From Chloroflexus aurantiacus J-10-fl (GTDB lineage: Bacteria > Chloroflexota > Chloroflexia > Chloroflexales > Chloroflexaceae): a stretch of DNA of 64,000 bases. The notes beneath the pieces are model-generated. The model was not told the DNA's origin. It saw nothing but the letters and a program-made list of their open reading frames with translations, and did no database searches. The stretch covers positions 3,968,001 through 4,032,000 of the forward strand of contig NC_010175.1 of NCBI RefSeq assembly GCF_000018865.1, in the 5' to 3' direction. A program made the translations under genes and the position numbers. Every line of letters starts with the position of its first letter. The stretch's first letter is position 1. Positions 1 through 64,000 of the stretch are shown piece by piece.

Positions 1-3000
1 TAGTATGAAAAGGCCTGCCAATAGCCTTTCAACAATTTCGGCTCACGGTAGAGCACTGAAACGTGCTAAAATACAATCGCTTAATCGTTTAACTTGAACT
101 TTCAACAATTTCGGCTCACGGTAGAGCACTGAAACTCGAAGGTGTCAATTTTACGGGAACAATCGAAATAACTTTCAACAATTTCGGCTCACGGTAGAGC
201 ACTGAAACTATATACTATCCCTACGGGGAGTGGTATGGATACTACTTTCAACAATTTCGGCTCACGGTAGAGCACTGAAACCTCACTACACTGTGGTGAT
301 GAGGCTTTTGTTTTTTGTCTTTCAACAATTTCGGCTCACGGTAGAGCACTGAAACTTATATTGCAGCGTACTGCCTGAGTGATGCACGGATCTTTCAACA
401 ATTTCGGCTCACGGTAGAGCACTGAAACGGTCGATGCGTTGCGGGCAATCGCGCTTGATGAGCAGCTTTCAACAATTTCGGCTCACGGTAGAGCACTGAA
501 ACTTCGGCAGAGGGCAGGGTCACGTCGGGATGCTGGACCTTTCAACAATTTCGGCTCACGGTAGAGCACTGAAACATCGAATTCGAATCTCATTGCTTCT
601 CTCGACTACCGCTTTCAACAATTTCGGCTCACGGTAGAGCACTGAAACGCCAGCGTCTGCGCGATCTCCTCGACCAGCTCCTCCTTTCAACAATTTCGGC
701 TCACGGTAGAGCACTGAAACCTGAGATGCCGGACCGCGCGGCTCAGATTGCTGCGTTTTTGCTTTCAACAATTTCGGCTCACGGTAGAGCACTGAAACCG
801 TCGACGTGGTCGTCGAGCTGGTGCCGCGATTGCCTTTCAACAATTTCGGCTCACGGTAGAGCACTGAAACCCTGAGTCGTGCGCGTTCGGCTGGCGCGAG
901 TTTGCCTTTCAACAATTTCGGCTCACGGTAGAGCACTGAAACATAACGGTTGCTGCGACACGGGAGGGCGAGCTAATGCCTTTCAACAATTTCGGCTCAC
1001 GGTAGAGCACTGAAACCGCGGATGCCCTCGGCATGGCGCTTGCTGCCGAGCGCCGCCTTTCAACAATTTCGGCTCACGGTAGAGCACTGAAACAGGCGTT
1101 GCAGCGGTTGGTGGCTGGCGGCATCCTGACTTTCAACAATTTCGGCTCACGGTAGAGCACTGAAACACGTTGTGCGTGCAGTCGCGGCGAGGGGTGCATC
1201 TGCTTTCAACAATTTCGGCTCACGGTAGAGCACTGAAACCTCCAACGCATCGGTATACCAGCGATCATACCGCTCTTTCAACAATTTCGGCTCACGGTAG
1301 AGCACTGAAACGTCCGGGCGGGGAGTTGCGCGTGCAGTCGCAGTTTATCTTTCAACAATTTCGGCTCACGGTAGAGCACTGAAACCGTGCGTCCATCACG
1401 CTATTACGGCTGGTACGATACCTTTCAACAATTTCGGCTCACGGTAGAGCACTGAAACTCGATTGCAACAGGGTAAGCGCTGCCGTCACCCCTGCGCTTT
1501 CAACAATTTCGGCTCACGGTAGAGCACTGAAACAGTTTCTGCTGCCGCTCCTCTTCATGCTTGGCGTGCTCCCTTTCAACAATTTCGGCTCACGGTAGAG
1601 CACTGAAACCCGTGCTCAATGACCGGCAAACGGCGCAATGGGAGCCTTTCAACAATTTCGGCTCACGGTAGAGCACTGAAACCGCAGCCATGACCGACCG
1701 AAAGGTGGCGGATGATGCTTTCAACAATTTCGGCTCACGGTAGAGCACTGAAACTCTCATTATCTTCTTTTTTTCCCCTATCTCTCATCATCCCCTTTCA
1801 ACAATTTCGGCTCACGGTAGAGCACTGAAACACGGTAACGTTGCTACGCGCAAGTGTGTGGTGTACACCTTTCAACAATTTCGGCTCACGGTAGAGCACT
1901 GAAACAACATTGTTGCAGGTTTTGCTCTGGCAAGCGATCAACTTTCAACAATTTCGGCTCACGGTAGAGCACTGAAACATAAACGGTGACGTTGTTCATG
2001 GTCTTATCCTTTCTTCTTTCAACAATTTCGGCTCACGGTAGAGCACTGAAACGAAGATAAAAAAAAAGAGGAGGGGGAGTGATCCCCCTTTCAACAATTT
2101 CGGCTCACGGTAGAGCACTGAAACTGCGTTATAGCGCGCGCGCAGGGCCGGCACGGTCAGCTTTCAACAATTTCGGCTCACGGTAGAGCACTGAAACTCG
2201 TGATTGTCGCTGTGTCATACCAATTCCTTGCTACCTTTCAACAATTTCGGCTCACGGTAGAGCACTGAAACGCTAACGCGGGTTTACTATAGCGCGGTTA
2301 TCTGGCGTTCTTTCAACAATTTCGGCTCACGGTAGAGCACTGAAACTCGGCGCGAAGACGTGTTACATCGCCGGTGTACCACCGGCTTTCAACAATTTCG
2401 GCTCACGGTAGAGCACTGAAACCTTTTTTCACCCCCCGCTCTCTTCATCTTGTTTTCGTCTTTCAACAATTTCGGCTCACGGTAGAGCACTGAAACTGCT
2501 CGTTCATCGCGTACAGCTCAACGAGTACACCGCCTTTCAACAATTTCGGCTCACGGTAGAGCACTGAAACTCGAAAACGCCTCGACGATAGTGCTCGAGA
2601 AAGACCTTTCAACAATTTCGGCTCACGGTAGAGCACTGAAACAGTACTGTAGTCGTGTTGAGGTTGCACTCATTACATCTTTCAACAATTTCGGCTCACG
2701 GTAGAGCACTGAAACAAGCCGGCGCTGCCGGCTACGCGGCCATGGGCACACTTTCAACAATTTCGGCTCACGGTAGAGCACTGAAACTGGTGATGTTACA
2801 TCACGCATCGCCCGCGCCGAGGCCGCTTTCAACAATTTCGGCTCACGGTAGAGCACTGAAACCGTCTCGATAAGGCCGCGCTTGAAGCGACCCCAGCCCT
2901 TTCAACAATTTCGGCTCACGGTAGAGCACTGAAACCGTGGACATCACGAGGCCAAGTTATGTTTACAACGCCTTTCAACAATTTCGGCTCACGGTAGAGC

Positions 3001-6000
3001 ACTGAAACGCGGTAATGTCAAGGCGGCTTATGTGCTTAATTTTTGGCTTTCAACAATTTCGGCTCACGGTAGAGCACTGAAACTTTTTCGAGCAATTTTC
3101 GAGCGCGCACTTGTCTGCCTTTCAACAATTTCGGCTCACGGTAGAGCACTGAAACTGCCGATATTCTCGGCGAGGACTGGTCCTTCCCGGCTTTCAACAA
3201 TTTCGGCTCACGGTAGAGCACTGAAACCTGTTTGGCAATCGTCGCGCGATTGGTGCGCCAGCGGCTTTCAACAATTTCGGCTCACGGTAGAGCACTGAAA
3301 CACGCGCTACACGTGATTGAGTCGCTCAATACGACCACTTTCAACAATTTCGGCTCACGGTAGAGCACTGAAACATGACGGCGTACTCGATCCGGCGACG
3401 TAGGAGGGCGCACTTTCAACAATTTCGGCTCACGGTAGAGCACTGAAACAGACAACGCAAGCAGTGCGCTGCGTAACGTGCAGCGCGCTTTCAACAATTT
3501 CGGCTCACGGTAGAGCACTGAAACCTCTGGAAAGAGATCGTTGCGACAGCACAAGCGTTCTTTCAACAATTTCGGCTCACGGTAGAGCACTGAAACTCGT
3601 GAACTCGCATAGTGCTTCCTTCAGGTCCGGGACTTTCAACAATTTCGGCTCACGGTAGAGCACTGAAACTTGCCCAACAGATAAATGCAGCAAAGATGTG
3701 ATCGTCTTTCAACAATTTCGGCTCACGGTAGAGCACTGAAACATCGGGAGCGGCAAGCTGTGCGTGACGCGGTGCCAACTTTCAACAATTTCGGCTCACG
3801 GTAGAGCACTGAAACTCGGGTTGTCGATCAACATACCGTACTGCTGCCAAGCTTTCAACAATTTCGGCTCACGGTAGAGCACTGAAACTGTCGCCGCCGG
3901 GAAGCCTGATCCGGTACGCCCAGCTTTCAACAATTTCGGCTCACGGTAGAGCACTGAAACGGGGGCGGCACTGGCGGAGCTGTCAAGGCTGCGCTACCTT
4001 TCAACAATTTCGGCTCACGGTAGAGCACTGAAACATCGCAATGCTCTTTTCGATGCTCGCGTTGTTCGCGTCTTTCAACAATTTCGGCTCACGGTAGAGC
4101 ACTGAAACTCTTTACATGCACTTCAGGGATGGCCGTTTGAACGCTTTCAACAATTTCGGCTCACGGTAGAGCACTGAAACCGTGACACATCACCACGTGA
4201 CACATCGCAACTTGACCTTTCAACAATTTCGGCTCACGGTAGAGCACTGAAACTAAACACGCGGGAGGTGAATAGCAACTGCGTGTGACTTTCAACAATT
4301 TCGGCTCACGGTAGAGCACTGAAACTCGTCTCCGCTGTCGCTGTCGCTGCTGTCGTTGTCGCCGCTTTCAACAATTTCGGCTCACGGTAGAGCACTGAAA
4401 CATTGACAAGCGACTGTCGCTGCTGCGCGTGCGTCGTCTTTCAACAATTTCGGCTCACGGTAGAGCACTGAAACCTGCAGCAGTCGCGTAGTAACTGCTA
4501 CTACGAGCAGTGACTTTCAACAATTTCGGCTCACGGTAGAGCACTGAAACGAGATCGACCCGGCTGGGGTCTCACAGGCGTTCACCTTTCAACAATTTCG
4601 GCTCACGGTAGAGCACTGAAACTGGGGCGATGACGCAGACGGCAGCGGCAACGATGCTGCTTTCAACAATTTCGGCTCACGGTAGAGCACTGAAACTTGT
4701 ACGACGCCTCCTGACGTGCGATTTATATATTGCTTTCAACAATTTCGGCTCACGGTAGAGCACTGAAACGAGGACGTCGAGAGTGGAATTGGGGTTCTCA
4801 TCAACCTCTTTCAACAATTTCGGCTCACGGTAGAGCACTGAAACTTATATTTGGGTAATATGCCCAGTTCTTACACACAATCTTTCAACAATTTCGGCTC
4901 ACGGTAGAGCACTGAAACGAGACGTTTGAGCAAGATGGTAACGATTTGATATTTCCTTTCAACAATTTCGGCTCACGGTAGAGCACTGAAACGTTCACTA
5001 ATCGTTACCGTTGGCATTTAGCACTCCCCTCTTTCAACAATTTCGGCTCACGGTAGAGCACTGAAACTGGATTATCGGCGCGGGTGTGGCCAACCATAAT
5101 CACTTTCAACAATTTCGGCTCACGGTAGAGCACTGAAACGGCAAAACGTATCGCGGTCGGAGCGGATACTTTCACTCTTTCAACAATTTCGGCTCACGGT
5201 AGAGCACTGAAACCGTAGATCAATAACCGTACCCTGTGTGTCAAGATACCTTTCAACAATTTCGGCTCACGGTAGAGCACTGAAACCCTCTCGCGCGGTG
5301 ATGGCTCGTTTACGCAGATAGCTTTCAACAATTTCGGCTCACGGTAGAGCACTGAAACCGGATGATAGCGATATTGAGGCGTTAAAGGCAGAGTTGCTTT
5401 CAACAATTTCGGCTCACGGTAGAGCACTGAAACGCGCTCGATAGCGCGGCGAAGGCTAACGGCGAAGTCGCTTTCAACAATTTCGGCTCACGGTAGAGCA
5501 CTGAAACGTACTCGTTGTAACTAGACGCCGAAAGCAACCAAACTTTCAACAATTTCGGCTCACGGTAGAGCACTGAAACTACACACACGAAGGCGTCATC
5601 AACGCAGTGAGGTTCTTTCAACAATTTCGGCTCACGGTAGAGCACTGAAACGGATTAAGTCACCGATTGGCTACGAGATCATCAACCTCTTTCAACAATT
5701 TCGGCTCACGGTAGAGCACTGAAACCGAAAAACGTTCCACATCGAGGAACCTTTGCCGTCTTTCAACAATTTCGGCTCACGGTAGAGCACTGAAACCTCG
5801 CAGCAATTTTGAACCGTCCGGCGCAGTTTCACTTTCAACAATTTCGGCTCACGGTAGAGCACTGAAACCATCCCAATTATAATGGAGTCGGGATCACCCA
5901 CAGGCTTTCAACAATTTCGGCTCACGGTAGAGCACTGAAACCAAATGGAATAATGCCCTATCCGCATACTCGTTGCGGCTTTCAACAATTTCGGCTCACG

Positions 6001-6310
6001 GTAGAGCACTGAAACTTCTACTGTCGTCATAACGAACACAAGTCAATCGACTTTCAACAATTTCGGCTCACGGTAGAGCACTGAAACCGTACGCGGAGGA
6101 AATACCGCTGGCAACATCGCTCACTTTCAACAATTTCGGCTCACGGTAGAGCACTGAAACTCGCTGTGGATGTCGGGGTTGGTGTCGGGAGCGATGTCTT
6201 TCAACAATTTCGGCTCACGGTAGAGCACTGAAACTTGACCAGAATAGGCCTGGCACTCGGCAAAGGAAGGTGACTTTCAACAATTTCGGCTCACGGTAGA
6301 GCACTGAAAC

Positions 6311-6348
6311 GCTTTGTCACCGAGCGCCGGATCGTCGAAGATACGCGC
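6311..6348 (+). repeat. CRISPR spacer present twice, copy A
   Basis: This 38-nt spacer beginning GCTTTGTCACCGAGC is identical to the spacer at 7629-7666, 17 spacers to the right. The spacers on either side of the two copies differ, so it is not a block duplication. Confidence 0.97.
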
Positions 6349-6826
6349 CTTTCAACAATTTCGGCTCACGGTAGAGCACTGAAACAACGCTCTCTAAGCG
6401 TGTGTTTAGGAGCGGAACGTCGACTTTCAACAATTTCGGCTCACGGTAGAGCACTGAAACCGCGATGCGTATATCGACATTCCGCGACGCGGTTCGCTTT
6501 CAACAATTTCGGCTCACGGTAGAGCACTGAAACTCACTCATCTTTGCGACAGGGTACGAACGTGATAGCCCTTTCAACAATTTCGGCTCACGGTAGAGCA
6601 CTGAAACATTGTACCCGTAGGCGGATCGGGAGGGATAAACCGACTTTCAACAATTTCGGCTCACGGTAGAGCACTGAAACCTACAGGCTTGATTATCCGG
6701 CAGATTTTGGGGTTGACTTTCAACAATTTCGGCTCACGGTAGAGCACTGAAACGGGACTACTGCCGGCGCGAACGATACAATCCTATTGCTTTCAACAAT
6801 TTCGGCTCACGGTAGAGCACTGAAAC

Positions 6827-6935
6827 CTTTCGTTGCCAGCAGCAACGCGCCGTAAACGCCGACTTTCAACAATTTCGGCTCACGGTAGAGCACTGAAACC
6901 TTTCGTTGCCAGCAGCAACGCGCCGTAAACGCCGA
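6827..6935 (+). repeat. Tandemly duplicated CRISPR spacer
   Basis: Spacers 6827-6862 and 6900-6935 are identical 36-mers beginning CTTTCGTTGCCAGCAGC, separated by one repeat (6863-6899). This is a spacer-plus-repeat unit duplicated in tandem. Confidence 0.97.
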
Positions 6936-7628
6936 CTTTCAACAATTTCGGCTCACGGTAGAGCACTGAAACTCGATCGCAAGCGTTCCGTCTTCAATCT
7001 CCGTCACCTTTCAACAATTTCGGCTCACGGTAGAGCACTGAAACGCGCGAACGAGCGGGTCGGGACATCGCTGAATCCCCGCTTTCAACAATTTCGGCTC
7101 ACGGTAGAGCACTGAAACGGTAAGCTTGCCCGCCAGCCCTTTGTCGTCTTCTCCTTTCAACAATTTCGGCTCACGGTAGAGCACTGAAACGCTGTCGGGC
7201 AGCGAGGCAATGGTTCGTTCCACCAGCTTTCAACAATTTCGGCTCACGGTAGAGCACTGAAACACTTGTCAAGAGGGAAATCTGAGAAATCTTGATGAAC
7301 TTTCAACAATTTCGGCTCACGGTAGAGCACTGAAACGCCATCAGAAAGGTATACAACTCGGTTAAGAATGGCTTTCAACAATTTCGGCTCACGGTAGAGC
7401 ACTGAAACGTCGGGCGATCCAGCACTGCTGCAAATCTTTCGCTCTCTTTCAACAATTTCGGCTCACGGTAGAGCACTGAAACAGCTGTTTTAGAACGGTA
7501 GGTCTTCATTATTCTCCACTTTCAACAATTTCGGCTCACGGTAGAGCACTGAAACCGTTTTGAAGGAAGCTGAGGCAATTTTGAATCACAACTTTCAACA
7601 ATTTCGGCTCACGGTAGAGCACTGAAAC

Positions 7629-7666
7629 GCTTTGTCACCGAGCGCCGGATCGTCGAAGATACGCGC
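7629..7666 (+). repeat. CRISPR spacer present twice, copy B
   Basis: Identical to the spacer at 6311-6348. Under the inferred polarity this is the older copy, because it is nearer the trailer end. Confidence 0.97.
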
Positions 7667-7945
7667 CTTTCAACAATTTCGGCTCACGGTAGAGCACTGA
7701 AACCTTCTTCTTCGTCTAGCTCTTCGTCTTCCCCATCTCCTTTCAACAATTTCGGCTCACGGTAGAGCACTGAAACTCGCTCGTCTCCCACTCTCCGCAC
7801 TCTAACCCTTCCGCTTTCAACAATTTCGGCTCACGGTAGAGCACTGAAACCGCTTGCTCGCGGATGGGTATGTAACACTTCACGTCTTTCAACAATTTCG
7901 GCTCACGGTAGAGCACTGAAACGTAGAAGGGGAGTGGGGAATAGG

Positions 7946-7981
7946 TTTTCAACAATATCGGCTTCCGTAAAACCCTGAAAC
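7946..7981 (+). repeat. Decayed terminal CRISPR repeat
   Basis: A 36-nt sequence matches the array repeat with several substitutions and one deletion. It keeps TTTCAACAAT at the front and CTGAAAC at the end. The spacer before it (7923-7945) is only 23 nt. A decayed last repeat marks the leader-distal end of an array. Confidence 0.9.
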
Positions 7982-7984
7982 CGC

Positions 7985-8052
7985 TATTATTCCCTACTCC
8001 CTATTTCCTATTTTCTATTCCCTATTTCCTATTCCCCATTCCCCCTTCCCCA
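7985..8052. other. Pyrimidine-rich tract after the CRISPR array
   Basis: The + strand is almost pure C/T with A, built from imperfect CCTATTT and CCTATTC units. The part CCTATTCCCCATTCCCCC (8028-8045) is nearly complementary to GGGGAGTGGGGAATAGG in the last short spacer (7929-7945), so the two could form a stem around the decayed repeat. Function is unknown. It could end array transcription or be slippage-prone DNA. Confidence 0.75.
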
Positions 8053-8151
8053 CTCAGGAGCGCACCGAAACCACTCCCCTACCAGAATGTGCTATCATTA
8101 CGCGAGCATGATCGTGCCGCGTTTGCTGTAAGGTGTTCTGCGATAATTCCC

Positions 8152-11052
8152 ATGGCTACTATTGAGTTGCACGCCTGGTATCGACAGTATCGTAAGCTGA
8201 AGGAGGAGGCCGCTGATGCGATCCTTCTTTTTCGGTTTGGTGATTTTTATGAGACGTTTGATGATGATGCGAAGTTGATTGCTGAATTACTTGACATAAC
8301 GCTGACGCGCAAGGAGTATGCGGTTGATAAGCGTTTGCCCAAGGATCAGCAGAAGTTGTATGCGCCCATGGCCGGGATGCCTTATCACGCTGTGGATCGC
8401 TATGTTTCTGAGTTGATCGCGCGCGGGTATCGGGTCGCTATCGCTGAGCAGTTGAGTGAGACTGAGGCGATGCGTAATGATACACGACCGCGCTCGGTCT
8501 ATGCCGCCGGGCTGACGCCGGTCGAGAGTAGCGGGAAGATGGTGCAGCGGGCGATTGTGCGGGTGATTACGCCGGGGACGGTGATTGATCCGGCTATGCT
8601 GCCCGACCGTACCAATAATTATCTCGCTGCGGTGATTGTTGAACAGGGTAAGGTCGGTCTGGCTTATGCTGATCTTTCTACCGGTGAGTTCGCTGCGGCA
8701 GAGTTTACCGATGCCCGGGCGTTGATGCAGTTGCAGGCCGAGCTGGCCCGGCTGTCACCGGCTGAGGTGTTGGTGCCTGATGATGAGGCACTGCGCTTGC
8801 CTAATCTGGAGCCGGTGCAGGCCCGCCTTAGTCAGGATTTGGCACCCCTGACGAAGGAGGAGCGTGAGGCTCTGTTGCCCCACGAGCGGGTCGCTCGCCG
8901 TCTGGAAGGTGCGAGTGCGGCGAGTTGGACGCAGGGGTATGTGACGGAGTGGCCGCTTTGGCGTTGGGAGTTGGCGACGACGACTGAGGTGTTGTGTGAG
9001 CATTTGGCGCTGCCGTCGCTGGCGGTGTGCGGTCTGGACGGGCGTCCACTTGCGACCCGGGCAGCCGGTGCGTTGTTGCAGTATGCGCAGGTCACTCAGC
9101 GCCAGCGCGTGAGTCAGTTGCGTGCTTTGCGGGTGTATCATACCGGCGCGTATATGCTGCTCGATCCACAGACCCGCCGTAATCTGGAGCTGCTTGAGAG
9201 TGGTGGTCGCCAGGGAGCGAAGGCGTCGTTGATTGCGGTGCTTGATCGTACCTGTACTGCGATGGGGGCGCGTTTGTTGCGCCGTTGGATTACGCAGCCG
9301 TTGATTGTGATCGAACCGCTTCAGGTGCGTCAGCACGCCGTCGCTCGTCTGGTGGCTGAGACGATGGCTCGTCTGGAGGTGCGTTCGGCGCTCGCCGATT
9401 TGCCCGATATGGAGCGGGCACTCAATCGGATTGCGCAGGGTATCACGGTCGCTACGCCGCGTGATATGACGCAGTTGCGGGCGGCGTTGCGTAAGTTGCC
9501 CGCTGTTGCGCAGGCGGTGCAGGCGCTGTTGCCCGATTTGCTCGCTGCTGAGATGCCCGGTGAGCCGCCGCTGGTGTTCGATGTCTGCGCCGATGTGCTT
9601 GACCTGCTCGAACGGGCGCTTGATGATGATCCGCCGGCGTTGCTCGGTTCGTCGAATTATTTGCGCGCAGCCGAAGAGGGTGGCGAACGGCCCCGGCGGG
9701 TGATTCGCCCCGGTTTTGATCAGCGTCTCGATGCGTTGATTCGGGCCAGTCGCCACGCTCAGGAGTTTATTGATCGTCTGGAGAGTAAGGAGCGCGAGCG
9801 AACCGGTATCCGTTCGCTCAAAGTGGGCTATAACCAGGTGTTTGGTTACTATATCGAGATTTCGCGCGCTGTTGATGCGAAGTTGATCCCGGCCCACTAC
9901 GAACGTAAGCAGACGCTGGTCAACGCCGAGCGCTATGTCACCGAAGAGTTGAAGTACTATGAAGGGCTGTTGAGTGATGCCCGTCTGAAGCTGGTCGATC
10001 TTGAGCGTGATATTTTTCAGCGGCTCTGCGATGAGTTGCAACCGCATCTTGATCGGTTGCGCGCTACGATTGCGGCGGTTGCGCGTATTGATGCGCTGGC
10101 AGCGCTGGCCGAGGTTGCTGTGCGTGGTCGTTATGTGCAACCACGATTGCGCACTGATCGGGTGTTGCGGATTAAGCAGGGGCGCCACCCGGTGGTGGAA
10201 CGTACTCTGAGTGAGCCGTTTATCGGGAACGATATTGATCTTGATGGCGAACAGGCACAGATTTTGATTATCACCGGGCCGAATATGGCCGGTAAGAGTA
10301 CGTTTTTGCGTCAGGTGGCTTTGATTACGCTGATGGCGCAAATTGGTTCGTTTGTGCCGGCTGATGAGGCTGAGATTGGCCTGGTTGATCGCATTTTTAC
10401 CCGGATTGGTGCTCAAGATGATATTGCAACCGGCCAGAGTACGTTTATGGTCGAGATGACCGAGACGGCAGCGCTGCTGATGCAAAGTACGCCGCGCTCG
10501 TTGATCATTCTCGATGAGGTTGGCCGTGGTACCAGTACTTACGATGGGATGGCGATTGCCCGTGCCGTCGTGGAGTATATTCACGATCATCCGCGCCTGG
10601 GCTGTCGGACGCTGTTTGCGACCCATTACCACGAGTTGATCGCGCTCGAACGTGAGTTGCCTCGTGTCCGTAATTATCATATGGCGGCGGTGGAGCGTGA
10701 TGGTCGGGTGGTCTTTTTGCATGAATTGCGACCCGGGGGCGCTGATCGCTCTTACGGCATCCACGTCGCTGAGCTGGCCGGTATTCCGCCAGAGGTGATT
10801 CGGCGGGCCAGTGCCTTGCTGGCCGATCTTGAGGGTCAGCGCCCGCCATCCTCACCTGCCCAACCACCTGCCCCACCGGCACCGGTCGTTGTGCCGGCGC
10901 AGGAAACCGGTCAGGGGATGCAATTGTCGTTTTTTGATCTGGCACCGCATCCGGTGGTAGAGTATTTACGTCGGCTTCGCATCGAGGAGCTGACACCACT
11001 TGAAGCGTTAAACCGGCTGGCCGAACTTCAGCGGCTGGCCGGGCAGGGATAG
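8152..11052 (+). CDS. mutS: DNA mismatch repair ATPase MutS
   Basis: A protein of about 966 residues that recognises mismatched or looped DNA and starts mismatch repair in the cytoplasm. The N-terminal mismatch-binding domain carries the phenylalanine motif region RFGDFYETF about 25 residues from the chosen start. The C-terminal ATPase has Walker A GPNMAGKST, the Walker B/signature region LDEVGRGTSTYDG, and ATHYHEL. The tail has a proline-rich linker and ends with the usual MutS C-terminal segment (LSFFDLAPHP onward). An upstream in-frame ATG at 8089 would add 21 residues that fit no MutS, so I chose ATG 8152 (MATIELHAW). It is followed 18 bp later by ribF on the same strand. No mutL is visible in the window. 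Confidence 0.98.
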   Translation: MATIELHAWYRQYRKLKEEAADAILLFRFGDFYETFDDDAKLIAELLDITLTRKEYAVDKRLPKDQQKLYAPMAGMPYHAVDRYVSELIARGYRVAIAEQLSETEAMRNDTRPRSVYAAGLTPVESSGKMVQRAIVRVITPGTVIDPAMLPDRTNNYLAAVIVEQGKVGLAYADLSTGEFAAAEFTDARALMQLQAELARLSPAEVLVPDDEALRLPNLEPVQARLSQDLAPLTKEEREALLPHERVARRLEGASAASWTQGYVTEWPLWRWELATTTEVLCEHLALPSLAVCGLDGRPLATRAAGALLQYAQVTQRQRVSQLRALRVYHTGAYMLLDPQTRRNLELLESGGRQGAKASLIAVLDRTCTAMGARLLRRWITQPLIVIEPLQVRQHAVARLVAETMARLEVRSALADLPDMERALNRIAQGITVATPRDMTQLRAALRKLPAVAQAVQALLPDLLAAEMPGEPPLVFDVCADVLDLLERALDDDPPALLGSSNYLRAAEEGGERPRRVIRPGFDQRLDALIRASRHAQEFIDRLESKERERTGIRSLKVGYNQVFGYYIEISRAVDAKLIPAHYERKQTLVNAERYVTEELKYYEGLLSDARLKLVDLERDIFQRLCDELQPHLDRLRATIAAVARIDALAALAEVAVRGRYVQPRLRTDRVLRIKQGRHPVVERTLSEPFIGNDIDLDGEQAQILIITGPNMAGKSTFLRQVALITLMAQIGSFVPADEAEIGLVDRIFTRIGAQDDIATGQSTFMVEMTETAALLMQSTPRSLIILDEVGRGTSTYDGMAIARAVVEYIHDHPRLGCRTLFATHYHELIALERELPRVRNYHMAAVERDGRVVFLHELRPGGADRSYGIHVAELAGIPPEVIRRASALLADLEGQRPPSSPAQPPAPPAPVVVPAQETGQGMQLSFFDLAPHPVVEYLRRLRIEELTPLEALNRLAELQRLAGQG

Positions 11053-11070
11053 AAATGGAGCAAGACATCT

Positions 11071-12006
11071 GTGCAGATCGCCCGTGACCTTACTCCCGGC
11101 CTGGCCAACCGGGCGACGGTGTTGACGATTGGCCGTTTCGATGGTGTGCATCTGGGTCATCAGCAATTGATTCGGACGACGGTTGAACGGGCACGTGCCC
11201 TTGATATGCTAAGTGCAGTGTTGACATGGGAACCGCACCCACGGGCTGTGTTACAGCCCGGTCAGCCGTTGCAGTTGTTGAGTGATCTGGACGAGAAGAT
11301 TGAGCAGATTCGTCGGCTTGAACCGGATTTGCTGGTTATTGCTCCGTTCACACCCGCTATTCGCAATTTGACCGCTGCCGAGTATATGGCGCGGATTGTG
11401 GCAGCTATGCCGGTGCGCGAGATTTGGGTCGGCGAGGACTTTGCGATGGGGCGGGGACGCGAAGGCGATATTCCGCGCCTGATGGAGATTGGTCGTGAGT
11501 TGGGCTTTGCAGTCGGTGCTCTGAGTAAGTATACGGTGGCCGGCATCCCGGTCAGCTCGTCGCGTATTCGTGAGTTGGTGCTGGCCGGTAATGTAGCCGG
11601 TGCCGGTGCCTTGCTTGGTCGTCCGTTCGCGCTCCGTGGTGTTGTTACCCGCGGTGATGGTCGTGGCCGCCAGATCGGTTTTCCTACCGCGAATGTTCAG
11701 GTGAGTAGTGATGTGGTATTGCCGGCCAATGGGGTCTATGCCTGTCGTGCGTATCTGCCAGATTCGACGATGGTGCCGGCAGTGACGAACATTGGGGTGC
11801 GTCCCACGTTTGCCGGAACGCAACGGGTGGTTGAAGCACATCTGCTTGACTGGCAAGGCGATCTGTACGATCAGCCACTGCGTCTTGAATTGTTGATTCG
11901 GCTGCGGAATGAACGGAAGTTCAATAGTGTCGATGATCTGGTGGCGCAAATTACCAGTGATGTCGCCGAGGCACGAGCGATTCTGGGGTTGGAGACGAGT
12001 TCGTAG
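11071..12006 (+). CDS. ribF: Bifunctional riboflavin kinase / FAD synthetase
   Basis: The 311-residue enzyme phosphorylates riboflavin to FMN and adenylylates FMN to FAD. Residues about 15-165 form the FAD synthetase domain, with the nucleotidyltransferase motif GRFDGVHLGHQ and the region VGEDFAMGRGREG. Residues about 180-305 form the riboflavin kinase domain, with GDGRGRQIGFPTANV and NIGVRPTF. The start is a GTG with a GGAG about 11 bases upstream, and no better start is present. It lies 18 bp after mutS and probably shares its transcript. A strong hairpin follows the stop codon. I saw no FMN riboswitch upstream. Confidence 0.97.
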   Translation: MQIARDLTPGLANRATVLTIGRFDGVHLGHQQLIRTTVERARALDMLSAVLTWEPHPRAVLQPGQPLQLLSDLDEKIEQIRRLEPDLLVIAPFTPAIRNLTAAEYMARIVAAMPVREIWVGEDFAMGRGREGDIPRLMEIGRELGFAVGALSKYTVAGIPVSSSRIRELVLAGNVAGAGALLGRPFALRGVVTRGDGRGRQIGFPTANVQVSSDVVLPANGVYACRAYLPDSTMVPAVTNIGVRPTFAGTQRVVEAHLLDWQGDLYDQPLRLELLIRLRNERKFNSVDDLVAQITSDVAEARAILGLETSS

Positions 12007-12029
12007 CGGGCAGGCTTGATCCTGCCCGC
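12006..12029. terminator. Bidirectional hairpin between ribF and the SDR gene
   Basis: GCGGGCAGG (12006-12014) and CCTGCCCGC (12021-12029) form a perfect 9-bp GC-rich stem with a 6-nt loop. It sits between two convergent genes, starting at the last base of the ribF stop. There is no T-run, so it may work as a bidirectional stem or mRNA 3' end rather than a classic intrinsic terminator. Confidence 0.7.
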
Positions 12030-12038
12030 GATCAATTG

Positions 12039-12797
12039 CTAACGTGCCGTCCACCCCAGCGCCATTTCGTACACGGAGCCGGTTATCGCCCCTGCTGCAT
12101 CTGAACAGAGAAATGCCGCCAGTCCGGCCACCTCCGCCGGTTCGATCAGGCGCTTGATCGCGGCTGGTTCGAGCATGATTTTCTCGATCACCTGATCTTC
12201 GGGAATGCCCCGTGTGCGCGATTGATCCGCGATCTGTTTCTCGACCAGCGGTGTTCTGACGTATGCCGGTGCGATCAGGTTGACGGTAATGCCGTAAGGG
12301 CCACCCTCAAGTGCGGCAGTGCGCGTGAGACCGAGTAAGCCATGTTTGGCCGAGATGTAGGCGCTTTTGAACGGTGAGGCACGCAGGCTATGTACCGAAC
12401 CAATATTGACAATCCGTCCCCAGCGGTTGGCTTTCATCCCCGGCCAGACGTATTTGGTGAGCCGGAACGGTGCCGTTAGCATCACGGCAATCATTGTCTC
12501 CCAACGCTCTTCAGGGAAGTCTTCGATAGCGTCGATATGCTGAAAGCCGGCATTGTTGATTAGCACGTCAACCCGACCATATGCATTGAGCGCTGCATCA
12601 ACCGCTTGCCGGCACCCGGCCTGCGTGGCTAAATCAACGCCGGCAAAGATGCCACCCAGCCGTTCAGCGGCTGCTTCGCCGGCGGCACCCGGCAGATCAA
12701 CCAGCACAACCCGATACCCGTCGGCAGCGAATCGCTCGGCGCAGGCCAGGCCGATGCCACTGGCGGCGCCGGTGATGAGTGCAACCTTATCACCCAT
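12039..12797 (-). CDS. 3-hydroxybutyrate dehydrogenase-like short-chain dehydrogenase
   Basis: A 252-residue NAD-dependent SDR. It shows the cofactor motif TGAASGIG near the N terminus, NNAGFQHI, the catalytic Ser in NIGSVHSL, and YISAK (Tyr-x-x-x-Lys). The stretch from GFQHIDAIEDFPEERW to the C-terminal GWTAR closely follows D-3-hydroxybutyrate dehydrogenases, which interconvert acetoacetate and 3-hydroxybutyrate in polyhydroxybutyrate or ketone-body metabolism. A good ribosome site (AGGAGG, 8 bases before ATG) fixes the start. It lies 38 bp downstream of the adenylate kinase gene on the same strand. A related SDR specificity is possible, so I leave the symbol blank. Confidence 0.85.
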   Translation of the reverse strand: MGDKVALITGAASGIGLACAERFAADGYRVVLVDLPGAAGEAAAERLGGIFAGVDLATQAGCRQAVDAALNAYGRVDVLINNAGFQHIDAIEDFPEERWETMIAVMLTAPFRLTKYVWPGMKANRWGRIVNIGSVHSLRASPFKSAYISAKHGLLGLTRTAALEGGPYGITVNLIAPAYVRTPLVEKQIADQSRTRGIPEDQVIEKIMLEPAAIKRLIEPAEVAGLAAFLCSDAAGAITGSVYEMALGWTAR

Positions 12798-12835
12798 CGT
12801 TGTAACCTCCTTTGGTTATGACATAGCGAATATAG

Positions 12836-13486
12836 CTAGATGATGTCGCGAATCAGGGCAACAACGGCTGCTGGCGATTGATCGGCATTGACATAATGAA
12901 CAGGCACGCGACCGGTGTAGTAATTCAGCACGGGTGCAGTCTCTTGTTCGTAAAGGCGTAGACGTGTGCGAATCACGTCGGGATGATCATCTTCTCGTTG
13001 TACCAGGGTGCCACCTCGTGCCAGGCATTGGGCAATCTTTGCTGTATCATCGATATGGACGGTGATGTCCTGGCCGTCATCTCGCCGACAAATCCGGCGA
13101 CCGCTCAGTCGGTGTACTATGGTCGCCTCGTCCAGGGTCAGCACGATCACTGCGTCTACTCGTCGTCCCAGATCGGCCAGAATTGTCTCCAGCATGTGTG
13201 CCTGCGCGACACTACGCGGGTACCCGTCGAGAAGGCAGTCTTGATCAATAGGAATGCGCTGCAACCAGTTCCGCATCAGTTCCGCCATGACGCTATCCGG
13301 TGCCAGTTGACCCTGTTCGAGTAATGGCTCAATGTACCGACCGAGCGCACTCTGAGCACGAATCTCGGCCCGCAGTTGTTGACCGGTGGCAATAACCGCC
13401 ATCCCGGTCACTTGCGCCAGTTGGCCGGCAATAGTGGTCTTGCCGGCACCAGGCGGTCCTATCAAAAGTATCGTTCGTCCTGTCAC
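12836..13486 (-). CDS. Adenylate kinase family nucleotide kinase
   Basis: A 216-residue P-loop kinase with the adenylate kinase fold: GPPGAGKTT near the N terminus, the NMP-binding helix (ATGQQLRAEI), the DGYPRS motif, and a LID segment starting GRRIC. It would interconvert ATP, AMP and ADP. The LID keeps only the first Cys of each expected zinc pair (RRIC and AQC) and has Asp/Arg at the partner positions, so a structural zinc is unlikely. The start is GTG (MTGRTILLIG). It lies 15 bp after the kinase-TPR gene. Whether this is the sole adk or a paralogue cannot be told here. Confidence 0.88.
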   Translation of the reverse strand: MTGRTILLIGPPGAGKTTIAGQLAQVTGMAVIATGQQLRAEIRAQSALGRYIEPLLEQGQLAPDSVMAELMRNWLQRIPIDQDCLLDGYPRSVAQAHMLETILADLGRRVDAVIVLTLDEATIVHRLSGRRICRRDDGQDITVHIDDTAKIAQCLARGGTLVQREDDHPDVIRTRLRLYEQETAPVLNYYTGRVPVHYVNADQSPAAVVALIRDII

Positions 13487-13501
13487 GATGTTGTTCGTTG
13501 T

Positions 13502-16156
13502 TTAGCCTGAAACACGGTTGATAGCGTCGTCGAGACCAGGGTAGTCGGGTGCAATCTGTTTCAGAGTCTGGAAGGTTGCCAGTGCTTCGTCCCATCGTCC
13601 CTGCTCTTCGTAGGTGCGACCCAATCCGAAGTAGGCACTCGTGTATGATGAATCAAGTTCGATAGCGCGTTTGAACATCGACTCAGCTTCCGGGTAGCGA
13701 TCACTCAGGAAGAGGCTCCATCCCAAACCATTGAAAATCTCTGGATTTTCATTGTCGAGTTGCAGCGCCTTCTCAAACGCTTCAATCGACTCGGCATAGC
13801 GATCCTGGTATTGCAGAATCCAGCCAAGACCATTATATGCAAATCCAAAATAATCGTCGCGGGCAATGGCAGCACGGTAGGCCGTTTCCGCCTGTTGATA
13901 CAGTTCGCGCTGGACATTCTCGTCGGTTGCATCATAGCCCGCGAAGAGGCTCGCTTCACCCAGAAATGCATGGGCCACTGCGGAGTAGGGATTGGCATCA
14001 ATCACTTGCTTGAAATAGTCGATGGCCTGCTGCATATCGTTGTCGTCGAACGCCAATCGTCCCAGCCCAAGCAGAGCAAAACTTTCATCATCGTTCAAGT
14101 CTAGTGCCTGATTGAACGCCTTTTCGGCCTCGTCCGTCTGGCTGTTGAAGTAGGCGACCCAGCCCAGCCCGACCTGAGCCGGACTGAAATTGGGATCGAG
14201 GGCCAATGCCGCATTGAACTCATTCCTGGCACTATCAAAATCACGAGCCGCTGAGAGGTAAATTGTTGCCAGTTCGTAGTGGAAGACGGCCAGGGCAGGG
14301 TAGGCATCGATGGCCTGTTCGAGGCTGGTAATCGCCTGGTCGAGTACATTGGCGTCCTGACGAAGGGTGTAATCCTGCCCAAACGCCCATCCCAGCAAGA
14401 CCTGGGTAAAGGCTTTTGTCAAAGGATCGGCAGTCGCGAGGCGATCTTCAGCATCGCTGATAGCCGTGAACGCTTCACTCATCAGGTTGTCATTTCGGCT
14501 GTCGGCAGCATTGGTTGCCAGCACCGCCGCGCGTAAGGCGTAGCCAATAGCCGAAGATGGATCGGCGTCAATAGCACGTTCGCTTGCCTCACGTGCCTGC
14601 ACGACATCACCGAGCTGGAAGTAGATATAACCGGTAATCCCTTCACCAATAGCCTGCGCTGCGCCATCGTTGATGCCAGCCAACGGCTTTGCCGCCGTAA
14701 GTGCCTCTTCCCAGTCGCCCTTGGCCAGATACGCCCATGCCAGCCGGCTATGTGCCACCGGGTTGGCAGCATCGGCGGCTACAGCAGCCCGATAAGCCGT
14801 AATCGCATCGTCTAACCCCTGCGACCGCGCCAATGCTGCATCTCCTTCACTGATATGCGTTTCGGCAGGGTTGGTCGCAACCGGTGGCGTCGTCGGACGC
14901 AGCAGGAAGAAGGTGGTCAGGCCACCACCGATGAGCAGAACGCCAACAATCAAGCCCACAATCAGGCCAACCGGTGTTCGTTTGCCGGCGGTTGGCGCTG
15001 GTGTTGCCGGTACGTTAAACGGGTGTGGGGTCGGTGCCGATGGGCTGGCACTGTACGGATGTGTTGCCGGTGCGGCAGGTGTTTGAACGTAAACTGGTGG
15101 TGGCGTTACCGGTGTTGTCGGTGCGTAAGCGGGTGGTTGAGATGCCGGTGTGGTTGGGCCGTAGGCTGGCGGTTGAGATGCCGGTGTGGTTGGGCCGTAG
15201 GCTGGCGGTTGAGATGCCGGTGTGGTTGGGCCGTAAGCGGGTGGTGTCTGAGAACCTGCATTGGAAACAGCCGGCATACCGCGCTGTGGAGTGAGCGGGC
15301 GGCTCAGTTCACGCTCGCTCAAACCAACGGCCTGGCGCAGAGCGGCGACCATTTCCGCCGCTGAAGCGAAACGTGCTTCCGGCTTACGGGCTAACGCCCG
15401 CATAATCACATCCTCGACTGCGGGAGGTAAATCGCCACGCACGTCACGGGGTGGAATGGGAGCGTGGACAAGTCGTGCCGCCAGCATCGCCATCGGCGTT
15501 TCCGCTTTGAACGGAAATGCCCCCGTGAGCAGCTCATAAAGCATGACTCCCAGCGCATAGATATCGGTTGGTGGGCCGACATTGGGCAGCCCCTGGGCCT
15601 GTTCGGGAGACATATATTCAGGCGTGCCCATAACTGTCCCGGCCATGGTGAGACCGCTACTATTGGCTCCCGTGCCCCGTGCCAGGCCGAAGTCAGTCAG
15701 GTAGATCCACCCCTCATCGGTGATCATAACGTTCGAGGGCTTAATGTCGCGGTGAATAATCCCCTGGCGATGAGCATAATCGAGTGCTTCGCCAACCTGA
15801 GCGAGAATCTGGGCCGCTCGTGCCACCGGCAATGCACCCTCTTGTTGCAACAACTGCTTCAGGGTACGTCCCTGAATGTATTTCATCGCGATATAGTGAT
15901 AGCCCGCCACTTCACCGACTTCGTAAATCGGCATGATGTGCGGATGTTCCAGACGGGCTGCGCTACGCGCCTCTTGCCGGAAACGAGCGATATAGCTCTC
16001 ATCATTGGTTAAACCCGGCGGCAAAATCTTCAGTGCCACAATCCGATCCAGGTCGGTCTGTCGGGCCTTGTAAACCACCGCCATCCCGCCGCGTCCCAAT
16101 TCAGAGAGTATTTCGAACCGACCTATGGTTTGACCTACCAGAGATAATTCGCTCAT
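13502..16156 (-). CDS. Membrane Ser/Thr protein kinase with C-terminal TPR domain
   Basis: About 884 residues. The Hanks-type kinase domain (about 10-280) has the glycine loop ELGRGGMAVVYKA, the Lys in VALKIL, the catalytic loop HRDIKPSN, DFG, and GTPEYMSPEQ. A Pro/Thr-rich linker (about 295-390) contains nearly identical 12-residue PPAYGPTTPASQ units. One transmembrane helix (about 396-420) follows. The C-terminal 440 residues, predicted outside the membrane, carry around ten TPR repeats. It phosphorylates protein targets, presumably on signals sensed through the TPR part. I chose ATG 16156 (MSELSLVGQ) over the ATG five codons upstream on family grounds. Adenylate kinase and SDR genes follow closely, perhaps as an operon. 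Confidence 0.93.
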   Translation of the reverse strand: MSELSLVGQTIGRFEILSELGRGGMAVVYKARQTDLDRIVALKILPPGLTNDESYIARFRQEARSAARLEHPHIMPIYEVGEVAGYHYIAMKYIQGRTLKQLLQQEGALPVARAAQILAQVGEALDYAHRQGIIHRDIKPSNVMITDEGWIYLTDFGLARGTGANSSGLTMAGTVMGTPEYMSPEQAQGLPNVGPPTDIYALGVMLYELLTGAFPFKAETPMAMLAARLVHAPIPPRDVRGDLPPAVEDVIMRALARKPEARFASAAEMVAALRQAVGLSERELSRPLTPQRGMPAVSNAGSQTPPAYGPTTPASQPPAYGPTTPASQPPAYGPTTPASQPPAYAPTTPVTPPPVYVQTPAAPATHPYSASPSAPTPHPFNVPATPAPTAGKRTPVGLIVGLIVGVLLIGGGLTTFFLLRPTTPPVATNPAETHISEGDAALARSQGLDDAITAYRAAVAADAANPVAHSRLAWAYLAKGDWEEALTAAKPLAGINDGAAQAIGEGITGYIYFQLGDVVQAREASERAIDADPSSAIGYALRAAVLATNAADSRNDNLMSEAFTAISDAEDRLATADPLTKAFTQVLLGWAFGQDYTLRQDANVLDQAITSLEQAIDAYPALAVFHYELATIYLSAARDFDSARNEFNAALALDPNFSPAQVGLGWVAYFNSQTDEAEKAFNQALDLNDDESFALLGLGRLAFDDNDMQQAIDYFKQVIDANPYSAVAHAFLGEASLFAGYDATDENVQRELYQQAETAYRAAIARDDYFGFAYNGLGWILQYQDRYAESIEAFEKALQLDNENPEIFNGLGWSLFLSDRYPEAESMFKRAIELDSSYTSAYFGLGRTYEEQGRWDEALATFQTLKQIAPDYPGLDDAINRVSG
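15135..15242 (-). repeat. In-frame 36-bp tandem repeats in the kinase linker
   Basis: Three near-identical 36-bp units (on the + strand GGTTGAGATGCCGGTG onward) encode the PPAYGPTTPASQ linker repeats. The length is a multiple of three, so slippage would lengthen or shorten the linker without a frameshift. Confidence 0.85.
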
Positions 16157-16213
16157 AACCCCCACTCTCACTCAACCTGGCAGAGGCGCGTTCACCATTA
16201 TCGAAGCGAATTG

Positions 16214-17044
16214 TTACGCACCGGCTGCATAGGTATAACGACTAACCAGGTTACCATTCGCGTCGCGTAATATTGCACTATCCCCTGTATTGTTCCAGAT
16301 CGGGCGTCGTGCGCCCCAATACAGATTGGCGGCATCATCCGTCCCGCTCTTTGTCCACAGCTTCACTTCTGCGCCGCCAGCAAGGGTAAAAGCCGGGAAG
16401 GTGTAGGTGTGTTTGTTACCTTCGTCCACCAGTGTCCAACCGGTGAGATCAACCGTTTCGTGCGAAGCGTTGGTAATGACCACAAATTCACCTTCCAGAT
16501 CATTTCCCGGCGGATCATACTCTATATACGTAATACTCACGTTCGGCGGTTCAGCAACCAGGCGCTCGATGTCAACAATCGACTCGGCGACTTCGTCGGT
16601 CAGTAGCTCGGCCACATCTTCTTCAATGGGTTCATTATCGGGTGCAGGTGTGGATGCTCCCGGTGCTGTCACCGGTTCAGGTGTGGATGCTCCCGGTGTT
16701 GTCACCGGTTCAGGTGTGGATGACCCCACTGCTGTCACCGGCTCAGGTGTGATCATCACGGTCAGATGTTGTTCGGTTGCGGGCTGCGGTTTTCTGGTTG
16801 AGGGTGCCGGCGCGTCCTCTGCCCAACGTTTGATCTCAGGCTCGACGATCCGGGCAAAATCACCGGGCAGACTGGCAAACCCGCGACTCAACTCGTACAG
16901 AGCGCGCTCGATATGTGTGCGGCTTTGGTTCGGTAAAAGACCGAGTGGCAAGCGGAGCAGCGCAAAACCAAATCGACCGACTTGAACTGTTGTCTCTGCA
17001 ATCGCGTTGTAAAGCGGATCGTCGTGGTGTGTGCGGTTAGTCAT
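16214..17044 (-). CDS. Lamin-tail-domain protein with low-complexity spacer
   Basis: 276 residues. Residues about 1-90 are a helical segment without a recognised domain. Residues about 95-135 contain repeated STPEPVTAPGA-type units rich in Pro, Thr and Val. Residues about 165-276 match the lamin tail domain, an Ig-like beta fold, with EYDPPGNDLEGEFVVI, VDLTGWTLVDE and GDSAILRDANG. No signal peptide or membrane helix is obvious, so the location is uncertain. The start is fixed by GAGGAGG 6-8 bases before ATG 17044. It sits between the kinase gene and the sugar nucleotidyltransferase on the same strand. The role is unknown; such domains in bacteria are usually found on surface or nuclease proteins. 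Confidence 0.85.
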   Translation of the reverse strand: MTNRTHHDDPLYNAIAETTVQVGRFGFALLRLPLGLLPNQSRTHIERALYELSRGFASLPGDFARIVEPEIKRWAEDAPAPSTRKPQPATEQHLTVMITPEPVTAVGSSTPEPVTTPGASTPEPVTAPGASTPAPDNEPIEEDVAELLTDEVAESIVDIERLVAEPPNVSITYIEYDPPGNDLEGEFVVITNASHETVDLTGWTLVDEGNKHTYTFPAFTLAGGAEVKLWTKSGTDDAANLYWGARRPIWNNTGDSAILRDANGNLVSRYTYAAGA

Positions 17045-17089
17045 CGCACCCTCCTCTGTACATCAGGCCGCGGTATCACACGAACAGCA

Positions 17090-19582
17090 CTACTGCAAAC
17101 TGGTTACCAAACCGGCATATTTGTCGGTCAGGATACGGGCGTGGTCTTCGCTAACTCCCTCGGCAATGACGTGGAAGAATGGCCCATCCGGGTCAGGCAG
17201 GATAAGCACCCATTCCTCACCCAGTTCAATCTTGATGCCGTCAATCTGCTCGCCGTGGCGCTCGTGGTATTGCTGGTTGAGAATGCGCATCACCTTACCC
17301 TTGCTTTCCCAGCGACACGGAACGCGGGTTTGCCAGAGGTAGTACGGCGGCAAATCCGCCAGTACCTCACTTAGAGTCGTCTGGTTAAGCGAAAGCAGCT
17401 CCATCAGGCGTGCAATAGCGAACATACCGTCGGCAACGGGATAGAAATGGGGAAAGATATAATTACCGGTGCCATCACCTAGCAGCAGGAGATCGGCGCG
17501 TTCAGCCGCCAGATTCATTAATGCGCCCAGATTGGCTCGTGTGCGAATGATGCTGCCGCCGTAACGGGCGGCGATCTGCTCAAAGGCGCGTGGTGCTGTC
17601 ACCGGTACAGCAACCACTCCGCCACCGTTTGCCCGCATTGCCAGCGCGGTAATTGCTGCCAGTGCTCGCAGGGGATGGAGACGCCGGCCCTGATCATCGA
17701 TCAGAAAAATCTTCTCGCCGCCAGGGTCGAGCCTCACACCAAATTGTGCTCCCACAACCGGTGTGATCTTGGTCAGCCGATTCATCGCCGCTTCAAAATC
17801 AGCACTCGTCTGAAAGACCATCCGTTCGTCGAGATAGACATTCAGCTCAACCGCATCGGCCTGCATGCGCCGTAAGATTTCGGCCATGACGGTGCTGGTA
17901 CTGGTGTTGGCATAATCGATAACGATGGGAAAGCCTTTCCCGAATGCGGCATTCTGGCCCAGTGCGCGCATAAATGCGGCCCGGTAGGTCTCTTCAACGT
18001 CTTCACCGTAGAAGATACGCCCAATTTCATCAAGATAGGCTCGCCGGTAATCTTCCCGGAAGAAGGTGCTCTCGATTTTGCGTTCGGTTGCACTGTTAAT
18101 ATCCAACCCAAGGTGATTGAAAAACTTAATCTCGGCGACCCGATTGTCGAATGGTGAAATACGCACATGGACGCCACCGGCGGCGCCACTGGCGTGGGTG
18201 TAGTAGCGGGCAATCGGGATCGGCACATTACGCAAATCGCAGACATTCACCCCAGCCGAAGGCAGGCCGGCAATAATCGCCCGTTTCAGCATCCGTGGCG
18301 TGAAGTGCGCATCACGATTGATGGTTACCGTGGCGCCACGCGGCAGGGTGGCACCGTAGGCTGCACCAAGGCGGGCGCACATTTCTGGGGTGATCTCAAT
18401 GTTGACCAGGCCGGTAATGCCGTAGCGCCCAAAGAGGACGCGCCGGCCTTGACTACCCCAGATAATGCTAGAGGTAACTGTCGCGCCTTCGTCAACCTCT
18501 TTCGAGGGCCAGATTTTGACGTTGGGTTGGACAACGGCGCCCGCGCCAATTTGCACGCCGTCACCGATAACGGCGCCCTCAAAGATCATGGCGCGTGAAC
18601 GAATGTTGCACTGACGAAGCACAATCGCCCCACGCAATTCCGCCCGTTCACCGATGTACGAATTGCGCCAGATGATCGAGCGGTCGATGTTGGCCCGACT
18701 ATCGACAATGGTGTAATCGCGAATGACGGATGGCCCGTGAATGATCACGCCACCCTTGATCTTGGCGCCATGGCCGAGATAGATTGGCCCGTGTAATTGG
18801 GCATCGGGCGCAATTTCGGCATCGCGGTCAACCCAGATGTCACCACCGATGTTGTGCCCGACGCGCGGCAGATTTACCTTGCCCGACAGGTAATCACCGC
18901 AGGCTCGCATATACTCCTCGATAGTGCCGACATCTGTCCAATACCCGTTTGCGATGTAGCCCTGGAGCCGGTCACCACGATGAAGCATGCGCGGAAAGAC
19001 ATCTTTTGACCAGTCGGTTACTTTGCCGCGTTCGATGTAGCTGAAGATGTCGGGATTGAAGACATAGATACCGGTGTTGACCGTGTCGGAAAAGACTTCT
19101 CCCCAGCTCGGTTTTTCGAGCAACTGCCGAATGCGCCCCTGTTCATCGGTGATGATAACGCCGTAATCGAGCGGATTGGAAACACGGGTCAAGGTGACGG
19201 TGGCTGTAGCGCCAGAGGCCATGTGATATTCGATAATTTGCGAGAGATTGAAATCGGTGAGTGCATCACCAGAGATAACCAGAAATGGTTCGGTCAATAA
19301 ATGTTCGGCATTTTTGACACTACCGGCAGTACCGAGCGGCACTTCTTCCAGCGAATAGGTGATATTGACGCCATACGCGCTACCATCACCGTAATAGTCC
19401 TGGATAACATTCGCCAGATACTGCACTGTAATGATAATATCGGTAATCCCGTGGAGCTTGAGTAATTCAATGATATGCTGCATCACCGGTCTATCGACCA
19501 GCGACACCATTGGCTTGGGGCGATTAATCGTAAGTGGTCGCAGGCGAGTGCCCTCGCCGCCGGCCATCACAACGGCTTTCAT
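17090..19582 (-). CDS. Sugar-1-phosphate nucleotidyltransferase fused to a phosphomannomutase-like domain
   Basis: 830 residues in three parts. Residues 1-235 are a nucleotidyltransferase ([26 protein letters not shown]), most like mannose-1-phosphate guanylyltransferases that make NDP-sugars. Residues about 245-370 are hexapeptide repeats of a left-handed beta helix. Residues about 375-825 align with alpha-D-phosphohexomutases. The mutase active site is altered: the phosphoserine loop reads HVRISPFD instead of TASHNP, and the metal loop reads RLDPGGEK instead of DGDADR. The mutase half may therefore be inactive or regulatory. Known fused homologues of this type exist in several phyla. It probably supplies activated sugars for surface polysaccharide. 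Confidence 0.9.
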
Positions 19583-19695
19583 GGCGGCTCCTGCAAACTA
19601 TATGATACCGCGACGATAATTGCGCTTCGTAGCGGGGAACTGCTTCCGCACAAACATCTTTAGTATATCATGCTCCAAAGCTGACCGGCAACCTC

Positions 19696-19724
19696 TTGCC
19701 GAAAACCGCCTCTCGTGCTATACT
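19696..19724 (+). promoter_or_regulatory. Promoter of tRNA-Leu(TAG)
   Basis: TTGCCG (19696-19701) and TATACT (19719-19724) are separated by exactly 17 bp, and the tRNA begins 8 bp after the -10 box. The spacing and position fit a sigma-70-type promoter. Confidence 0.75.
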
Positions 19725-19731
19725 CGCCAGC

Positions 19732-19815
19732 GGGGACGTGGCGGAATGGCAGACGCGCATGACTTAGGATCATGTGCCGCAAGGCGTGTGGGTTCAACTC
19801 CCATCGTCCCCACCA
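19732..19815 (+). tRNA. tRNA-Leu (anticodon TAG)
   Basis: Acceptor strand GGGGACG pairs with CGTCCCC, followed by discriminator A and an encoded CCA (19813-19815). The anticodon stem CATGA/TCATG encloses CTTAGGA, anticodon TAG, which reads CTN leucine codons. A long variable arm (GCC-GCAA-GGC) is typical of class II leucine tRNAs. The T arm has GGTTCAACTCC. Confidence 0.97.
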
Positions 19816-19818
19816 TTC

Positions 19819-21483
19819 TTATCGTGCAGCATTAACGCTGCACGGTTTTTGTTGTAGCTTTGTGTACAGGCTGAGGGCGATCCGTCGTCGTTCGTGGTCA
19901 ATACTCAAGATGGTTGTTTGTACCCTCCTTCCCAGGCTGAAAGCTTGCTTCAGCGGCTGTTGATCAGGCGGAATCTGGCTGATGTGAGCGAGGCCCTGGA
20001 CACCGGGTAGCAGTTCGATGAAGATGCCGAAATCGGTGATGCCGGCTACTGTCCCCTGTACCTGCATACCTGCATTCAATTGCTGTGCGACCGCCAGCCA
20101 TGGATCGGGGTGGACGCGGCGCATGCTGAGATTGGCACGGAGGCGCTGTTCATCGATGCCGGTAATGACGGCCTGTATCTCCTGGCCTGGGTGTAACGCA
20201 TGGCGTGCATCACCGATCCAGCGCCAGTCGATCTCACCGACATGGACGAAACCCTCAATGCCACCCAGCTCAATCACTGCCCCGTAGCGGAGGACACGTA
20301 AAACGCTGCCATTGACAATCTGACCAATAGTCAGGCCGGCGAGTCGTTGTCGGCGTTGGCGGATACGTTCGTTGTACGTCTCAGAGAGCACTGTTTCTGG
20401 GACAATGCCGTTGTTGAATGACGATGCTGGTGACGCGGATTGCGACTGAAGCAACACGGCACACTGCGCCGCGTATGCCCGTACCTCGGCACTCTGGTCG
20501 TTGGTGGCAAGGTTGCTGATGATCGGGAGCGCCTCTTTGTCCTGCCATTCGACCAGGATGTTTAGAACCTTTTTGATCAGAGGACGGTGACGAACAACTG
20601 CCCGCTCCAGGAATGCCCGTAGTTCTGGTGCCGCCGCCCGATAGCCGGTCATGTGGAAGAACCGAATGACTTCGTTGAGGAGATGACGGCCTTCCTCGTT
20701 GAGCAACGGGAGCAGGGCCGGTGCTGCCTCGATGGCCTGTAACTGGATCAGAGTACGTACTGCCAGCGTCCGCAGGCCGACAACGTAGCGCGCAATCTCA
20801 ACCAACAGCGGAATCGCAGCACGCGCCTGGAGCCGGGCCAGCGCCTGCATGGCCACACTGGCCGCCCGGCTGGGAATATGCTGTTGGCGCTCGTGCCAGG
20901 CGTCGATGCAATCTTCGAGCAGGCGAAGGAGGCCGGGAACAGCATTAACTGACCGGAGTATGCCGGCAGCTTCGGCGGCAGCAATACGGATGATCAGATG
21001 CTGTCTGTTGAGAAATTCCGGCAAGGTGACCGTTAGCGTGTGATCGCCAAGTCGCGCCAGCGCTGTGATGGCCGCGGCGACAATCGGTGGTTCGGGATCG
21101 TCGAGACAGGCAGCGATTTGGGCATGGGCCAGCGCTACCTGCCGTCGGCCTAGCGTCCTGATCGCTGCGGCAGCCACAAATGGTTTGGGATCATCGATAG
21201 CTGACAGCAGCGCGTCAATCACGGTTGGTGAAAGTGGCTTGCTACTGTAGCCAATTGCTTCGGCTGCCACTTCGCGTACCATTGCTCGCCGATGATGAAG
21301 AGCTGGTAAGGCCAGCTCTGGATCAACATCGAGCGTGACCAGACGACTGGCTGCACGGGCACGGGCCAGTTGATCGGGCGAATGGATCGCCCGTGCCAGT
21401 TCTTCGAGCTGATCGGTGAGTAGCTCGCTGAGCCGGTCACGGTCGCGGTAAGGATCGCCTTCGTAGTCATCCAGGTCTGTCAT
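19819..21483 (-). CDS. HEAT-repeat protein with two C-terminal S1 RNA-binding domains
   Basis: 554 residues. Residues about 40-340 are tandem HEAT/armadillo-like helical repeats (for example ALPALHHRRAMVREVAAEAIG and AAIRTLGRRQVALAHAQIAACL). Two S1 domains follow: about 383-460 (GQIVNGSVLRVLRYGAVIEL ... GFVHVGEID) and about 467-538 (GMQVQGTVAGITDFGIFIEL ... GLAHISQI). S1 domains bind RNA and HEAT repeats bind proteins, so a role in RNA metabolism or translation is likely, but I recognise no named family. The gene ends 3 bp inside the tRNA-Leu terminator region on the other strand. Its start lies 6 bp from the end of the acyl-CoA synthetase gene, so the two probably share a transcript. Confidence 0.9.
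   Translation of the reverse strand: MTDLDDYEGDPYRDRDRLSELLTDQLEELARAIHSPDQLARARAASRLVTLDVDPELALPALHHRRAMVREVAAEAIGYSSKPLSPTVIDALLSAIDDPKPFVAAAAIRTLGRRQVALAHAQIAACLDDPEPPIVAAAITALARLGDHTLTVTLPEFLNRQHLIIRIAAAEAAGILRSVNAVPGLLRLLEDCIDAWHERQQHIPSRAASVAMQALARLQARAAIPLLVEIARYVVGLRTLAVRTLIQLQAIEAAPALLPLLNEEGRHLLNEVIRFFHMTGYRAAAPELRAFLERAVVRHRPLIKKVLNILVEWQDKEALPIISNLATNDQSAEVRAYAAQCAVLLQSQSASPASSFNNGIVPETVLSETYNERIRQRRQRLAGLTIGQIVNGSVLRVLRYGAVIELGGIEGFVHVGEIDWRWIGDARHALHPGQEIQAVITGIDEQRLRANLSMRRVHPDPWLAVAQQLNAGMQVQGTVAGITDFGIFIELLPGVQGLAHISQIPPDQQPLKQAFSLGRRVQTTILSIDHERRRIALSLYTKLQQKPCSVNAAR
19823..19850 (+). terminator. Intrinsic terminator of tRNA-Leu(TAG)
   Basis: CGTGCAGC (19823-19830) and GCTGCACG (19837-19844) form a perfect 8-bp stem, followed by GTTTTT. 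It lies 8 bp after the tRNA CCA. The hairpin is also the last few codons of the opposite-strand HEAT-S1 gene. Confidence 0.88.
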
Positions 21484-21489
21484 ATACAG

Positions 21490-22986
21490 TTACCTGTGGT
21501 TAGATACCGCGTCCGCCAGCAGATGTCGTTGCACTTTACCGAGCGCGTTCCGCGGTAACGACGTGACGAAGTGAATGCGTCGTGGCCGTTTGTACGCAGC
21601 CAGATGCATTCGACAGAACTCAATAAGGTCAGCCGCTGTAACTGCCTGGCCGTTGGTCACAACCGCTGCTACCGGTACTTCACCCAGGTCAGGATCGGCT
21701 TCGCCGTACACTGCGCATTCAGCTACTGCCGGGTGTTGGGCAAGCACCTCCTCAACCTCGCGTGGATAGATGTTGTAGCCACCACTAATGATCAGGTCGC
21801 GACTGCGTCCGGTGATGTGGAAATAGCCATCGTCATCGACAAAGCCGAGATCGCCGGTATAAAACCAGCCATCAGCCGTGAAAGCGGCTGCGGTGGCTGC
21901 CGGATTTCGCCAGTAGCCGCGAAAGAGGTGTGGCCCACGCACCTGAATCTCACCGATCTGACCGGTTGGGAGTGGTTGACCTGTTGTCCGGTCAACAATG
22001 CGCGCTTCCTGCCCAGGGAAGGGCATGCCAACACTGCCGGGCCGCCGCTCGCCAGCGTAAGGGTTGGTCAGGTTCATTCCGGTTTCGGTCATGCCGTAAC
22101 GTTCGAGTATCGGTTGACCGAAAAGACTGGCAAAATCGGCAAATGTCTGCGGGCTGAGTGGAGCTGATCCAGAAACAAAGAGGCGCAGGCGATGTTCCGG
22201 CACTCCCTGGTGGCGGGCAGCTTCGATCAACCGGATATACATCGTGGGTACGCCAAAGAAGAGGGTGATCGCCGGATCGTGCATGCGTTGGAGCGCAACA
22301 TCAGCATCGAAACGGCTATGCAGTTCCAGACTGGCGCCGTTCCGAATGGTACCGTGAACGCCAACACCCAGGCCGTGGACATGAAAGAGCGGGAGCATCA
22401 AGAGCAAGCGGTCATGTTCAGTCCAGCGCCAGGCTGTGCTAATTGCAGCGCAGTTTGCGGCAAGGCTGGCGTGTGTATGGACTGCACCTTTGGCTCGACC
22501 GGTTGTGCCTGATGTATAGGCGATGAGTGCCATTTCATCAGCGGCGGGTGGTGTGAACAGCCCAGGGTCGGCAGGTGGCGCACCGCATAGCTCTGCCAAT
22601 GGTTTGAGCAGATGTGGTCGCGATTCTGGCATTGCTGCCGTGATGAAGGCTTCATTCTCGGTCGTGGCCACAACAATTGCCGGCTCTGAGTCGGACAGCA
22701 GATGACTCAATTCGGTGTGGCGATACTGTGGATTTATCAGGACGACTGCTGCACCGGCCAGTTGGGCACCGAAATAGGCAGCGATGAACGCCGGCGTGTT
22801 GGGTAGCGCGAGGGCAATCCGATCACCTCGATTAATACCCAGACTGTGAAAGCGACCTGCCCAGCCGGCCACTGCCCGGGCCAGATCGGCATAGGTGATC
22901 AGATGTTGGTCAAAAACGATACATGGCCGATGTGGTGTTGTCTCGGCGTGTTGAAGCAGGGTAGCGACAATCGGTGATAACGACAT
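21490..22986 (-). CDS. Acyl-CoA synthetase (AMP-forming), malonyl-/medium-chain type
   Basis: 498 residues of the ANL adenylating family, which activates a carboxylate with ATP and CoA. It shows the phosphate loop YTSGTTGRAKGAVHTH, ERYGMTET, the hinge region YTGDLGFVDDDGYFHITGRSRD, ISGGYNIYPREVEEVL, and the catalytic C-terminal Lys in LPRNALGKVQ. The overall pattern is close to malonyl-CoA synthetases and short- or medium-chain acyl-CoA ligases. The substrate cannot be settled from sequence alone. The longer in-frame start at 23124 adds 46 residues that fit nothing; ATG 22986 has GGAG 6 bases upstream and begins the conserved region, so I chose it. HEAT-S1 follows 6 bp downstream. Confidence 0.9.
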   Translation of the reverse strand: MSLSPIVATLLQHAETTPHRPCIVFDQHLITYADLARAVAGWAGRFHSLGINRGDRIALALPNTPAFIAAYFGAQLAGAAVVLINPQYRHTELSHLLSDSEPAIVVATTENEAFITAAMPESRPHLLKPLAELCGAPPADPGLFTPPAADEMALIAYTSGTTGRAKGAVHTHASLAANCAAISTAWRWTEHDRLLLMLPLFHVHGLGVGVHGTIRNGASLELHSRFDADVALQRMHDPAITLFFGVPTMYIRLIEAARHQGVPEHRLRLFVSGSAPLSPQTFADFASLFGQPILERYGMTETGMNLTNPYAGERRPGSVGMPFPGQEARIVDRTTGQPLPTGQIGEIQVRGPHLFRGYWRNPAATAAAFTADGWFYTGDLGFVDDDGYFHITGRSRDLIISGGYNIYPREVEEVLAQHPAVAECAVYGEADPDLGEVPVAAVVTNGQAVTAADLIEFCRMHLAAYKRPRRIHFVTSLPRNALGKVQRHLLADAVSNHR

Positions 22987-23208
22987 GAGTAACTCCACAG
23001 TATCAGGCGAACACGAACTAAGGTCTGTTTGATGGGTTTGCCTATCCCCATTCCATTGTTGCGGGTCAGCTTTAAGAGTACGTTTGCTGTTGTTGTATTG
23101 CATTATAGCGAGGGCAGTCATCATCGTGAGTTACAAGATCACGACGAACGGCGAAGCTCTCGCGAGCCTCGCCGTTCTGTGGGGGTTAAAGAGGGCGCAA
23201 CAGTCCCG

Positions 23209-25839
23209 TTACTTGTCGCGCTTTGCTTCACCGAGTGCGGCCTGGGCAGCCGCCAGTCGAGCAATCGGCACCCGATACGGTGAACAACTGACGTAGTTCA
23301 GGCCAACCCGATGGAAGAACTCGACACTGGCCGGATCACCGCCGTGCTCACCACAGACACCGACCTTCAGATCAGGTCGGGTTGACCGGCCCCGTTCGGT
23401 ACCGATCTGCACCAGTTGCCCGACCCCACGCTGATCAATGGTCTGGAACGGATCATCGGGGATCAGCTTCTTTTCGACATAGATCGGCAAAAAGCGCCCT
23501 GAGTCGTCTCGTGAAAGACCGAGCGTAGTTTGGGTCAGGTCGTTGGTGCCAAAGCTGAAGAATTCTGCCACCTGAGCGATTTCATCAGCCACCAGCGCAG
23601 CCCGCGGCAGCTCGATCATCGTGCCAACCAGGTAGGGAACTTCAATCCCGGCTTCGGCAAAGACTTCGGCGGCAACCCGACGCACGATCTCCTCTTGCAG
23701 CTTCAACTCGCTCACATGGCCGACCAGTGGGATCATAACTTCGGGATGGACATCGATCCCTTCCGCCTTGACTTTGACAGCCGCCTTGAAGATCGCCCGT
23801 GCCTGCATTTCGGTGATTTCGGGGTAGAGGATGCCCAACCGACAACCACGGAAACCCAGCATCGGGTTTGCCTCGCGCAGGCTTTCAACCCGGGCCTTGA
23901 CCTTGCGCGGATCGACGCCTAGCTTGTTGGCCAGCGCCTCGATCTCTTCGTCATCATGGGGTAGGAATTCGTGCAGCGGTGGGTCGAGGGTGCGAATCGT
24001 CACCGGTAGACCGGCCATTTCGCGGAACAGACCCTCGAAGTCGCCCTGCTGAAGCGGTTCGATCTTGGCCAACGCAGCCCGACGCTCTTCTACCGTGTCG
24101 GCCAGGATCATCTCGCGCATGGCATCGATCCGGTCACCTTCAAAGAACATGTGCTCAGTCCGGCAGAGACCGATCCCTTCGGCACCGAACTGACGGGCAA
24201 CACGGGCGTCGCGCGGAATATCGGCATTGGCCCGCACACCGAGCTTGCGGAATTCATCGGCCCACGACATCAAGGTGGCAAAATCGCCCGAAAGTTCGGG
24301 TTCCACCGTCGGCATCTTGCCGGCGAAGACCTCACCACTACCGCCGTCGAGGGTAATCCAATCGCCTTTGCGGATCGTTGTCCCATTCACGGTCATTAAC
24401 TGGTCGGCGTAGCTAATGCGCAAATCACCGGCACCCGCAACGCACGGTTTGCCCATGCCACGGGCAACCACGGCAGCGTGCGACGTCATGCCGCCGCGGG
24501 CGGTCAGGATAGCCTGCGCGGCCACCATGCCGTGAAAATCTTCGGGTGCAGTCTCGACGCGCACCAGGATCACCTTTTCGCCGGTTTTGGCCAGCTCCTC
24601 GGCTTCGTCGGGATCGAAAACCACTTTACCGGACGCAGCACCGGGTGAGGCCGGTAGGCCAACAGTCAGAGGATGGGCGTCCTTGCGAGCCGCAGGATCG
24701 ATCATGGGGTGGAGCAATTGATCGAGTGCATGCGGATCAACCCGCTGAACAGCAGTTGCCCGGTCGATCAAGCCCTCGTTGACCATATCAACGGCGATCT
24801 TCACCGCAGCCGCGCCGGTGCGTTTGCCGGTACGGGTTTGCAACATCCATAGCTTGCCACGCTCGATAGTAAATTCGACATCCTGCATGTCTTTGTAATG
24901 CCGTTCGAGCTGCTTGGCAATCTGATGGAATTGCTCGTAGACTTCAGGCATCTCTTGGGCCAGTTTGCTGATCGGCTGTGGTGTGCGAATACCGGCGACG
25001 ACATCTTCACCCTGGGCATTTACCAGATATTCACCGAAAATTTCCGGCTCGCCGGTGCTGGGATTGCGGGTGAAGGCAACGCCGGTTGCCGAGTCATTCC
25101 CCATATTGCCGAAGACCATGGCCTGGACATTGACTGCCGTGCCGAGATTATCGGGAATCTTGTTAACGCGGCGGTAATCGACAGCGCGCCGTCCATTCCA
25201 TGAGCGGAACACGGCGGCAATCGCTGCGCGCAACTGCTCGAAGGGGTCTTCGGGAAAATCGACACCAACATCTTCCTTGATGATCGCTTTGAACTTCTCG
25301 GCCAGCGCCAACAACTCTTCGGTGGTTAGATCGGTGTCCTGGCGTTGACCGTGACCTTTCGCTTCGTCCATCTCGTGCTCGAAGCGATCACCGTCAACAC
25401 CCAACACAATCTTGCCGAAGAGCTGGACAAAGCGGCGGTAGGCATCGGCGGCGAACCGGGGATTATTGGTGAGGCGCGCCAGCCCTTCGCGAGTCTGCTG
25501 GTTTAGACCGAGGTTGAGTACCGTATCCATCATACCCGGCATCGAGAACTTGGCGCCTGACCGCACCGAGACCAGGAGAGGGTTGGACGGATCGCCAAAC
25601 CGTTTGCCGGTTTGCGCCTCGATATCTTTCAAGCCTTCCAGTACCTGTTCCCACATGCCTTCGGGGAACTGCTGGCCGTTTTCGTAATAGGCATTGCACG
25701 CTTCGGTTGTGATTGTAAAACCGGGTGGAACTGGCACCCCGGTTCGTGTCATCTCGGCGACACCTGCCCCCTTCCCGCCAAGGAGATCGCGCATCGACGC
25801 ATTTCCTTCCCGGAAGAGGTAGACCCACTTCTTTGTCAT
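23209..25839 (-). CDS. ppdK: Pyruvate, phosphate dikinase
   Basis: 876 residues. It interconverts pyruvate + ATP + Pi and phosphoenolpyruvate + AMP + PPi, supplying PEP for gluconeogenesis and carbon fixation. The N-terminal ATP-grasp domain starts KKWVYLFREGNASMRDLLGGKGAG. The swivelling domain has the catalytic His in GGMTSHAAVVARGMG, with the adjacent Thr that the regulatory protein phosphorylates. The C-terminal PEP/pyruvate barrel has LCRTEHMFF, GFRGCRLGI and VGVCGEHGGDP. AGGAGG stands 8 bases before ATG 25839; the ORF upstream of that is unrelated in character. The regulator for this enzyme is encoded about 2 kb away (27751-28590). Confidence 0.98.
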   Translation of the reverse strand: MTKKWVYLFREGNASMRDLLGGKGAGVAEMTRTGVPVPPGFTITTEACNAYYENGQQFPEGMWEQVLEGLKDIEAQTGKRFGDPSNPLLVSVRSGAKFSMPGMMDTVLNLGLNQQTREGLARLTNNPRFAADAYRRFVQLFGKIVLGVDGDRFEHEMDEAKGHGQRQDTDLTTEELLALAEKFKAIIKEDVGVDFPEDPFEQLRAAIAAVFRSWNGRRAVDYRRVNKIPDNLGTAVNVQAMVFGNMGNDSATGVAFTRNPSTGEPEIFGEYLVNAQGEDVVAGIRTPQPISKLAQEMPEVYEQFHQIAKQLERHYKDMQDVEFTIERGKLWMLQTRTGKRTGAAAVKIAVDMVNEGLIDRATAVQRVDPHALDQLLHPMIDPAARKDAHPLTVGLPASPGAASGKVVFDPDEAEELAKTGEKVILVRVETAPEDFHGMVAAQAILTARGGMTSHAAVVARGMGKPCVAGAGDLRISYADQLMTVNGTTIRKGDWITLDGGSGEVFAGKMPTVEPELSGDFATLMSWADEFRKLGVRANADIPRDARVARQFGAEGIGLCRTEHMFFEGDRIDAMREMILADTVEERRAALAKIEPLQQGDFEGLFREMAGLPVTIRTLDPPLHEFLPHDDEEIEALANKLGVDPRKVKARVESLREANPMLGFRGCRLGILYPEITEMQARAIFKAAVKVKAEGIDVHPEVMIPLVGHVSELKLQEEIVRRVAAEVFAEAGIEVPYLVGTMIELPRAALVADEIAQVAEFFSFGTNDLTQTTLGLSRDDSGRFLPIYVEKKLIPDDPFQTIDQRGVGQLVQIGTERGRSTRPDLKVGVCGEHGGDPASVEFFHRVGLNYVSCSPYRVPIARLAAAQAALGEAKRDK

Positions 25840-26606
25840 AACCTGTTTCCTCCTTGAACAAGGCAGCTTTGTGAAGTCCTGGTGAGCTTGCAGTGATAGT
25901 GATGCCGGGCTACGCGACTTGCGTAACACACAAAAACCCTTCCTTCCGCCACCTATACCTGGGTTTCATGTTGTTTAGCCGGCTTCGCCTCGCCTTCATG
26001 GTAGGGAAATAGTACGAGAATACAATGGTAGATAACGCAACTGTACCGTACAGTATCACAACTGTGGTACGCTCTGAAATATGCAATGTGGATATGATCC
26101 ACAAACCGTTCTCGTTCCGAATACATCCAAACGTCTGATCGCATCCCAACTGGCTCAACCAGCCTCACGCAAGGTTTTTACCCCTCGTGATGCGTTGCCA
26201 GGCGTCGAAAGATAGATGTATTGACCATCTACCTGTGCGTCGCAGCGCAACAGTGTGTTGTATGGACTCTTTTACCGGTGGCGAGAATGTGTTTGCTATC
26301 ATACAATGAACCAATCGTATGGTCAAGGGAAGTGGCAATCCGGTGCGTGTTCAGGCATGGCTTCTGGACGCTGTATGACTGGTGCGCAAGCGAGATCGGG
26401 TGAGAGCGTGGTTTTGCTGTTTCTTGATGTTTGTGATGAGTTCAACTCATTGCAACCACCTCATCCGCGCTATTGCCCCGGCGGTGGCAGGGTCTGCCGT
26501 CTATTGCCTTGTGCAACGACGTGCAAGCGACTACGCATACCCTCAGACAAGCAGGGGATGATCCGGTGCAACGTGCTGTTTCTGTTAGAGAAGGGAGATG
26601 GATTCC
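25840..26606. other. Long intergenic region between divergent genes
   Basis: This 767-bp space separates ppdK (leftward) and the hydroxyproline dehydratase gene (rightward), so it should hold both promoters. Short open frames here (60-143 codons) have no family signature, and I do not call them. I see no strong -35/-10 pair. The only clear structure is the palindrome at 26043-26070. Confidence 0.6.
26043..26070. promoter_or_regulatory. Imperfect palindrome, possible operator
   Basis: GTACCGTACAGT, a 6-nt spacer, then ACTGTGGTAC. The arms pair as GTACC-ACAGT with a 2-nt bulge on the left. It lies midway between divergent genes, where a regulator could bind. There is no direct evidence of binding. 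Confidence 0.35.
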
Positions 26607-27665
26607 ATGAAGTTAGATTGGGATCGGTTGCGGTTTCCGCCAGATACGTTACGGTTGACGACCATCGAGACTCATGCTGCCGGTGAGCCGTTACGGATTG
26701 TCACCGGCGGTCTACCAGACATTATCGGGACAACGATCCTCGAACGCCGTCGTTTTATGCGCGATCACCTCGATCATGTCCGGCGAGCATTGATGTGGGA
26801 GCCGCGAGGTCATTTCAATATGTACGGTTGTGTGATCACGCCGCCGGTGAGTGCCGAAGCCGACGCTGGCGTGCTCTTTATGCACAACGAAGGGTACAGC
26901 ACGATGTGCGGTCACGGCGTTATTGCGCTCGTCACTGTGCTGGTCGAGAGTGGCGCGGTGGTAGGAGAAGGTGATCAGGCGATGGTCACTCTCGATACAC
27001 CTGCCGGGCTGGTGAAGGCAACCGCGCACCTTGAAAGCGGCAGAGTAATCCGGGTCTCATTTCGTAACGTCCCATCATTTGTATATGCACGCGATCTACA
27101 GGTTGATGTACCGGGTTATGGTCAGGTGGTGTGCGATGTGGCGTGGGGAGGGGCGTTTTATGCCGTTCTGCCGGCAGCCCAGCTTGGGCTTCGGGTAACC
27201 CCAGAACAGACAGCGGCGCTGGTTGTGGCAGGTGAAGCAATCAAGCGGGCGGTGAGCGATGTTCTACCGCTCCATCATCCTCACGATCCAGACCTGGGTT
27301 TTCTGTACGGTACGATCTTGACCGACCAGCCCGAAGATGCCGCTCACCATAGTCGCAATATCTGCGTATTTGCCAATGCTGAAGTAGATCGTTCACCGAC
27401 GGGTACGGGCGTTTCGGCGCGCCTGGCTATTCACTATGCCAAAGGCGAAATAGCCGCCGGCGAGGAGATTGTGATCGAGAGCATTTTGGGCCGCCATAGC
27501 ACATTTAGCGGGCGGGTGGTGGATTGTACCCAGGTCGGTTCGTACCCCGCCATTATCCCCGAAGTGAGTGGCCGGGCATTTGTGATCGGGCGAAGCGAAT
27601 TTATTGTCGATCCGCGTGATCCGTTAGGGAGTGGCTTTTTAGTCGCGCAGATCGGATCGCCGTGA
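26607..27665 (+). CDS. Proline racemase family, probable trans-3-hydroxy-L-proline dehydratase
   Basis: About 352 residues of the proline racemase fold. The first catalytic Cys is present in TMCGHG (about residue 101). The second site reads DRSPTGTG with Thr at about 265, where racemases and epimerases have Cys. A Cys/Thr pair is the known signature of trans-3-hydroxy-L-proline dehydratases, which eliminate water to give pyrroline-2-carboxylate. GGGAG sits 8-9 bases before the ATG at 26607 but directly abuts the ATG at 26598, so I chose 26607. It is monocistronic with a hairpin after it. Which hydroxyproline pathway it feeds is not shown by neighbours. Confidence 0.88.
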   Translation: MKLDWDRLRFPPDTLRLTTIETHAAGEPLRIVTGGLPDIIGTTILERRRFMRDHLDHVRRALMWEPRGHFNMYGCVITPPVSAEADAGVLFMHNEGYSTMCGHGVIALVTVLVESGAVVGEGDQAMVTLDTPAGLVKATAHLESGRVIRVSFRNVPSFVYARDLQVDVPGYGQVVCDVAWGGAFYAVLPAAQLGLRVTPEQTAALVVAGEAIKRAVSDVLPLHHPHDPDLGFLYGTILTDQPEDAAHHSRNICVFANAEVDRSPTGTGVSARLAIHYAKGEIAAGEEIVIESILGRHSTFSGRVVDCTQVGSYPAIIPEVSGRAFVIGRSEFIVDPRDPLGSGFLVAQIGSP

Positions 27666-27683
27666 TGTAGCACAGCGACGAGC

Positions 27684-27716
27684 GCACCGACCGCACTTGA
27701 TAGGTGTGGTCGGTGC
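27684..27716. terminator. Hairpin between convergent genes
   Basis: GCACCGACCGCAC (27684-27696) pairs with GTGTGGTCGGTGC (27704-27716), 12 of 13 positions, with a 7-nt loop. It lies between the stops of the dehydratase gene and the PPDK regulator, and could serve both. Confidence 0.75.
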
Positions 27717-27750
27717 AGAAGCAACACCCATCACCAATCCTGACCTGCGT

Positions 27751-28590
27751 TCAGGGAAGCTGGCTGAAGCGGCGTGAGATCAGAGTGATAATCTCGTCAG
27801 CACTTTCCTCAATCGATTTGTCGGTGACATTGATTGTTGTCCAGCCGTGCTGCCGAAACGTTCTTCTGGCCCATTCCACTTCGTCGTAAGCTGCATCGAG
27901 ACTGGTATAATTGCCGCCAATACTGACCCCCATCCGGCGCTGGCGCCAGCGGCGGCGGGCCGTGATCTGCTCGGCTTCCACGATTAAGCCAATCACCCGT
28001 CGGGGATCGACCTGGAAGAGTTCAGCCGGAAGTGGTACTTCGCGAACCAGGGGGACATTGGCAACTTTCCAGCCCAACACGGCCAGATACATACTGAGCG
28101 GGGTTTTGCCGACACGAGAGATACCGACCAGCACAATATCAGCCTGATGTAGCTCGTGAGGTTTGTTACCGTCGTCGTGCGCAACGGTGTATTCAATCGC
28201 ATCGAGTCGTTCAAAGTAGGCCGAGCGGCGGGGCTGGTACAGGCCGGGTTTTCCGAGCGGTTCTTTGCGCAACACGGTGGCCAGGCGCGACAATACACTA
28301 CCGACCAGATCGATCTCGGCGACACCACGTTCACGGGCCAGCCGCATCAGTTCACGACGGAGAGAGGGTTCCATCAGCGTATGCAGAATCGTTCCGTTCT
28401 GATGAGCTGCTCGTTCAACCACCTCGGCAATCTGACTCAGGTCGCGCACATTAGGGATAATAATTAAGGGCACTTCAGCCCCTTCAAACTGCGAAAGGGT
28501 TAGTCGGGCGACCTGCTCGCCGACGGCGCCGGCACCGCCGGAAACAATGTAGAGGGGAGGTGCGGTTTGCGAGACTGGCTGGTCACTCAT
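27751..28590 (-). CDS. Pyruvate, phosphate dikinase regulatory protein (kinase/pyrophosphorylase)
   Basis: About 279 residues of the DUF299/PPSR family. These proteins use ADP to phosphorylate, and Pi to dephosphorylate, the Thr next to the catalytic His of PPDK (or of PEP synthase). Visible motifs are YIVSGGAGAVGE at the N terminus, DLVGSVLSRL, the nucleotide loop VGISRVGKTPLSMYLA, and NYTSLDAAYDEVEWAR. A longer frame to 28860 exists, but the family begins at MSDQPVSQ (ATG 28590). ppdK, its likely target, is about 2 kb to the left on the same strand, which favours PPDK over PEP synthase as the substrate. Confidence 0.93.
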   Translation of the reverse strand: MSDQPVSQTAPPLYIVSGGAGAVGEQVARLTLSQFEGAEVPLIIIPNVRDLSQIAEVVERAAHQNGTILHTLMEPSLRRELMRLARERGVAEIDLVGSVLSRLATVLRKEPLGKPGLYQPRRSAYFERLDAIEYTVAHDDGNKPHELHQADIVLVGISRVGKTPLSMYLAVLGWKVANVPLVREVPLPAELFQVDPRRVIGLIVEAEQITARRRWRQRRMGVSIGGNYTSLDAAYDEVEWARRTFRQHGWTTINVTDKSIEESADEIITLISRRFSQLP

Positions 28591-28708
28591 TTGCAAGCGT
28601 CCTGTAATGCGTACAGCGCTGAAAATCCGGCACAATTGCTGTAGACGAAATAATGCGTATACTGATATGATACCACTAAAAGCGGACATAACGCAGCGAG
28701 CATGACTT

Positions 28709-30070
28709 ATGGAAATCTTTTCAATCGACGGCGCGAAAATCCATGCCATTGATACCGGGCCGCGTAATGCCCAATTGGCGATCCTGATCCATGGCTGGTC
28801 AAGTTCATCGTTCGCGATGTCGCCTTTGATTCCACTGTTGAGTCGGCGTTTTCGCTGCATTGCCGTCGATCTCCCTGGCTATGGTGAATCGCCACCGTTG
28901 CGTGAACGAGCGACAATTGGTCGCTATGCGCAGATCATCGGTCGCCTGATAACCGGCTTGAGCGAACATCCAGCGGTGCTGGTCGGTCATTCGATGGGGG
29001 GGATGATCAGTGCGACACTGGCGTTGCAGATTCCCCAGTTAGTTGATCGGATGGTCTTGCTCTGCCCGACCATATCCGGGCGGTTATCATTCTGGATCAA
29101 CACCTTTGTCTCACCGATCACCATGCTTGAGCGTTTTCCGCTCTTTAGCCGACTACTCGCGCTGCTTGAGCCGTCGATGCTCTATGTTACCGACAGCCTG
29201 ATGAAACCGGCTTCATTTGCCGAGCGTTCGGCAATCAGCGAGGCCGACTATCTGCGGCTGCGGGCTGATGCCCGGCGACCGGGGCAGGGTCGGGTGCGGG
29301 CCGAATGTTTTGTGGCGATGCGTAATCAGGATTTGAGCGGACGATTGCGCGAATTGGAGACGCCGGCGCTGGTTATTTGGGGGGCGGAAGACAATACGGT
29401 GCCGTTGCGTGATGCAGGTGTGATCGCCGATGAATGGCGTAGTGCCGATCTGCGGATTGTGCCAAAAGCCGGACACTGGCCACACTTTGAGACGCCAGAC
29501 GTGACGCTGCGCTATATTGCCAGTTACCTGGGTTTACCCTCGATTGTTGGTGAACCGGACATTCTGGTGCAGCCTGCCGAGGTGACGACCCAAATTACGG
29601 AGTTTCTGGCGAACTCGCAAATCGGTAGCGGTTTGAGTCTGGCTCAACGCACCCGGCTGGCCGCCCATTTAGAGCGACGCCGCTATCCACCCGGCACTCT
29701 GGTGGATCGCACCAATCAGGAATCGACCGATCTCTATCTGGTGCAGGAAGGTTCATTAGAGGTCTGGAGTCCGCCGTTGGAGGGCGATCCAGATAGTCAA
29801 CGCCTGTTGATGACGGTTGTTGCCGGTCAAATTACCGGTGAGATGTCACTCCTCGATGGGGGCAGGCGAAGTGCCGATCTGCGGGCCGGTGAAGATGGAG
29901 TAACGATTCTGGCCTTGCGACGCGAACGGTTACGGGCACTGGCCGAAGACGATCCGGCGCTTGGAAATGCGGTACTCTGGAATATTGCTACTGCCCTGGC
30001 TTTACGCTTGCGGCTGGCAAACTGGCAACAGCAGGGATTGGTACGTCAGTTACAGGCACTCAGACAGTAG
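28709..30070 (+). CDS. Alpha/beta hydrolase fused to a cyclic-nucleotide-binding domain
   Basis: 453 residues. Residues about 1-275 are an alpha/beta hydrolase: oxyanion region LIHGWSSSS, nucleophile GHSMGGM, acid WGAEDNTVPL, and histidine GHWPHFETPD. Residues about 305-435 are a cyclic-nucleotide-binding-like domain with LYLVQEGSLEVW and GEMSLLDGGRRSADLRA, which corresponds to the phosphate-binding cassette (usually GExALL...PRxA). The fusion suggests a hydrolase switched by a nucleotide ligand, but the ligand and substrate are unknown. There is no signal peptide. The DUF3054 gene follows 21 bp later, probably in the same transcript. Confidence 0.9.
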   Translation: MEIFSIDGAKIHAIDTGPRNAQLAILIHGWSSSSFAMSPLIPLLSRRFRCIAVDLPGYGESPPLRERATIGRYAQIIGRLITGLSEHPAVLVGHSMGGMISATLALQIPQLVDRMVLLCPTISGRLSFWINTFVSPITMLERFPLFSRLLALLEPSMLYVTDSLMKPASFAERSAISEADYLRLRADARRPGQGRVRAECFVAMRNQDLSGRLRELETPALVIWGAEDNTVPLRDAGVIADEWRSADLRIVPKAGHWPHFETPDVTLRYIASYLGLPSIVGEPDILVQPAEVTTQITEFLANSQIGSGLSLAQRTRLAAHLERRRYPPGTLVDRTNQESTDLYLVQEGSLEVWSPPLEGDPDSQRLLMTVVAGQITGEMSLLDGGRRSADLRAGEDGVTILALRRERLRALAEDDPALGNAVLWNIATALALRLRLANWQQQGLVRQLQALRQ

Positions 30071-30091
30071 ACATAGCGAGAATAGCATCCT

Positions 30092-30508
30092 ATGGAAACA
30101 ACAAAGCATCGTTTCAGCGAACTATCGTGGCCTCAGCTTGGATTACTGATTGGCGGTGATGGACTGGTGTTCATCATATTTGCGCTGTTGGGGCGCAGCT
30201 CGCATGGATTGTCCGATGAGCAGCCGCTACTCGCGGCGGTGCGCGTAGCCTGGCCCTTCTTCGTTGGCTGGCTGCTGGTTGCACCGTGGACAGGAGTACT
30301 CCGCCAGCACCCACCCTTACGGATGATCGGGCTGTCGTTGGGAACATGGCTGGTTGCATTGCCGGTTGGTCTTTTGTTGCGGTGGTTTCAGCTTGGCCGG
30401 TCTAGCCCGTTCAGTTTTGCGTTGGTAACCTTTCTGACGGTGGCTGCCCTCTTGATCATCTGGCGGGGTGGTTACAGTTGGTGGATGATGCGACGGACGA
30501 TATCATAA
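30092..30508 (+). CDS. DUF3054 family membrane protein
   Basis: 138 residues with four hydrophobic helices (about 15-35, 48-66, 76-98, 108-127) and a basic C-terminal end (MMRRTIS). The pattern WPQLGLLIGGDGLVFIIFALLGR followed by RVAWPFFVGWLLVAPW fits the DUF3054 family, which has no known function. It lies 21 bp after the hydrolase gene and before a strong hairpin. Confidence 0.85.
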   Translation: METTKHRFSELSWPQLGLLIGGDGLVFIIFALLGRSSHGLSDEQPLLAAVRVAWPFFVGWLLVAPWTGVLRQHPPLRMIGLSLGTWLVALPVGLLLRWFQLGRSSPFSFALVTFLTVAALLIIWRGGYSWWMMRRTIS

Positions 30509-30521
30509 GCAACGCAACAGA

Positions 30522-30554
30522 ACCGGCGGGCAAGCGTGGCCGGTGCCCGCCGGT
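30522..30554. terminator. GC-rich hairpin between convergent genes
   Basis: ACCGGCGGGCA (30522-30532) and TGCCCGCCGGT (30544-30554) form a perfect 11-bp stem with an 11-nt loop. It stands between the DUF3054 stop and the 3' end of the SDR gene. No T-run follows. Confidence 0.75.
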
Positions 30555-30642
30555 CAGCCTCATAACGCGAGAGCACGAAACGCGCTGTTCATTCATCCTC
30601 CCCGACAGCGACTCAGCCGCCCGTCTCAGAAGGATACACCTG

Positions 30643-31566
30643 TCACACCCCAACTGCCAGCTCAAGCGGCAATCGCTCCTCGATCCAGTAGCGTAGACCG
30701 GGATAGTGCAACTCGATCCCCAAATCGTGACGCATACGGGCATTACTCAGGCGAACCGATGCGGTTAATGCCCCAATCACCGAGCGGTCGATACCGGCGC
30801 GCAGCCCGACATTGGGATCGAACGTGCGTGGTGGCAACATCCCAAGTCGGCGTCGCACTTCACTGACAAGATCGATCAGGCGTAGTGGCTCGTCATCACC
30901 GACATTGTAAATCGCACCGATTTGACCAACTTCGGCAGCCCGCAATAATACCTCTACTGCATCGTCAACGTGAATATGGGGGACGAAGTTGCGTCCATTA
31001 CCGTAAATCGTTAACTGACCACTGGCAATCGCTTCAAGTGGATCACGGTCGGGGCCATAGACGGTAGCCATACGCAAGATAATGGCCGGGAAGCGATAGG
31101 CTCGTACTGCCTGCAATACCGTCTGTTCGGCGGTGGCAAAGATGGAGCCAAGCGGATAAGAGGGTGCAACCGGGCTATCTTCGTCAACCCAGCTCTCGCC
31201 GTGATCGCCGTAGGCGGCGATACTCGACGCCCACAGGTAGGTACGCACCGTGCGAGAGCGGACCGACATCGCAATCAGATGCTGGTTGCCATCAATGTAG
31301 AGGGCGCGTAGCAGTGCCGGATTATCGATTGGCATCCGGTTCGTGAGATTGAAAACAACGTCAATCTCGTCAGTAATCCCATCGATGGTTTCGGGGCGGG
31401 TGAGATCACCGATCCAGACTGCCATCCCACGAGCGGCAAGGCGTTCAACAACTGGATCTTCGGCGCTGTAGACAAGACCGCGCACGCGATGGCCGGCGGC
31501 TAAGAGACGCGCTGCCAGTCGCGAACCGATGTATCCCGCCGCGCCGGCAATCAAGTAATGAGTCAT
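30643..31566 (-). CDS. NAD-dependent epimerase/dehydratase-like protein, altered active site
   Basis: 307 residues of the extended SDR family. The Rossmann motif AGAAGYIGS is at the N terminus, with WIGDLT, SSIAAYGD, RMATVYGP and FVPHIHVDDAV at expected positions. The segment that should hold Tyr-x-x-x-Lys reads YPLGSIFATAEQ; aligned on the following AEQ, Leu and Phe replace the Tyr and Lys. It may bind NAD(P) without normal epimerase or dehydratase chemistry. The neighbour upstream is a stretch of mobile elements. Substrate is unknown. Confidence 0.87.
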   Translation of the reverse strand: MTHYLIAGAAGYIGSRLAARLLAAGHRVRGLVYSAEDPVVERLAARGMAVWIGDLTRPETIDGITDEIDVVFNLTNRMPIDNPALLRALYIDGNQHLIAMSVRSRTVRTYLWASSIAAYGDHGESWVDEDSPVAPSYPLGSIFATAEQTVLQAVRAYRFPAIILRMATVYGPDRDPLEAIASGQLTIYGNGRNFVPHIHVDDAVEVLLRAAEVGQIGAIYNVGDDEPLRLIDLVSEVRRRLGMLPPRTFDPNVGLRAGIDRSVIGALTASVRLSNARMRHDLGIELHYPGLRYWIEERLPLELAVGV

Positions 31567-31826
31567 AGGTCACCTCGTCGTGTAGGGGCGGGTGACTTCA
31601 CTGACACCGCCCGACTGTCATAGCAGGCTGCACATCGGTGGATGCGGTGCTTGTCTGTGAAGGTGCAGCAGGTTGCTCATTATTGTAGCACGTGATACCC
31701 ACAGTCGCTAGCGGAAATTTACCTGACAAAAGCTGGGCAATAGGTGGACTGGAATGTAGAGGTTTTAAACATCCGGGCAGGAGGTTGTTACTACAGGAGA
31801 GGTAGGGAGTCTCCACGCTCTGATGG

Positions 31827-32205
31827 TAGAACTTATTTCATCCAGGTTGCTACCTTTGTGATCACAGAGACACGGAGGGCACAGAGGATGGGCATAACCC
31901 GGGTTGCTACCGTGAGGCGTGACGTAGCGCGTCCATAGAAACTGGCTGCTCCTCACATCGTTCATGCGGTTACGCCATCCGGTGTTGTGTGCAACATCGT
32001 GCTGTACAGCCGTGGCCTGCTCACAGCATAGATGGCAACTTGAGTTATTTCATAAAAGCTGTGCGGTCGTGCTACCCACCATCGCACAGGCTCAGGAACA
32101 CTTGTCCGCTCACCACACCAACGATGCGGTTATTCCTGCGAAGTGATCTACTCTCCAGGCAGGCAAGTCCCTTCACCGTCTGCCCGCTTGATTGCCTCGC
32201 ATAGG
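31827..32205. mobile_element. Remnant of a TAGAACTT-ended element, interrupted by a MITE
   Basis: If the MITE at 31842-32045 and one copy of its 8-bp duplication are removed, the sequence reads TAGAACTTATTTCAT then AAAAGCTGT. This matches the right end (reverse complement) of the element at 34315-34588, TAGAACTTATGTCAT then AAAAAGCTGT. Weaker similarity continues to about 32110. The far end is uncertain; AGGTTCTGAA near 32200 could be a decayed terminus. Confidence 0.6.
31842..32045 (+). mobile_element. MITE-like element, copy 1 (204 bp)
   Basis: Flanked by perfect 8-bp direct repeats TATTTCAT (31834-31841 and 32046-32053). The right end is GCAACTTGAGT; the left end is a slightly eroded inverse (CCAGGTTGC). 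The interior has CACAGAGACACGGAGG, GGTTGCTACCGTGAGGCG and GGCTGCTCCTCACATCG, shared with the other copies. No coding frame is convincing. Non-autonomous element of unknown parent. Confidence 0.85.
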
Positions 32206-32232
32206 TTCTGAACAGCGGCTAAATCCGGTAAG

Positions 32233-32266
32233 CATGCAGGGGTAGAGCAATCTCTACCCCTGCATG
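32233..32266 (-). terminator. Hairpin after malate synthase
   Basis: CATGCAGGGGTAGAG (32233-32247) and CTCTACCCCTGCATG (32252-32266) make a perfect 15-bp stem with a 4-nt loop. It is 29 bp beyond the malate synthase stop in the direction of transcription. No T-run follows on that strand. Confidence 0.8.
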
Positions 32267-32294
32267 GCGTTTCTGACAGGTTACCAGACACTAG

Positions 32295-33893
32295 TTACGG
32301 AATCCGTTCGTAAGCCGGTAAGGTCAGGAATTCCACAAACTCTGGATCGGTTGTAATCTCGTCAAACAGCTCGGCAGCCTCTTCGTAGCGACCGTCTTCG
32401 TAGGCGGGACCGAGTATCTCACGAACCTTGTGCAGCTCTTCAGGCAGCATCTGCCGGAAGAGTTCCACCGTCACTTTGCGACCATCCTCCAGTACACCCT
32501 TCGGGCTGCGAATCCATTGCCAGATCTGGGCACGCGAAATCTCGGCGGTGGCGGCATCTTCCATCAGGTTGAAGACCGGAACACAGCCGTTGCCGGCCAG
32601 CCAGGCGCCGAGGTACTGGATCCCAACGTTGATATTCAGGCGCATACCCTGCTCGGTGATCGGTTTTTCCGGCCCAAATGCCAGGAGATCGGCAGCAGTT
32701 ACCTGCACATCATCACGCTGACGGTTAATCTGGTTCGGCGTTGGCATTAGCCGGTCGAACACTTCCATCGCCACCGGAACCAGACCGGGGTGGGCCACCC
32801 AGGTGCCATCGTGGCCGTCAGAGGCTTCACGCTCCTTGTCGGCCCGCACTTTTGCCAGCGCTGCTTCATTGGCAACCGGATCGTTCTTAATCGGAATCTG
32901 AGCCGCCATACCACCCATCGCGTGGGCGCCACGGCGGTGACAGGTCTTGATCGCCAGCAGTGAATATGAACGCATGAAGTGGGTAGTCATCGTAACCAGT
33001 GCCCGGTCGGCCAGACAGAAGTTGGGGTCGTTGCGGAACTTTTTGATACACGAGAAGATATAATCCCAGCGTCCACAATTCAGACCGGCTGAGTGGTTGC
33101 GCAGTTCGTAGAGAATCTCGTCCATCTCGAACGCCGCCAGAATCGTTTCGATCAAGACCGTGGCCTTGATAGTTCCCTGGGGAATGCCGCGCAACTCCTG
33201 GGCCAGCACAAAGATGTCATTCCACAACCGTGCTTCGAGGTGGCTCTCCATTTTGGGCAGGTAGAAATAGGGGCCACCCTGCACATCGATGGCAGTCTGG
33301 GCATTGTGGAAGAAGTAGAGACCGAAGTCGAAGATAGCACCAGAGATCGGCTCACCATCAACCAGCATATGCTTTTCGTTGAGATGCCAGCCCCGCGGGC
33401 GAACAAACAGGATGGCCGGATTGTTGTTCAGGGCGTAGTGCTTGCCTTCAGGGCTGGTATATGTAATGGTACGACGCAGAGCATCGCGCAGGTTGATCTG
33501 GCCTTCAACCTGATTCTGCCAGGTTGGCGTATTGGCATCTTCAAAATCGGCCATGAACACCTTTGCCCCTGAATTGAGCGCATTGATGATCATCTTACGG
33601 TCAACCGGGCCGGTAATCTCAACGCGCCGATCCTGAATCTGGGGTGGGATGGGGGCAATCGTCCACTCGCTCTCGCGGATATGGGCTGTCTCAGGCAGAA
33701 AATCCGGTCGCTCGCCTGCATCAATTGCGCGTTGACGTTCAGCGCGGCGGGCAAGCAGTTCCAGACGACGGGTATTGAAGCGGCGGTGGAGTGTGGCCAG
33801 AAATTCCAGTGCTTCGGGAGTGAGAATCTCGGCGTATGCGGGAGTAATCGGTGCGGTAATCGTCACGCCAGCCGGTAACCGGGAGGTGGTCAT
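32295..33893 (-). CDS. aceB: Malate synthase (A type)
   Basis: 532 residues, the usual length of malate synthase A. It condenses glyoxylate and acetyl-CoA to malate. Visible family segments are [75 protein letters not shown] and the C-terminal [20 protein letters not shown]. An upstream in-frame ATG at 33974 is possible, but AGGAGG stands just before ATG 33893 (MTTSRLPAG), which begins the conserved part. No isocitrate lyase gene is next to it. Mobile elements flank the gene on both sides, the nearest about 100 bp upstream of the start. Confidence 0.97.
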
Positions 33894-33993
33894 GCAAACC
33901 CTCCTTTCATAATGTGAAAAACCTTTTCGCCAGTCATTATACCAGAAATCGGTTATCACGTTGTGCAGCGGCAAGGTTGTGTGTGCCGAAATA

Positions 33994-34091
33994 TATCACC
34001 ACAGAGACACGGAGGACACAGTGGATGGGTGTAACCTGGGTTGCTACCGTGAGGCGTGACGTATGACATCTACAGGAACTGGCGGCTCCTC
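33994..34091 (+). mobile_element. MITE-like element, truncated copy 2a
   Basis: Carries the left half of the element (ATCACCACAGAGACACGG to GGCGGCTCCTC), then stops abruptly where copy 2b begins with GTTGCTACC. The left inverted end is missing. Confidence 0.8.
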
Positions 34092-34309
34092 GTTGCTACC
34101 TTATATCTCACCACAGAGACACGGAGGACACAGAGAATGGGTGTAACCCGGATTGCTACCGTGAGGGGTGACGTATGACATCTACAGGAACTGGCGGCTC
34201 TTCACATCGCGCATGTGGTTACACTCTATGGTGTTGCGTGCAAGGTTGTGCTGTTCAGCCTGGCAGTCAGCCGCCGAGGTCTGCTCACAGCGTAGGTGGC
34301 AACTTGGAT
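34092..34309 (+). mobile_element. MITE-like element, copy 2b
   Basis: Begins within the left inverted end (GTTGCTACC) and ends GCAACTTGGAT. The interior is almost identical to copy 3 (GCATGTGGTTACACTCTATG, CTGGCAGTCAGCCGCC). No target duplication is seen, which fits the joint with fragment 2a arising by recombination or deletion. Confidence 0.83.
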
Positions 34310-34314
34310 TATAC

Positions 34315-34588
34315 TAGAACTTGTTTCAAAAAACATCTACCAGAAGTTATCTCATTCTACCGACCGACTCCAGGATCGTGACAGGCACACCGCATCCGCG
34401 TGACCAGCCGGATCAACAGCATGCCACGCACCGGATCGTAAGCACGGCTGGCGCGGCAGCATGGCTGCCGCACTCCAAACGACGCAACACACGGATGATG
34501 GGCGAGCAAGGCAACCAATGCAGCACGTGATGGCACTGGAGATGGTTATTAGAGCGCGATAGGACAGCTTTTTATGACATAAGTTCTA
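34315..34588. mobile_element. Second element type with TAGAACTT inverted ends (274 bp)
   Basis: The left end TAGAACTTGTTTCAAAAAA and the reverse complement of the right end, TAGAACTTATGTCATAAAAA, match at most positions over about 20 bp. It lies almost exactly between MITE copies 2b and 3. Inside is a hairpin repeat (34453-34471) whose surroundings recur at 42.7-42.96 kb. No coding frame. It is probably a non-autonomous transposon or a composite REP-type repeat. Confidence 0.65.
34453..34471. repeat. Dispersed hairpin repeat, copy 1
   Basis: GCGGCAGC-ATG-GCTGCCGC, a perfect 8-bp stem inside a longer conserved block running from CCGGATCG (34432) to GGCAACCAAT (34519). The same block recurs at 42873-42961 and partly at 42734-42788. 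Confidence 0.85.
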
Positions 34589-34809
34589 ACTCAAGTTGCT
34601 ACCTTTATCACCACAGAGACACGGAGGACACAGAGAATGGGTGTAACCCGGATTGCTACCGTGAGGGGTGACGTATGACATCTACAGGAACTGGCGGCTC
34701 CTCACATCGCGCATGTGGTTACACTCTATGGTGTTGCGTGCAAGGTCGTGCTGTTCAGCCTGGCAGTCAGCCGCCGTGGTCTGCTCACAGCATACGTAAC
34801 AACTTGAGT
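34589..34809 (+). mobile_element. MITE-like element, copy 3 (221 bp)
   Basis: The left end ACTCAAGTTGC and the right end ACTTGAGT are inverted relatives; the longer match is AACTCAAGTTGCTAC against GTAACAACTTGAGTT. The interior is nearly the same as copy 2b. No 8-bp target duplication is visible, as expected if its left flank is the end of the neighbouring 274-bp element or was rearranged. Confidence 0.85.
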
Positions 34810-35161
34810 TGAGCAACCACAACGTCCACCGCAACCAGGAACTCCGGCGCAGCGCTCAATGCTCCCCACTTCCGCACTGCAGGAGAAGGAGCGGGGATGA
34901 GGACGTTCTGGTCGTCCTCAAGTCCTATCCCTGCTATACGCTCGAACGTTCTGCCCGCCCTGCAAGCTGGCGGGGACAGGTAGGAAGACTTCTCTATGAC
35001 CGGCAGGATGCTCGGTGCGACACGCGCGTGGCGTCGATCACGGTCGGTGTGGAAGCACGGCTTCCGCACTCCAATCATTTACCCGTATATACCACGTAGT
35101 CGCGCCATAAGCCGAAAAACCGGGTACAATAGAGGCGATGTACCATTACACGAGGAAGCCT
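34810..35161. other. Non-coding stretch upstream of gatB
   Basis: No gene found. It holds a variant of the dispersed hairpin (35049-35067) and a possible -10 box TACAAT (35125-35130), about 30 bp before the gatB start. Short open frames have no family signature. Confidence 0.6.
35049..35067. repeat. Dispersed hairpin repeat, covarying variant
   Basis: GTGGAAGC-ACG-GCTTCCGC, followed by ACTCCAA as in copy 1. Relative to GCGGCAGC-ATG-GCTGCCGC, a C-to-A change in the left arm is matched by G-to-T in the right arm, and another change leaves a T-G wobble. Pairing is thus conserved. Confidence 0.75.
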
Positions 35162-36616
35162 ATGCCAGAGTATATCGCCACTATTGGTCTTGAGATTCAT
35201 GCTCATGTGTTAACTGCCTCGAAGATGTTCGATGGATGCAGTACCGATTATGCCGGTGCACCGCCGAACACACGTGTATCGGTGGTGAGTCTCGGTCTCC
35301 CTGGTGCACTACCGGTACTGAATGCCCGTGCGGTAGAGCTTGCAGCGCTCTGTGGGCTGGCGCTCGGCTGTCGGGTGAACGAGCGCTCAATCTTTGCCCG
35401 CAAGTCGTACCCTTACCCCGATCTGCCGAAGGGCTTTCAAATAACCCAATACGATGAACCACTCTGTAGCGATGGTGCTATCGAGATACGGACTGCTGCC
35501 GGTGAGGTGCGTCGCATCGGTATCGAGCGGCTGCATATCGAAGAGGATACCGGTCGCCTGATTCACAGTCCTGACGGTGCCTCACTCATTGACTACAACC
35601 GCAGTGGAATGCCACTGATGGAGATTGTTACCCGACCTGATATTCGTACTCCTGAAGAGGCGCGCCTGACGTTCGAGAAGATTCGGCAAATTCTGGTCTG
35701 GATTGGTGCCAACAGTGGTAATCTCGAAGAAGGTGCATTGCGCTGTGATGCCAACGTGAGTGTCCGCCCGGCAGGCTCTGAACGCTTTGGGGCGAAGGTT
35801 GAGATCAAGAATATCAATTCGTTCCGGTTTGTGGAACGGGCATTGACGTATGAGATCGAGCGCCAGATCCGCATTTTAGAAGCCGGTGGTACTGTCGAGC
35901 AAGAGACGCGCGGCTGGCGAGAGGATCTTGGCCGTACCGAAGGGCAGCGCTCGAAAGAGTACGCGCATGACTACCGGTATTTTCCCGAGCCTGACATTCC
36001 GCCACTGGTGCTTTCGCCAGAATGGATCGCTGCTCGCCAGGCTGAATTACCTGAGCTGCCCGATGCCCGCCGGGCACGGCTGATGGCAACCCACGGCCTA
36101 TCGTGGCAAGATGCCGATTTGCTAACGCAGGAACGGGCAATTGCCGATTATTACGAGGCGGCAGTCGCAGCAGTTAACCGTCCTGATGGCGCAAAAGAGG
36201 TTGCGAACTGGGTGTTGAACGAAGGGTTCCGTTTGCTGAAGGATCGGGGCGAGCCGGCAACGGTGCTGATCGAACGGATGCCGGTACAGCGATTGGCAAC
36301 GCTCATTGATCTGGTACAGCAGGGCACGATTACCCGCGTCGTGGCCAGGCAGCTCTTCGAGGAGGTGTTTACGACCGGCGCCGATCCGGCAGCACTGGTG
36401 GCCGAGCGTGGTTTGACGCAGATTAGCGATGATGGCGCCTTGCTGGAAGCAGTACGTGCAGCGCTGGCCGATGAAAAAGCGGCAAAAGCGATTGCTGAAT
36501 ATCGCAAGGGTAAGACAACGGCCATCCAGTTTCTGGTGGGTATGGTCATGCGGGCAACAAAGGGGCAGGCGAATGCCCAGCGGGTACGTGAATTGTTAGA
36601 GGCGGAACTGCAATGA
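35162..36616 (+). CDS. gatB: Asp-tRNA(Asn)/Glu-tRNA(Gln) amidotransferase subunit B
   Basis: 484 residues. With GatA and GatC it transamidates mischarged Glu-tRNA(Gln) and Asp-tRNA(Asn). The catalytic cradle shows IGLEIHAHVLTASKMFDGC, CGLALGC, ARKSYPYPDLPKGFQITQYD and YRYFPEPDIPPL; the C-terminal helical and YqeY-like tail follows. AGGA stands about 7 bases before ATG 35162; an ATG eight codons upstream is less likely. gatA and gatC are not nearby, which is common. The stop overlaps the next gene start by 4 bp. Confidence 0.97.
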   Translation: MPEYIATIGLEIHAHVLTASKMFDGCSTDYAGAPPNTRVSVVSLGLPGALPVLNARAVELAALCGLALGCRVNERSIFARKSYPYPDLPKGFQITQYDEPLCSDGAIEIRTAAGEVRRIGIERLHIEEDTGRLIHSPDGASLIDYNRSGMPLMEIVTRPDIRTPEEARLTFEKIRQILVWIGANSGNLEEGALRCDANVSVRPAGSERFGAKVEIKNINSFRFVERALTYEIERQIRILEAGGTVEQETRGWREDLGRTEGQRSKEYAHDYRYFPEPDIPPLVLSPEWIAARQAELPELPDARRARLMATHGLSWQDADLLTQERAIADYYEAAVAAVNRPDGAKEVANWVLNEGFRLLKDRGEPATVLIERMPVQRLATLIDLVQQGTITRVVARQLFEEVFTTGADPAALVAERGLTQISDDGALLEAVRAALADEKAAKAIAEYRKGKTTAIQFLVGMVMRATKGQANAQRVRELLEAELQ

Positions 36617-37668
36617 CGCTGGCCGGTGACGAGTCTACTACAGTCAATCCACTCACGCTGATGGAGTCGGCGCGGGAAAAATACACCCTGGCGCGAGCGC
36701 GTCGCGAGGTACCGGAACTGGCCCTGCTCAGCCTGCATGGTGCGATTGAGGATACGTTGCGTGCTCACCTTTTGCGCATCAGATCATCGGCAGCGCTCGG
36801 CCCTTTTGCCGGTGTCCTGACGGCGATGCAGACGCTTGATCAGGCGCCACTTAGTCCAGAGGAGGTTGATGCTGTCCAGCGTCTGCATCGACTGCGTGGT
36901 CGGATCGCCCGTGGCGAGCATCTGGCGGTGACCGGTGAGACTCTGGCGGCCTATCAGCGGCTGGCGGTCATGCTGTTACCCCGGTATGGGGTGCAGGTTG
37001 TACCGCCAGCCGAACCGGATCGCCCTCGATCAACCCGACCCTTGCAGGCGCGGACAACGCTGCCTGACGATGAGCCGGTGCAGGTACGTCTCCGTGATCG
37101 CCATACGCAGTACGATGATGCACGGCGGATCCGGGCACTCGGTGATCGGGGTCTGTCCGATCCGATGGCTCGCAATGAGCGTGTGCCGGTTGTGCCGGGC
37201 TGGATTGCTCCCACCTTGATTATTGTGAGCATTTTTGTGATCGGTATGGCAGTTGCCCTCTTCCTGCAAAACCCAACGCCATCGGTGTTGCCGACGGTCA
37301 CTGTTGGCGGGTTGTCGCCGGTACCGACCGGTCAGGCTCCGGGATTAGCACCAGGCGAAACACCGATTACCGGACAAACGCCGTCGCCTGCATTTGCAGA
37401 CGTTACGCCAACCACTGAAGCACCACCAACTGCTGCTCCGACAGGACTGGCAGTTGGAAGGAGAGCGACTGTCAGTAGCGAAATACCTGCTCTCAATGTT
37501 CGGGTTGAGCCGGGGACCAATGCGGCAGTTCGAGTTGCTCTGGCACCCGGAACCGAGGTGGAGATTATTGCCGGCCCGGTTGAGCGCGATGGACTGACGT
37601 GGTGGCAGGTGCGGAGTGCCGGTATTGAGGGATGGTGTGCCGGAGAGTTGTTACAACCATTACCGTAA
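36613..37668 (+). CDS. Membrane protein with C-terminal SH3-like domain
   Basis: 351 residues. The N-terminal part (about 10-125) is helical and contains LALLSLHGAIEDTLRAHLLRI; a charged linker follows. One transmembrane helix (about 197-217, IAPTLIIVSIFVIGMAVALFL) leads to a Pro/Thr-rich stretch. The last 65 residues form a bacterial SH3 domain (ALNVRVEPGTNAAVRVALAPG ... WWQVRSAGIEGWCAGELLQ), presumably outside the membrane and possibly binding cell wall or protein. Its ATG overlaps the gatB stop (ATGA), so the two are translationally coupled. Specific role unknown. Confidence 0.88.
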   Translation: MTLAGDESTTVNPLTLMESAREKYTLARARREVPELALLSLHGAIEDTLRAHLLRIRSSAALGPFAGVLTAMQTLDQAPLSPEEVDAVQRLHRLRGRIARGEHLAVTGETLAAYQRLAVMLLPRYGVQVVPPAEPDRPRSTRPLQARTTLPDDEPVQVRLRDRHTQYDDARRIRALGDRGLSDPMARNERVPVVPGWIAPTLIIVSIFVIGMAVALFLQNPTPSVLPTVTVGGLSPVPTGQAPGLAPGETPITGQTPSPAFADVTPTTEAPPTAAPTGLAVGRRATVSSEIPALNVRVEPGTNAAVRVALAPGTEVEIIAGPVERDGLTWWQVRSAGIEGWCAGELLQPLP

Positions 37669-37675
37669 ATAGTGG

Positions 37676-37681
37676 TATAAT
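37676..37681 (+). promoter_or_regulatory. -10 box for tRNA-Leu(TAA)
   Basis: A perfect TATAAT lies 28 bp before the tRNA. The best -35 candidate, TTACAA (37651-37656), has a long 19-bp spacer and overlaps the end of the upstream gene. Confidence 0.5.
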
Positions 37682-37709
37682 GGGAAGCCGAACAGTTACG
37701 GTATGGTGC

Positions 37710-37795
37710 GCCGGAGTGGCGAAAAGGCAAACGCTGCGGTCTTAAAAACCGCTGGGGGAAACCCCTTACGGGTTCGAGTCCCGTCTCCGGCACCA
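37710..37795 (+). tRNA. tRNA-Leu (anticodon TAA)
   Basis: Acceptor GCCGGAG pairs with CTCCGGC, then A and an encoded CCA (37793-37795). The anticodon loop CTTAAAA gives TAA, reading TTR leucine codons. The long variable arm (GGGGG/CCCC type) and GGTTCGAGTCC T arm fit a class II leucine tRNA. Confidence 0.97.
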
Positions 37796-37804
37796 TGGTG
37801 CGAT

Positions 37805-37831
37805 GAAGAGCGGCCATCATGGTCGCTCTTC
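37805..37831 (+). terminator. Probable terminator of tRNA-Leu(TAA)
   Basis: GAAGAGCGGCC (37805-37815) pairs with GGTCGCTCTTC (37821-37831), with one G-T position and a 5-nt loop, followed by a T-containing TGATTCTGTTC. It starts 10 bp after the tRNA. Confidence 0.7.
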
Positions 37832-38001
37832 TGATTCTGTTCAGAGTGGGGCGAAGTCTGATGGCACGGTTATTCTATTGAGCGATGACATCAGAGCAAC
37901 TCTGAGCGTAGGGTAATGTTAAATCTTCATGACAGTTTCCTGCCATCGGGTCTATGCACGACGCAGATCGTCCGGCGAACCCGGCTGTAGGGGCGGGTGC
38001 G

Positions 38002-38030
38002 GTAGGGGCGGGTTTAGAACCCGCCCCTAC
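38002..38030. repeat. 13-bp hairpin, dispersed-repeat type, possible terminator
   Basis: GTAGGGGCGGGTT-TAG-AACCCGCCCCTAC is a perfect 13-bp stem. A partial copy of the left arm (GTAGGGGCGGGTG) precedes it at 37987. It lies 7 bp past the end of the leftward zinc-ribbon gene and could end its mRNA. Half of the motif recurs at 31583. Confidence 0.7.
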
Positions 38031-38037
38031 AATCCTG

Positions 38038-38604
38038 TTACGAAGGAGTCCGGCGTGTCCAGCGCCAGCTTTCCAGCAGAAGGGTGAGGCCAACGAGCAA
38101 GAACAAACCGGGTAACAGTAGTCGTGGTATGAGAAACAGTACCCCTAGCCCGAACAGCCAGATGGCGTTACGAATGCCCGAGGTAAGTGTTCCCCGCCGC
38201 AGGTGAATGATCATCTGGGCAATGCCGAGTACCATGAGAAAGTTGGGCCAGATCATCGGTGGTAGCCGGAAGATGACCGGGATCAGGAGTGCAGCACCGA
38301 TGAGCAACAGGGTAATCCCTGCATCAAACTCGTCGAGACGTGCCTGTCGTGGTTGAGGTGGGGAGACGGTACGTGGCACGTTGCTGGCTGGTTGTCCGGC
38401 ACTACGCTGAATGGCTTCGCCGCAATACACGCAAAAGCGCGCATAGGGTGGATTGGCGGTGCTGCATACCGGGCAAGTAATGGCTGCATCAGCCGTCGGT
38501 GGTAGCTGAATGGTTTCACCGGTTGCTACACGTACCGCAGTGCCACATTCGATGCAGAAGCGAGCATCATCGGGTAATACTGTGTTGCAGCGGGGGCAAT
38601 GCAT
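38038..38604 (-). CDS. Double zinc-ribbon membrane protein
   Basis: 188 residues. Two zinc ribbons at the N terminus (CPRCNTVLPDDARFCIEC and CPVCSTANPPYARFCVYC) are followed by a Pro-rich linker and three hydrophobic helices (about 103-122, 125-142 and 150-178). The last residues (RWTRRTPS) are basic. It is probably anchored in the membrane with the ribbons in the cytoplasm. GGGAAGG stands just before the ATG. The gene belongs to a common bacterial architecture without known function. Confidence 0.87.
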   Translation of the reverse strand: MHCPRCNTVLPDDARFCIECGTAVRVATGETIQLPPTADAAITCPVCSTANPPYARFCVYCGEAIQRSAGQPASNVPRTVSPPQPRQARLDEFDAGITLLLIGAALLIPVIFRLPPMIWPNFLMVLGIAQMIIHLRRGTLTSGIRNAIWLFGLGVLFLIPRLLLPGLFLLVGLTLLLESWRWTRRTPS

Positions 38605-38753
38605 AGCCTTCCCTTTCTATGCTTACCGTGAAGTGCAGGGTCACGATTCGGTCAACTCAGGTGGGCTAAAGGCCCGTGCGCCCGGTTTGCTTCGCCTCGT
38701 TCTGCACTCTGCAAGAGTCCGGCATGTCTGTCAGTATGACGCTCATGGCCCGG

Positions 38754-40046
38754 CTATGGTTGCACTATTCGCCGTAGACAGGCCAACGCCTCCCGTTGCA
38801 TCAGGGCGGGTGCTTCGTTGAGGGCTATGTCGCCGATGGTGACGCTGTACAGGTAGGACTCAACACCGAAGATAGCACAACGCGCTGCCGGTGTGGGTGG
38901 TAGGCCAGGGGCACTTGCAGCGTGAACTGCCGCTGCTGCACGTCGTGGATCGGATTGAATGCTGGTATCGGTAAGCAGGCTGCTCAGGGCGGGTAGCCTC
39001 CCTAGTGCTGCACTCAGGCGTAGTTGAACCTCCGGTTGATAGAGGGTCTTGAGCAGGGCAGTAATATCGGTGGTGGTAGCCTGACCAGCGCGATGGCGCA
39101 TCAGGAGACTGCCACCGATTAAAGGTTGGGCCGGAGCGCCGGCAAAGGCCGGCAATGGGGCAACTCCAATCTGAAAGGTGTCACTGATCGTCTGATATGT
39201 CTGCCATGCCCAGTCGCCATCAATCGCGTAAGCCGCCATTCCCTGCGCCAGCAGACGTTGACCGCGGGCGTAGCTGTCACCATTGCGAGGCGCGGCCCGG
39301 TACAGGTCGCGCAGCAGGGTCAGGGTGGCCGTCATTGCCGGTGTATCAAGCGTCGGTTCGCTGCCATCGGGAGTCGTGAAGGAGCCGCCGGCAGCGTAGA
39401 ACCACGGGGCCATCCAGCGCGCTGCGCCCCAACCCTGCACAAAACCGGCTCGCTCTGGAGTGCGTGCGGTCTGGGCTGCCGTGACGAGATCGGTGGCTGT
39501 TGTCGGCAATGCGCGGTCGGGCTGATACAGCAAGAGGAGCATATCTTGGGCTGTGATTGGTGCACCCCATACCGTGGTGGATTCACCGGCAAGGCTGCGC
39601 AGGCCGGGTAAGAGATCGGCGGGGAGATCGATGTCCAATGGCGCCAGTGACTGATCGGCTAACAGCCCGACCAGCCCCTCTTGATTGGCCCAGATCAGGT
39701 CAGGTGGGGGTAAGCCAAGCAAACGGTCGGTAGCCAGACTCAGCAAGAGGCCGTCTGGATCGCGTGGAACGATCAGCACTTCGATGCCTGCAATCTGTGC
39801 TGCCTGCTGCAATGCATCCGCGACAACGGCCTGTGCTGCGACCGGTTCTGCCACCCAAACAGTAAGCTGACGGGGAGCGGGTGTTGCTGTTGGTGCCGGT
39901 GTCGCCGTTGGAATCGCGGTGTTGGTTGGAAATGGTGTTGGTGTGGAACGGATCGCGACAGGAGATGCCACGGCGGTGGCGGTTGGTGCAGGTGGCGCAG
40001 CAGCACAGGCAGAGCAGATCAGGGCCACGACGCATAACAGCGTCAT
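38754..40046 (-). CDS. Extracellular solute-binding lipoprotein
   Basis: About 430 residues. A short signal peptide ends in a lipobox (LICSAC), so it is probably a lipoprotein. A Pro/Thr-rich spacer (PTATPAPTATPAPRQ) leads to a substrate-binding protein fold of the sugar-binding (ABC family 1) type, with LTVWVAEP, PPDLIWANQEGL, GSFTTPDG, and YAIDGDWAWQTYQ. No permease or ATPase gene is adjacent, so it may serve another locus or act as a sensor. I chose ATG 40046; the frame is open to 40130 but that part would overlap Dps and precede the signal peptide. Confidence 0.83.
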   Translation of the reverse strand: MTLLCVVALICSACAAAPPAPTATAVASPVAIRSTPTPFPTNTAIPTATPAPTATPAPRQLTVWVAEPVAAQAVVADALQQAAQIAGIEVLIVPRDPDGLLLSLATDRLLGLPPPDLIWANQEGLVGLLADQSLAPLDIDLPADLLPGLRSLAGESTTVWGAPITAQDMLLLLYQPDRALPTTATDLVTAAQTARTPERAGFVQGWGAARWMAPWFYAAGGSFTTPDGSEPTLDTPAMTATLTLLRDLYRAAPRNGDSYARGQRLLAQGMAAYAIDGDWAWQTYQTISDTFQIGVAPLPAFAGAPAQPLIGGSLLMRHRAGQATTTDITALLKTLYQPEVQLRLSAALGRLPALSSLLTDTSIQSDPRRAAAAVHAASAPGLPPTPAARCAIFGVESYLYSVTIGDIALNEAPALMQREALACLRRIVQP

Positions 40047-40074
40047 GGCACTGATAGACCGTAGGTGTACGCTG

Positions 40075-40566
40075 TTATCCTTGCAGATGTGCCTCAAGGA
40101 ACCAGAGGTCTTTATCGATAGCACGGGCAATCTCGGTCATCAAATCAGCCGTTGCCTGATCGCTTAGCTCAGTCGCAAAATCGATCCCCTGGCGGGTGGT
40201 TTGGGCATATGCGGCAAACCTGTCGGCGAGCGCCGCCACATGGCTCAGGCCGTCAGTAATATCGGTGGGGTATTCGGGTATCCGCGATGCGGCAGCAGCC
40301 ATGCGAGCGGTACCTAGCGGCATCCCGCCCAATGCGGTAATGCGCTCGGCCAGCAGATCGACAAACCCATTCAGCCGAGCGGCAAGCTCGTCGAAGAGTT
40401 CGTGAAGTTCCAGAAATTGTGGCCCTTTGACATTCCAGTGCGCCTGTTTGGCCTGGCTCATCAGATCGAAGGTGTCAGCCAGTTGTTGGTTGAGCATAGT
40501 AATCAGCGAGCGACGGCGCTCGACGGGAATGTCTATACGGGTAGCAAATTCCGTAGTCTGTGCCAT
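40075..40566 (-). CDS. dps: Dps family ferritin-like DNA-protection protein
   Basis: 163 residues. Dps forms 12-mers that oxidise and store iron and shield DNA in stress. The signature AHWNVKGPQFLELHELFDELA carries the inter-subunit ferroxidase residues His, Asp and Glu, and the C-terminal helix ends KDLWFLEAHLQG. GGAGG stands about 7 bases before ATG 40566; the frame extends upstream to 40599, but those 11 codons are not conserved. The lipoprotein gene starts 28 bp downstream. Confidence 0.95.
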   Translation of the reverse strand: MAQTTEFATRIDIPVERRRSLITMLNQQLADTFDLMSQAKQAHWNVKGPQFLELHELFDELAARLNGFVDLLAERITALGGMPLGTARMAAAASRIPEYPTDITDGLSHVAALADRFAAYAQTTRQGIDFATELSDQATADLMTEIARAIDKDLWFLEAHLQG

Positions 40567-40716
40567 GTCTTCCCTCCTTCCTCTTCTCGTCTTACCCAAA
40601 ACCGTAGTGATGACGGTTGGTTGTGGCGATGACAGCAGGAAAGGGTGTCATCACTGATGCTTTCATCATACCAGAGTAAGGGTAGTTTTGCCAGTCCGGG
40701 GGTTATACTACACGTA

Positions 40717-40933
40717 ACTCAAGTTGCTACCTTTGTCACCACAGAGACACGGAGGACACAGAGGATGTGCATAACCTGGTTTGCTACCATGAGGCGTGAT
40801 GAAGTGCGTCCATAAGAACTGGCTGCTCCTCACATCGTTTATGCGGTAATGCCACACGGTGTTGAGGGCAACATAGCGCCGATCCTGGCAGTCAGCTTCC
40901 GTGCCTGCTCACCGTGTAGGTGGCAACTTGGGT
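40717..40933 (+). mobile_element. MITE-like element, copy 4 (217 bp)
   Basis: The clearest copy. It starts ACTCAAGTTGC and ends GCAACTTGGGT (inverted, one mismatch) and is flanked by perfect 8-bp repeats TACACGTA (40709-40716 and 40934-40941). The interior is shared with copies 1-3. No coding frame. The triplicated 138-bp repeat begins just to the right. Confidence 0.92.
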
Positions 40934-40954
40934 TACACGTATGGAACATGTTTC

Positions 40955-41360
40955 GATGGCAAAGATGCGATTCGCTGGTGCAACCCTCTCGCTCTGAGGG
41001 GTGGGCTGGGGGCAGAGGCCCGTGTAGAGCGCATTGCGGTGCCGGTGCTGGATGAAACCGGCTCAACATCTGGAAAGAACGAAACGTGTCGTGATGGCAA
41101 AGATGCGATTCGCTGGTGCAACCCTCTCGCTCTGAGGGGTAGGCTGGGGGCAGAGGCCCGTGTAGAGCGCATTGCGGTGCCGGTGCTGGATGAAACCGGC
41201 TCAACATCTGGAAAGAACGAAACGTGTCGTGATGGCAAAGATGCGATTCGCTGGTGCAACCCTCTCGCTCTGAGGGGTGGGCTGGGGGCAGAGGCCCGTG
41301 TAGAGCGCATTGCGGTGCCGGTGCTGGATCAGGCCGGCTTAACACCTGGAAAGAATACAT
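40955..41360. repeat. Three tandem 138-bp repeats
   Basis: Units begin at 40955, 41093 and 41231 with GATGGCAAAGATGCGATTCG. They differ by only a few bases, apart from the end of unit 3. The period is a multiple of three and several frames stay open across all units on both strands. A 153-codon frame (40901-41362) exists, but it begins inside the MITE and has no family signature, so I do not call it a gene. Confidence 0.92.
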
Positions 41361-41619
41361 AGTGATAACCGCAGATCGGATTGCGGTGGCGATGAATTTC
41401 ACTCCTGCCGGCTCACGGGCGCTGGTAACAACCGGTCATCCGATATTTGCGACCGGTTTGGGGGGAACTGATGGGTACTATGTGACGATGCCGTGGGGAA
41501 GGTAGCATACGGTATTGTCACTAGCGAGGCACACATTGCGCAAGAGCGAGTATAATGCCGATGCTCCAGGCATGTCTTGTGGGCAACCCTGGTATTCGAT
41601 TTGGAATGGGGTATTCGTT

Positions 41620-42600
41620 GTGTCAACAGTTTCCGAAACAGCAATTGCCGAGATTCATCGGGTCACGACCGCGATTCGTGAGCAAATTGGCCGTGTTATT
41701 GTCGGTAAGGAAGCGATCATTGATTTGTTACTGGCCGCTTTGCTATGCGAAGGTCACGTGCTGCTTGAAGATGTGCCGGGTACTGGTAAAACGACGCTGG
41801 CGCGCACGCTGGCCGGTACGTTGGGATGTACGTTTCAGCGGATTCAGTTTACACCGGATTTGTTGCCGTCTGATGTAACCGGGCTATCGTTCTTCAACCA
41901 AAAGATCGGTGAGTTTCAGTTTCGTCCCGGTCCGATCTTTGCCCAGATTGTGTTGACCGATGAGATTAACCGGGCCACGCCGCGCACTCAGAGTGCGCTG
42001 CTCGAAGCGATGCAGGAGCGGACGGTGTCGATTGATGGTGAGACGCGCCCGTTGCCGCGTCCCTTCCTGGTGATTGCGACGCAGAACCCGATAGAGCTGG
42101 AGGGTACCTTTCCGTTGCCGGAAGCGCAGCTTGATCGGTTTTTAATCAAGGTCGCTATGGGGTATCCGAGTGCAGTGGAAGAAGAAGAGATTGTGCAGCG
42201 GTCGCTGACACCAGCGGGTAATCTGTCGTTAGCGCCGGTTGTGAGTGCAGAGCAAGTCAGAGGGTTGCAGGAAGCGGTGCGTGGGGTTGCGATCAATCCA
42301 CCGGTACGGCAGTATCTGGTGGCGATCACGCGGGCGACCCGTGAGCGGGCCGAGATCGAACTCGGTGCGAGTCCACGTGGTTCGTTGGCGCTCGCTCATC
42401 TGGCACAGGCGCGAGCAGCGATGGCGGGACGCAGTTTTGTGTTGCCGGATGATGTGAAGGCGATGGTGGTACCGGCGCTTAACCATCGGCTCATTCTGAC
42501 CGCCGAGGCGCGTCTGCGTGGGCAGACGACGACCGCCATTCTCGAACAGATTCTGGCTCAGATACCGGTGCCGGTAGAGGGTGAGGGAGTGACGGGGTGA
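41620..42600 (+). CDS. MoxR family AAA+ ATPase
   Basis: About 326 residues. It shows Walker A EDVPGTGKTTLAR, Walker B TDEINRATPRTQSALLEAMQE, the sensor ATQNPIELEGTFPLPEAQLDRF, and the MoxR C-terminal lid (NHRLILTAEARLRGQTTT). Such ATPases usually act as chaperones with VWA-domain or DUF58 partners. The likely start is GTG 41620 (MSTVSETAIAEI); an ATG 16 codons upstream is possible. The usual DUF58 and transglutaminase partners do not follow, and the next 500 bp hold repeats, so this copy is an orphan here. Confidence 0.92.
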   Translation: MSTVSETAIAEIHRVTTAIREQIGRVIVGKEAIIDLLLAALLCEGHVLLEDVPGTGKTTLARTLAGTLGCTFQRIQFTPDLLPSDVTGLSFFNQKIGEFQFRPGPIFAQIVLTDEINRATPRTQSALLEAMQERTVSIDGETRPLPRPFLVIATQNPIELEGTFPLPEAQLDRFLIKVAMGYPSAVEEEEIVQRSLTPAGNLSLAPVVSAEQVRGLQEAVRGVAINPPVRQYLVAITRATRERAEIELGASPRGSLALAHLAQARAAMAGRSFVLPDDVKAMVVPALNHRLILTAEARLRGQTTTAILEQILAQIPVPVEGEGVTG

Positions 42601-42733
42601 TGGTTGTGTGTCGCTTGTCGGCAGTCCAACCGGGTATGTGGAAGCATGGCCGGTCGGTCATGTGCCAGAGCGGTGGTGTCTCCGTGCCTGAGACGAGAGT
42701 CACGTAACGACATGGTTCGCGCTGTGACCTGTG

Positions 42734-42788
42734 CCGGATCGCAAGTACGGCTGGCGCGGCAGCATGGCTGCCGCACGCCAAATGATGC
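42734..42788. repeat. Dispersed hairpin repeat, copy 2
   Basis: CCGGATCGCAAGTACGGCTG followed by the stem GCGGCAGC (42756-42763), ATG, GCTGCCGC (42767-42774) and ACGCCAAA. Matches copies at 34432 and 42873. Confidence 0.85.
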
Positions 42789-42872
42789 GTCACAGGCAAT
42801 CCGGTCTGGGCAGCAGTATTCCCTCCGGCGCAGATGCACCCTCGACCCGCAGCGGTACCGCTACCCTAGGCG

Positions 42873-42961
42873 CCGGATCGCGAGTACGGCTGGCGCGGCA
42901 GCATGGCTGCCGCACGCCAAACTGTGCGGCACGCGCATGACGAGAGGGAAAGGCAACCAAT
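42873..42961. repeat. Dispersed hairpin repeat, copy 3
   Basis: CCGGATCGCGAGTACGGCTG, stem GCGGCAGC (42895-42902), ATG, GCTGCCGC (42906-42913), then CACGCCAAACTG to GGCAACCAAT. It matches the 34432-34519 block over about 85 bp. Confidence 0.85.
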
Positions 42962-43107
42962 CCAGTGGATGATTTCAGCGCAGATGGATGCAGGTGCTGC
43001 TCGTTTCCATAACGGCTTGCCCGGTGGAAACGCCGTTCTTTGTCTCTGCACACAGGTCACCGTTAGTGTGACGGTGCGATCACGAGCGGTAACTTCTGGT
43101 AAACTAC

Positions 43108-46100
43108 TTAATCTGCCGGGGCACGACCATTCTGTAAGCGCAAAATGGTAGGCCAGACCTCATCTGCCGGGAGTGGATGCGCAAACAGGTAGCCTTGCAG
43201 GATGTCGCAACCCATGCTGATCAGCGCCGAGCGTTGTTCAGGTGTCTCAACCCCCTCGGCGATCACTGCCAGACCCAGGCTGTGGGCCAGGTTGATGATT
43301 GCGCGGAGGAGTGCACGGCTGTTGGTGACCATATTGCTTTGCTCGTCGATGGCCCGCACAAACGCCTGATCAATTTTCAGTGCATCGAGGCGAAGCTGGC
43401 GCAGATAGGCCAGTGAAGAGTAGCCGGTACCGAAGTCATCGAGCGCGATACGTATACCAAGTTGACGTAACTGATCAATCTGGCGGGCAGCATAGATTGG
43501 GTCATCGAGCATCACTCCTTCGGTGATCTCCAGCTCAAGCCAGTTTGCCGGCAGCCCACTGGAATGTAAGATCGCAGCCACTTCAGAGACAAACTCGGGT
43601 CGTAGTAACTGCCGGGCCGACACATTGATACTGATGCGCAAGAGAGGGTAGCCGGCCTTGTGCCAGGCCATAGCCTGGCGACATGCCTCGCGTAACACCC
43701 AGGAACCGATCTCGATGATCAGATCACTCTCTTCGGCAATAGGGACAAATTCACCCGGTGGGATCAGTCCGCGTTGTGGATGATGCCAGCGCACCAGTGC
43801 CTCGACACTGGCAACCTGTTCGGTAACCAGATCGTACTGTGGCTGGTAGTAGACGATCAGTTGCTGACGTTCAATGGCGCGCCGCAATTGAACTTCCAGT
43901 GCCAGCCGGGTATGAGCACGGCGACTATGTTCGGGCCGGTAGTGTAAAAACCCGCTTCGTTTAAATTCCTTTGCCCGATGCATTGCACTGTCGGCATTTT
44001 TGAGCAGCGTCACACTATCGACGCCATCGCGTGGAAAAAGACTGATACCGATACTGGCGGTCAAACGCAGCTCCTGTCCTTCATGGATATACGGCGTCTG
44101 CAATGCATCGAGGAGACGTTGAGCTGCAATATCGGCCAGCCGGGCATCGGGCAAATCGGGCATCAGCAACAAGAACTCATCACCACCCATCCGACCAAGG
44201 GTGTCTTGTGGACGGACGCAGGCGGCAAATGCCTGACTGACGTGTTTCAGGAAGCGATCACCAATCGGATGGCCCAGCGAGTCATTCACCTGTTTAAAGC
44301 CATCGAGATCGATGAAGAGCAAAGCAACCGTATGTCGGCGTTCACGTGCATCACGCAATGCCAGCTCGATCCGCTCCTGGAGGAGATGGCGATTCGGCAG
44401 ACCGGTCAGAGGATCGTAGCGCACCTGATAGTGGAGTTGGGCATTCAGTCGGGTATGATCGGCGATCAGGTTGAGCAGATCGGTAATAACACGGAGCAGC
44501 GACTGATCACGTTCTGGCATCCAGTCGGTTTGGGTGTGGAAGATAGCCAGTGCGCCATCATCACCGGCGAGTGGCCAGAGCCAGCAGCCGGTAACACCGT
44601 ACTGGCTCAGTTCAGTCCAGTGGGTATGTACATTAATCGAGATTGGGGTTGTGGTGCGATGGTGATGGGCAAGTAATTGTCGAATGCGTGCTTCAAGGCG
44701 TTCAGCTTCATCGAGTAGTCGTTCACTTGAAGCTGTTGCATGCCCGTCAATGCCTACCCATACCAGCCAGTGCGGTCGTTGCCGTTCGATCAACTCCACC
44801 AGCCTGGTCAGAACTGTGGTTACTGGACTATGTTGCAGGAGGAGCGCCAGGATTTCTGAGCGATCATGTTCGAGGAATGCTGCCAGTTTCTGCGCACTAA
44901 TATCACGATGTAACGCGATAAAGTGGGTAGTTTGTCCATAATCATCGGTGACCGGTGACAGACTCAGATCAACCCAGATTGGTTCACCGATGCGCGTGTA
45001 GTAGAGCAATTCAAGGCGAATCGGTTTGCGCTGTTCCATTGCCTGCCATAGAGTTTGCAGGCTCATCACATCGGTAGCGGGGCCGTGCAAAATGCGCAGG
45101 CTACGTCCGATCAACTCATGGGTGGCATAGCCGGTCAGGCGGCTACAGGCTGCGTTCGCATAGCGAATAAATGGCCCGGGTGAATATAACGGCTCTGCAT
45201 CAAGGATCAGTACAGCATCATTGGTATGGATCACAACCGACTCGAGCAGGCGGAGGCGCTCCTCAACCTGTTTGCGGCTGGTAATGTCACGGACAACAAT
45301 CAGCGTACCACCATTTGCCAGTTCATCGTGGTGAAGCGGATCAATGCTGACATCGACGATGATCGTGCGACCATCGGGTAAGCGGTGCAGGAGTTCACCG
45401 CGCCATCCTGGCGTATGGCTGAGCGGGTTCCATTCGACGGTCTGCGCGGGTAATGGCTCAGCGACAAACAGGCGTGAAAGCGGTTGATCCAGCACCTCGG
45501 CGGGATTGACGCCGTAAAGATAGGCGGCCATGTCATTCAAATAGACAATTGCACCACTGCGATCAGTGACAATCACCGCCTCGTTGATTTGGGACAAGAC
45601 GTGGACTTGCAGGTGGAGGCGACGCTCGGCTTCAATCCGGTCGGTGACATCGTAGCCAAAAGACAGTACTTGCGGTTCGCCTGCACCTTCGATCAGAACT
45701 CCCTGTACCTCAACTGCACGCACCACATGATCGCGGGCATAGATGTGATAGAGCATAGGAGGAAGAGGTTGACCGTTGCGTAATGCCTGCCGGCGTTGCC
45801 ACATAATCGCGTGTTCGTCAGCAGCCAAAAATTCGGTAATCGGACGGTTCAACAGCTCTTCAGGGGTGTTCACACCAAAAATGCGTGCGCCGGCGGGATT
45901 GCAATAGCGGATAATTCCATCAGGCAGGCTGCTGATGATAATCATCATTGGTGCCAGTTCGAGGAGCTGGCGGTAGCACACATGATGGCTACGTAATGCA
46001 TAATCGGCAGCCAGCAATGGGGTGATGTCGTAGCCACTCAGCACAATGCCGTTAATGCCGGGATGTTGCTGGCGATTACACGACCGCAATTCAAAGATAC

Positions 46101-46407
46101 GCCAGCTCCCGTCGTGATGCTGCAACCGCACCCGCAAGGGTTGAGATTGATATTGACCGACTGTCAGTTGACTGAGATGTTGTTCGACAGCAGTGGATTC
46201 GTCAGGATGCACTAATTCGCAGAAGTGGCGGTTAAGAAGCGCAATCGGTTCGTAGTCGAGTAGAGTAATAAAGGATTGGTTAACAAAACGAATAGTATGA
46301 TCAATATCAAGAATAACAATGATTTCAGCAATACATTCCAACAAACCTCGCCAGGTTGTTGCGATGTCATCATAATCGAATTGAGACGAGATAGTGTTGT
46401 CAGTCAT
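43108..46407 (-). CDS. PAS-GGDEF-EAL cyclic-di-GMP signalling protein
   Basis: 1099 residues, no membrane helix seen. At least four PAS-type sensor segments occupy about 15-505 (for example IIVILDIDHTIRFVNQSF and EAVIVTDRSGAIVYLND), followed by a possible GAF-like region to about 660. The GGDEF domain has RMGGDEF and an RPQD inhibitory-site motif five residues before it, so cyclase activity with product control is plausible. The EAL domain has VEALVRWHHP, NVSARQL, and DDFGTGYSSLAYL, so phosphodiesterase activity is also plausible. It probably converts redox, light or ligand signals into c-di-GMP changes. The gene is monocistronic, with a hairpin and a small membrane protein gene upstream. Confidence 0.96.
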   Translation of the reverse strand: MTDNTISSQFDYDDIATTWRGLLECIAEIIVILDIDHTIRFVNQSFITLLDYEPIALLNRHFCELVHPDESTAVEQHLSQLTVGQYQSQPLRVRLQHHDGSWRIFELRSCNRQQHPGINGIVLSGYDITPLLAADYALRSHHVCYRQLLELAPMMIIISSLPDGIIRYCNPAGARIFGVNTPEELLNRPITEFLAADEHAIMWQRRQALRNGQPLPPMLYHIYARDHVVRAVEVQGVLIEGAGEPQVLSFGYDVTDRIEAERRLHLQVHVLSQINEAVIVTDRSGAIVYLNDMAAYLYGVNPAEVLDQPLSRLFVAEPLPAQTVEWNPLSHTPGWRGELLHRLPDGRTIIVDVSIDPLHHDELANGGTLIVVRDITSRKQVEERLRLLESVVIHTNDAVLILDAEPLYSPGPFIRYANAACSRLTGYATHELIGRSLRILHGPATDVMSLQTLWQAMEQRKPIRLELLYYTRIGEPIWVDLSLSPVTDDYGQTTHFIALHRDISAQKLAAFLEHDRSEILALLLQHSPVTTVLTRLVELIERQRPHWLVWVGIDGHATASSERLLDEAERLEARIRQLLAHHHRTTTPISINVHTHWTELSQYGVTGCWLWPLAGDDGALAIFHTQTDWMPERDQSLLRVITDLLNLIADHTRLNAQLHYQVRYDPLTGLPNRHLLQERIELALRDARERRHTVALLFIDLDGFKQVNDSLGHPIGDRFLKHVSQAFAACVRPQDTLGRMGGDEFLLLMPDLPDARLADIAAQRLLDALQTPYIHEGQELRLTASIGISLFPRDGVDSVTLLKNADSAMHRAKEFKRSGFLHYRPEHSRRAHTRLALEVQLRRAIERQQLIVYYQPQYDLVTEQVASVEALVRWHHPQRGLIPPGEFVPIAEESDLIIEIGSWVLREACRQAMAWHKAGYPLLRISINVSARQLLRPEFVSEVAAILHSSGLPANWLELEITEGVMLDDPIYAARQIDQLRQLGIRIALDDFGTGYSSLAYLRQLRLDALKIDQAFVRAIDEQSNMVTNSRALLRAIINLAHSLGLAVIAEGVETPEQRSALISMGCDILQGYLFAHPLPADEVWPTILRLQNGRAPAD

Positions 46408-46500
46408 ACTGGCAGTGATAATGTGCTGATTTCTTTACCGACCTCACGAGTATACCGCTTTTACTGCATGACGTTACAAGAGTGTATACAGAAATAGATA

Positions 46501-46542
46501 CCTGCTCCTGCATGAATAAATTGTTAATCAAGCAGGAGCAGG
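46501..46542 (-). terminator. Hairpin after a small membrane protein gene
   Basis: CCTGCTCCTGC (46501-46511) and GCAGGAGCAGG (46532-46542) form a perfect 11-bp stem with a 20-nt AT-rich loop. It lies 30 bp downstream of the leftward gene 46573-46995 and upstream of the GGDEF-EAL gene. Confidence 0.65.
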
Positions 46543-46572
46543 CATCGGTGTGCTCAGCTACATTTCTGGCGA

Positions 46573-46995
46573 TCAGGTCAGTAGTTGCCACACATCGAAT
46601 CCTAATGAAAAGAGAATGATAAACAGAATAACACTGGAGAGTGGGAGCATATCAAAACGGCGCGGGTGACGGGTTTGCCAGAAGTAGCGTAAACTGCGCA
46701 CGAGCATGGTTATTGCCAGTAGATCAAGCACAATAACGAGGGGGAGTGAAATATCAGTCGTCAACCCGATCAGCGGTAATACCACCGGTAGCAGCACATA
46801 CTGAAGCGTGCAGCGGGTCGCTGAGATGAAGAGTGAGAAACTAAAGGCTCGCTCGCCTGGCGTTGCCGGCACTACTTCTTCCTCGTCACCCACATCATTG
46901 TTCAGCGGTACTTCGGTTGATGCCGGTGGTGGCGAGAGGAAGAGTAATCGGTCAAATACACGGTCAAGGGTGTCGGTAAGCGCTGACATAGGCAT
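46573..46995 (-). CDS. Small membrane protein of unknown function
   Basis: About 140 residues. The N-terminal 45 residues are acidic and hydrophilic (DVGDEEEVVPATPGER). Three hydrophobic helices follow (about 55-78, 82-99 and 117-138), with a basic loop RYFWQTRHPRRFD between the second and third. I recognise no family with certainty. A second Met two codons in could be the start. Confidence 0.65.
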   Translation of the reverse strand: MPMSALTDTLDRVFDRLLFLSPPPASTEVPLNNDVGDEEEVVPATPGERAFSFSLFISATRCTLQYVLLPVVLPLIGLTTDISLPLVIVLDLLAITMLVRSLRYFWQTRHPRRFDMLPLSSVILFIILFSLGFDVWQLLT

Positions 46996-47272
46996 TGTTA
47001 TGTAGACGGACTATGAACTACATTCTACTATGTATTATACTGTGTTTTCCTGCAATGCAGTGCAGGGTGATGTGGGCAAGTGACCGGTGTGCGAAAGTAT
47101 ATTGGAAACGCGATCTATCCGATGATCCGGGTGATGGGTATGCATGGAAAGCTCTCGTTGTGATTGTATTCGTTCTAATACCAGATCTGTTCGCAATACC
47201 CTCATCATCGCACACCGGTATTGCAGTATACTGATACAAGATGAATGCTTTTGATACCGTGTACACAGGTCT

Positions 47273-47785
47273 ATGCGTTATCTCAAACCGTTTCTGGTTG
47301 TCCTTCTGCTGCCACTGGCCGGGTTATGGTGGTTCGGGAGCAATGTTTTGATAACCGAATGGCTGCTCGGTCATAGTGAAGGTTTTCAGCGTTTTGTCAT
47401 CTGGCTCATTTCTACCTTACAGAGTAGTGGTTACGTCACTATTATCTTGCTCGGTGTAGGGTATGTTCTGATTAGCCTGCTTGAAATGCTCTTGTGGCCA
47501 ACCGGTACGCTGACCCGCCGCTGGGGTGTCTCGGCCCTGATCTTCTGGCTGGCCCTGGTTGGGATCGAAGCCATCGGTACCTTCAACGGCTATAGCATTC
47601 GCTACACCGGTATGCTGGCGATTGATGGAATGCCACCGCCGGAGTGGGGGCGCTGGCTCAGTGGCATTCCGGTTGCGTTGTTGTGTGCGTTCGCTCCTGA
47701 AGGGCTTATTCGTTGGGCCTTGTTACAGGTTTGGGCCTGGTGGCGGCAGTGGTCTGTCAGGCCGGTTGTGGTGAGCAAAGGGTAA
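47273..47785 (+). CDS. Small integral membrane protein of unknown function
   Basis: 170 residues with about four hydrophobic helices (residues 5-25, 40-70, 84-102 and 125-145). It shows no domain I can name. Its last 63 bp overlap the 3' end of phnM on the other strand. The role is unknown. Confidence 0.6.
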   Translation: MRYLKPFLVVLLLPLAGLWWFGSNVLITEWLLGHSEGFQRFVIWLISTLQSSGYVTIILLGVGYVLISLLEMLLWPTGTLTRRWGVSALIFWLALVGIEAIGTFNGYSIRYTGMLAIDGMPPPEWGRWLSGIPVALLCAFAPEGLIRWALLQVWAWWRQWSVRPVVVSKG

Positions 47786-48955
47786 GGGGTTGTGTTGTTC
47801 TGTCCACGTATACACAGGTATGCCGGCGACAAAGACCTGTTGGACAACCGGGTCTGGCATCAGGCGCACGCAGATGAGGTCGGCACTGCGTCCCGGTTGA
47901 ATACTGCCAATGACGTGATCGAGGCCGACCGCCCGTGCCGGGTTGTAGCTGACCAGGGCTACTGCGGCAGGAAGGCTCAGGGTACCGCGATCAGCCAGGC
48001 GAAAGATAACCGGTAAGAGTGAAGCCGGATAGTAGTCGGCGCAGAGCCAATCGACGACACCGGCTTCAATCGCGCTCAATGCACTCAGATTTCCGCCACT
48101 CGATTTGCCACGCAGAACGTTCGGTGCGCCCATGCCAACCGACATCCCACTCGTATGGGCGGCCTTCGCTGCACTCATCGTCGTTGGAAATTCGGTAATG
48201 TGGATGCCGGATTCTGCCCATCGGGCAATACGCTCCGGCGAGTCGTCATCGTGGCTGGCTATCGGTAAGCCATGATCGCGAGCGATGCGCACCACCTGAT
48301 CAATCCGATACGGAATGTCGGCCTGTGCGGCCCGTTTACGGGCCAGAATTTCATCAATTTCATCAGCGCTGCGTCCGGTCGTCTGCGCTACATAGGCCCG
48401 AAAAGCAGCTTCGGTTGTGTATTGACCCTGGCCTGGACTGTGATCCATGATCGAGACCAGGCGCAACAACGGATGACCGGCAATCGTCTTGAGGGCAACC
48501 AGGCCGCGATCACTGCTGATTTCGACCCGAGCGTGTACCAGATGCCGTGCCCCGCAGTGCCGTTCGCTGGACAGGCGGTGAAGAAAATCGTAGACGAAGC
48601 GTTCGCTCCGGACACCAAATTCAGCATCATCCAGTGACAGCGCATGAAACTGGCAGGTGACGCCACAACCGAGTAAGAGCCGATCCGCAGCGTGGATCGC
48701 AATCCCGACCTCAATTTCAACCCCAGGACGCGGCTGTACCAGTTTTTCGATAATGTCACAGTGCAGATCGACCAGGCCGGGTAGCAGGTAGGAACCACTG
48801 AGATCGAATTGGGGTACGGTCGGTGTTTGTGGATAGCTACCCTGTCCGATGGAGCCGATTTTACCGTTTTCAACCAGCACCCATCCGCTATCGACTACCC
48901 GGTCAGGCAATACGATGGTTGCATTCGCTAGCAGAAACTGCACACACCACCTCAC
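47723..48955 (-). CDS. phnM: Alpha-D-ribose 1-methylphosphonate 5-triphosphate diphosphatase
   Basis: 410 residues of the amidohydrolase superfamily. PhnM removes pyrophosphate from ribosyl-phosphonate triphosphate, giving the substrate of PhnJ. Motifs include LLPGLVDLHCDIIEK (metal-binding Asp/His region), CGVTCQFHALSL, IASHDDDSPERI, and SGGNLSALSAIEAGVVDWLCADYYPASLLP. The start is GTG, overlapping the phnL stop by 4 bp (GTGA). The C-terminal 25 residues extend beyond the conserved end and overlap the neighbouring gene. Last gene of the operon. Confidence 0.95.
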   Translation of the reverse strand: MRWCVQFLLANATIVLPDRVVDSGWVLVENGKIGSIGQGSYPQTPTVPQFDLSGSYLLPGLVDLHCDIIEKLVQPRPGVEIEVGIAIHAADRLLLGCGVTCQFHALSLDDAEFGVRSERFVYDFLHRLSSERHCGARHLVHARVEISSDRGLVALKTIAGHPLLRLVSIMDHSPGQGQYTTEAAFRAYVAQTTGRSADEIDEILARKRAAQADIPYRIDQVVRIARDHGLPIASHDDDSPERIARWAESGIHITEFPTTMSAAKAAHTSGMSVGMGAPNVLRGKSSGGNLSALSAIEAGVVDWLCADYYPASLLPVIFRLADRGTLSLPAAVALVSYNPARAVGLDHVIGSIQPGRSADLICVRLMPDPVVQQVFVAGIPVYTWTEQHNPLPFAHHNRPDRPLPPPGPNL

Positions 48956-49638
48956 TCGTTAAACGTCCACTTACGGTCGGCATACGCCCCCAGGCCGGCC
49001 AGATCGTGAGAGACACTGATAATCGCTGTCCCATCATGTTGGGCAGCCTGGATCATCTCAATCACGATCCGTTTAGTTCCTTCGTCAAGACTGGCAGTAG
49101 GTTCATCGAGCAGTAGCAGCCGTGGTCGGGCAATGAATGCCCGGCCCAGATTGATCCGTTGCTGTTCACCACCACTAAACGTGACCGGACTGGCCGGCCA
49201 TAGCGACCGGGCAATGCCCAGCCGTTCCAGCCATTCCTGTCCGATGTGTCTGGCTGTGGCGCGATCCATTCCCTGGCGGTAGAGCGGTTCACAGATAGTG
49301 TCAAGGGCCGATACCCGTGGCAGAACGCGCAAAAACTGTGAACAGAACCCAATTTCGCGTTCGCGGAGATGCAAAATGACATCGTCCGCCGCCAGTCTGA
49401 GATCAATCCGCCCAAATTGTTCTGAGGAAAACCAGATATGACCAGCGTCGGGGATATAGGTGCGATAAATGCACTTCAGAATGCTGGTTTTGCCCATTCC
49501 ACTGCGACCATAAATGAGAAGGTGTTCGCCGGCATGCACTGTCAGGTTCACATCGCGCACCGGTGTAATTGTGCGACCGTCGATCAGGTGCAGGGTGAAG
49601 GATTTAACCAGATGGTCTACTTCGAGCAGTGGCTGCAT
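48952..49638 (-). CDS. phnL: C-P lyase system ABC-type ATPase PhnL
   Basis: 228 residues. An ABC ATPase with Walker A YGRSGMGKTS, signature FSGGEQQRINLGRAF and Walker B LLLLDEPTAS. PhnL binds the C-P lyase core complex and is not an importer subunit. It follows phnK with a 15-bp gap and overlaps phnM by 4 bp. LPRVSALDTICEPLYRQG and GQEWLERLGI are typical of PhnL. Confidence 0.94.
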   Translation of the reverse strand: MQPLLEVDHLVKSFTLHLIDGRTITPVRDVNLTVHAGEHLLIYGRSGMGKTSILKCIYRTYIPDAGHIWFSSEQFGRIDLRLAADDVILHLREREIGFCSQFLRVLPRVSALDTICEPLYRQGMDRATARHIGQEWLERLGIARSLWPASPVTFSGGEQQRINLGRAFIARPRLLLLDEPTASLDEGTKRIVIEMIQAAQHDGTAIISVSHDLAGLGAYADRKWTFNE

Positions 49639-49653
49639 AGATTGAGATCACCT

Positions 49654-50532
49654 TTACAGGGCTGATGAGACAAGCAACTGTGTATACGGATGCTGCGGGT
49701 CTTCCAGAATCTGATCGGTAAGACCGGCTTCAACAATGTGACCATTCTTCATCACAATCGTGCGTCGAGCCAGTTGGCGAACGACGCCAAGGTCGTGTGA
49801 TACCAGCAGCATGGTGATGCGATCTTCCCACTGAATCCGACGCAGCAGGTCGAGGATGCGAGCCTGTACTGACACATCCAGACCGCTGGTGATTTCGTCA
49901 AGGAGCAGGATGGTGGGTCGGCTGGCCAGCGCCTTGGCGATCTGGACGCGCTGGAGCATCCCACCACTAAACGTGGGTGGTTCATCGTCAATGCGCTCAG
50001 GGGGAAGTTCGGTTTTCACCATCAATTCGGTGGTACGTGCGCGAATACGACCAAAGTGTCGCCATTCGGCGAGAAGCAGTTTTTCGGCTACATTCCCGCC
50101 TATCGAGAAGCGCATGTTCAGCCCAAGCTCTGGCCGCTGGTAGACGATACCAAGGTGGGTATTCCGAAACAGCCGTGCTTCGTAGCGGTTCAGAGTCGTG
50201 AGATCGTGTGCTGTCTCGCCGTCTGCACGGTACCAGATGTGACCACGGTCGGGTTGTACAGTAAGGTGGATCATCTGCAAGAGTGTGCTTTTGCCGCTGC
50301 CACTCTCTCCAACAATGCCAAGTACTTCGCCCTTTGCCAGTTGCAGGTTCACGTCCACACATGCCCACACGGTGCCACAACGCGGACAACGGGAGCGTCC
50401 CTGTGTGGGGCCGGTAAGCTGGTGACAGTCGGCACAGGTTGGGCCGAAGTGTTTGTAGAGATGATCTACGCGCAAGATCCAGTCTTCATCGATCACGTTG
50501 TTCACCCTGTCGTTTAGCACAAAATGCAACAT
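49654..50532 (-). CDS. phnK: C-P lyase system ABC-type ATPase PhnK, with zinc-ribbon-like insert
   Basis: About 292 residues. Walker A GIVGESGSGKSTLL, signature FSGGMLQRVQIAKAL, Walker B ILLLDEITSGLDVSVQARILDLL and the conserved C-terminal LEDPQHPYTQLLVSSAL fit PhnK, the ATPase that docks on PhnJ in the lyase core. Between the first strands is an insert with two Cys pairs (CADC and CPRC, about 16 residues apart), not present in the E. coli protein as I know it. The frame opens at 50532, overlapping phnJ by 47 bp; GTG 50505 is an alternative start with less overlap. Confidence 0.93.
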   Translation of the reverse strand: MLHFVLNDRVNNVIDEDWILRVDHLYKHFGPTCADCHQLTGPTQGRSRCPRCGTVWACVDVNLQLAKGEVLGIVGESGSGKSTLLQMIHLTVQPDRGHIWYRADGETAHDLTTLNRYEARLFRNTHLGIVYQRPELGLNMRFSIGGNVAEKLLLAEWRHFGRIRARTTELMVKTELPPERIDDEPPTFSGGMLQRVQIAKALASRPTILLLDEITSGLDVSVQARILDLLRRIQWEDRITMLLVSHDLGVVRQLARRTIVMKNGHIVEAGLTDQILEDPQHPYTQLLVSSAL

Positions 50533-51355
50533 CGGAACAGGTCATCTCCCAACGTCCGCCATTTGCATCAGCAACAAAGTGTGACGTCAGGAAGGTGTTT
50601 TCGGCACCACAACGCGCACAGCGTTGACCAGGCCGATATTCGGTGCGGAAGGGATAGTCTTCAAATTGCAATGGTTCGACCGGCGTATGTGGCGGTACAG
50701 CGTAGATCCGCTTCTCGCGCCCGGCACCGAACAGATAGAGCGTCTCGGCCATATGCAGTTTAGGCACATCCCAGCGTGGAATGGGGGTTGTATCCATCAT
50801 GTAGCGGTGATTCACAATAACCGGGTACTGGCTGGCAATCCGTAAATCACCGGCCCGGACAACACTCTCGTACAGGTACACCCACATCTTGCCGTAATCG
50901 GTTTCACCGTGCATAGTGATCGCACGTTCGAGGCTGGGTTCAACCCAACGCAATGGATCGGCCATCGGCACCTGCAAGACCAGAATCTGATCGGCCCGTA
51001 GCGGTTCTTCGGGAATGCGGTGACGGGTCTGGATCAGGCTCGCTGCAGCCGTATCGGTCGTGGTAGCCACGCCGGTTGTGCGGTGAATCAATCGCCGCAG
51101 GTTGACGGCATTCACACTCTCGTCATCACCCTGGTCGATGACTTTCAGCGTATCATCTGGCGTAATGATTGATAGCGTGATCTGAAGACCACCGGTGCCC
51201 CAGCCGCGTGCAATCGGTAGATCGCGACTGGCAAAAGGTATGAGGTGACCGGGCAGCGCAACAGCCTTGAGCAGGCTCCGTCGAATTTCACGCTTCGCAT
51301 CTTCATCAAGAAGCGCGAAACTGTACAACTGGTCGGCAGACTCATTCACCATCAT
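50486..51355 (-). CDS. phnJ: Alpha-D-ribose 1-methylphosphonate 5-phosphate C-P lyase
   Basis: 289 residues. PhnJ is the radical-SAM enzyme that cleaves the carbon-phosphorus bond. The N-terminal part has YSFALLDEDAKREIRRSLLKA and ARGWGTGGLQITLS; the C terminus carries the cysteines of the cluster and catalytic site (CARCGAEN and TCSDVAFC). The length matches the family. It follows phnI after 3 bp and overlaps phnK. Confidence 0.97.
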   Translation of the reverse strand: MMVNESADQLYSFALLDEDAKREIRRSLLKAVALPGHLIPFASRDLPIARGWGTGGLQITLSIITPDDTLKVIDQGDDESVNAVNLRRLIHRTTGVATTTDTAAASLIQTRHRIPEEPLRADQILVLQVPMADPLRWVEPSLERAITMHGETDYGKMWVYLYESVVRAGDLRIASQYPVIVNHRYMMDTTPIPRWDVPKLHMAETLYLFGAGREKRIYAVPPHTPVEPLQFEDYPFRTEYRPGQRCARCGAENTFLTSHFVADANGGRWEMTCSDVAFCAKRQGEQRDR

Positions 51356-51358
51356 ACC

Positions 51359-52522
51359 TTACTCCGTCAGTGCCTGATCAACCAACTGGTGCAGGCGACT
51401 CTGTTGCTGTGCGTGATGATCACGGGCGCGGTCAAGCACGCTGAGATCGGCGGCAAACGTGACGTAATGTGGTAGCTTGAAATGCGCTACAAAACCGCTG
51501 GCCTCAATGCCATCGGTGTGCAGCAGAACAAACTCCTCATCGGCAGCAGGGCCTGATTCTCCCGCCAGACTACCGGCACGGGCCTGGGTCAGCACACTGT
51601 CAAGAATAGCCATACTCATGGTTTTCAGCTCACTCTGCCCGAAGGCAAAGCCGTAGCCGACATTGAAACGCGGGGTGCCGGTGCGACTGGTAACGCTATG
51701 CGCTTTCGAGGCCACCTCGGTCTCGGTAACTTCAATCTCGCCAATGGTTATTGGTTCGCCGGTAAGCGGGTGCGCGACCTGAATGGCCAGGTAGCCATAA
51801 CGCAACTCCACCAATGCCGGATGGGCATCGCCATACCCGCGCACACTACTGTACGCCAGACACATCAGACTACCGGTGTCGGCTTGCATCAGAGCTTGCA
51901 GCCGGGCACTGCGCGGACAGGGAAAGACCAACGGTTCACGAGTAATATCGAACGGTTCCGTTTCCTCACTGTCGGCTGGAATATCAACAATCATCTGCTC
52001 CTGCCGCATATAATCGGCAACTTTGGGAAACCGCCCCCATTCACCGGAACGAATCCCTCCCTTTTCAACAAGAGCAGCGTACTGCTCAGCCGCTCGTGCA
52101 ACATCGACAATCGTTTCGTGAGCCAGATCAGGTTGGAGCAGCCGGATGAGATAATCGCTGGCCGGTCCCAATATCTGACCGCCGGGGATGTCCTTGAAAG
52201 AAGCCGAAATGCGACGCAGACACGAGATGTCGCGTCCAGAAGCCGGAAGCGAGGCCATAACACGTGGGAGTGTTGTGCGGTAGGCACGCAGGAGAAACGC
52301 CGCTTCGATGCTATCTCCCTCGGCCTGTTTCAGGGCCAGCGCGGCCAGTAATGGCGCGTAAAGCGCACCTTCGTGCATTGCCCGGCTCACCGCGTGGCGT
52401 AACTGATCGCGAATCTGGGGTAACTGGAGCGGTGTACTGCCACCCAACAGCCGTAAACAGGTGACAAGCTCCTCGGCACGGCTGATGGCTTCACTACCGC
52501 CACGAACGGCAACATATCCCAT
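51359..52522 (-). CDS. phnI: C-P lyase complex subunit PhnI
   Basis: 387 residues. PhnI is the nucleosidase component of the GHIJ core, starting the transfer of phosphonate to ribose of ATP. Visible: the N terminus MGYVAVRGGSEAISRAEEL, the central FNVGYGFAFGQSELKTMSMAILD, and the C-terminal SYVxF-type segment HTDGIEASGFVAHFKLPHYVTFAADL. It follows phnH after 18 bp. Confidence 0.96.
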   Translation of the reverse strand: MGYVAVRGGSEAISRAEELVTCLRLLGGSTPLQLPQIRDQLRHAVSRAMHEGALYAPLLAALALKQAEGDSIEAAFLLRAYRTTLPRVMASLPASGRDISCLRRISASFKDIPGGQILGPASDYLIRLLQPDLAHETIVDVARAAEQYAALVEKGGIRSGEWGRFPKVADYMRQEQMIVDIPADSEETEPFDITREPLVFPCPRSARLQALMQADTGSLMCLAYSSVRGYGDAHPALVELRYGYLAIQVAHPLTGEPITIGEIEVTETEVASKAHSVTSRTGTPRFNVGYGFAFGQSELKTMSMAILDSVLTQARAGSLAGESGPAADEEFVLLHTDGIEASGFVAHFKLPHYVTFAADLSVLDRARDHHAQQQSRLHQLVDQALTE

Positions 52523-52540
52523 GGTTGCTCCTCGAATTGG

Positions 52541-53176
52541 TTAGCTCGTTGGTATTAATATCCGGGTTGTGCGTGGTATGCCCAGGCAGCGACCATTGTC
52601 GTCAATCAGAAAGAGATCGATCCCCAACGGAAAGCGATCTCGCCGGGCAAGTAATAGCTCTATCTGGATCGGGGTGTGAGACGTTATCCCGACCGTGGCA
52701 ATGCCGGCAATACCCGGCCCCGTCAGGCGGAAGGTGCTACCGGTAGCTACCAGATCTGACACACAGAGAAACGCCGTACAACTCTGTTCCGGGTAGATCA
52801 GCGATCCCTCTTGTAGCTCGCTCAAGCGCGAAAGACTGGAGGTATCGTGCAGCAGAGCAAAATCGGCGATGGCCGGTGCAACCACTCGTGAACCACTGCG
52901 GAGTGTAATCCAGCGAGACAGCGGCTGGTCGTCAGTGAGCCACCTGTTATCATGTGCATGCACGAAACTCACTCGCTGATCAAGCAGGCTCATACAGGCA
53001 GCTACTGCCGTTGTGTTCGGCGGCCTGCCATCGGGTAGTGGCGGCAAGTCGCTATAGGGCGGTGGCGGGAGCTGGCCGATCTTCCCTGGACGGGCCAGAC
53101 AATCGAGCAATACCCGGAAGGCGCGACTGTTAAACAGCTCAATTGGTGTTGGTGGCGAAGCGACAATCGTCATCAT
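52541..53176 (-). CDS. phnH: C-P lyase complex subunit PhnH
   Basis: 211 residues. Core subunit of the phosphonate ribosylation complex. Typical features: FRVLLDCLARPGKI at the N terminus, ATGSTFRLTGPGIAG, and the C-terminal FPLGIDLFLIDDNGRCLGIPRTTRI. Its first codon overlaps the phnG stop by one base (TGATG). A second Met is available at the next codon. Confidence 0.94.
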   Translation of the reverse strand: MMTIVASPPTPIELFNSRAFRVLLDCLARPGKIGQLPPPPYSDLPPLPDGRPPNTTAVAACMSLLDQRVSFVHAHDNRWLTDDQPLSRWITLRSGSRVVAPAIADFALLHDTSSLSRLSELQEGSLIYPEQSCTAFLCVSDLVATGSTFRLTGPGIAGIATVGITSHTPIQIELLLARRDRFPLGIDLFLIDDNGRCLGIPRTTRILIPTS

Positions 53177-53595
53177 CAGAATGTCTCGAAATCTACCCGC
53201 GTTGCAGCGGCGGCGGCGAACCGGCGTTCGTATGCTGTGCCAAGCTGGTGACCAAGTGCGGCAATCTTCGGTCTGAGATCGGCATGGGGATCGCCCGGCA
53301 TACGGAGCGCGGCATCCAGGATGGCAAGGGCCGTAGCGTGATCGGGGTCACGTCCGATGACCATTCCAAACCCAAACTGACCATTCAGCTCCAGGCGGGT
53401 TTCGGTGACCAGAATCTCCCCGGCGTTGAACAGGGTTTCGGCCACACCGTCGCGCATACGCAACTGTACCAGTACATAGCGGGGACCGCTGATAAAGCGG
53501 ATCGCGTGCTGGTCGTAACATGCCAGCACCTGATCGGCCAATTCACAAACCAGGTGCGGTGGACTGCAACTGAGAATGTGCGATAGCGTTAGCAT
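53176..53595 (-). CDS. phnG: C-P lyase complex subunit PhnG
   Basis: 139 residues. Small subunit of the PhnGHIJ core. ISGPRYVLVQLRMRDGVAETLFNAGEILVTE and NGQFGFGMVIGRDPDHATALAILDA are the recognisable family parts. It lies 4 bp after the second permease gene. Confidence 0.93.
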   Translation of the reverse strand: MLTLSHILSCSPPHLVCELADQVLACYDQHAIRFISGPRYVLVQLRMRDGVAETLFNAGEILVTETRLELNGQFGFGMVIGRDPDHATALAILDAALRMPGDPHADLRPKIAALGHQLGTAYERRFAAAAATRVDFETF

Positions 53596-53599
53596 GGGA

Positions 53600-54427
53600 T
53601 CACTTCTGTTCTATCTTGCCAACCGTCGCTTTCAGGTGAGTTGCACCCCATTCGAGCAGGATCGCGAAGATCAGCACTGCATACGTGAACATACCGAGTT
53701 CGCGGAGATTCAGATAGAAGGCACTGGCCATAAACATATCGAATCCGATCCCGCCGGCACCGGCCACTGCACCCATCGCAATCGCGACTGAAAAGTTGAT
53801 CTCAAAGCGCACAAATGTCCACGAGAGCAGGGCAGAAGCAGTGGACGGTGTTACCGCTTGAAACACGGTCTGCCACCAATTGGCACCACAGGCGCGCAGG
53901 GCTTCCAGTATTCCCGGATCAAGCTCTTCAAATGTTTCGGCATATGCCTTCACCAGATAACTGATCGAATGGAAGGTCATGCCAATAACTGCTGCCACAC
54001 TGCCCAACCCGGTCGTTACGGCAAAAAACAAGACCCAAAGTACTGTTGGAACTGCACGTATAAACGCCATCACAGCTTTCACCACGTTAGTGACGTGCAG
54101 TGGGGCAAGATTCTGAGCTGCTATGAGTGCAAGAAAAAAGGCGATCCCAGCGCCAAACACCGTTGTCAGCAAACCGAGACAGACAGTAATCAGCAGCTCC
54201 CGCAGTAATTCAAACCAGTTTAGATTATCCAGACGCGCTTCGAGAAAGACGATGCGAAAACTGTTGAGCATATCACCAAATGCGGCTACGGGATCAACAT
54301 TGCGCGTGTCAAGGGTCAGCAAGCCGTAAATAGTCAATATGCTCAGCACAATCAGCGTTCCCTGGATGACCAGATTCGCCTTGTTGGCCGGACGTACTCG
54401 AATTCGCGCGGGTTGAGTGGCTTCCAT
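53600..54427 (-). CDS. phnE: Phosphonate ABC transporter permease (second PhnE)
   Basis: 275 residues with about six membrane helices. The EAA-type loop that contacts the ATPase reads ALRACGANWWQTVFQAVTP. With PhnC, PhnD and the other PhnE it imports phosphonates. Its start overlaps the first permease stop by one base. Confidence 0.93.
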   Translation of the reverse strand: MEATQPARIRVRPANKANLVIQGTLIVLSILTIYGLLTLDTRNVDPVAAFGDMLNSFRIVFLEARLDNLNWFELLRELLITVCLGLLTTVFGAGIAFFLALIAAQNLAPLHVTNVVKAVMAFIRAVPTVLWVLFFAVTTGLGSVAAVIGMTFHSISYLVKAYAETFEELDPGILEALRACGANWWQTVFQAVTPSTASALLSWTFVRFEINFSVAIAMGAVAGAGGIGFDMFMASAFYLNLRELGMFTYAVLIFAILLEWGATHLKATVGKIEQK

Positions 54428-55215
54428 CAGAGAATGATCCTCCGAATGTGATTCGATACCGTTTCAATCAACAAAACTGCTGCTACTGTCACCAGCACGA
54501 CCAGGCTGGCCGAGCCATAACTGAAGTTTTTGAAGTAGAGATCGAACAAGAAACCGATACCGGTTCCGGTGAGAATGCCGACCAGCGTGGCGCTGCGGAT
54601 ATTGGTCTCGATCATATAGAGCAGCCAGCTAATCAGTTGGGGAAGACAGGATGGAATAACACTCTGACTGATGATGGCACCATAATTTGCGCCAGTTGCC
54701 CGCAGTGCCTCAACCGGCTCAGTCCCAACCTCATCGATGGTTTCAATCATAACGCGGGTGATAAAGCCCAGCGAGACAAAAAAGAGCGCGAAAAAACCGG
54801 TGAACCCACTTTGCCCGAACGAGAAAAGCAGAATAAGGGCCCAAACCGAGACATCAATATTCCGAAAGATACTGGCGATAGCGCGGGCCGGCAGGCTAAG
54901 CCAGCGATGCGGCCGGGTCGTATTCGCACCGAGGATCGCCAGTCCTAATCCGAAAACCGCAGCGATACTCGAAGAAGCGATTGCCGCCAGCACAGTTTCC
55001 TGCAATCTGGTCAGAATTGTCGGCAAACGTGACCAGGCTCGTGCATCGGGGATAAAATTGCTGACCGCCCAGGCAAACGATTGCGGCACAGCAAGCAATC
55101 CCTTTACCACATCAAACTGGGTAAGCAAGATGCTACCATACGTGAAGCCGAAGATAGCCGCGAAGAAGAGTATCGACTGCATGCGGCGCCGTCGAAAGAA
55201 GGTTTCAGGCTGCAT
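54427..55215 (-). CDS. phnE: Phosphonate ABC transporter permease (first PhnE)
   Basis: 262 residues with about six membrane helices and the ATPase-contact loop ALRATGANYGAIISQSVIP. The first residues (MQPETFFRRRRMQ) are strongly basic. It overlaps phnC by 11 bp. Two diverged PhnE paralogues side by side suggest a heterodimeric channel. Confidence 0.93.
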   Translation of the reverse strand: MQPETFFRRRRMQSILFFAAIFGFTYGSILLTQFDVVKGLLAVPQSFAWAVSNFIPDARAWSRLPTILTRLQETVLAAIASSSIAAVFGLGLAILGANTTRPHRWLSLPARAIASIFRNIDVSVWALILLFSFGQSGFTGFFALFFVSLGFITRVMIETIDEVGTEPVEALRATGANYGAIISQSVIPSCLPQLISWLLYMIETNIRSATLVGILTGTGIGFLFDLYFKNFSYGSASLVVLVTVAAVLLIETVSNHIRRIIL

Positions 55216-55990
55216 AGCGCTCTTTCAAATCCAGAATAAGTTCACCGGCCTCCGAACCGTAGATCTGATAAATCTGTGCATTACTCAGGGCCTGGGGTAC
55301 TCCGTCGTAGAGAATCTTTCCCCGGTTGATGCCAATAATTCGTTCTGCATAGTGGAGAGCAACATCAACCTGGTGTAGATTTACCAGAACAGTAATCCCC
55401 AACGTTCGATTAATCTCGCGCAACGTATCCATAATGATCTTGGCCGAACTCGGATCGAGTGAAGCGATTGGCTCATCACACAGCAGCATTCTGGGTTGTT
55501 GAACCAGCGCACGGGCAATGCCGACTCGTTGTTTCTGTCCACCGCTCAACTGGTCACAACGTTTGTACATCTGCTCTTCCAGGCCCAACATCTCCAGAAT
55601 ACGCACAGCCTCTCGTTTCTCTTGTTCACTGTAAAGACCGAGAATACCCTGAATCGTATTCTTGTAACCCAGGCGTCCGTGCAGAACATTTTCCAGCACG
55701 CTGAGACGATTAACCAGATTGTAGTGCTGAAAAATCATACCGATCTGCGTGCGATGGTGGCGGAGCGCCTGACCGCGTAATTTGGGAACACTCACTCCAT
55801 CGAAACGAATGTCACCACTGGTAATATCAATAAGTCGATTAATACAGCGGAGCAGTGTTGATTTACCGGCACCAGAGGGGCCAATGATGGCAACGAATTC
55901 GCCGGGCTGCACCGCAAAGGTAATCTCGTTCAGAGCCAGCGTTTCAGTGCCGTAGCGCTTGGTTACAGCGTCTGCTTCAAGCAAAGGCAT
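55205..55990 (-). CDS. phnC: Phosphonate ABC transporter ATPase PhnC
   Basis: 261 residues. Walker A IGPSGAGKSTLL, signature LSGGQKQRVGIARAL, Walker B MLLCDEPIASLDPSSAK, and the typical LVNLHQVDVALHYAERIIGIN fit PhnC. It powers the PhnE permeases. A 72-bp gap with a strong hairpin separates it from phnD upstream. Confidence 0.95.
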   Translation of the reverse strand: MPLLEADAVTKRYGTETLALNEITFAVQPGEFVAIIGPSGAGKSTLLRCINRLIDITSGDIRFDGVSVPKLRGQALRHHRTQIGMIFQHYNLVNRLSVLENVLHGRLGYKNTIQGILGLYSEQEKREAVRILEMLGLEEQMYKRCDQLSGGQKQRVGIARALVQQPRMLLCDEPIASLDPSSAKIIMDTLREINRTLGITVLVNLHQVDVALHYAERIIGINRGKILYDGVPQALSNAQIYQIYGSEAGELILDLKERYAA

Positions 55991-56015
55991 GCTTATCTCC
56001 TCTTAGAATGACGTG

Positions 56016-56048
56016 GGATTGAAGCCGACATAACGTCGGCTTCAATCC
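56016..56048 (-). terminator. Intercistronic hairpin between phnD and phnC
   Basis: GGATTGAAGCCGAC (56016-56029) and GTCGGCTTCAATCC (56035-56048) make a perfect 14-bp stem with a 5-nt loop. It lies 15 bp after phnD in the direction of transcription. It could partly end transcription or protect the phnD mRNA, so that the binding protein is made in excess over the rest. Confidence 0.78.
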
Positions 56049-56062
56049 GAACGTCTGGTTAA

Positions 56063-57103
56063 TTAGCGCAGCTCGCGAATTGGATTGAAGAAGGCGTCAT
56101 CGACAACCAGAAAACGCTCGGCGTTGGTCTTGCGGAAAAGTGGCTTGAAACCGGCGTCTATCTCCTCCTTCGTAGCGAAGATTTTAGGGTTATTCGCTAC
56201 GGCATCCGAGGTCAATGCATCTTGCAGACGCTTGATCTCATCAGCGCTCAACATACTGCTGTTAGCGACGAAGGGAGCGTTGAGAACGGGCGTTGATGCA
56301 ATGAGTACAAACTCAGCGCCGGGAAACTTATCGAACGGTTCATCAGCGTTAGGGAGTACGCGATACACAGCACCGGGTCGATTTGCTTCACCCTCAACCA
56401 GCTCTACATAGTTGGCAACACAGGCATCGCAAAATGCAGCCACGTCAACTTTGCCTGACAGCAGATTTACTGCCGACCCCTGATGTGATCCGCCAAACAG
56501 AACTTCACTGAAGAACTTACCGTTACCACCCTCAATCAGATCGTCTGCCGTCAGTGCCTTCCACTTATCCTGCTGGCTGAAATATCGCACGATGTCCGCC
56601 GAAGGCACACGGAAACCGGATGTCGAACTGCTCGACACAAAGGAGAAGCGCTTGCCCTGGATATTGTCAATCTTGAAGACACCGTTCTCCTGATAGTTTC
56701 CTTCCTGACCACGCATGACGGCCAGCCAACTGTAGTAGACGGCTGTCTCTAACCGACCATCACTGCCGCTTGGAATGACGAGTGGAATGACTTTATCGTT
56801 CTTGTCGTGTGCCTGTACGTAGGCTTCGGCACCGAAGAAGCCGAGATGGGCGGTGTTGTTCGCCAACGCTTCAACAGCAATAAGGTAGTCTGTTGTTGTC
56901 CGATGTTCTACCGGGCGGCCAAGCGTCTCGCTAACAACTGCACCGATAGCCTCACGAGCATCTCTCAGCTCTGAACCCGACTCGTTAGGTAACCACGCGA
57001 AGATGATTGGTGAATTTGGATTTGACGCTGTCCCACTGTTTCCACACGCTGCTAATGCAACAGCAACCGCCAGGATCACGAACAAAAGCCGCATAGACCG
57101 CAT
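56063..57103 (-). CDS. phnD: Phosphonate-binding lipoprotein PhnD
   Basis: About 346 residues. Signal peptide with lipobox (VALAAC) anchors it outside the membrane. The binding-protein fold shows IIFAWLPNESGSELRDA, TTDYLIAVEALANNTAHLGFFGAEAYVQAHD, FVSSSSTSGFRVPSADIVRYF, and DVAAFCDACVANY, typical of PhnD/phosphonate-phosphite receptors. The chosen start, ATG 57103, has AGGAGA 8 bases upstream; an ATG three codons later is possible. First gene of the operon. Confidence 0.94.
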   Translation of the reverse strand: MRSMRLLFVILAVAVALAACGNSGTASNPNSPIIFAWLPNESGSELRDAREAIGAVVSETLGRPVEHRTTTDYLIAVEALANNTAHLGFFGAEAYVQAHDKNDKVIPLVIPSGSDGRLETAVYYSWLAVMRGQEGNYQENGVFKIDNIQGKRFSFVSSSSTSGFRVPSADIVRYFSQQDKWKALTADDLIEGGNGKFFSEVLFGGSHQGSAVNLLSGKVDVAAFCDACVANYVELVEGEANRPGAVYRVLPNADEPFDKFPGAEFVLIASTPVLNAPFVANSSMLSADEIKRLQDALTSDAVANNPKIFATKEEIDAGFKPLFRKTNAERFLVVDDAFFNPIRELR

Positions 57104-57242
57104 ATCGAAATTTCTCCTTACCAGAGGGAACCAGGCGATACCTTTGCACCGCCTCATGCAGTCTAGGCAGCTTATGTTATGCAAAGATTATAAATATATA
57201 GACTCTTTAATAAGAATTGCTGAAAGTCTGACTAAGAGGTAT
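57104..57242 (-). promoter_or_regulatory. AT-rich upstream region of the phn operon
   Basis: The - strand contains TATAAT (57192 to 57187) inside an AT-rich island that contrasts with the GC-rich surroundings. The -35 side is poor. I did not find a clear Pho-box-like direct repeat, so control by phosphate starvation is not shown. Confidence 0.4.
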
Positions 57243-57749
57243 TCACTCGTCTCTCACATTTTCTTCGATCAACCGCTCAACAATCACCACATCGCGCCAG
57301 CGACCATCAAGACGGGCATGCTTCTCGTAGATACCGACCTCACGGAAGCCAACGGAAGCCAGCATCGCCCGACTGGCCGTATTTTCCACAAAGACCCGTG
57401 AAAGCAATTTCCAAAAACCGGCCCGGCTCGCCGCTTCGAGCAGGGCCAGCATCGTCAGCCGACCGATACCTCGTCCGCGCCACTCACGGGCCACGTACAC
57501 CGAAAACTCGGCGACACCGGCGTAACACTCACGGGCCCGGTACGGAAACGTAGCGGCGAAGGCCACCACCTGATCGTTAACAATCGTCACCACGATTGGA
57601 AAGCGGTCGTTGAACCAGGCCGCCACGTCTTGCGCAGTGCGGGCATTGGTCTCGAAGGTAGCGATGCGGTCGGCGATGCCCTGGTTGTAGATTTCAGCAA
57701 TCGCTGCCGCATCGTGTGGGTTTGCCATGCGCGTAAAAACACTATTCAT
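57243..57749 (-). CDS. GNAT N-acetyltransferase, phosphinothricin/arsinothricin type
   Basis: 168 residues. The GNAT fold has the acetyl-CoA loop WRGRGIGRLTM and family segments AEIYNQGIADRIATFET, FSVYVAREWRG, and MLASVGFREVGIYEKHARLDGRWRDVVIVERLI. This pattern fits acetyltransferases that inactivate phosphinothricin, methionine sulfoximine or arsinothricin. Its ATG overlaps the stop of the reductase gene upstream (ATGA). The phn operon starts 139 bp further along on the same strand, and PhnO, an aminophosphonate acetyltransferase, is also a GNAT; a role on C-P compounds is therefore possible but unproved. Confidence 0.87.
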   Translation of the reverse strand: MNSVFTRMANPHDAAAIAEIYNQGIADRIATFETNARTAQDVAAWFNDRFPIVVTIVNDQVVAFAATFPYRARECYAGVAEFSVYVAREWRGRGIGRLTMLALLEAASRAGFWKLLSRVFVENTASRAMLASVGFREVGIYEKHARLDGRWRDVVIVERLIEENVRDE

Positions 57750-58738
57750 CGGTTCACATCCACCACCACCCGCCCACGAGTCTGGGCGTTGGTAATCTGT
57801 TCGGCATACGCCGGCAGGTCGGCGAAGGGGATAACGGTTGTCATCCGTTCCAGCAGATCGGGTGAGAGATCGTGCGCCAATCGCGCCCAGGCCGCGAGGC
57901 GCTCTTCACGCGGCACCATCACCGACTCAACGCCGATCATGGTCACGCCGCGCAGGATGAAGGGGTAGACGCTCGTCGTAAACTCGGCGCCACCGGCATT
58001 CCCACAAATAGCAACCGCACTGCGCATCGCCATAGCGCGCAAGACGCCGGAAAGTACGGCACCACCGACCGTATCAACCGCACCGCCCCAGCGTTCGCTT
58101 TCGAGTGGTCGGCCAGGGCCACTGAGCACACTGCGGTCAAGAATGGCACTTGCTCCCAGTTCACGCAGATAGGCTTCTTCATGAGGACGACCGGTTGCGG
58201 CCACAACCTGATGCCCGGCTTTAGCCAGTAAAGCAACGGCAACACTGCCCACCCCACCGGCGGCACCGGTCACGAGGACTTCCCGCCCAGGGATGAAGCC
58301 ATGCCGCTCTAACGCCAGCACGCACAGCATTGCCGTGAATCCCGCTGTGCCGATGGTCATGGCGTGCTTGAGACTCATACCCTCTGGCAATGGCACCAGC
58401 CATTCACCTTTGACACGAGTATACTGGCTGTAGCCACCCCAGTGTCGCTCACCAACGCCCCAACCGGTCAACACAACCGGATCACCAGGACGGTAACGCG
58501 GATCGGCAGACTCAACAACGGTACCGGCAAAATCGATGCCGGGTGCTAATGGGCTGCTGCGCAAGATTTTGCCTTTACCGGTAATTGCCAGACCATCTTT
58601 GTAGTTGAGGGTCGAATAAGCAACTTTGACCAGAACGTCCCCGGCAGGTAGGGCACTGAGCGGTAGTTCGCGAAACTCCACCCGCCGACCATCGCCTCCC
58701 TCTTCTACGACCAGTGCTGTAAAGCGTTCTTCGCTCAT
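57746..58738 (-). CDS. AcuI/YhdH-type acrylyl-CoA reductase, MDR family
   Basis: 330 residues. Zinc-free medium-chain dehydrogenase. YSTLNYKDGLAITGKGKI, PGIDFAGTV, VVLTGWGVGERHWGGYSQYTRV and the NADPH motif VTGAAGGVGSVAVALL mark the AcuI/YhdH group, which reduces acrylyl-CoA to propionyl-CoA. AGGAG about 9 bases upstream supports ATG 58738. Translation is coupled to the GNAT gene. In an organism using 3-hydroxypropionate chemistry this would be a second route for acrylyl-CoA besides the propionyl-CoA synthase. Confidence 0.92.
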   Translation of the reverse strand: MSEERFTALVVEEGGDGRRVEFRELPLSALPAGDVLVKVAYSTLNYKDGLAITGKGKILRSSPLAPGIDFAGTVVESADPRYRPGDPVVLTGWGVGERHWGGYSQYTRVKGEWLVPLPEGMSLKHAMTIGTAGFTAMLCVLALERHGFIPGREVLVTGAAGGVGSVAVALLAKAGHQVVAATGRPHEEAYLRELGASAILDRSVLSGPGRPLESERWGGAVDTVGGAVLSGVLRAMAMRSAVAICGNAGGAEFTTSVYPFILRGVTMIGVESVMVPREERLAAWARLAHDLSPDLLERMTTVIPFADLPAYAEQITNAQTRGRVVVDVNR

Positions 58739-58876
58739 CTCGCCGGCTCCTTTGCTCCTCATCGGGGAGAGTCACTCTCTTGTTTGACCCATCATCTGCA
58801 TGCTGTACTGTCGATTATAATGAAGGAAGGAATCTTTGCCAACTGGAACCGCCTTATCACCCGTCACGGAGTTCGT

Positions 58877-59626
58877 ATGATCCATGCGCTTGATCACGTG
58901 GTCATTTTGGTTGAGCAGTTGTCGTCGGCGGTAGCGGCATACACCGCTGCCGGATTTGTCGTTGCGCCGGGTGGCGAACACGCCGATGGTGCGACCCACA
59001 ATGCCCTGATCAGCTTCCCCGACGGTACCTACCTCGAACTACTCGCATTTCGCCGACCTGCCCCCGAACATCGCTGGTGGCGACACGTCGCCGCCGGGCC
59101 GGGGTTGATCGATTTTGCTCTGTTGCCGGTCAATACCACAATTGCCGTCGCTGCGGCAGCCGACCGTGGGCTGATCATGAATGGCCCGGTGGCCGGCGGG
59201 CGCATCCGCCCCGATGGGTTGAGTCTGGCCTGGGAGACGGCCTGGCCACCCAGCCCTGATTTGCCGTTTTTGTGCGGTGATGTAACCGACCGTTCGCTGC
59301 GCGTGCCCGATGCCGATTTCTGGGGACACACAAATGGCGCACGGGGGATTGCCGAGGTGATAGTGGCGGTGGTTGATCCGGTGGCGAGTGCTGGTCGTTA
59401 TGCGATGCTGTTAGGCATCACGCCGCAGGCGGCCCCGGCTGAAGCACGGATTCCGCTGGGTGAGAGCGAGATTGTGCTGCGCGGCCCTGATTCAGGCGAT
59501 CAACAAGTACTTGATCGATTGGCTCGTCGCGGCGAAGGCATTTGTGCCATCACGTTGAAGGGGTTGCACTTTCCCGATCTCACGACGACGCTCGGGGCGA
59601 CGATTATGGCTGCCCGTGTAGAATAG
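58877..59626 (+). CDS. VOC (glyoxalase-like) domain protein
   Basis: About 249 residues. The N terminus IHALDHVVILVEQLSSAVAAYTAAGFVVAPGGEHADGATHN and then FPDGTYLELLAF give the metal-binding His/Glu pattern of VOC-fold proteins. The length and second half fit the Glyoxalase_3 type, with two VOC modules. GGAG 6 bases upstream supports ATG 58877 over an upstream ATG at 58784. The GHMP gene follows 13 bp later, so the pair is probably co-transcribed. Substrate unknown. Confidence 0.85.
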   Translation: MIHALDHVVILVEQLSSAVAAYTAAGFVVAPGGEHADGATHNALISFPDGTYLELLAFRRPAPEHRWWRHVAAGPGLIDFALLPVNTTIAVAAAADRGLIMNGPVAGGRIRPDGLSLAWETAWPPSPDLPFLCGDVTDRSLRVPDADFWGHTNGARGIAEVIVAVVDPVASAGRYAMLLGITPQAAPAEARIPLGESEIVLRGPDSGDQQVLDRLARRGEGICAITLKGLHFPDLTTTLGATIMAARVE

Positions 59627-59638
59627 GATAATACGTGC

Positions 59639-60937
59639 GTGGCTGCTGAGTTTGATCGTTTCGGCCAACGGGTGCGTGCCGAGCGAGGTGGATTTTTCGA
59701 CCGTGACCGCTCGATTACCCTGGTGCGGGCACCGGGATGGGTTGATCTGTCAGGTGGGATCGTCGCTGAAGCCGGTATCCAAACCTTGCTCTGGCCAACC
59801 GGCGGTGGCGTGCTGGTGGCCCTTCAGCCCGATCCCGAACCGATCATTCGGATTCGGGTTGGTCAGCGCACCGACTCGATCCCCTGCACCGCTCTGTTCC
59901 TGCCAGGTGGACCACGTGAATACGCCGACGCAGTAAACGAAATCGACCGTCATTGCCCACCCCGCAGTCCGTGGTGGGAACCGGCGTTGATGGCCTGGGT
60001 TGCCTTGATGCGGGAAGAATTTGTTCGCTTCGGTGGCGGGGCGAGAATCCTGCTACAGCCACAGGCGGCGCCAGGTAGCGCTGCAACCGTCATCGCCGCG
60101 TTCGCGCAGGCGCTGGTCTCGGCGTATCAGGTTCATCTCGCGCCACGCGAACTGGCGATCACCTGTGCCGAAGGCTTGCGGCAGATCGACAGTCGCAGCT
60201 TCGACCTCATCGGTACGCTGACCACCGTCTGCGCCCCGGCAAACGAAGTGATGGTCGTCCAACCACACACAGCCTCAATTGGTGGGAGTGTCCATCTTCC
60301 TCCAGGTTGCGCGATCTGGACGCTGCGCGTTGGCGAGGAGGCGCGTCAACTGCCATCACGGTTGCGAGCAGCACTGGCGCTCCTCGATCAGATCATCGGC
60401 GAGGGGGGCATTGTCAACAGTGAACCCGGCACCAGACTGGCTGCGCTGAAGCTAACCGATTTTGTTCGCGATGGCCGTGAGCGTCTGCTCGCTGCATTGA
60501 CCGCGCATCCCGCTGTGATCGGCGAACAAAACGCAGGCTCCTTCTTGCCGGCACTGGCAGGTTTTGCCCTTGCCGAGCAGCAGCGTACACGGCTTATTCT
60601 GGCCCTGCTGCGGGCAGCGGCAAATCGCACCCAGCGCGAAGACGATCTGCGGTTGATCGGTGAGTTGCTGACGCAGAGCCATTGGGAACAGGCTGCACTC
60701 GGTTTGACCGACCCCCACGCCGATGCCCTTGCCGCCCGGATGAGCAGTTCGACCGTGTTCGGTGTGCGCCAACCGGTGGCCGCATCACAGGCAACACTGG
60801 TCGTCTTTGCCCGTAATGATGCCGAAGCTGATATTAAACGGATTGCTATGGAATATGAGGCAATGGCCGGCGTACCGGTAACGGTTATCGGTGGCAGCCT
60901 GGCCGGTGTCAGTATGGGTAGTGTGCGCAGCGGGTAG
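59639..60937 (+). CDS. Degenerate GHMP/galactokinase-like protein
   Basis: 432 residues. The N terminus RAPGWVDLSGGIVAEAG aligns with the galactokinase motif RAPGRVNLIGEH. The ATP loop, usually PxGAGLSSSAA, reads LQPQAAPGSAATV. The C terminus ends with VIGGSLAGVSMGS, like the third GHMP motif GAGFGG. The order and spacing of motifs match a sugar kinase, but most catalytic residues are altered. It may be a pseudo-kinase or act on an unusual sugar. Start is GTG, with AGGAT about 11 bases before it. Coupled to the VOC gene; the next gene begins within 40 bp. Confidence 0.72.
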   Translation: MAAEFDRFGQRVRAERGGFFDRDRSITLVRAPGWVDLSGGIVAEAGIQTLLWPTGGGVLVALQPDPEPIIRIRVGQRTDSIPCTALFLPGGPREYADAVNEIDRHCPPRSPWWEPALMAWVALMREEFVRFGGGARILLQPQAAPGSAATVIAAFAQALVSAYQVHLAPRELAITCAEGLRQIDSRSFDLIGTLTTVCAPANEVMVVQPHTASIGGSVHLPPGCAIWTLRVGEEARQLPSRLRAALALLDQIIGEGGIVNSEPGTRLAALKLTDFVRDGRERLLAALTAHPAVIGEQNAGSFLPALAGFALAEQQRTRLILALLRAAANRTQREDDLRLIGELLTQSHWEQAALGLTDPHADALAARMSSSTVFGVRQPVAASQATLVVFARNDAEADIKRIAMEYEAMAGVPVTVIGGSLAGVSMGSVRSG

Positions 60938-60974
60938 AAGAGCACTCACGTGCGATGCAAGTATACATAAAACC

Positions 60975-61988
60975 ATGTCACAAGAACGTTCTTGTCCACA
61001 ATGCAGTTCAGCAGTGCCACACGATGCACAGGTATGCCCTCACTGTGGCACGCAACTATCGAACAAAACAACATCTCCAACTGACGCGGCGTTATCAGCA
61101 ATGGTACCGTCCTTTATCCGCACCGGCAGGCAACCAACAATCCTCCTTGTTGTGATCATACTGGTGATCGTTATAGGTGGCACTGCTCTCGTCACCTGGA
61201 TGAGCCGTCGCTCGCCAGTTGCCCCGTTGGTGGCGCCCACAGCGTCAGTGACATCACTCCCGCCATCGCCCACCGCTATCAGGAGTGTGGACAGTCAATC
61301 TCCCTCATCCGACACTGTGTCCGTGACGCAGACCGCTCAGGCGCGCACGGCCCAGGCGCTGGTGCAAATGGCTGCTACGCAAACAGCCACGGCACTGCAA
61401 GCTGAATTAACAGCCCTTTTTGCCGATGCTCAGCGCGTCTTCTACGATGAATTTGTTGATAACCGCAATGCCTGGTTTACCGGTGTCTTCCAGGACATTG
61501 AGCTTAACCTGATCGAAGATGGGGTTTTTAAGGTATTATGGTCAGGCAAGGATACGTCATACGAAGTGTACGAATTGAGTTCATTCACCGACTTTATCGG
61601 TGAAGTTGATTGCCGGATTGCTCGTGGCGGCGGTGACGGGAGTTGCGGCCTGATCTTTGCCCAACAACGCAACGTTGGTTTCTACAAGTTTGAGTTTTTT
61701 ATCGACTACTATCGTCTCTCCATCATCCTGGCAGAAGGTGAGCCGGTCATCCTGGCAGAAGGCGACCCGCGCCGTATCACGACGGTAGGCGATCAAAATC
61801 GGTTACGGGTGATCAGACAGGGTGAGCGGATTCGGCTGTTTATCAACGATGCGCTGGCTGCCGATCTGCGCGACAATACCCTGGGTGCAGGGCGGGTAGG
61901 TGTCTCGACGGCCTGTTACAATGCTGAAGGTGGGGTCGAAGTCCATTTCGACAATTTCGGTATCTGGTCGCTGGCATCAGGTTCGTGA
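60975..61988 (+). CDS. Zinc-ribbon, single-pass membrane protein with lectin-like domain
   Basis: About 337 residues. A zinc ribbon (CPQCSSAVPHDAQVCPHC) is at the N terminus, a transmembrane helix at about 56-77 (TILLVVIILVIVIGGTALVTW), then a Ser/Thr/Gln-rich linker. The C-terminal 180 residues (FYDEFVDNRNAWFTG to VEVHFDNFGIW) resemble the concanavalin-like fold of DUF1080-type domains. The lectin part should lie outside the cell and may bind glycan. ATG 60975 is chosen because the earlier frame overlaps the previous gene. Confidence 0.82.
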   Translation: MSQERSCPQCSSAVPHDAQVCPHCGTQLSNKTTSPTDAALSAMVPSFIRTGRQPTILLVVIILVIVIGGTALVTWMSRRSPVAPLVAPTASVTSLPPSPTAIRSVDSQSPSSDTVSVTQTAQARTAQALVQMAATQTATALQAELTALFADAQRVFYDEFVDNRNAWFTGVFQDIELNLIEDGVFKVLWSGKDTSYEVYELSSFTDFIGEVDCRIARGGGDGSCGLIFAQQRNVGFYKFEFFIDYYRLSIILAEGEPVILAEGDPRRITTVGDQNRLRVIRQGERIRLFINDALAADLRDNTLGAGRVGVSTACYNAEGGVEVHFDNFGIWSLASGS

Positions 61989-61999
61989 AAGGGTAACCG

Positions 62000-62479
62000 A
62001 TGCAATCACCATTTCCCCATCTGCTTGAGGAGTTTGTCGTTGTCACCGCCCCGATGGAACGGGTTGAGCGAGTGATAACCGACGAGGCGTTGATGAAACG
62101 CTGGATGTCGCCGGCAGTTCAATTCACACCGCTCGATGGCTGGCAATTTGAGCGCGGCGCACGCTGGCGGCTGCGCCTTACCGGGGTTGGGCCGCTGCTC
62201 GAAGCCGGTTACGTAGTCGTGGAACGTCGCCCTGGACTGGTGCTGTGGGCATTCGACGGTTTCTGGGAGGGATTCGATGCCTGGCAGTGGCTGCCCTGGC
62301 AAGAGCGATCCGATCAAACGCTGATCCATAACCGGGTTGAATATCGGTTACGTGTCCCCGGGCTTGATCTGATCTGGCCGTTGACCGTTGCCCCATTGAT
62401 GAAGCTGGACGCCCAGGCCCAAATGGTGCGCTTGCGTCAGATATGTGAGCAGCGAGAGGCTGTGCAGTTTCAGCCATAA
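62000..62479 (+). CDS. SRPBCC (START-like) domain protein
   Basis: 159 residues. EEFVVVTAPMERVERVITDEALMKRWMSPAVQF, WRLRLTGVGP, GLVLWAFDGFWEGFDAW, and a C-terminal amphipathic helix fit the SRPBCC fold that binds hydrophobic ligands. It lies 11 bp after the lectin-like gene on the same strand. The exact ligand is unknown. Confidence 0.8.
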   Translation: MQSPFPHLLEEFVVVTAPMERVERVITDEALMKRWMSPAVQFTPLDGWQFERGARWRLRLTGVGPLLEAGYVVVERRPGLVLWAFDGFWEGFDAWQWLPWQERSDQTLIHNRVEYRLRVPGLDLIWPLTVAPLMKLDAQAQMVRLRQICEQREAVQFQP

Positions 62480-62662
62480 AGTGATCGGGCGTGTATCCAG
62501 GACTTGTTACAATCGCTGGCGTGTCTGTATCGTATCGGGCGGATTACGTCGCGTTTCGGACAATTCCTCACGTCCAATTCATTGTACGTTCAATATCTCC
62601 ATGCCAGACCTGTCGTATCATTGAATGACAATCCAGTACTGGATGGAATAGAAAGGAACCGT

Positions 62663-63361
62663 ATGCTTCCCCTTACAGACACCGTCCCTTCCCGTACATT
62701 TCCGGCAGTGAACTGGGCATTGCTGGCAGCGAATGTTATCGTCTTCCTGTTGATGGTCGGAAATGAACGGCTTACCGAAGCCTGGGTCGCGACCCTGGCC
62801 CTCGTACCGGCGCGCTTTCTTGCCAATCCACTCGATCCCACCCAACTACTCACCATTTTCACCTCAATGTTTATGCACGGCGGCTGGTTTCACCTCTTCA
62901 GCAATATGCTGGCCCTCTACATCTTCGGCGACAATGTGGAAGATCGGATGGGGAGTCAGCGTTATCTAATCTTCTACCTGCTGTGTGGCGTAGCCGCCGC
63001 ATTTGCTCACATCCTCTTCAATCCGACTTCGCCGATCCCTACCGTTGGCGCCAGTGGTGCGTTGAGTGGTGTGCTGGCAGCGTATCTGTTGTTCTTCCCG
63101 ACGGCACGGGTAGTGACGCTGATACCGATCTTCTTCTTGCCGTGGCTGGTCGAAGTACCGGCTATCGTGTACCTTGGTCTGTGGTTTATTTCGCAACTGG
63201 CAAATGGTCTCTTCTCCATCATCATCGACGTTCAGGAGATGGGTGGCGTAGCGTGGTGGGCGCACATTGGTGGATTTGTGGCCGGGCTGGTGCTGGCACC
63301 ATTGTTTCGGCAGCGGCGTTATGTACGGCGCTACTATCTGGACGAGTATTATCCCTGGTGA
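62663..63361 (+). CDS. Rhomboid family intramembrane serine protease
   Basis: About 232 residues with six membrane helices. The catalytic Ser is in VGASGALSG and the His in WAHIGGFVAG; MFMHGGWFHLFSNMLALYIFGDNVED is the conserved second-helix segment. It cuts membrane proteins within the bilayer. A longer frame exists to 62504, but GGAA stands just before ATG 62663 and the conserved part begins there. Confidence 0.93.
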   Translation: MLPLTDTVPSRTFPAVNWALLAANVIVFLLMVGNERLTEAWVATLALVPARFLANPLDPTQLLTIFTSMFMHGGWFHLFSNMLALYIFGDNVEDRMGSQRYLIFYLLCGVAAAFAHILFNPTSPIPTVGASGALSGVLAAYLLFFPTARVVTLIPIFFLPWLVEVPAIVYLGLWFISQLANGLFSIIIDVQEMGGVAWWAHIGGFVAGLVLAPLFRQRRYVRRYYLDEYYPW

Positions 63362-63382
63362 GTGTAATGTGAGGAGCGTGGT

Positions 63383-64000
63383 ATGGATTTCTTGTCACTG
63401 CTGTGGTTGTTCTTCATCATTTCATCGTTGCAGCCGGTGATCAGGCAGCGTATGCTCGACGCCGCACGTCAGCGTCTGCTCGAACAGTTGGAACGCAAGC
63501 GTAAGAGTCGGGTGATTGTCCTGATCCACCGTCAAGAGACCATGAGTCTGCTCGGTTTTCCACTGGTACGCTATATCAACATCGAAGACTCTGAAGCGGT
63601 ATTGCGGGCGATTAAGATGACAGATCGCGATATTCCGATTGATCTGATCCTGCACACACCGGGTGGGTTAGTGCTGGCTGCCGAACAGATTGCCCGTGCC
63701 CTCACCAAACACGCCGCAAAGGTAACCGTCTTCGTTCCGCATTATGCAATGTCTGGCGGAACCTTGATTGCGCTGGCTGCCGATGAGATTGTGATGGACG
63801 AGAATGCCGTGTTGGGGCCGGTTGATCCACAGTTGGGCCAGCATCCGGCAGCTTCGATCCTGAGTGTTCTTGAACGCAAACCACTGAGCGAGATTGATGA
63901 CGAGACGTTGATGATGGCCGATATTGCCGAAAAGGCTATTCGCCAGGTGAAGCGCACCGTTTGTGAGCTACTGCGTGACAAGATGCCGGTTGAGCGGGCC
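63383..64000 (+). CDS. Serine dehydrogenase proteinase-type (ClpP-fold) protein, truncated by window
   Basis: The first 206 codons are present; the gene continues past the window edge. An N-terminal hydrophobic segment (about 3-17) precedes LILHTPGGLVLAAEQIARAL and YAMSGGTLIALAADEIVMDENAVLGPVDPQLG, with the likely catalytic Ser in MSGGT. This matches the SDH proteinase/signal-peptide-peptidase-like family of the ClpP superfamily. GAGGAG stands 8 bases before ATG 63383. It lies 21 bp after the rhomboid gene, suggesting a membrane-proteolysis pair. Confidence 0.9.
   Translation, partial: MDFLSLLWLFFIISSLQPVIRQRMLDAARQRLLEQLERKRKSRVIVLIHRQETMSLLGFPLVRYINIEDSEAVLRAIKMTDRDIPIDLILHTPGGLVLAAEQIARALTKHAAKVTVFVPHYAMSGGTLIALAADEIVMDENAVLGPVDPQLGQHPAASILSVLERKPLSEIDDETLMMADIAEKAIRQVKRTVCELLRDKMPVERA

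Follow-up and report, generated by a model that had tools for sequence, protein, structure and literature searches.

We conclude, with a probability of about 0.92, that the repeat family called here MITE A is an internally deleted IS of the IS982 family, formerly moved in trans by a parent that has since decayed. The window analysed is a stretch of 64,000 bases, covering bases 3968001-4032000 of the 5,258,541-base single-contig genome of Chloroflexus aurantiacus (G000). MITE A is short and non-coding, has inverted ends and target duplications, and occurs in many copies; the earlier view that it encodes no protein of its own was supported. An apparently nameless repeat is now placed in a family, and a relic, a putative deletion product and nested insertions are found together in one chromosome.

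Four copies of MITE A and one fragment are located in the window where the first-pass annotation had placed them, as borne out by re-reading and comparing the sequences (Table 1). Copies 1-4 show a mutual identity of 75-95%, and the corresponding interior stretch of each of them shows 83-95% identity to the fragment. ACTCAAGTTGC was found five times in the window at up to one mismatch, against 1.07 expected, and this number was reached in 1 of 100 shuffles. Single-strand folding is not unusual (z -1.50 for copy 4 and -1.05 for copy 3). The exact 8-bp repeats claimed to flank copy 1 (31834-31841/32046-32053) and copy 4 (40709-40716/40934-40941) were confirmed. Because the left end of copy 1 is damaged or variant, its duplication is open to three readings, namely 6 bp (TATTTC), 8 bp or 9 bp (TATTTCATA, left junction minus 3 bp). 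It was also observed that the fragment, truncated on both sides, directly adjoins copy 2, which is devoid of its outer 6 bp (33994-34309); a deletion between two copies, or their rearrangement, is the probable cause. Just to the right of copy 4 (window 40950-41150), a sequence starting GATGGCAAAGATGCGATTCGCTGGTGCAACCCTCTCGCTCTGAGGGG is present twice and represents another repeat.

Table 1. Coordinates of MITE A and MITE B (a second family of the same genome) in the window, the relic elsewhere in the genome, and elements of other genomes that have the same ends. Positions are those of the window unless a genome coordinate is given.
Feature	Position	Strand	Length	Remarks
MITE A copy 1	31842..32045	+		left end damaged or variant; alternative start 31840
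Copy 1, left target duplication	31834..31841	.		TATTTCAT
Copy 1, right target duplication	32046..32054	.		TATTTCATA under the 9-bp reading
MITE B end hosting the copy 1 insertion	31827..31841	+		MITE B sequence resumes after 32053
Internal MITE A fragment	33994..34091	+		both sides truncated; adjoins copy 2
MITE A copy 2	34092..34309	+		left end without outer 6 bp; no target duplication
MITE B copy between MITE A copies 2 and 3	34314..34588	.	275 bp	
MITE A copy 3	34589..34809	+		no target duplication
Segment of copy 3	34700..34792	+		in-frame resemblance to IS982 TnpA C-terminus (PHIAHVVTLYGVACKVVLFSLAVSRRGLLTA)
MITE A copy 4	40717..40933	+	217 bp	two preserved ends
Copy 4, left target duplication	40709..40716	.		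TACACGTA
Copy 4, right target duplication	40934..40941	.		TACACGTA
Decayed IS982 relic	G000:790029			left limit uncertain; stops and frame changes; ends AGCAACGGGT
L139			895 bp	IS982 transposase, 148 bits; duplication TATTCTA
L169			959 bp	IS982 transposase, 166 bits; duplication TATCTA
L200			985 bp	IS982 transposase, 176 bits; duplication TAAATA
L251			932 bp	IS982 transposase, 184 bits (whole-genome search); duplication TATAATA

The family extends over the whole genome. ACYCAAGTTGCYACC at up to one mismatch was found 113 times genome-wide versus 7 times for a reversed-pattern control, and a comparable excess was absent from 40 other genomes of the family, the seven congeners having 0-3 matches each. 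Copy 4 as a BLAST query gave 41 genome matches (40 of the 143 first-look candidates were scored). With four queries, two of the 217-bp type and two of the 318-bp type, MITE A was found at at least 85 places, some of them partial (E<=1e-8), in 482,797 bases fetched from the surroundings of end matches and transposases in this genome. Most lengths are around 205-225 bp (about 204-221 bp for the window copies), and there is a 318-bp subfamily. This subfamily also forms a head-to-tail array at G000:1975646-1977179, which consists of four units with a period of 331 and one 211-bp copy, with TATGATAATGATA between the units. The inverted ends, which had been taken to be 11 bp long, are in fact 15-16 bp (ACYCAAGTTGCYACCT).

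We revealed that exact duplications of at least 6 bp flank 24 of 73 MITE-length end pairs, and 20 of these 24 have the form TA...TA. When flanks were mispaired, the mean was 1.25 and the maximum was 5 (2000 trials). This supports the earlier claim that the family moved by transposition with target duplication. The duplications were 7 bp in eleven pairs, 13 bp in four, 9 bp in three, 6 bp in three, 8 bp in two and 10 bp in one; all four 13-bp duplications belong to units of a single tandem array, and leaving out the array gives 20 exact duplications, 16 of them TA...TA. Thus the 8-bp rule that had been proposed from copies 1 and 4 is not supported; the lengths are 6-10 bp (13 bp in the tandem array), and the common feature is TA...TA. 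TA closes 53 of the 73 left flanks and opens 57 of the 73 right flanks. Since TA is present on both sides, it can be assigned to the element or to the target alike.

Empty sites were observed inside the genome. Copy 1 lies within an end of MITE B, TAGAACTTATTTCATAAAA, and TTTTATGAAATAAGTTCT, the inner part of this end reversed, was found at 122 genome places at up to two mismatches against none for the control. When the flanks of copy 1 were joined minus one duplication, 28 of 32 non-self hits in the fetched sequence spanned the junction (100% self-matches were left out, and several of the 32 hits, lying in a single tandem array, are not independent). Thus, the comparison with empty sites that had been proposed for other strains succeeded within this genome, where other MITE B copies show the empty site of copy 1. 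Among 67 end pairs 185-235 bp apart, the joined flanks of six are within four mismatches of the MITE B end that hosts copy 1; the difference is 0-3 mismatches at four of them (1949302, 2120173, 3142340 and copy 1) and four mismatches at 16000, and the sixth is copy 3, which adjoins a MITE B end and is not inserted in it. For copy 4, the left neighbour gene was matched in six of seven other Chloroflexus genomes, and the alignments stop short of the target. These data bear on the idea that MITE A is a REP- or ERIC-like intergenic repeat that does not move and has flanking repeats only by coincidence. Such a repeat would fit the 49 of 73 end pairs that have no exact duplication, and the CACAGAG motif also occurs in hairpin repeats elsewhere. 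However, the 24 exact duplications against a mispaired mean of 1.25, and the four copies whose joined flanks restore the MITE B end within 0-3 mismatches, speak against it, and we give it practically no credence.

MITE B has ends similar to those of an 855-bp PF01609 IS that has several copies in the genome (TAGAACTCATTTCAAAATTCGG), and this IS is likely to be the parent of MITE B. At G000:4984220-4985667, MITE B is seemingly in a tandem array, with six end matches at 286-bp spacing. MITE B is like MITE A in that it resides in the same genome, has a similar length and also occurs in a tandem array, but it differs in that its ends resemble a PF01609 IS and not IS982.

The ends of MITE A are also found in other genomes. 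A scan of the genome_contigs collection with TAACYCAAGTTGCYACCT detected at least 114 stretches in other genomes, where about 30 are expected by chance for the whole collection (arithmetic with equal base frequencies). Judged by titles, the hosts among the matches listed include Poribacteria, Chloroflexi, cyanobacteria, Armatimonadetes, Deinococcota, Gammaproteobacteria, Desulfobacterales, Bacteroidales, Ignavibacteria and Acetothermia, and end pairs with duplications are present in at least seven phyla among these matches. The matches listed contain 66 distinct facing end pairs, 65 of them with both flanks; exact duplications were found in 38 of the 65 and TA...TA in 34, compared with a mean of 1.86 and a maximum of 9 for mispaired flanks. 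Seven end pairs among the matches listed are 850-1150 bp apart, and four of them (L139, L169, L200 and L251) contain an IS982 transposase that scores above the 130-bit cut-off of the profile NF033520 (Table 1). L139 is hosted by Calidithermus, and the other three of these apparently intact IS982 elements by Rhabdochromatium, a Bacteroidales and a Chloroflexota MAG; all four share with MITE A both the ends and the TA-bounded duplications. In the other three IS-size pairs (L170, L171 and L183), the profile search detected no IS982 open frame, and these are probably ends of separate elements. The first-pass annotation knew of no named element with these ends; this can no longer be said, as the ends are those of one group of the IS982 family.

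Another resident DDE transposase, such as that of the IS5-like PF01609 elements, could instead have moved the MITEs, and the 25 PF01609 matches of the genome make up at least three IS groups with multiple copies. However, an A-type end pair within three mismatches was found at none of the 25 PF01609 loci, the multi-copy groups have different ends (TAGAGCCTGTTATG, TAGAACTCATTTCA and CAGGAGTTACGC), and the four IS-size elements that have A-type ends and a transposase are all IS982. With PF01609 and NF033520 as the transposase families searched by profile in this genome, this makes mobilisation by another resident transposase very improbable, and PF01609 transposases were rejected as parents of MITE A for lack of A-type end pairs and for their other ends.

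Besides the ends, MITE A appears to retain a part of the IS982 transposase. Read in frame, its right half corresponds to the last codons of an IS982 transposase, although the resemblance is weak per copy. When the L200 transposase was compared with the 482,797 fetched bases by tblastn, all seven hits at E<=1 were within MITE copies and started at residue 221 or later (best E 0.005). The L169 transposase gave 11 hits in the fetched sequence, at least eight of them on PF01609-element loci, and the L139 transposase gave none. With a profile of eight IS982 proteins, the 354 translations of 59 copies gave 15 matches at E<=1 and none at E<=0.01, compared with 5 at E<=1 for 3540 shuffled translations; 14 of the 15 matches are on the + strand, and every displayed alignment falls at the profile's C-terminal end. 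Frame +0 of the MITE consensus ranked top of 12,006 translations (2000 shuffles in six frames plus the consensus's own six), with 9.4 bits against 6.9 for the next, and it aligns to profile positions 252-279, immediately ahead of the right end. The stop TAG of L139 is 14 bp from the element end, and the MITE consensus has it at exactly this distance. The L251 gene ends in that same frame with ...AQVAT-stop, an ending seen in at least one MITE copy (708503) too. For the left and middle interior of MITE A (about positions 17-110), no counterpart was seen in the intact IS982 elements.

A decayed relic of an IS982 element is present in this genome (Table 1). It matches the L169 transposase (E 7e-10) and runs on into DNA 83% identical to the MITE consensus over 82 bp (E 1e-18), both E-values being computed for a single 3144-base locus. 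MITE A therefore shares with IS982 not only the ends, as in L139, L169, L200 and L251, but also adjoining sequence, as in these 82 bp. The L139 and L200 transposases gave no good match to the relic, and its score against NF033520 was 16.9 bits (E 0.0035; cut-off 130). A genome search with the middle part of the relic returned only itself and two short matches (E 0.2 and 0.7). No IS982 transposase over the NF033520 cut-off was found in this 99.95% complete genome; there were 15 matches at E<=10, mostly on PF01609 elements, the best being 28.5 bits, and a whole-genome search with the L139 transposase gave nothing at E<=0.001. In addition, a search of the 482,797 fetched bases for a parent whose MITE-like ends lie 400-4000 bp apart was negative, the duplication-bearing pairs being all in the tandem array. 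As the genome has no IS982 transposase over the cut-off, the MITE A family looks orphaned. Thus, of the earlier proposal that a full-length parent acts in trans, one part stands, as such a parent must have acted; today the genome has just one relic and no IS982 transposase over the cut-off that could act.

Orphan families are not special to this genome. Among ten genomes with these ends, hand-picked from the loci listed and not random, six have an IS982 transposase over the cut-off, and three (G061, G064 and G066, with 39, 29 and 32 ends, respectively) have no IS982 transposase at E<=0.001 and thus possess ends without an IS982 hit. In Thermus arciformis (G063, L191), IS982 matches are below the cut-off, with 64.5 bits at best; its 30 A-type ends, many of them near contig ends, together with IS982-like frames, look like a multi-copy IS982-like element. 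It might also be considered that the copies are still moved by a live IS982 parent harboured by other strains of the species or by one of its plasmids. The species is represented here by one genome, and the transposases in six of the ten other genomes would be in line with this idea. It is nevertheless unlikely: this nearly complete genome has no such transposase over the cut-off, the seven congeners have no element-length match, and the mean identity of copies to the consensus is 87%, which indicates that the copies are not recent as a group.

Taken together, decay of an IS982 parent explains MITE A best, and the following course can be proposed. An internal deletion would have spared both ends, each of 15-16 bp, and roughly the last 30 transposase codons. 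The DDE transposase of the parent would then have moved the short element in trans into TA-N(2-6)-TA, duplicating the target, and the parent would have decayed afterwards, with one broken relic remaining. With only this relic left, the copies have probably lost their mobility, which a related IS982 would have to enter the cell to restore. We also consider, tentatively and with considerable doubt, that one 16-bp end (ACYCAAGTTGCYACCT) and a TA-bounded target are kept nearly unchanged in IS982 elements and MITEs of at least seven phyla, and that orphans, such as those of this genome and of G061, G064 and G066, could be re-mobilised by an IS982 from a distant phylum. If this is true, the shared end would be a common currency for cross-mobilisation between phyla. 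As nearly identical MITE ends persist in distant phyla, whether or not a parent can be detected there, the mobilisation of orphans by IS982 across phyla is testable.

The motif CACAGAGACACGG had been thought to resemble intergenic repeats of other bacteria and to point to homologues, but it turned out to be of little use for recognising homologous MITEs. When 40 relatives were searched at the DNA level, the internal CACAGAG part was all that matched, in six of the 40, and at the loci inspected the motif lies in other contexts, at several of them in inverted pairs. No element-length match of MITE A was found in the seven congeners. Motifs like CACAGAGGCACAGAGG were also observed outside MITE A in other Chloroflexota (L061, L065 and L067), as inverted pairs tens of bases apart.

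A literature search combining IS982, MITE and target site duplication returned nothing, although other IS982-linked MITEs may be described, and a search for the end and motif letters gave nothing related, judged by titles. According to the portion of a review used here, elements of the IS982 family have AC- ends, inverted ends with 11-32 identical bp, and direct repeats of 2-10 bp; the end consensus is AC(N)6T(N)5TT, with T at end position 9, and autonomous members carry a transposase gene and are 845-1282 bp in total (PMC7335449). MITE A resembles this family in its 5'-AC ends and inverted repeats of at least 11 bp, with ACYCAAGTTGCYACC at both ends. AC and T9 of the consensus are present, whereas positions 15-16 are CT and not the published TT (PMC7335449). 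Its duplications of 6-10 bp, with 13 bp only in the tandem array, fit the 2-10 bp of IS982 (PMC7335449). Unlike autonomous IS982 elements, MITE A in the window is about 204-221 bp long and has a C-terminal remnant only, with no transposase gene (PMC7335449). The TA...TA targets are not mentioned in this portion of the review, and a TA...TA target rule can be added to its description of IS982 (PMC7335449). An IS982-derived MITE is already published for Cardinium: in the part of that report used here, MITECca01 is a MITE of about 240 bp with an IS982-family parent, and the genome also has an eroded 250-bp copy of ISCca4 that retains part of the transposase 3' end (PMC9769881). MITECca01 is thus like MITE A in being derived from IS982, but intact parents coexist with it, whereas MITE A has one relic, and the host and the ends differ (PMC9769881). 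What is unusual in MITE A is the lost parent, the TA-bounded targets and one end spread over distant phyla.
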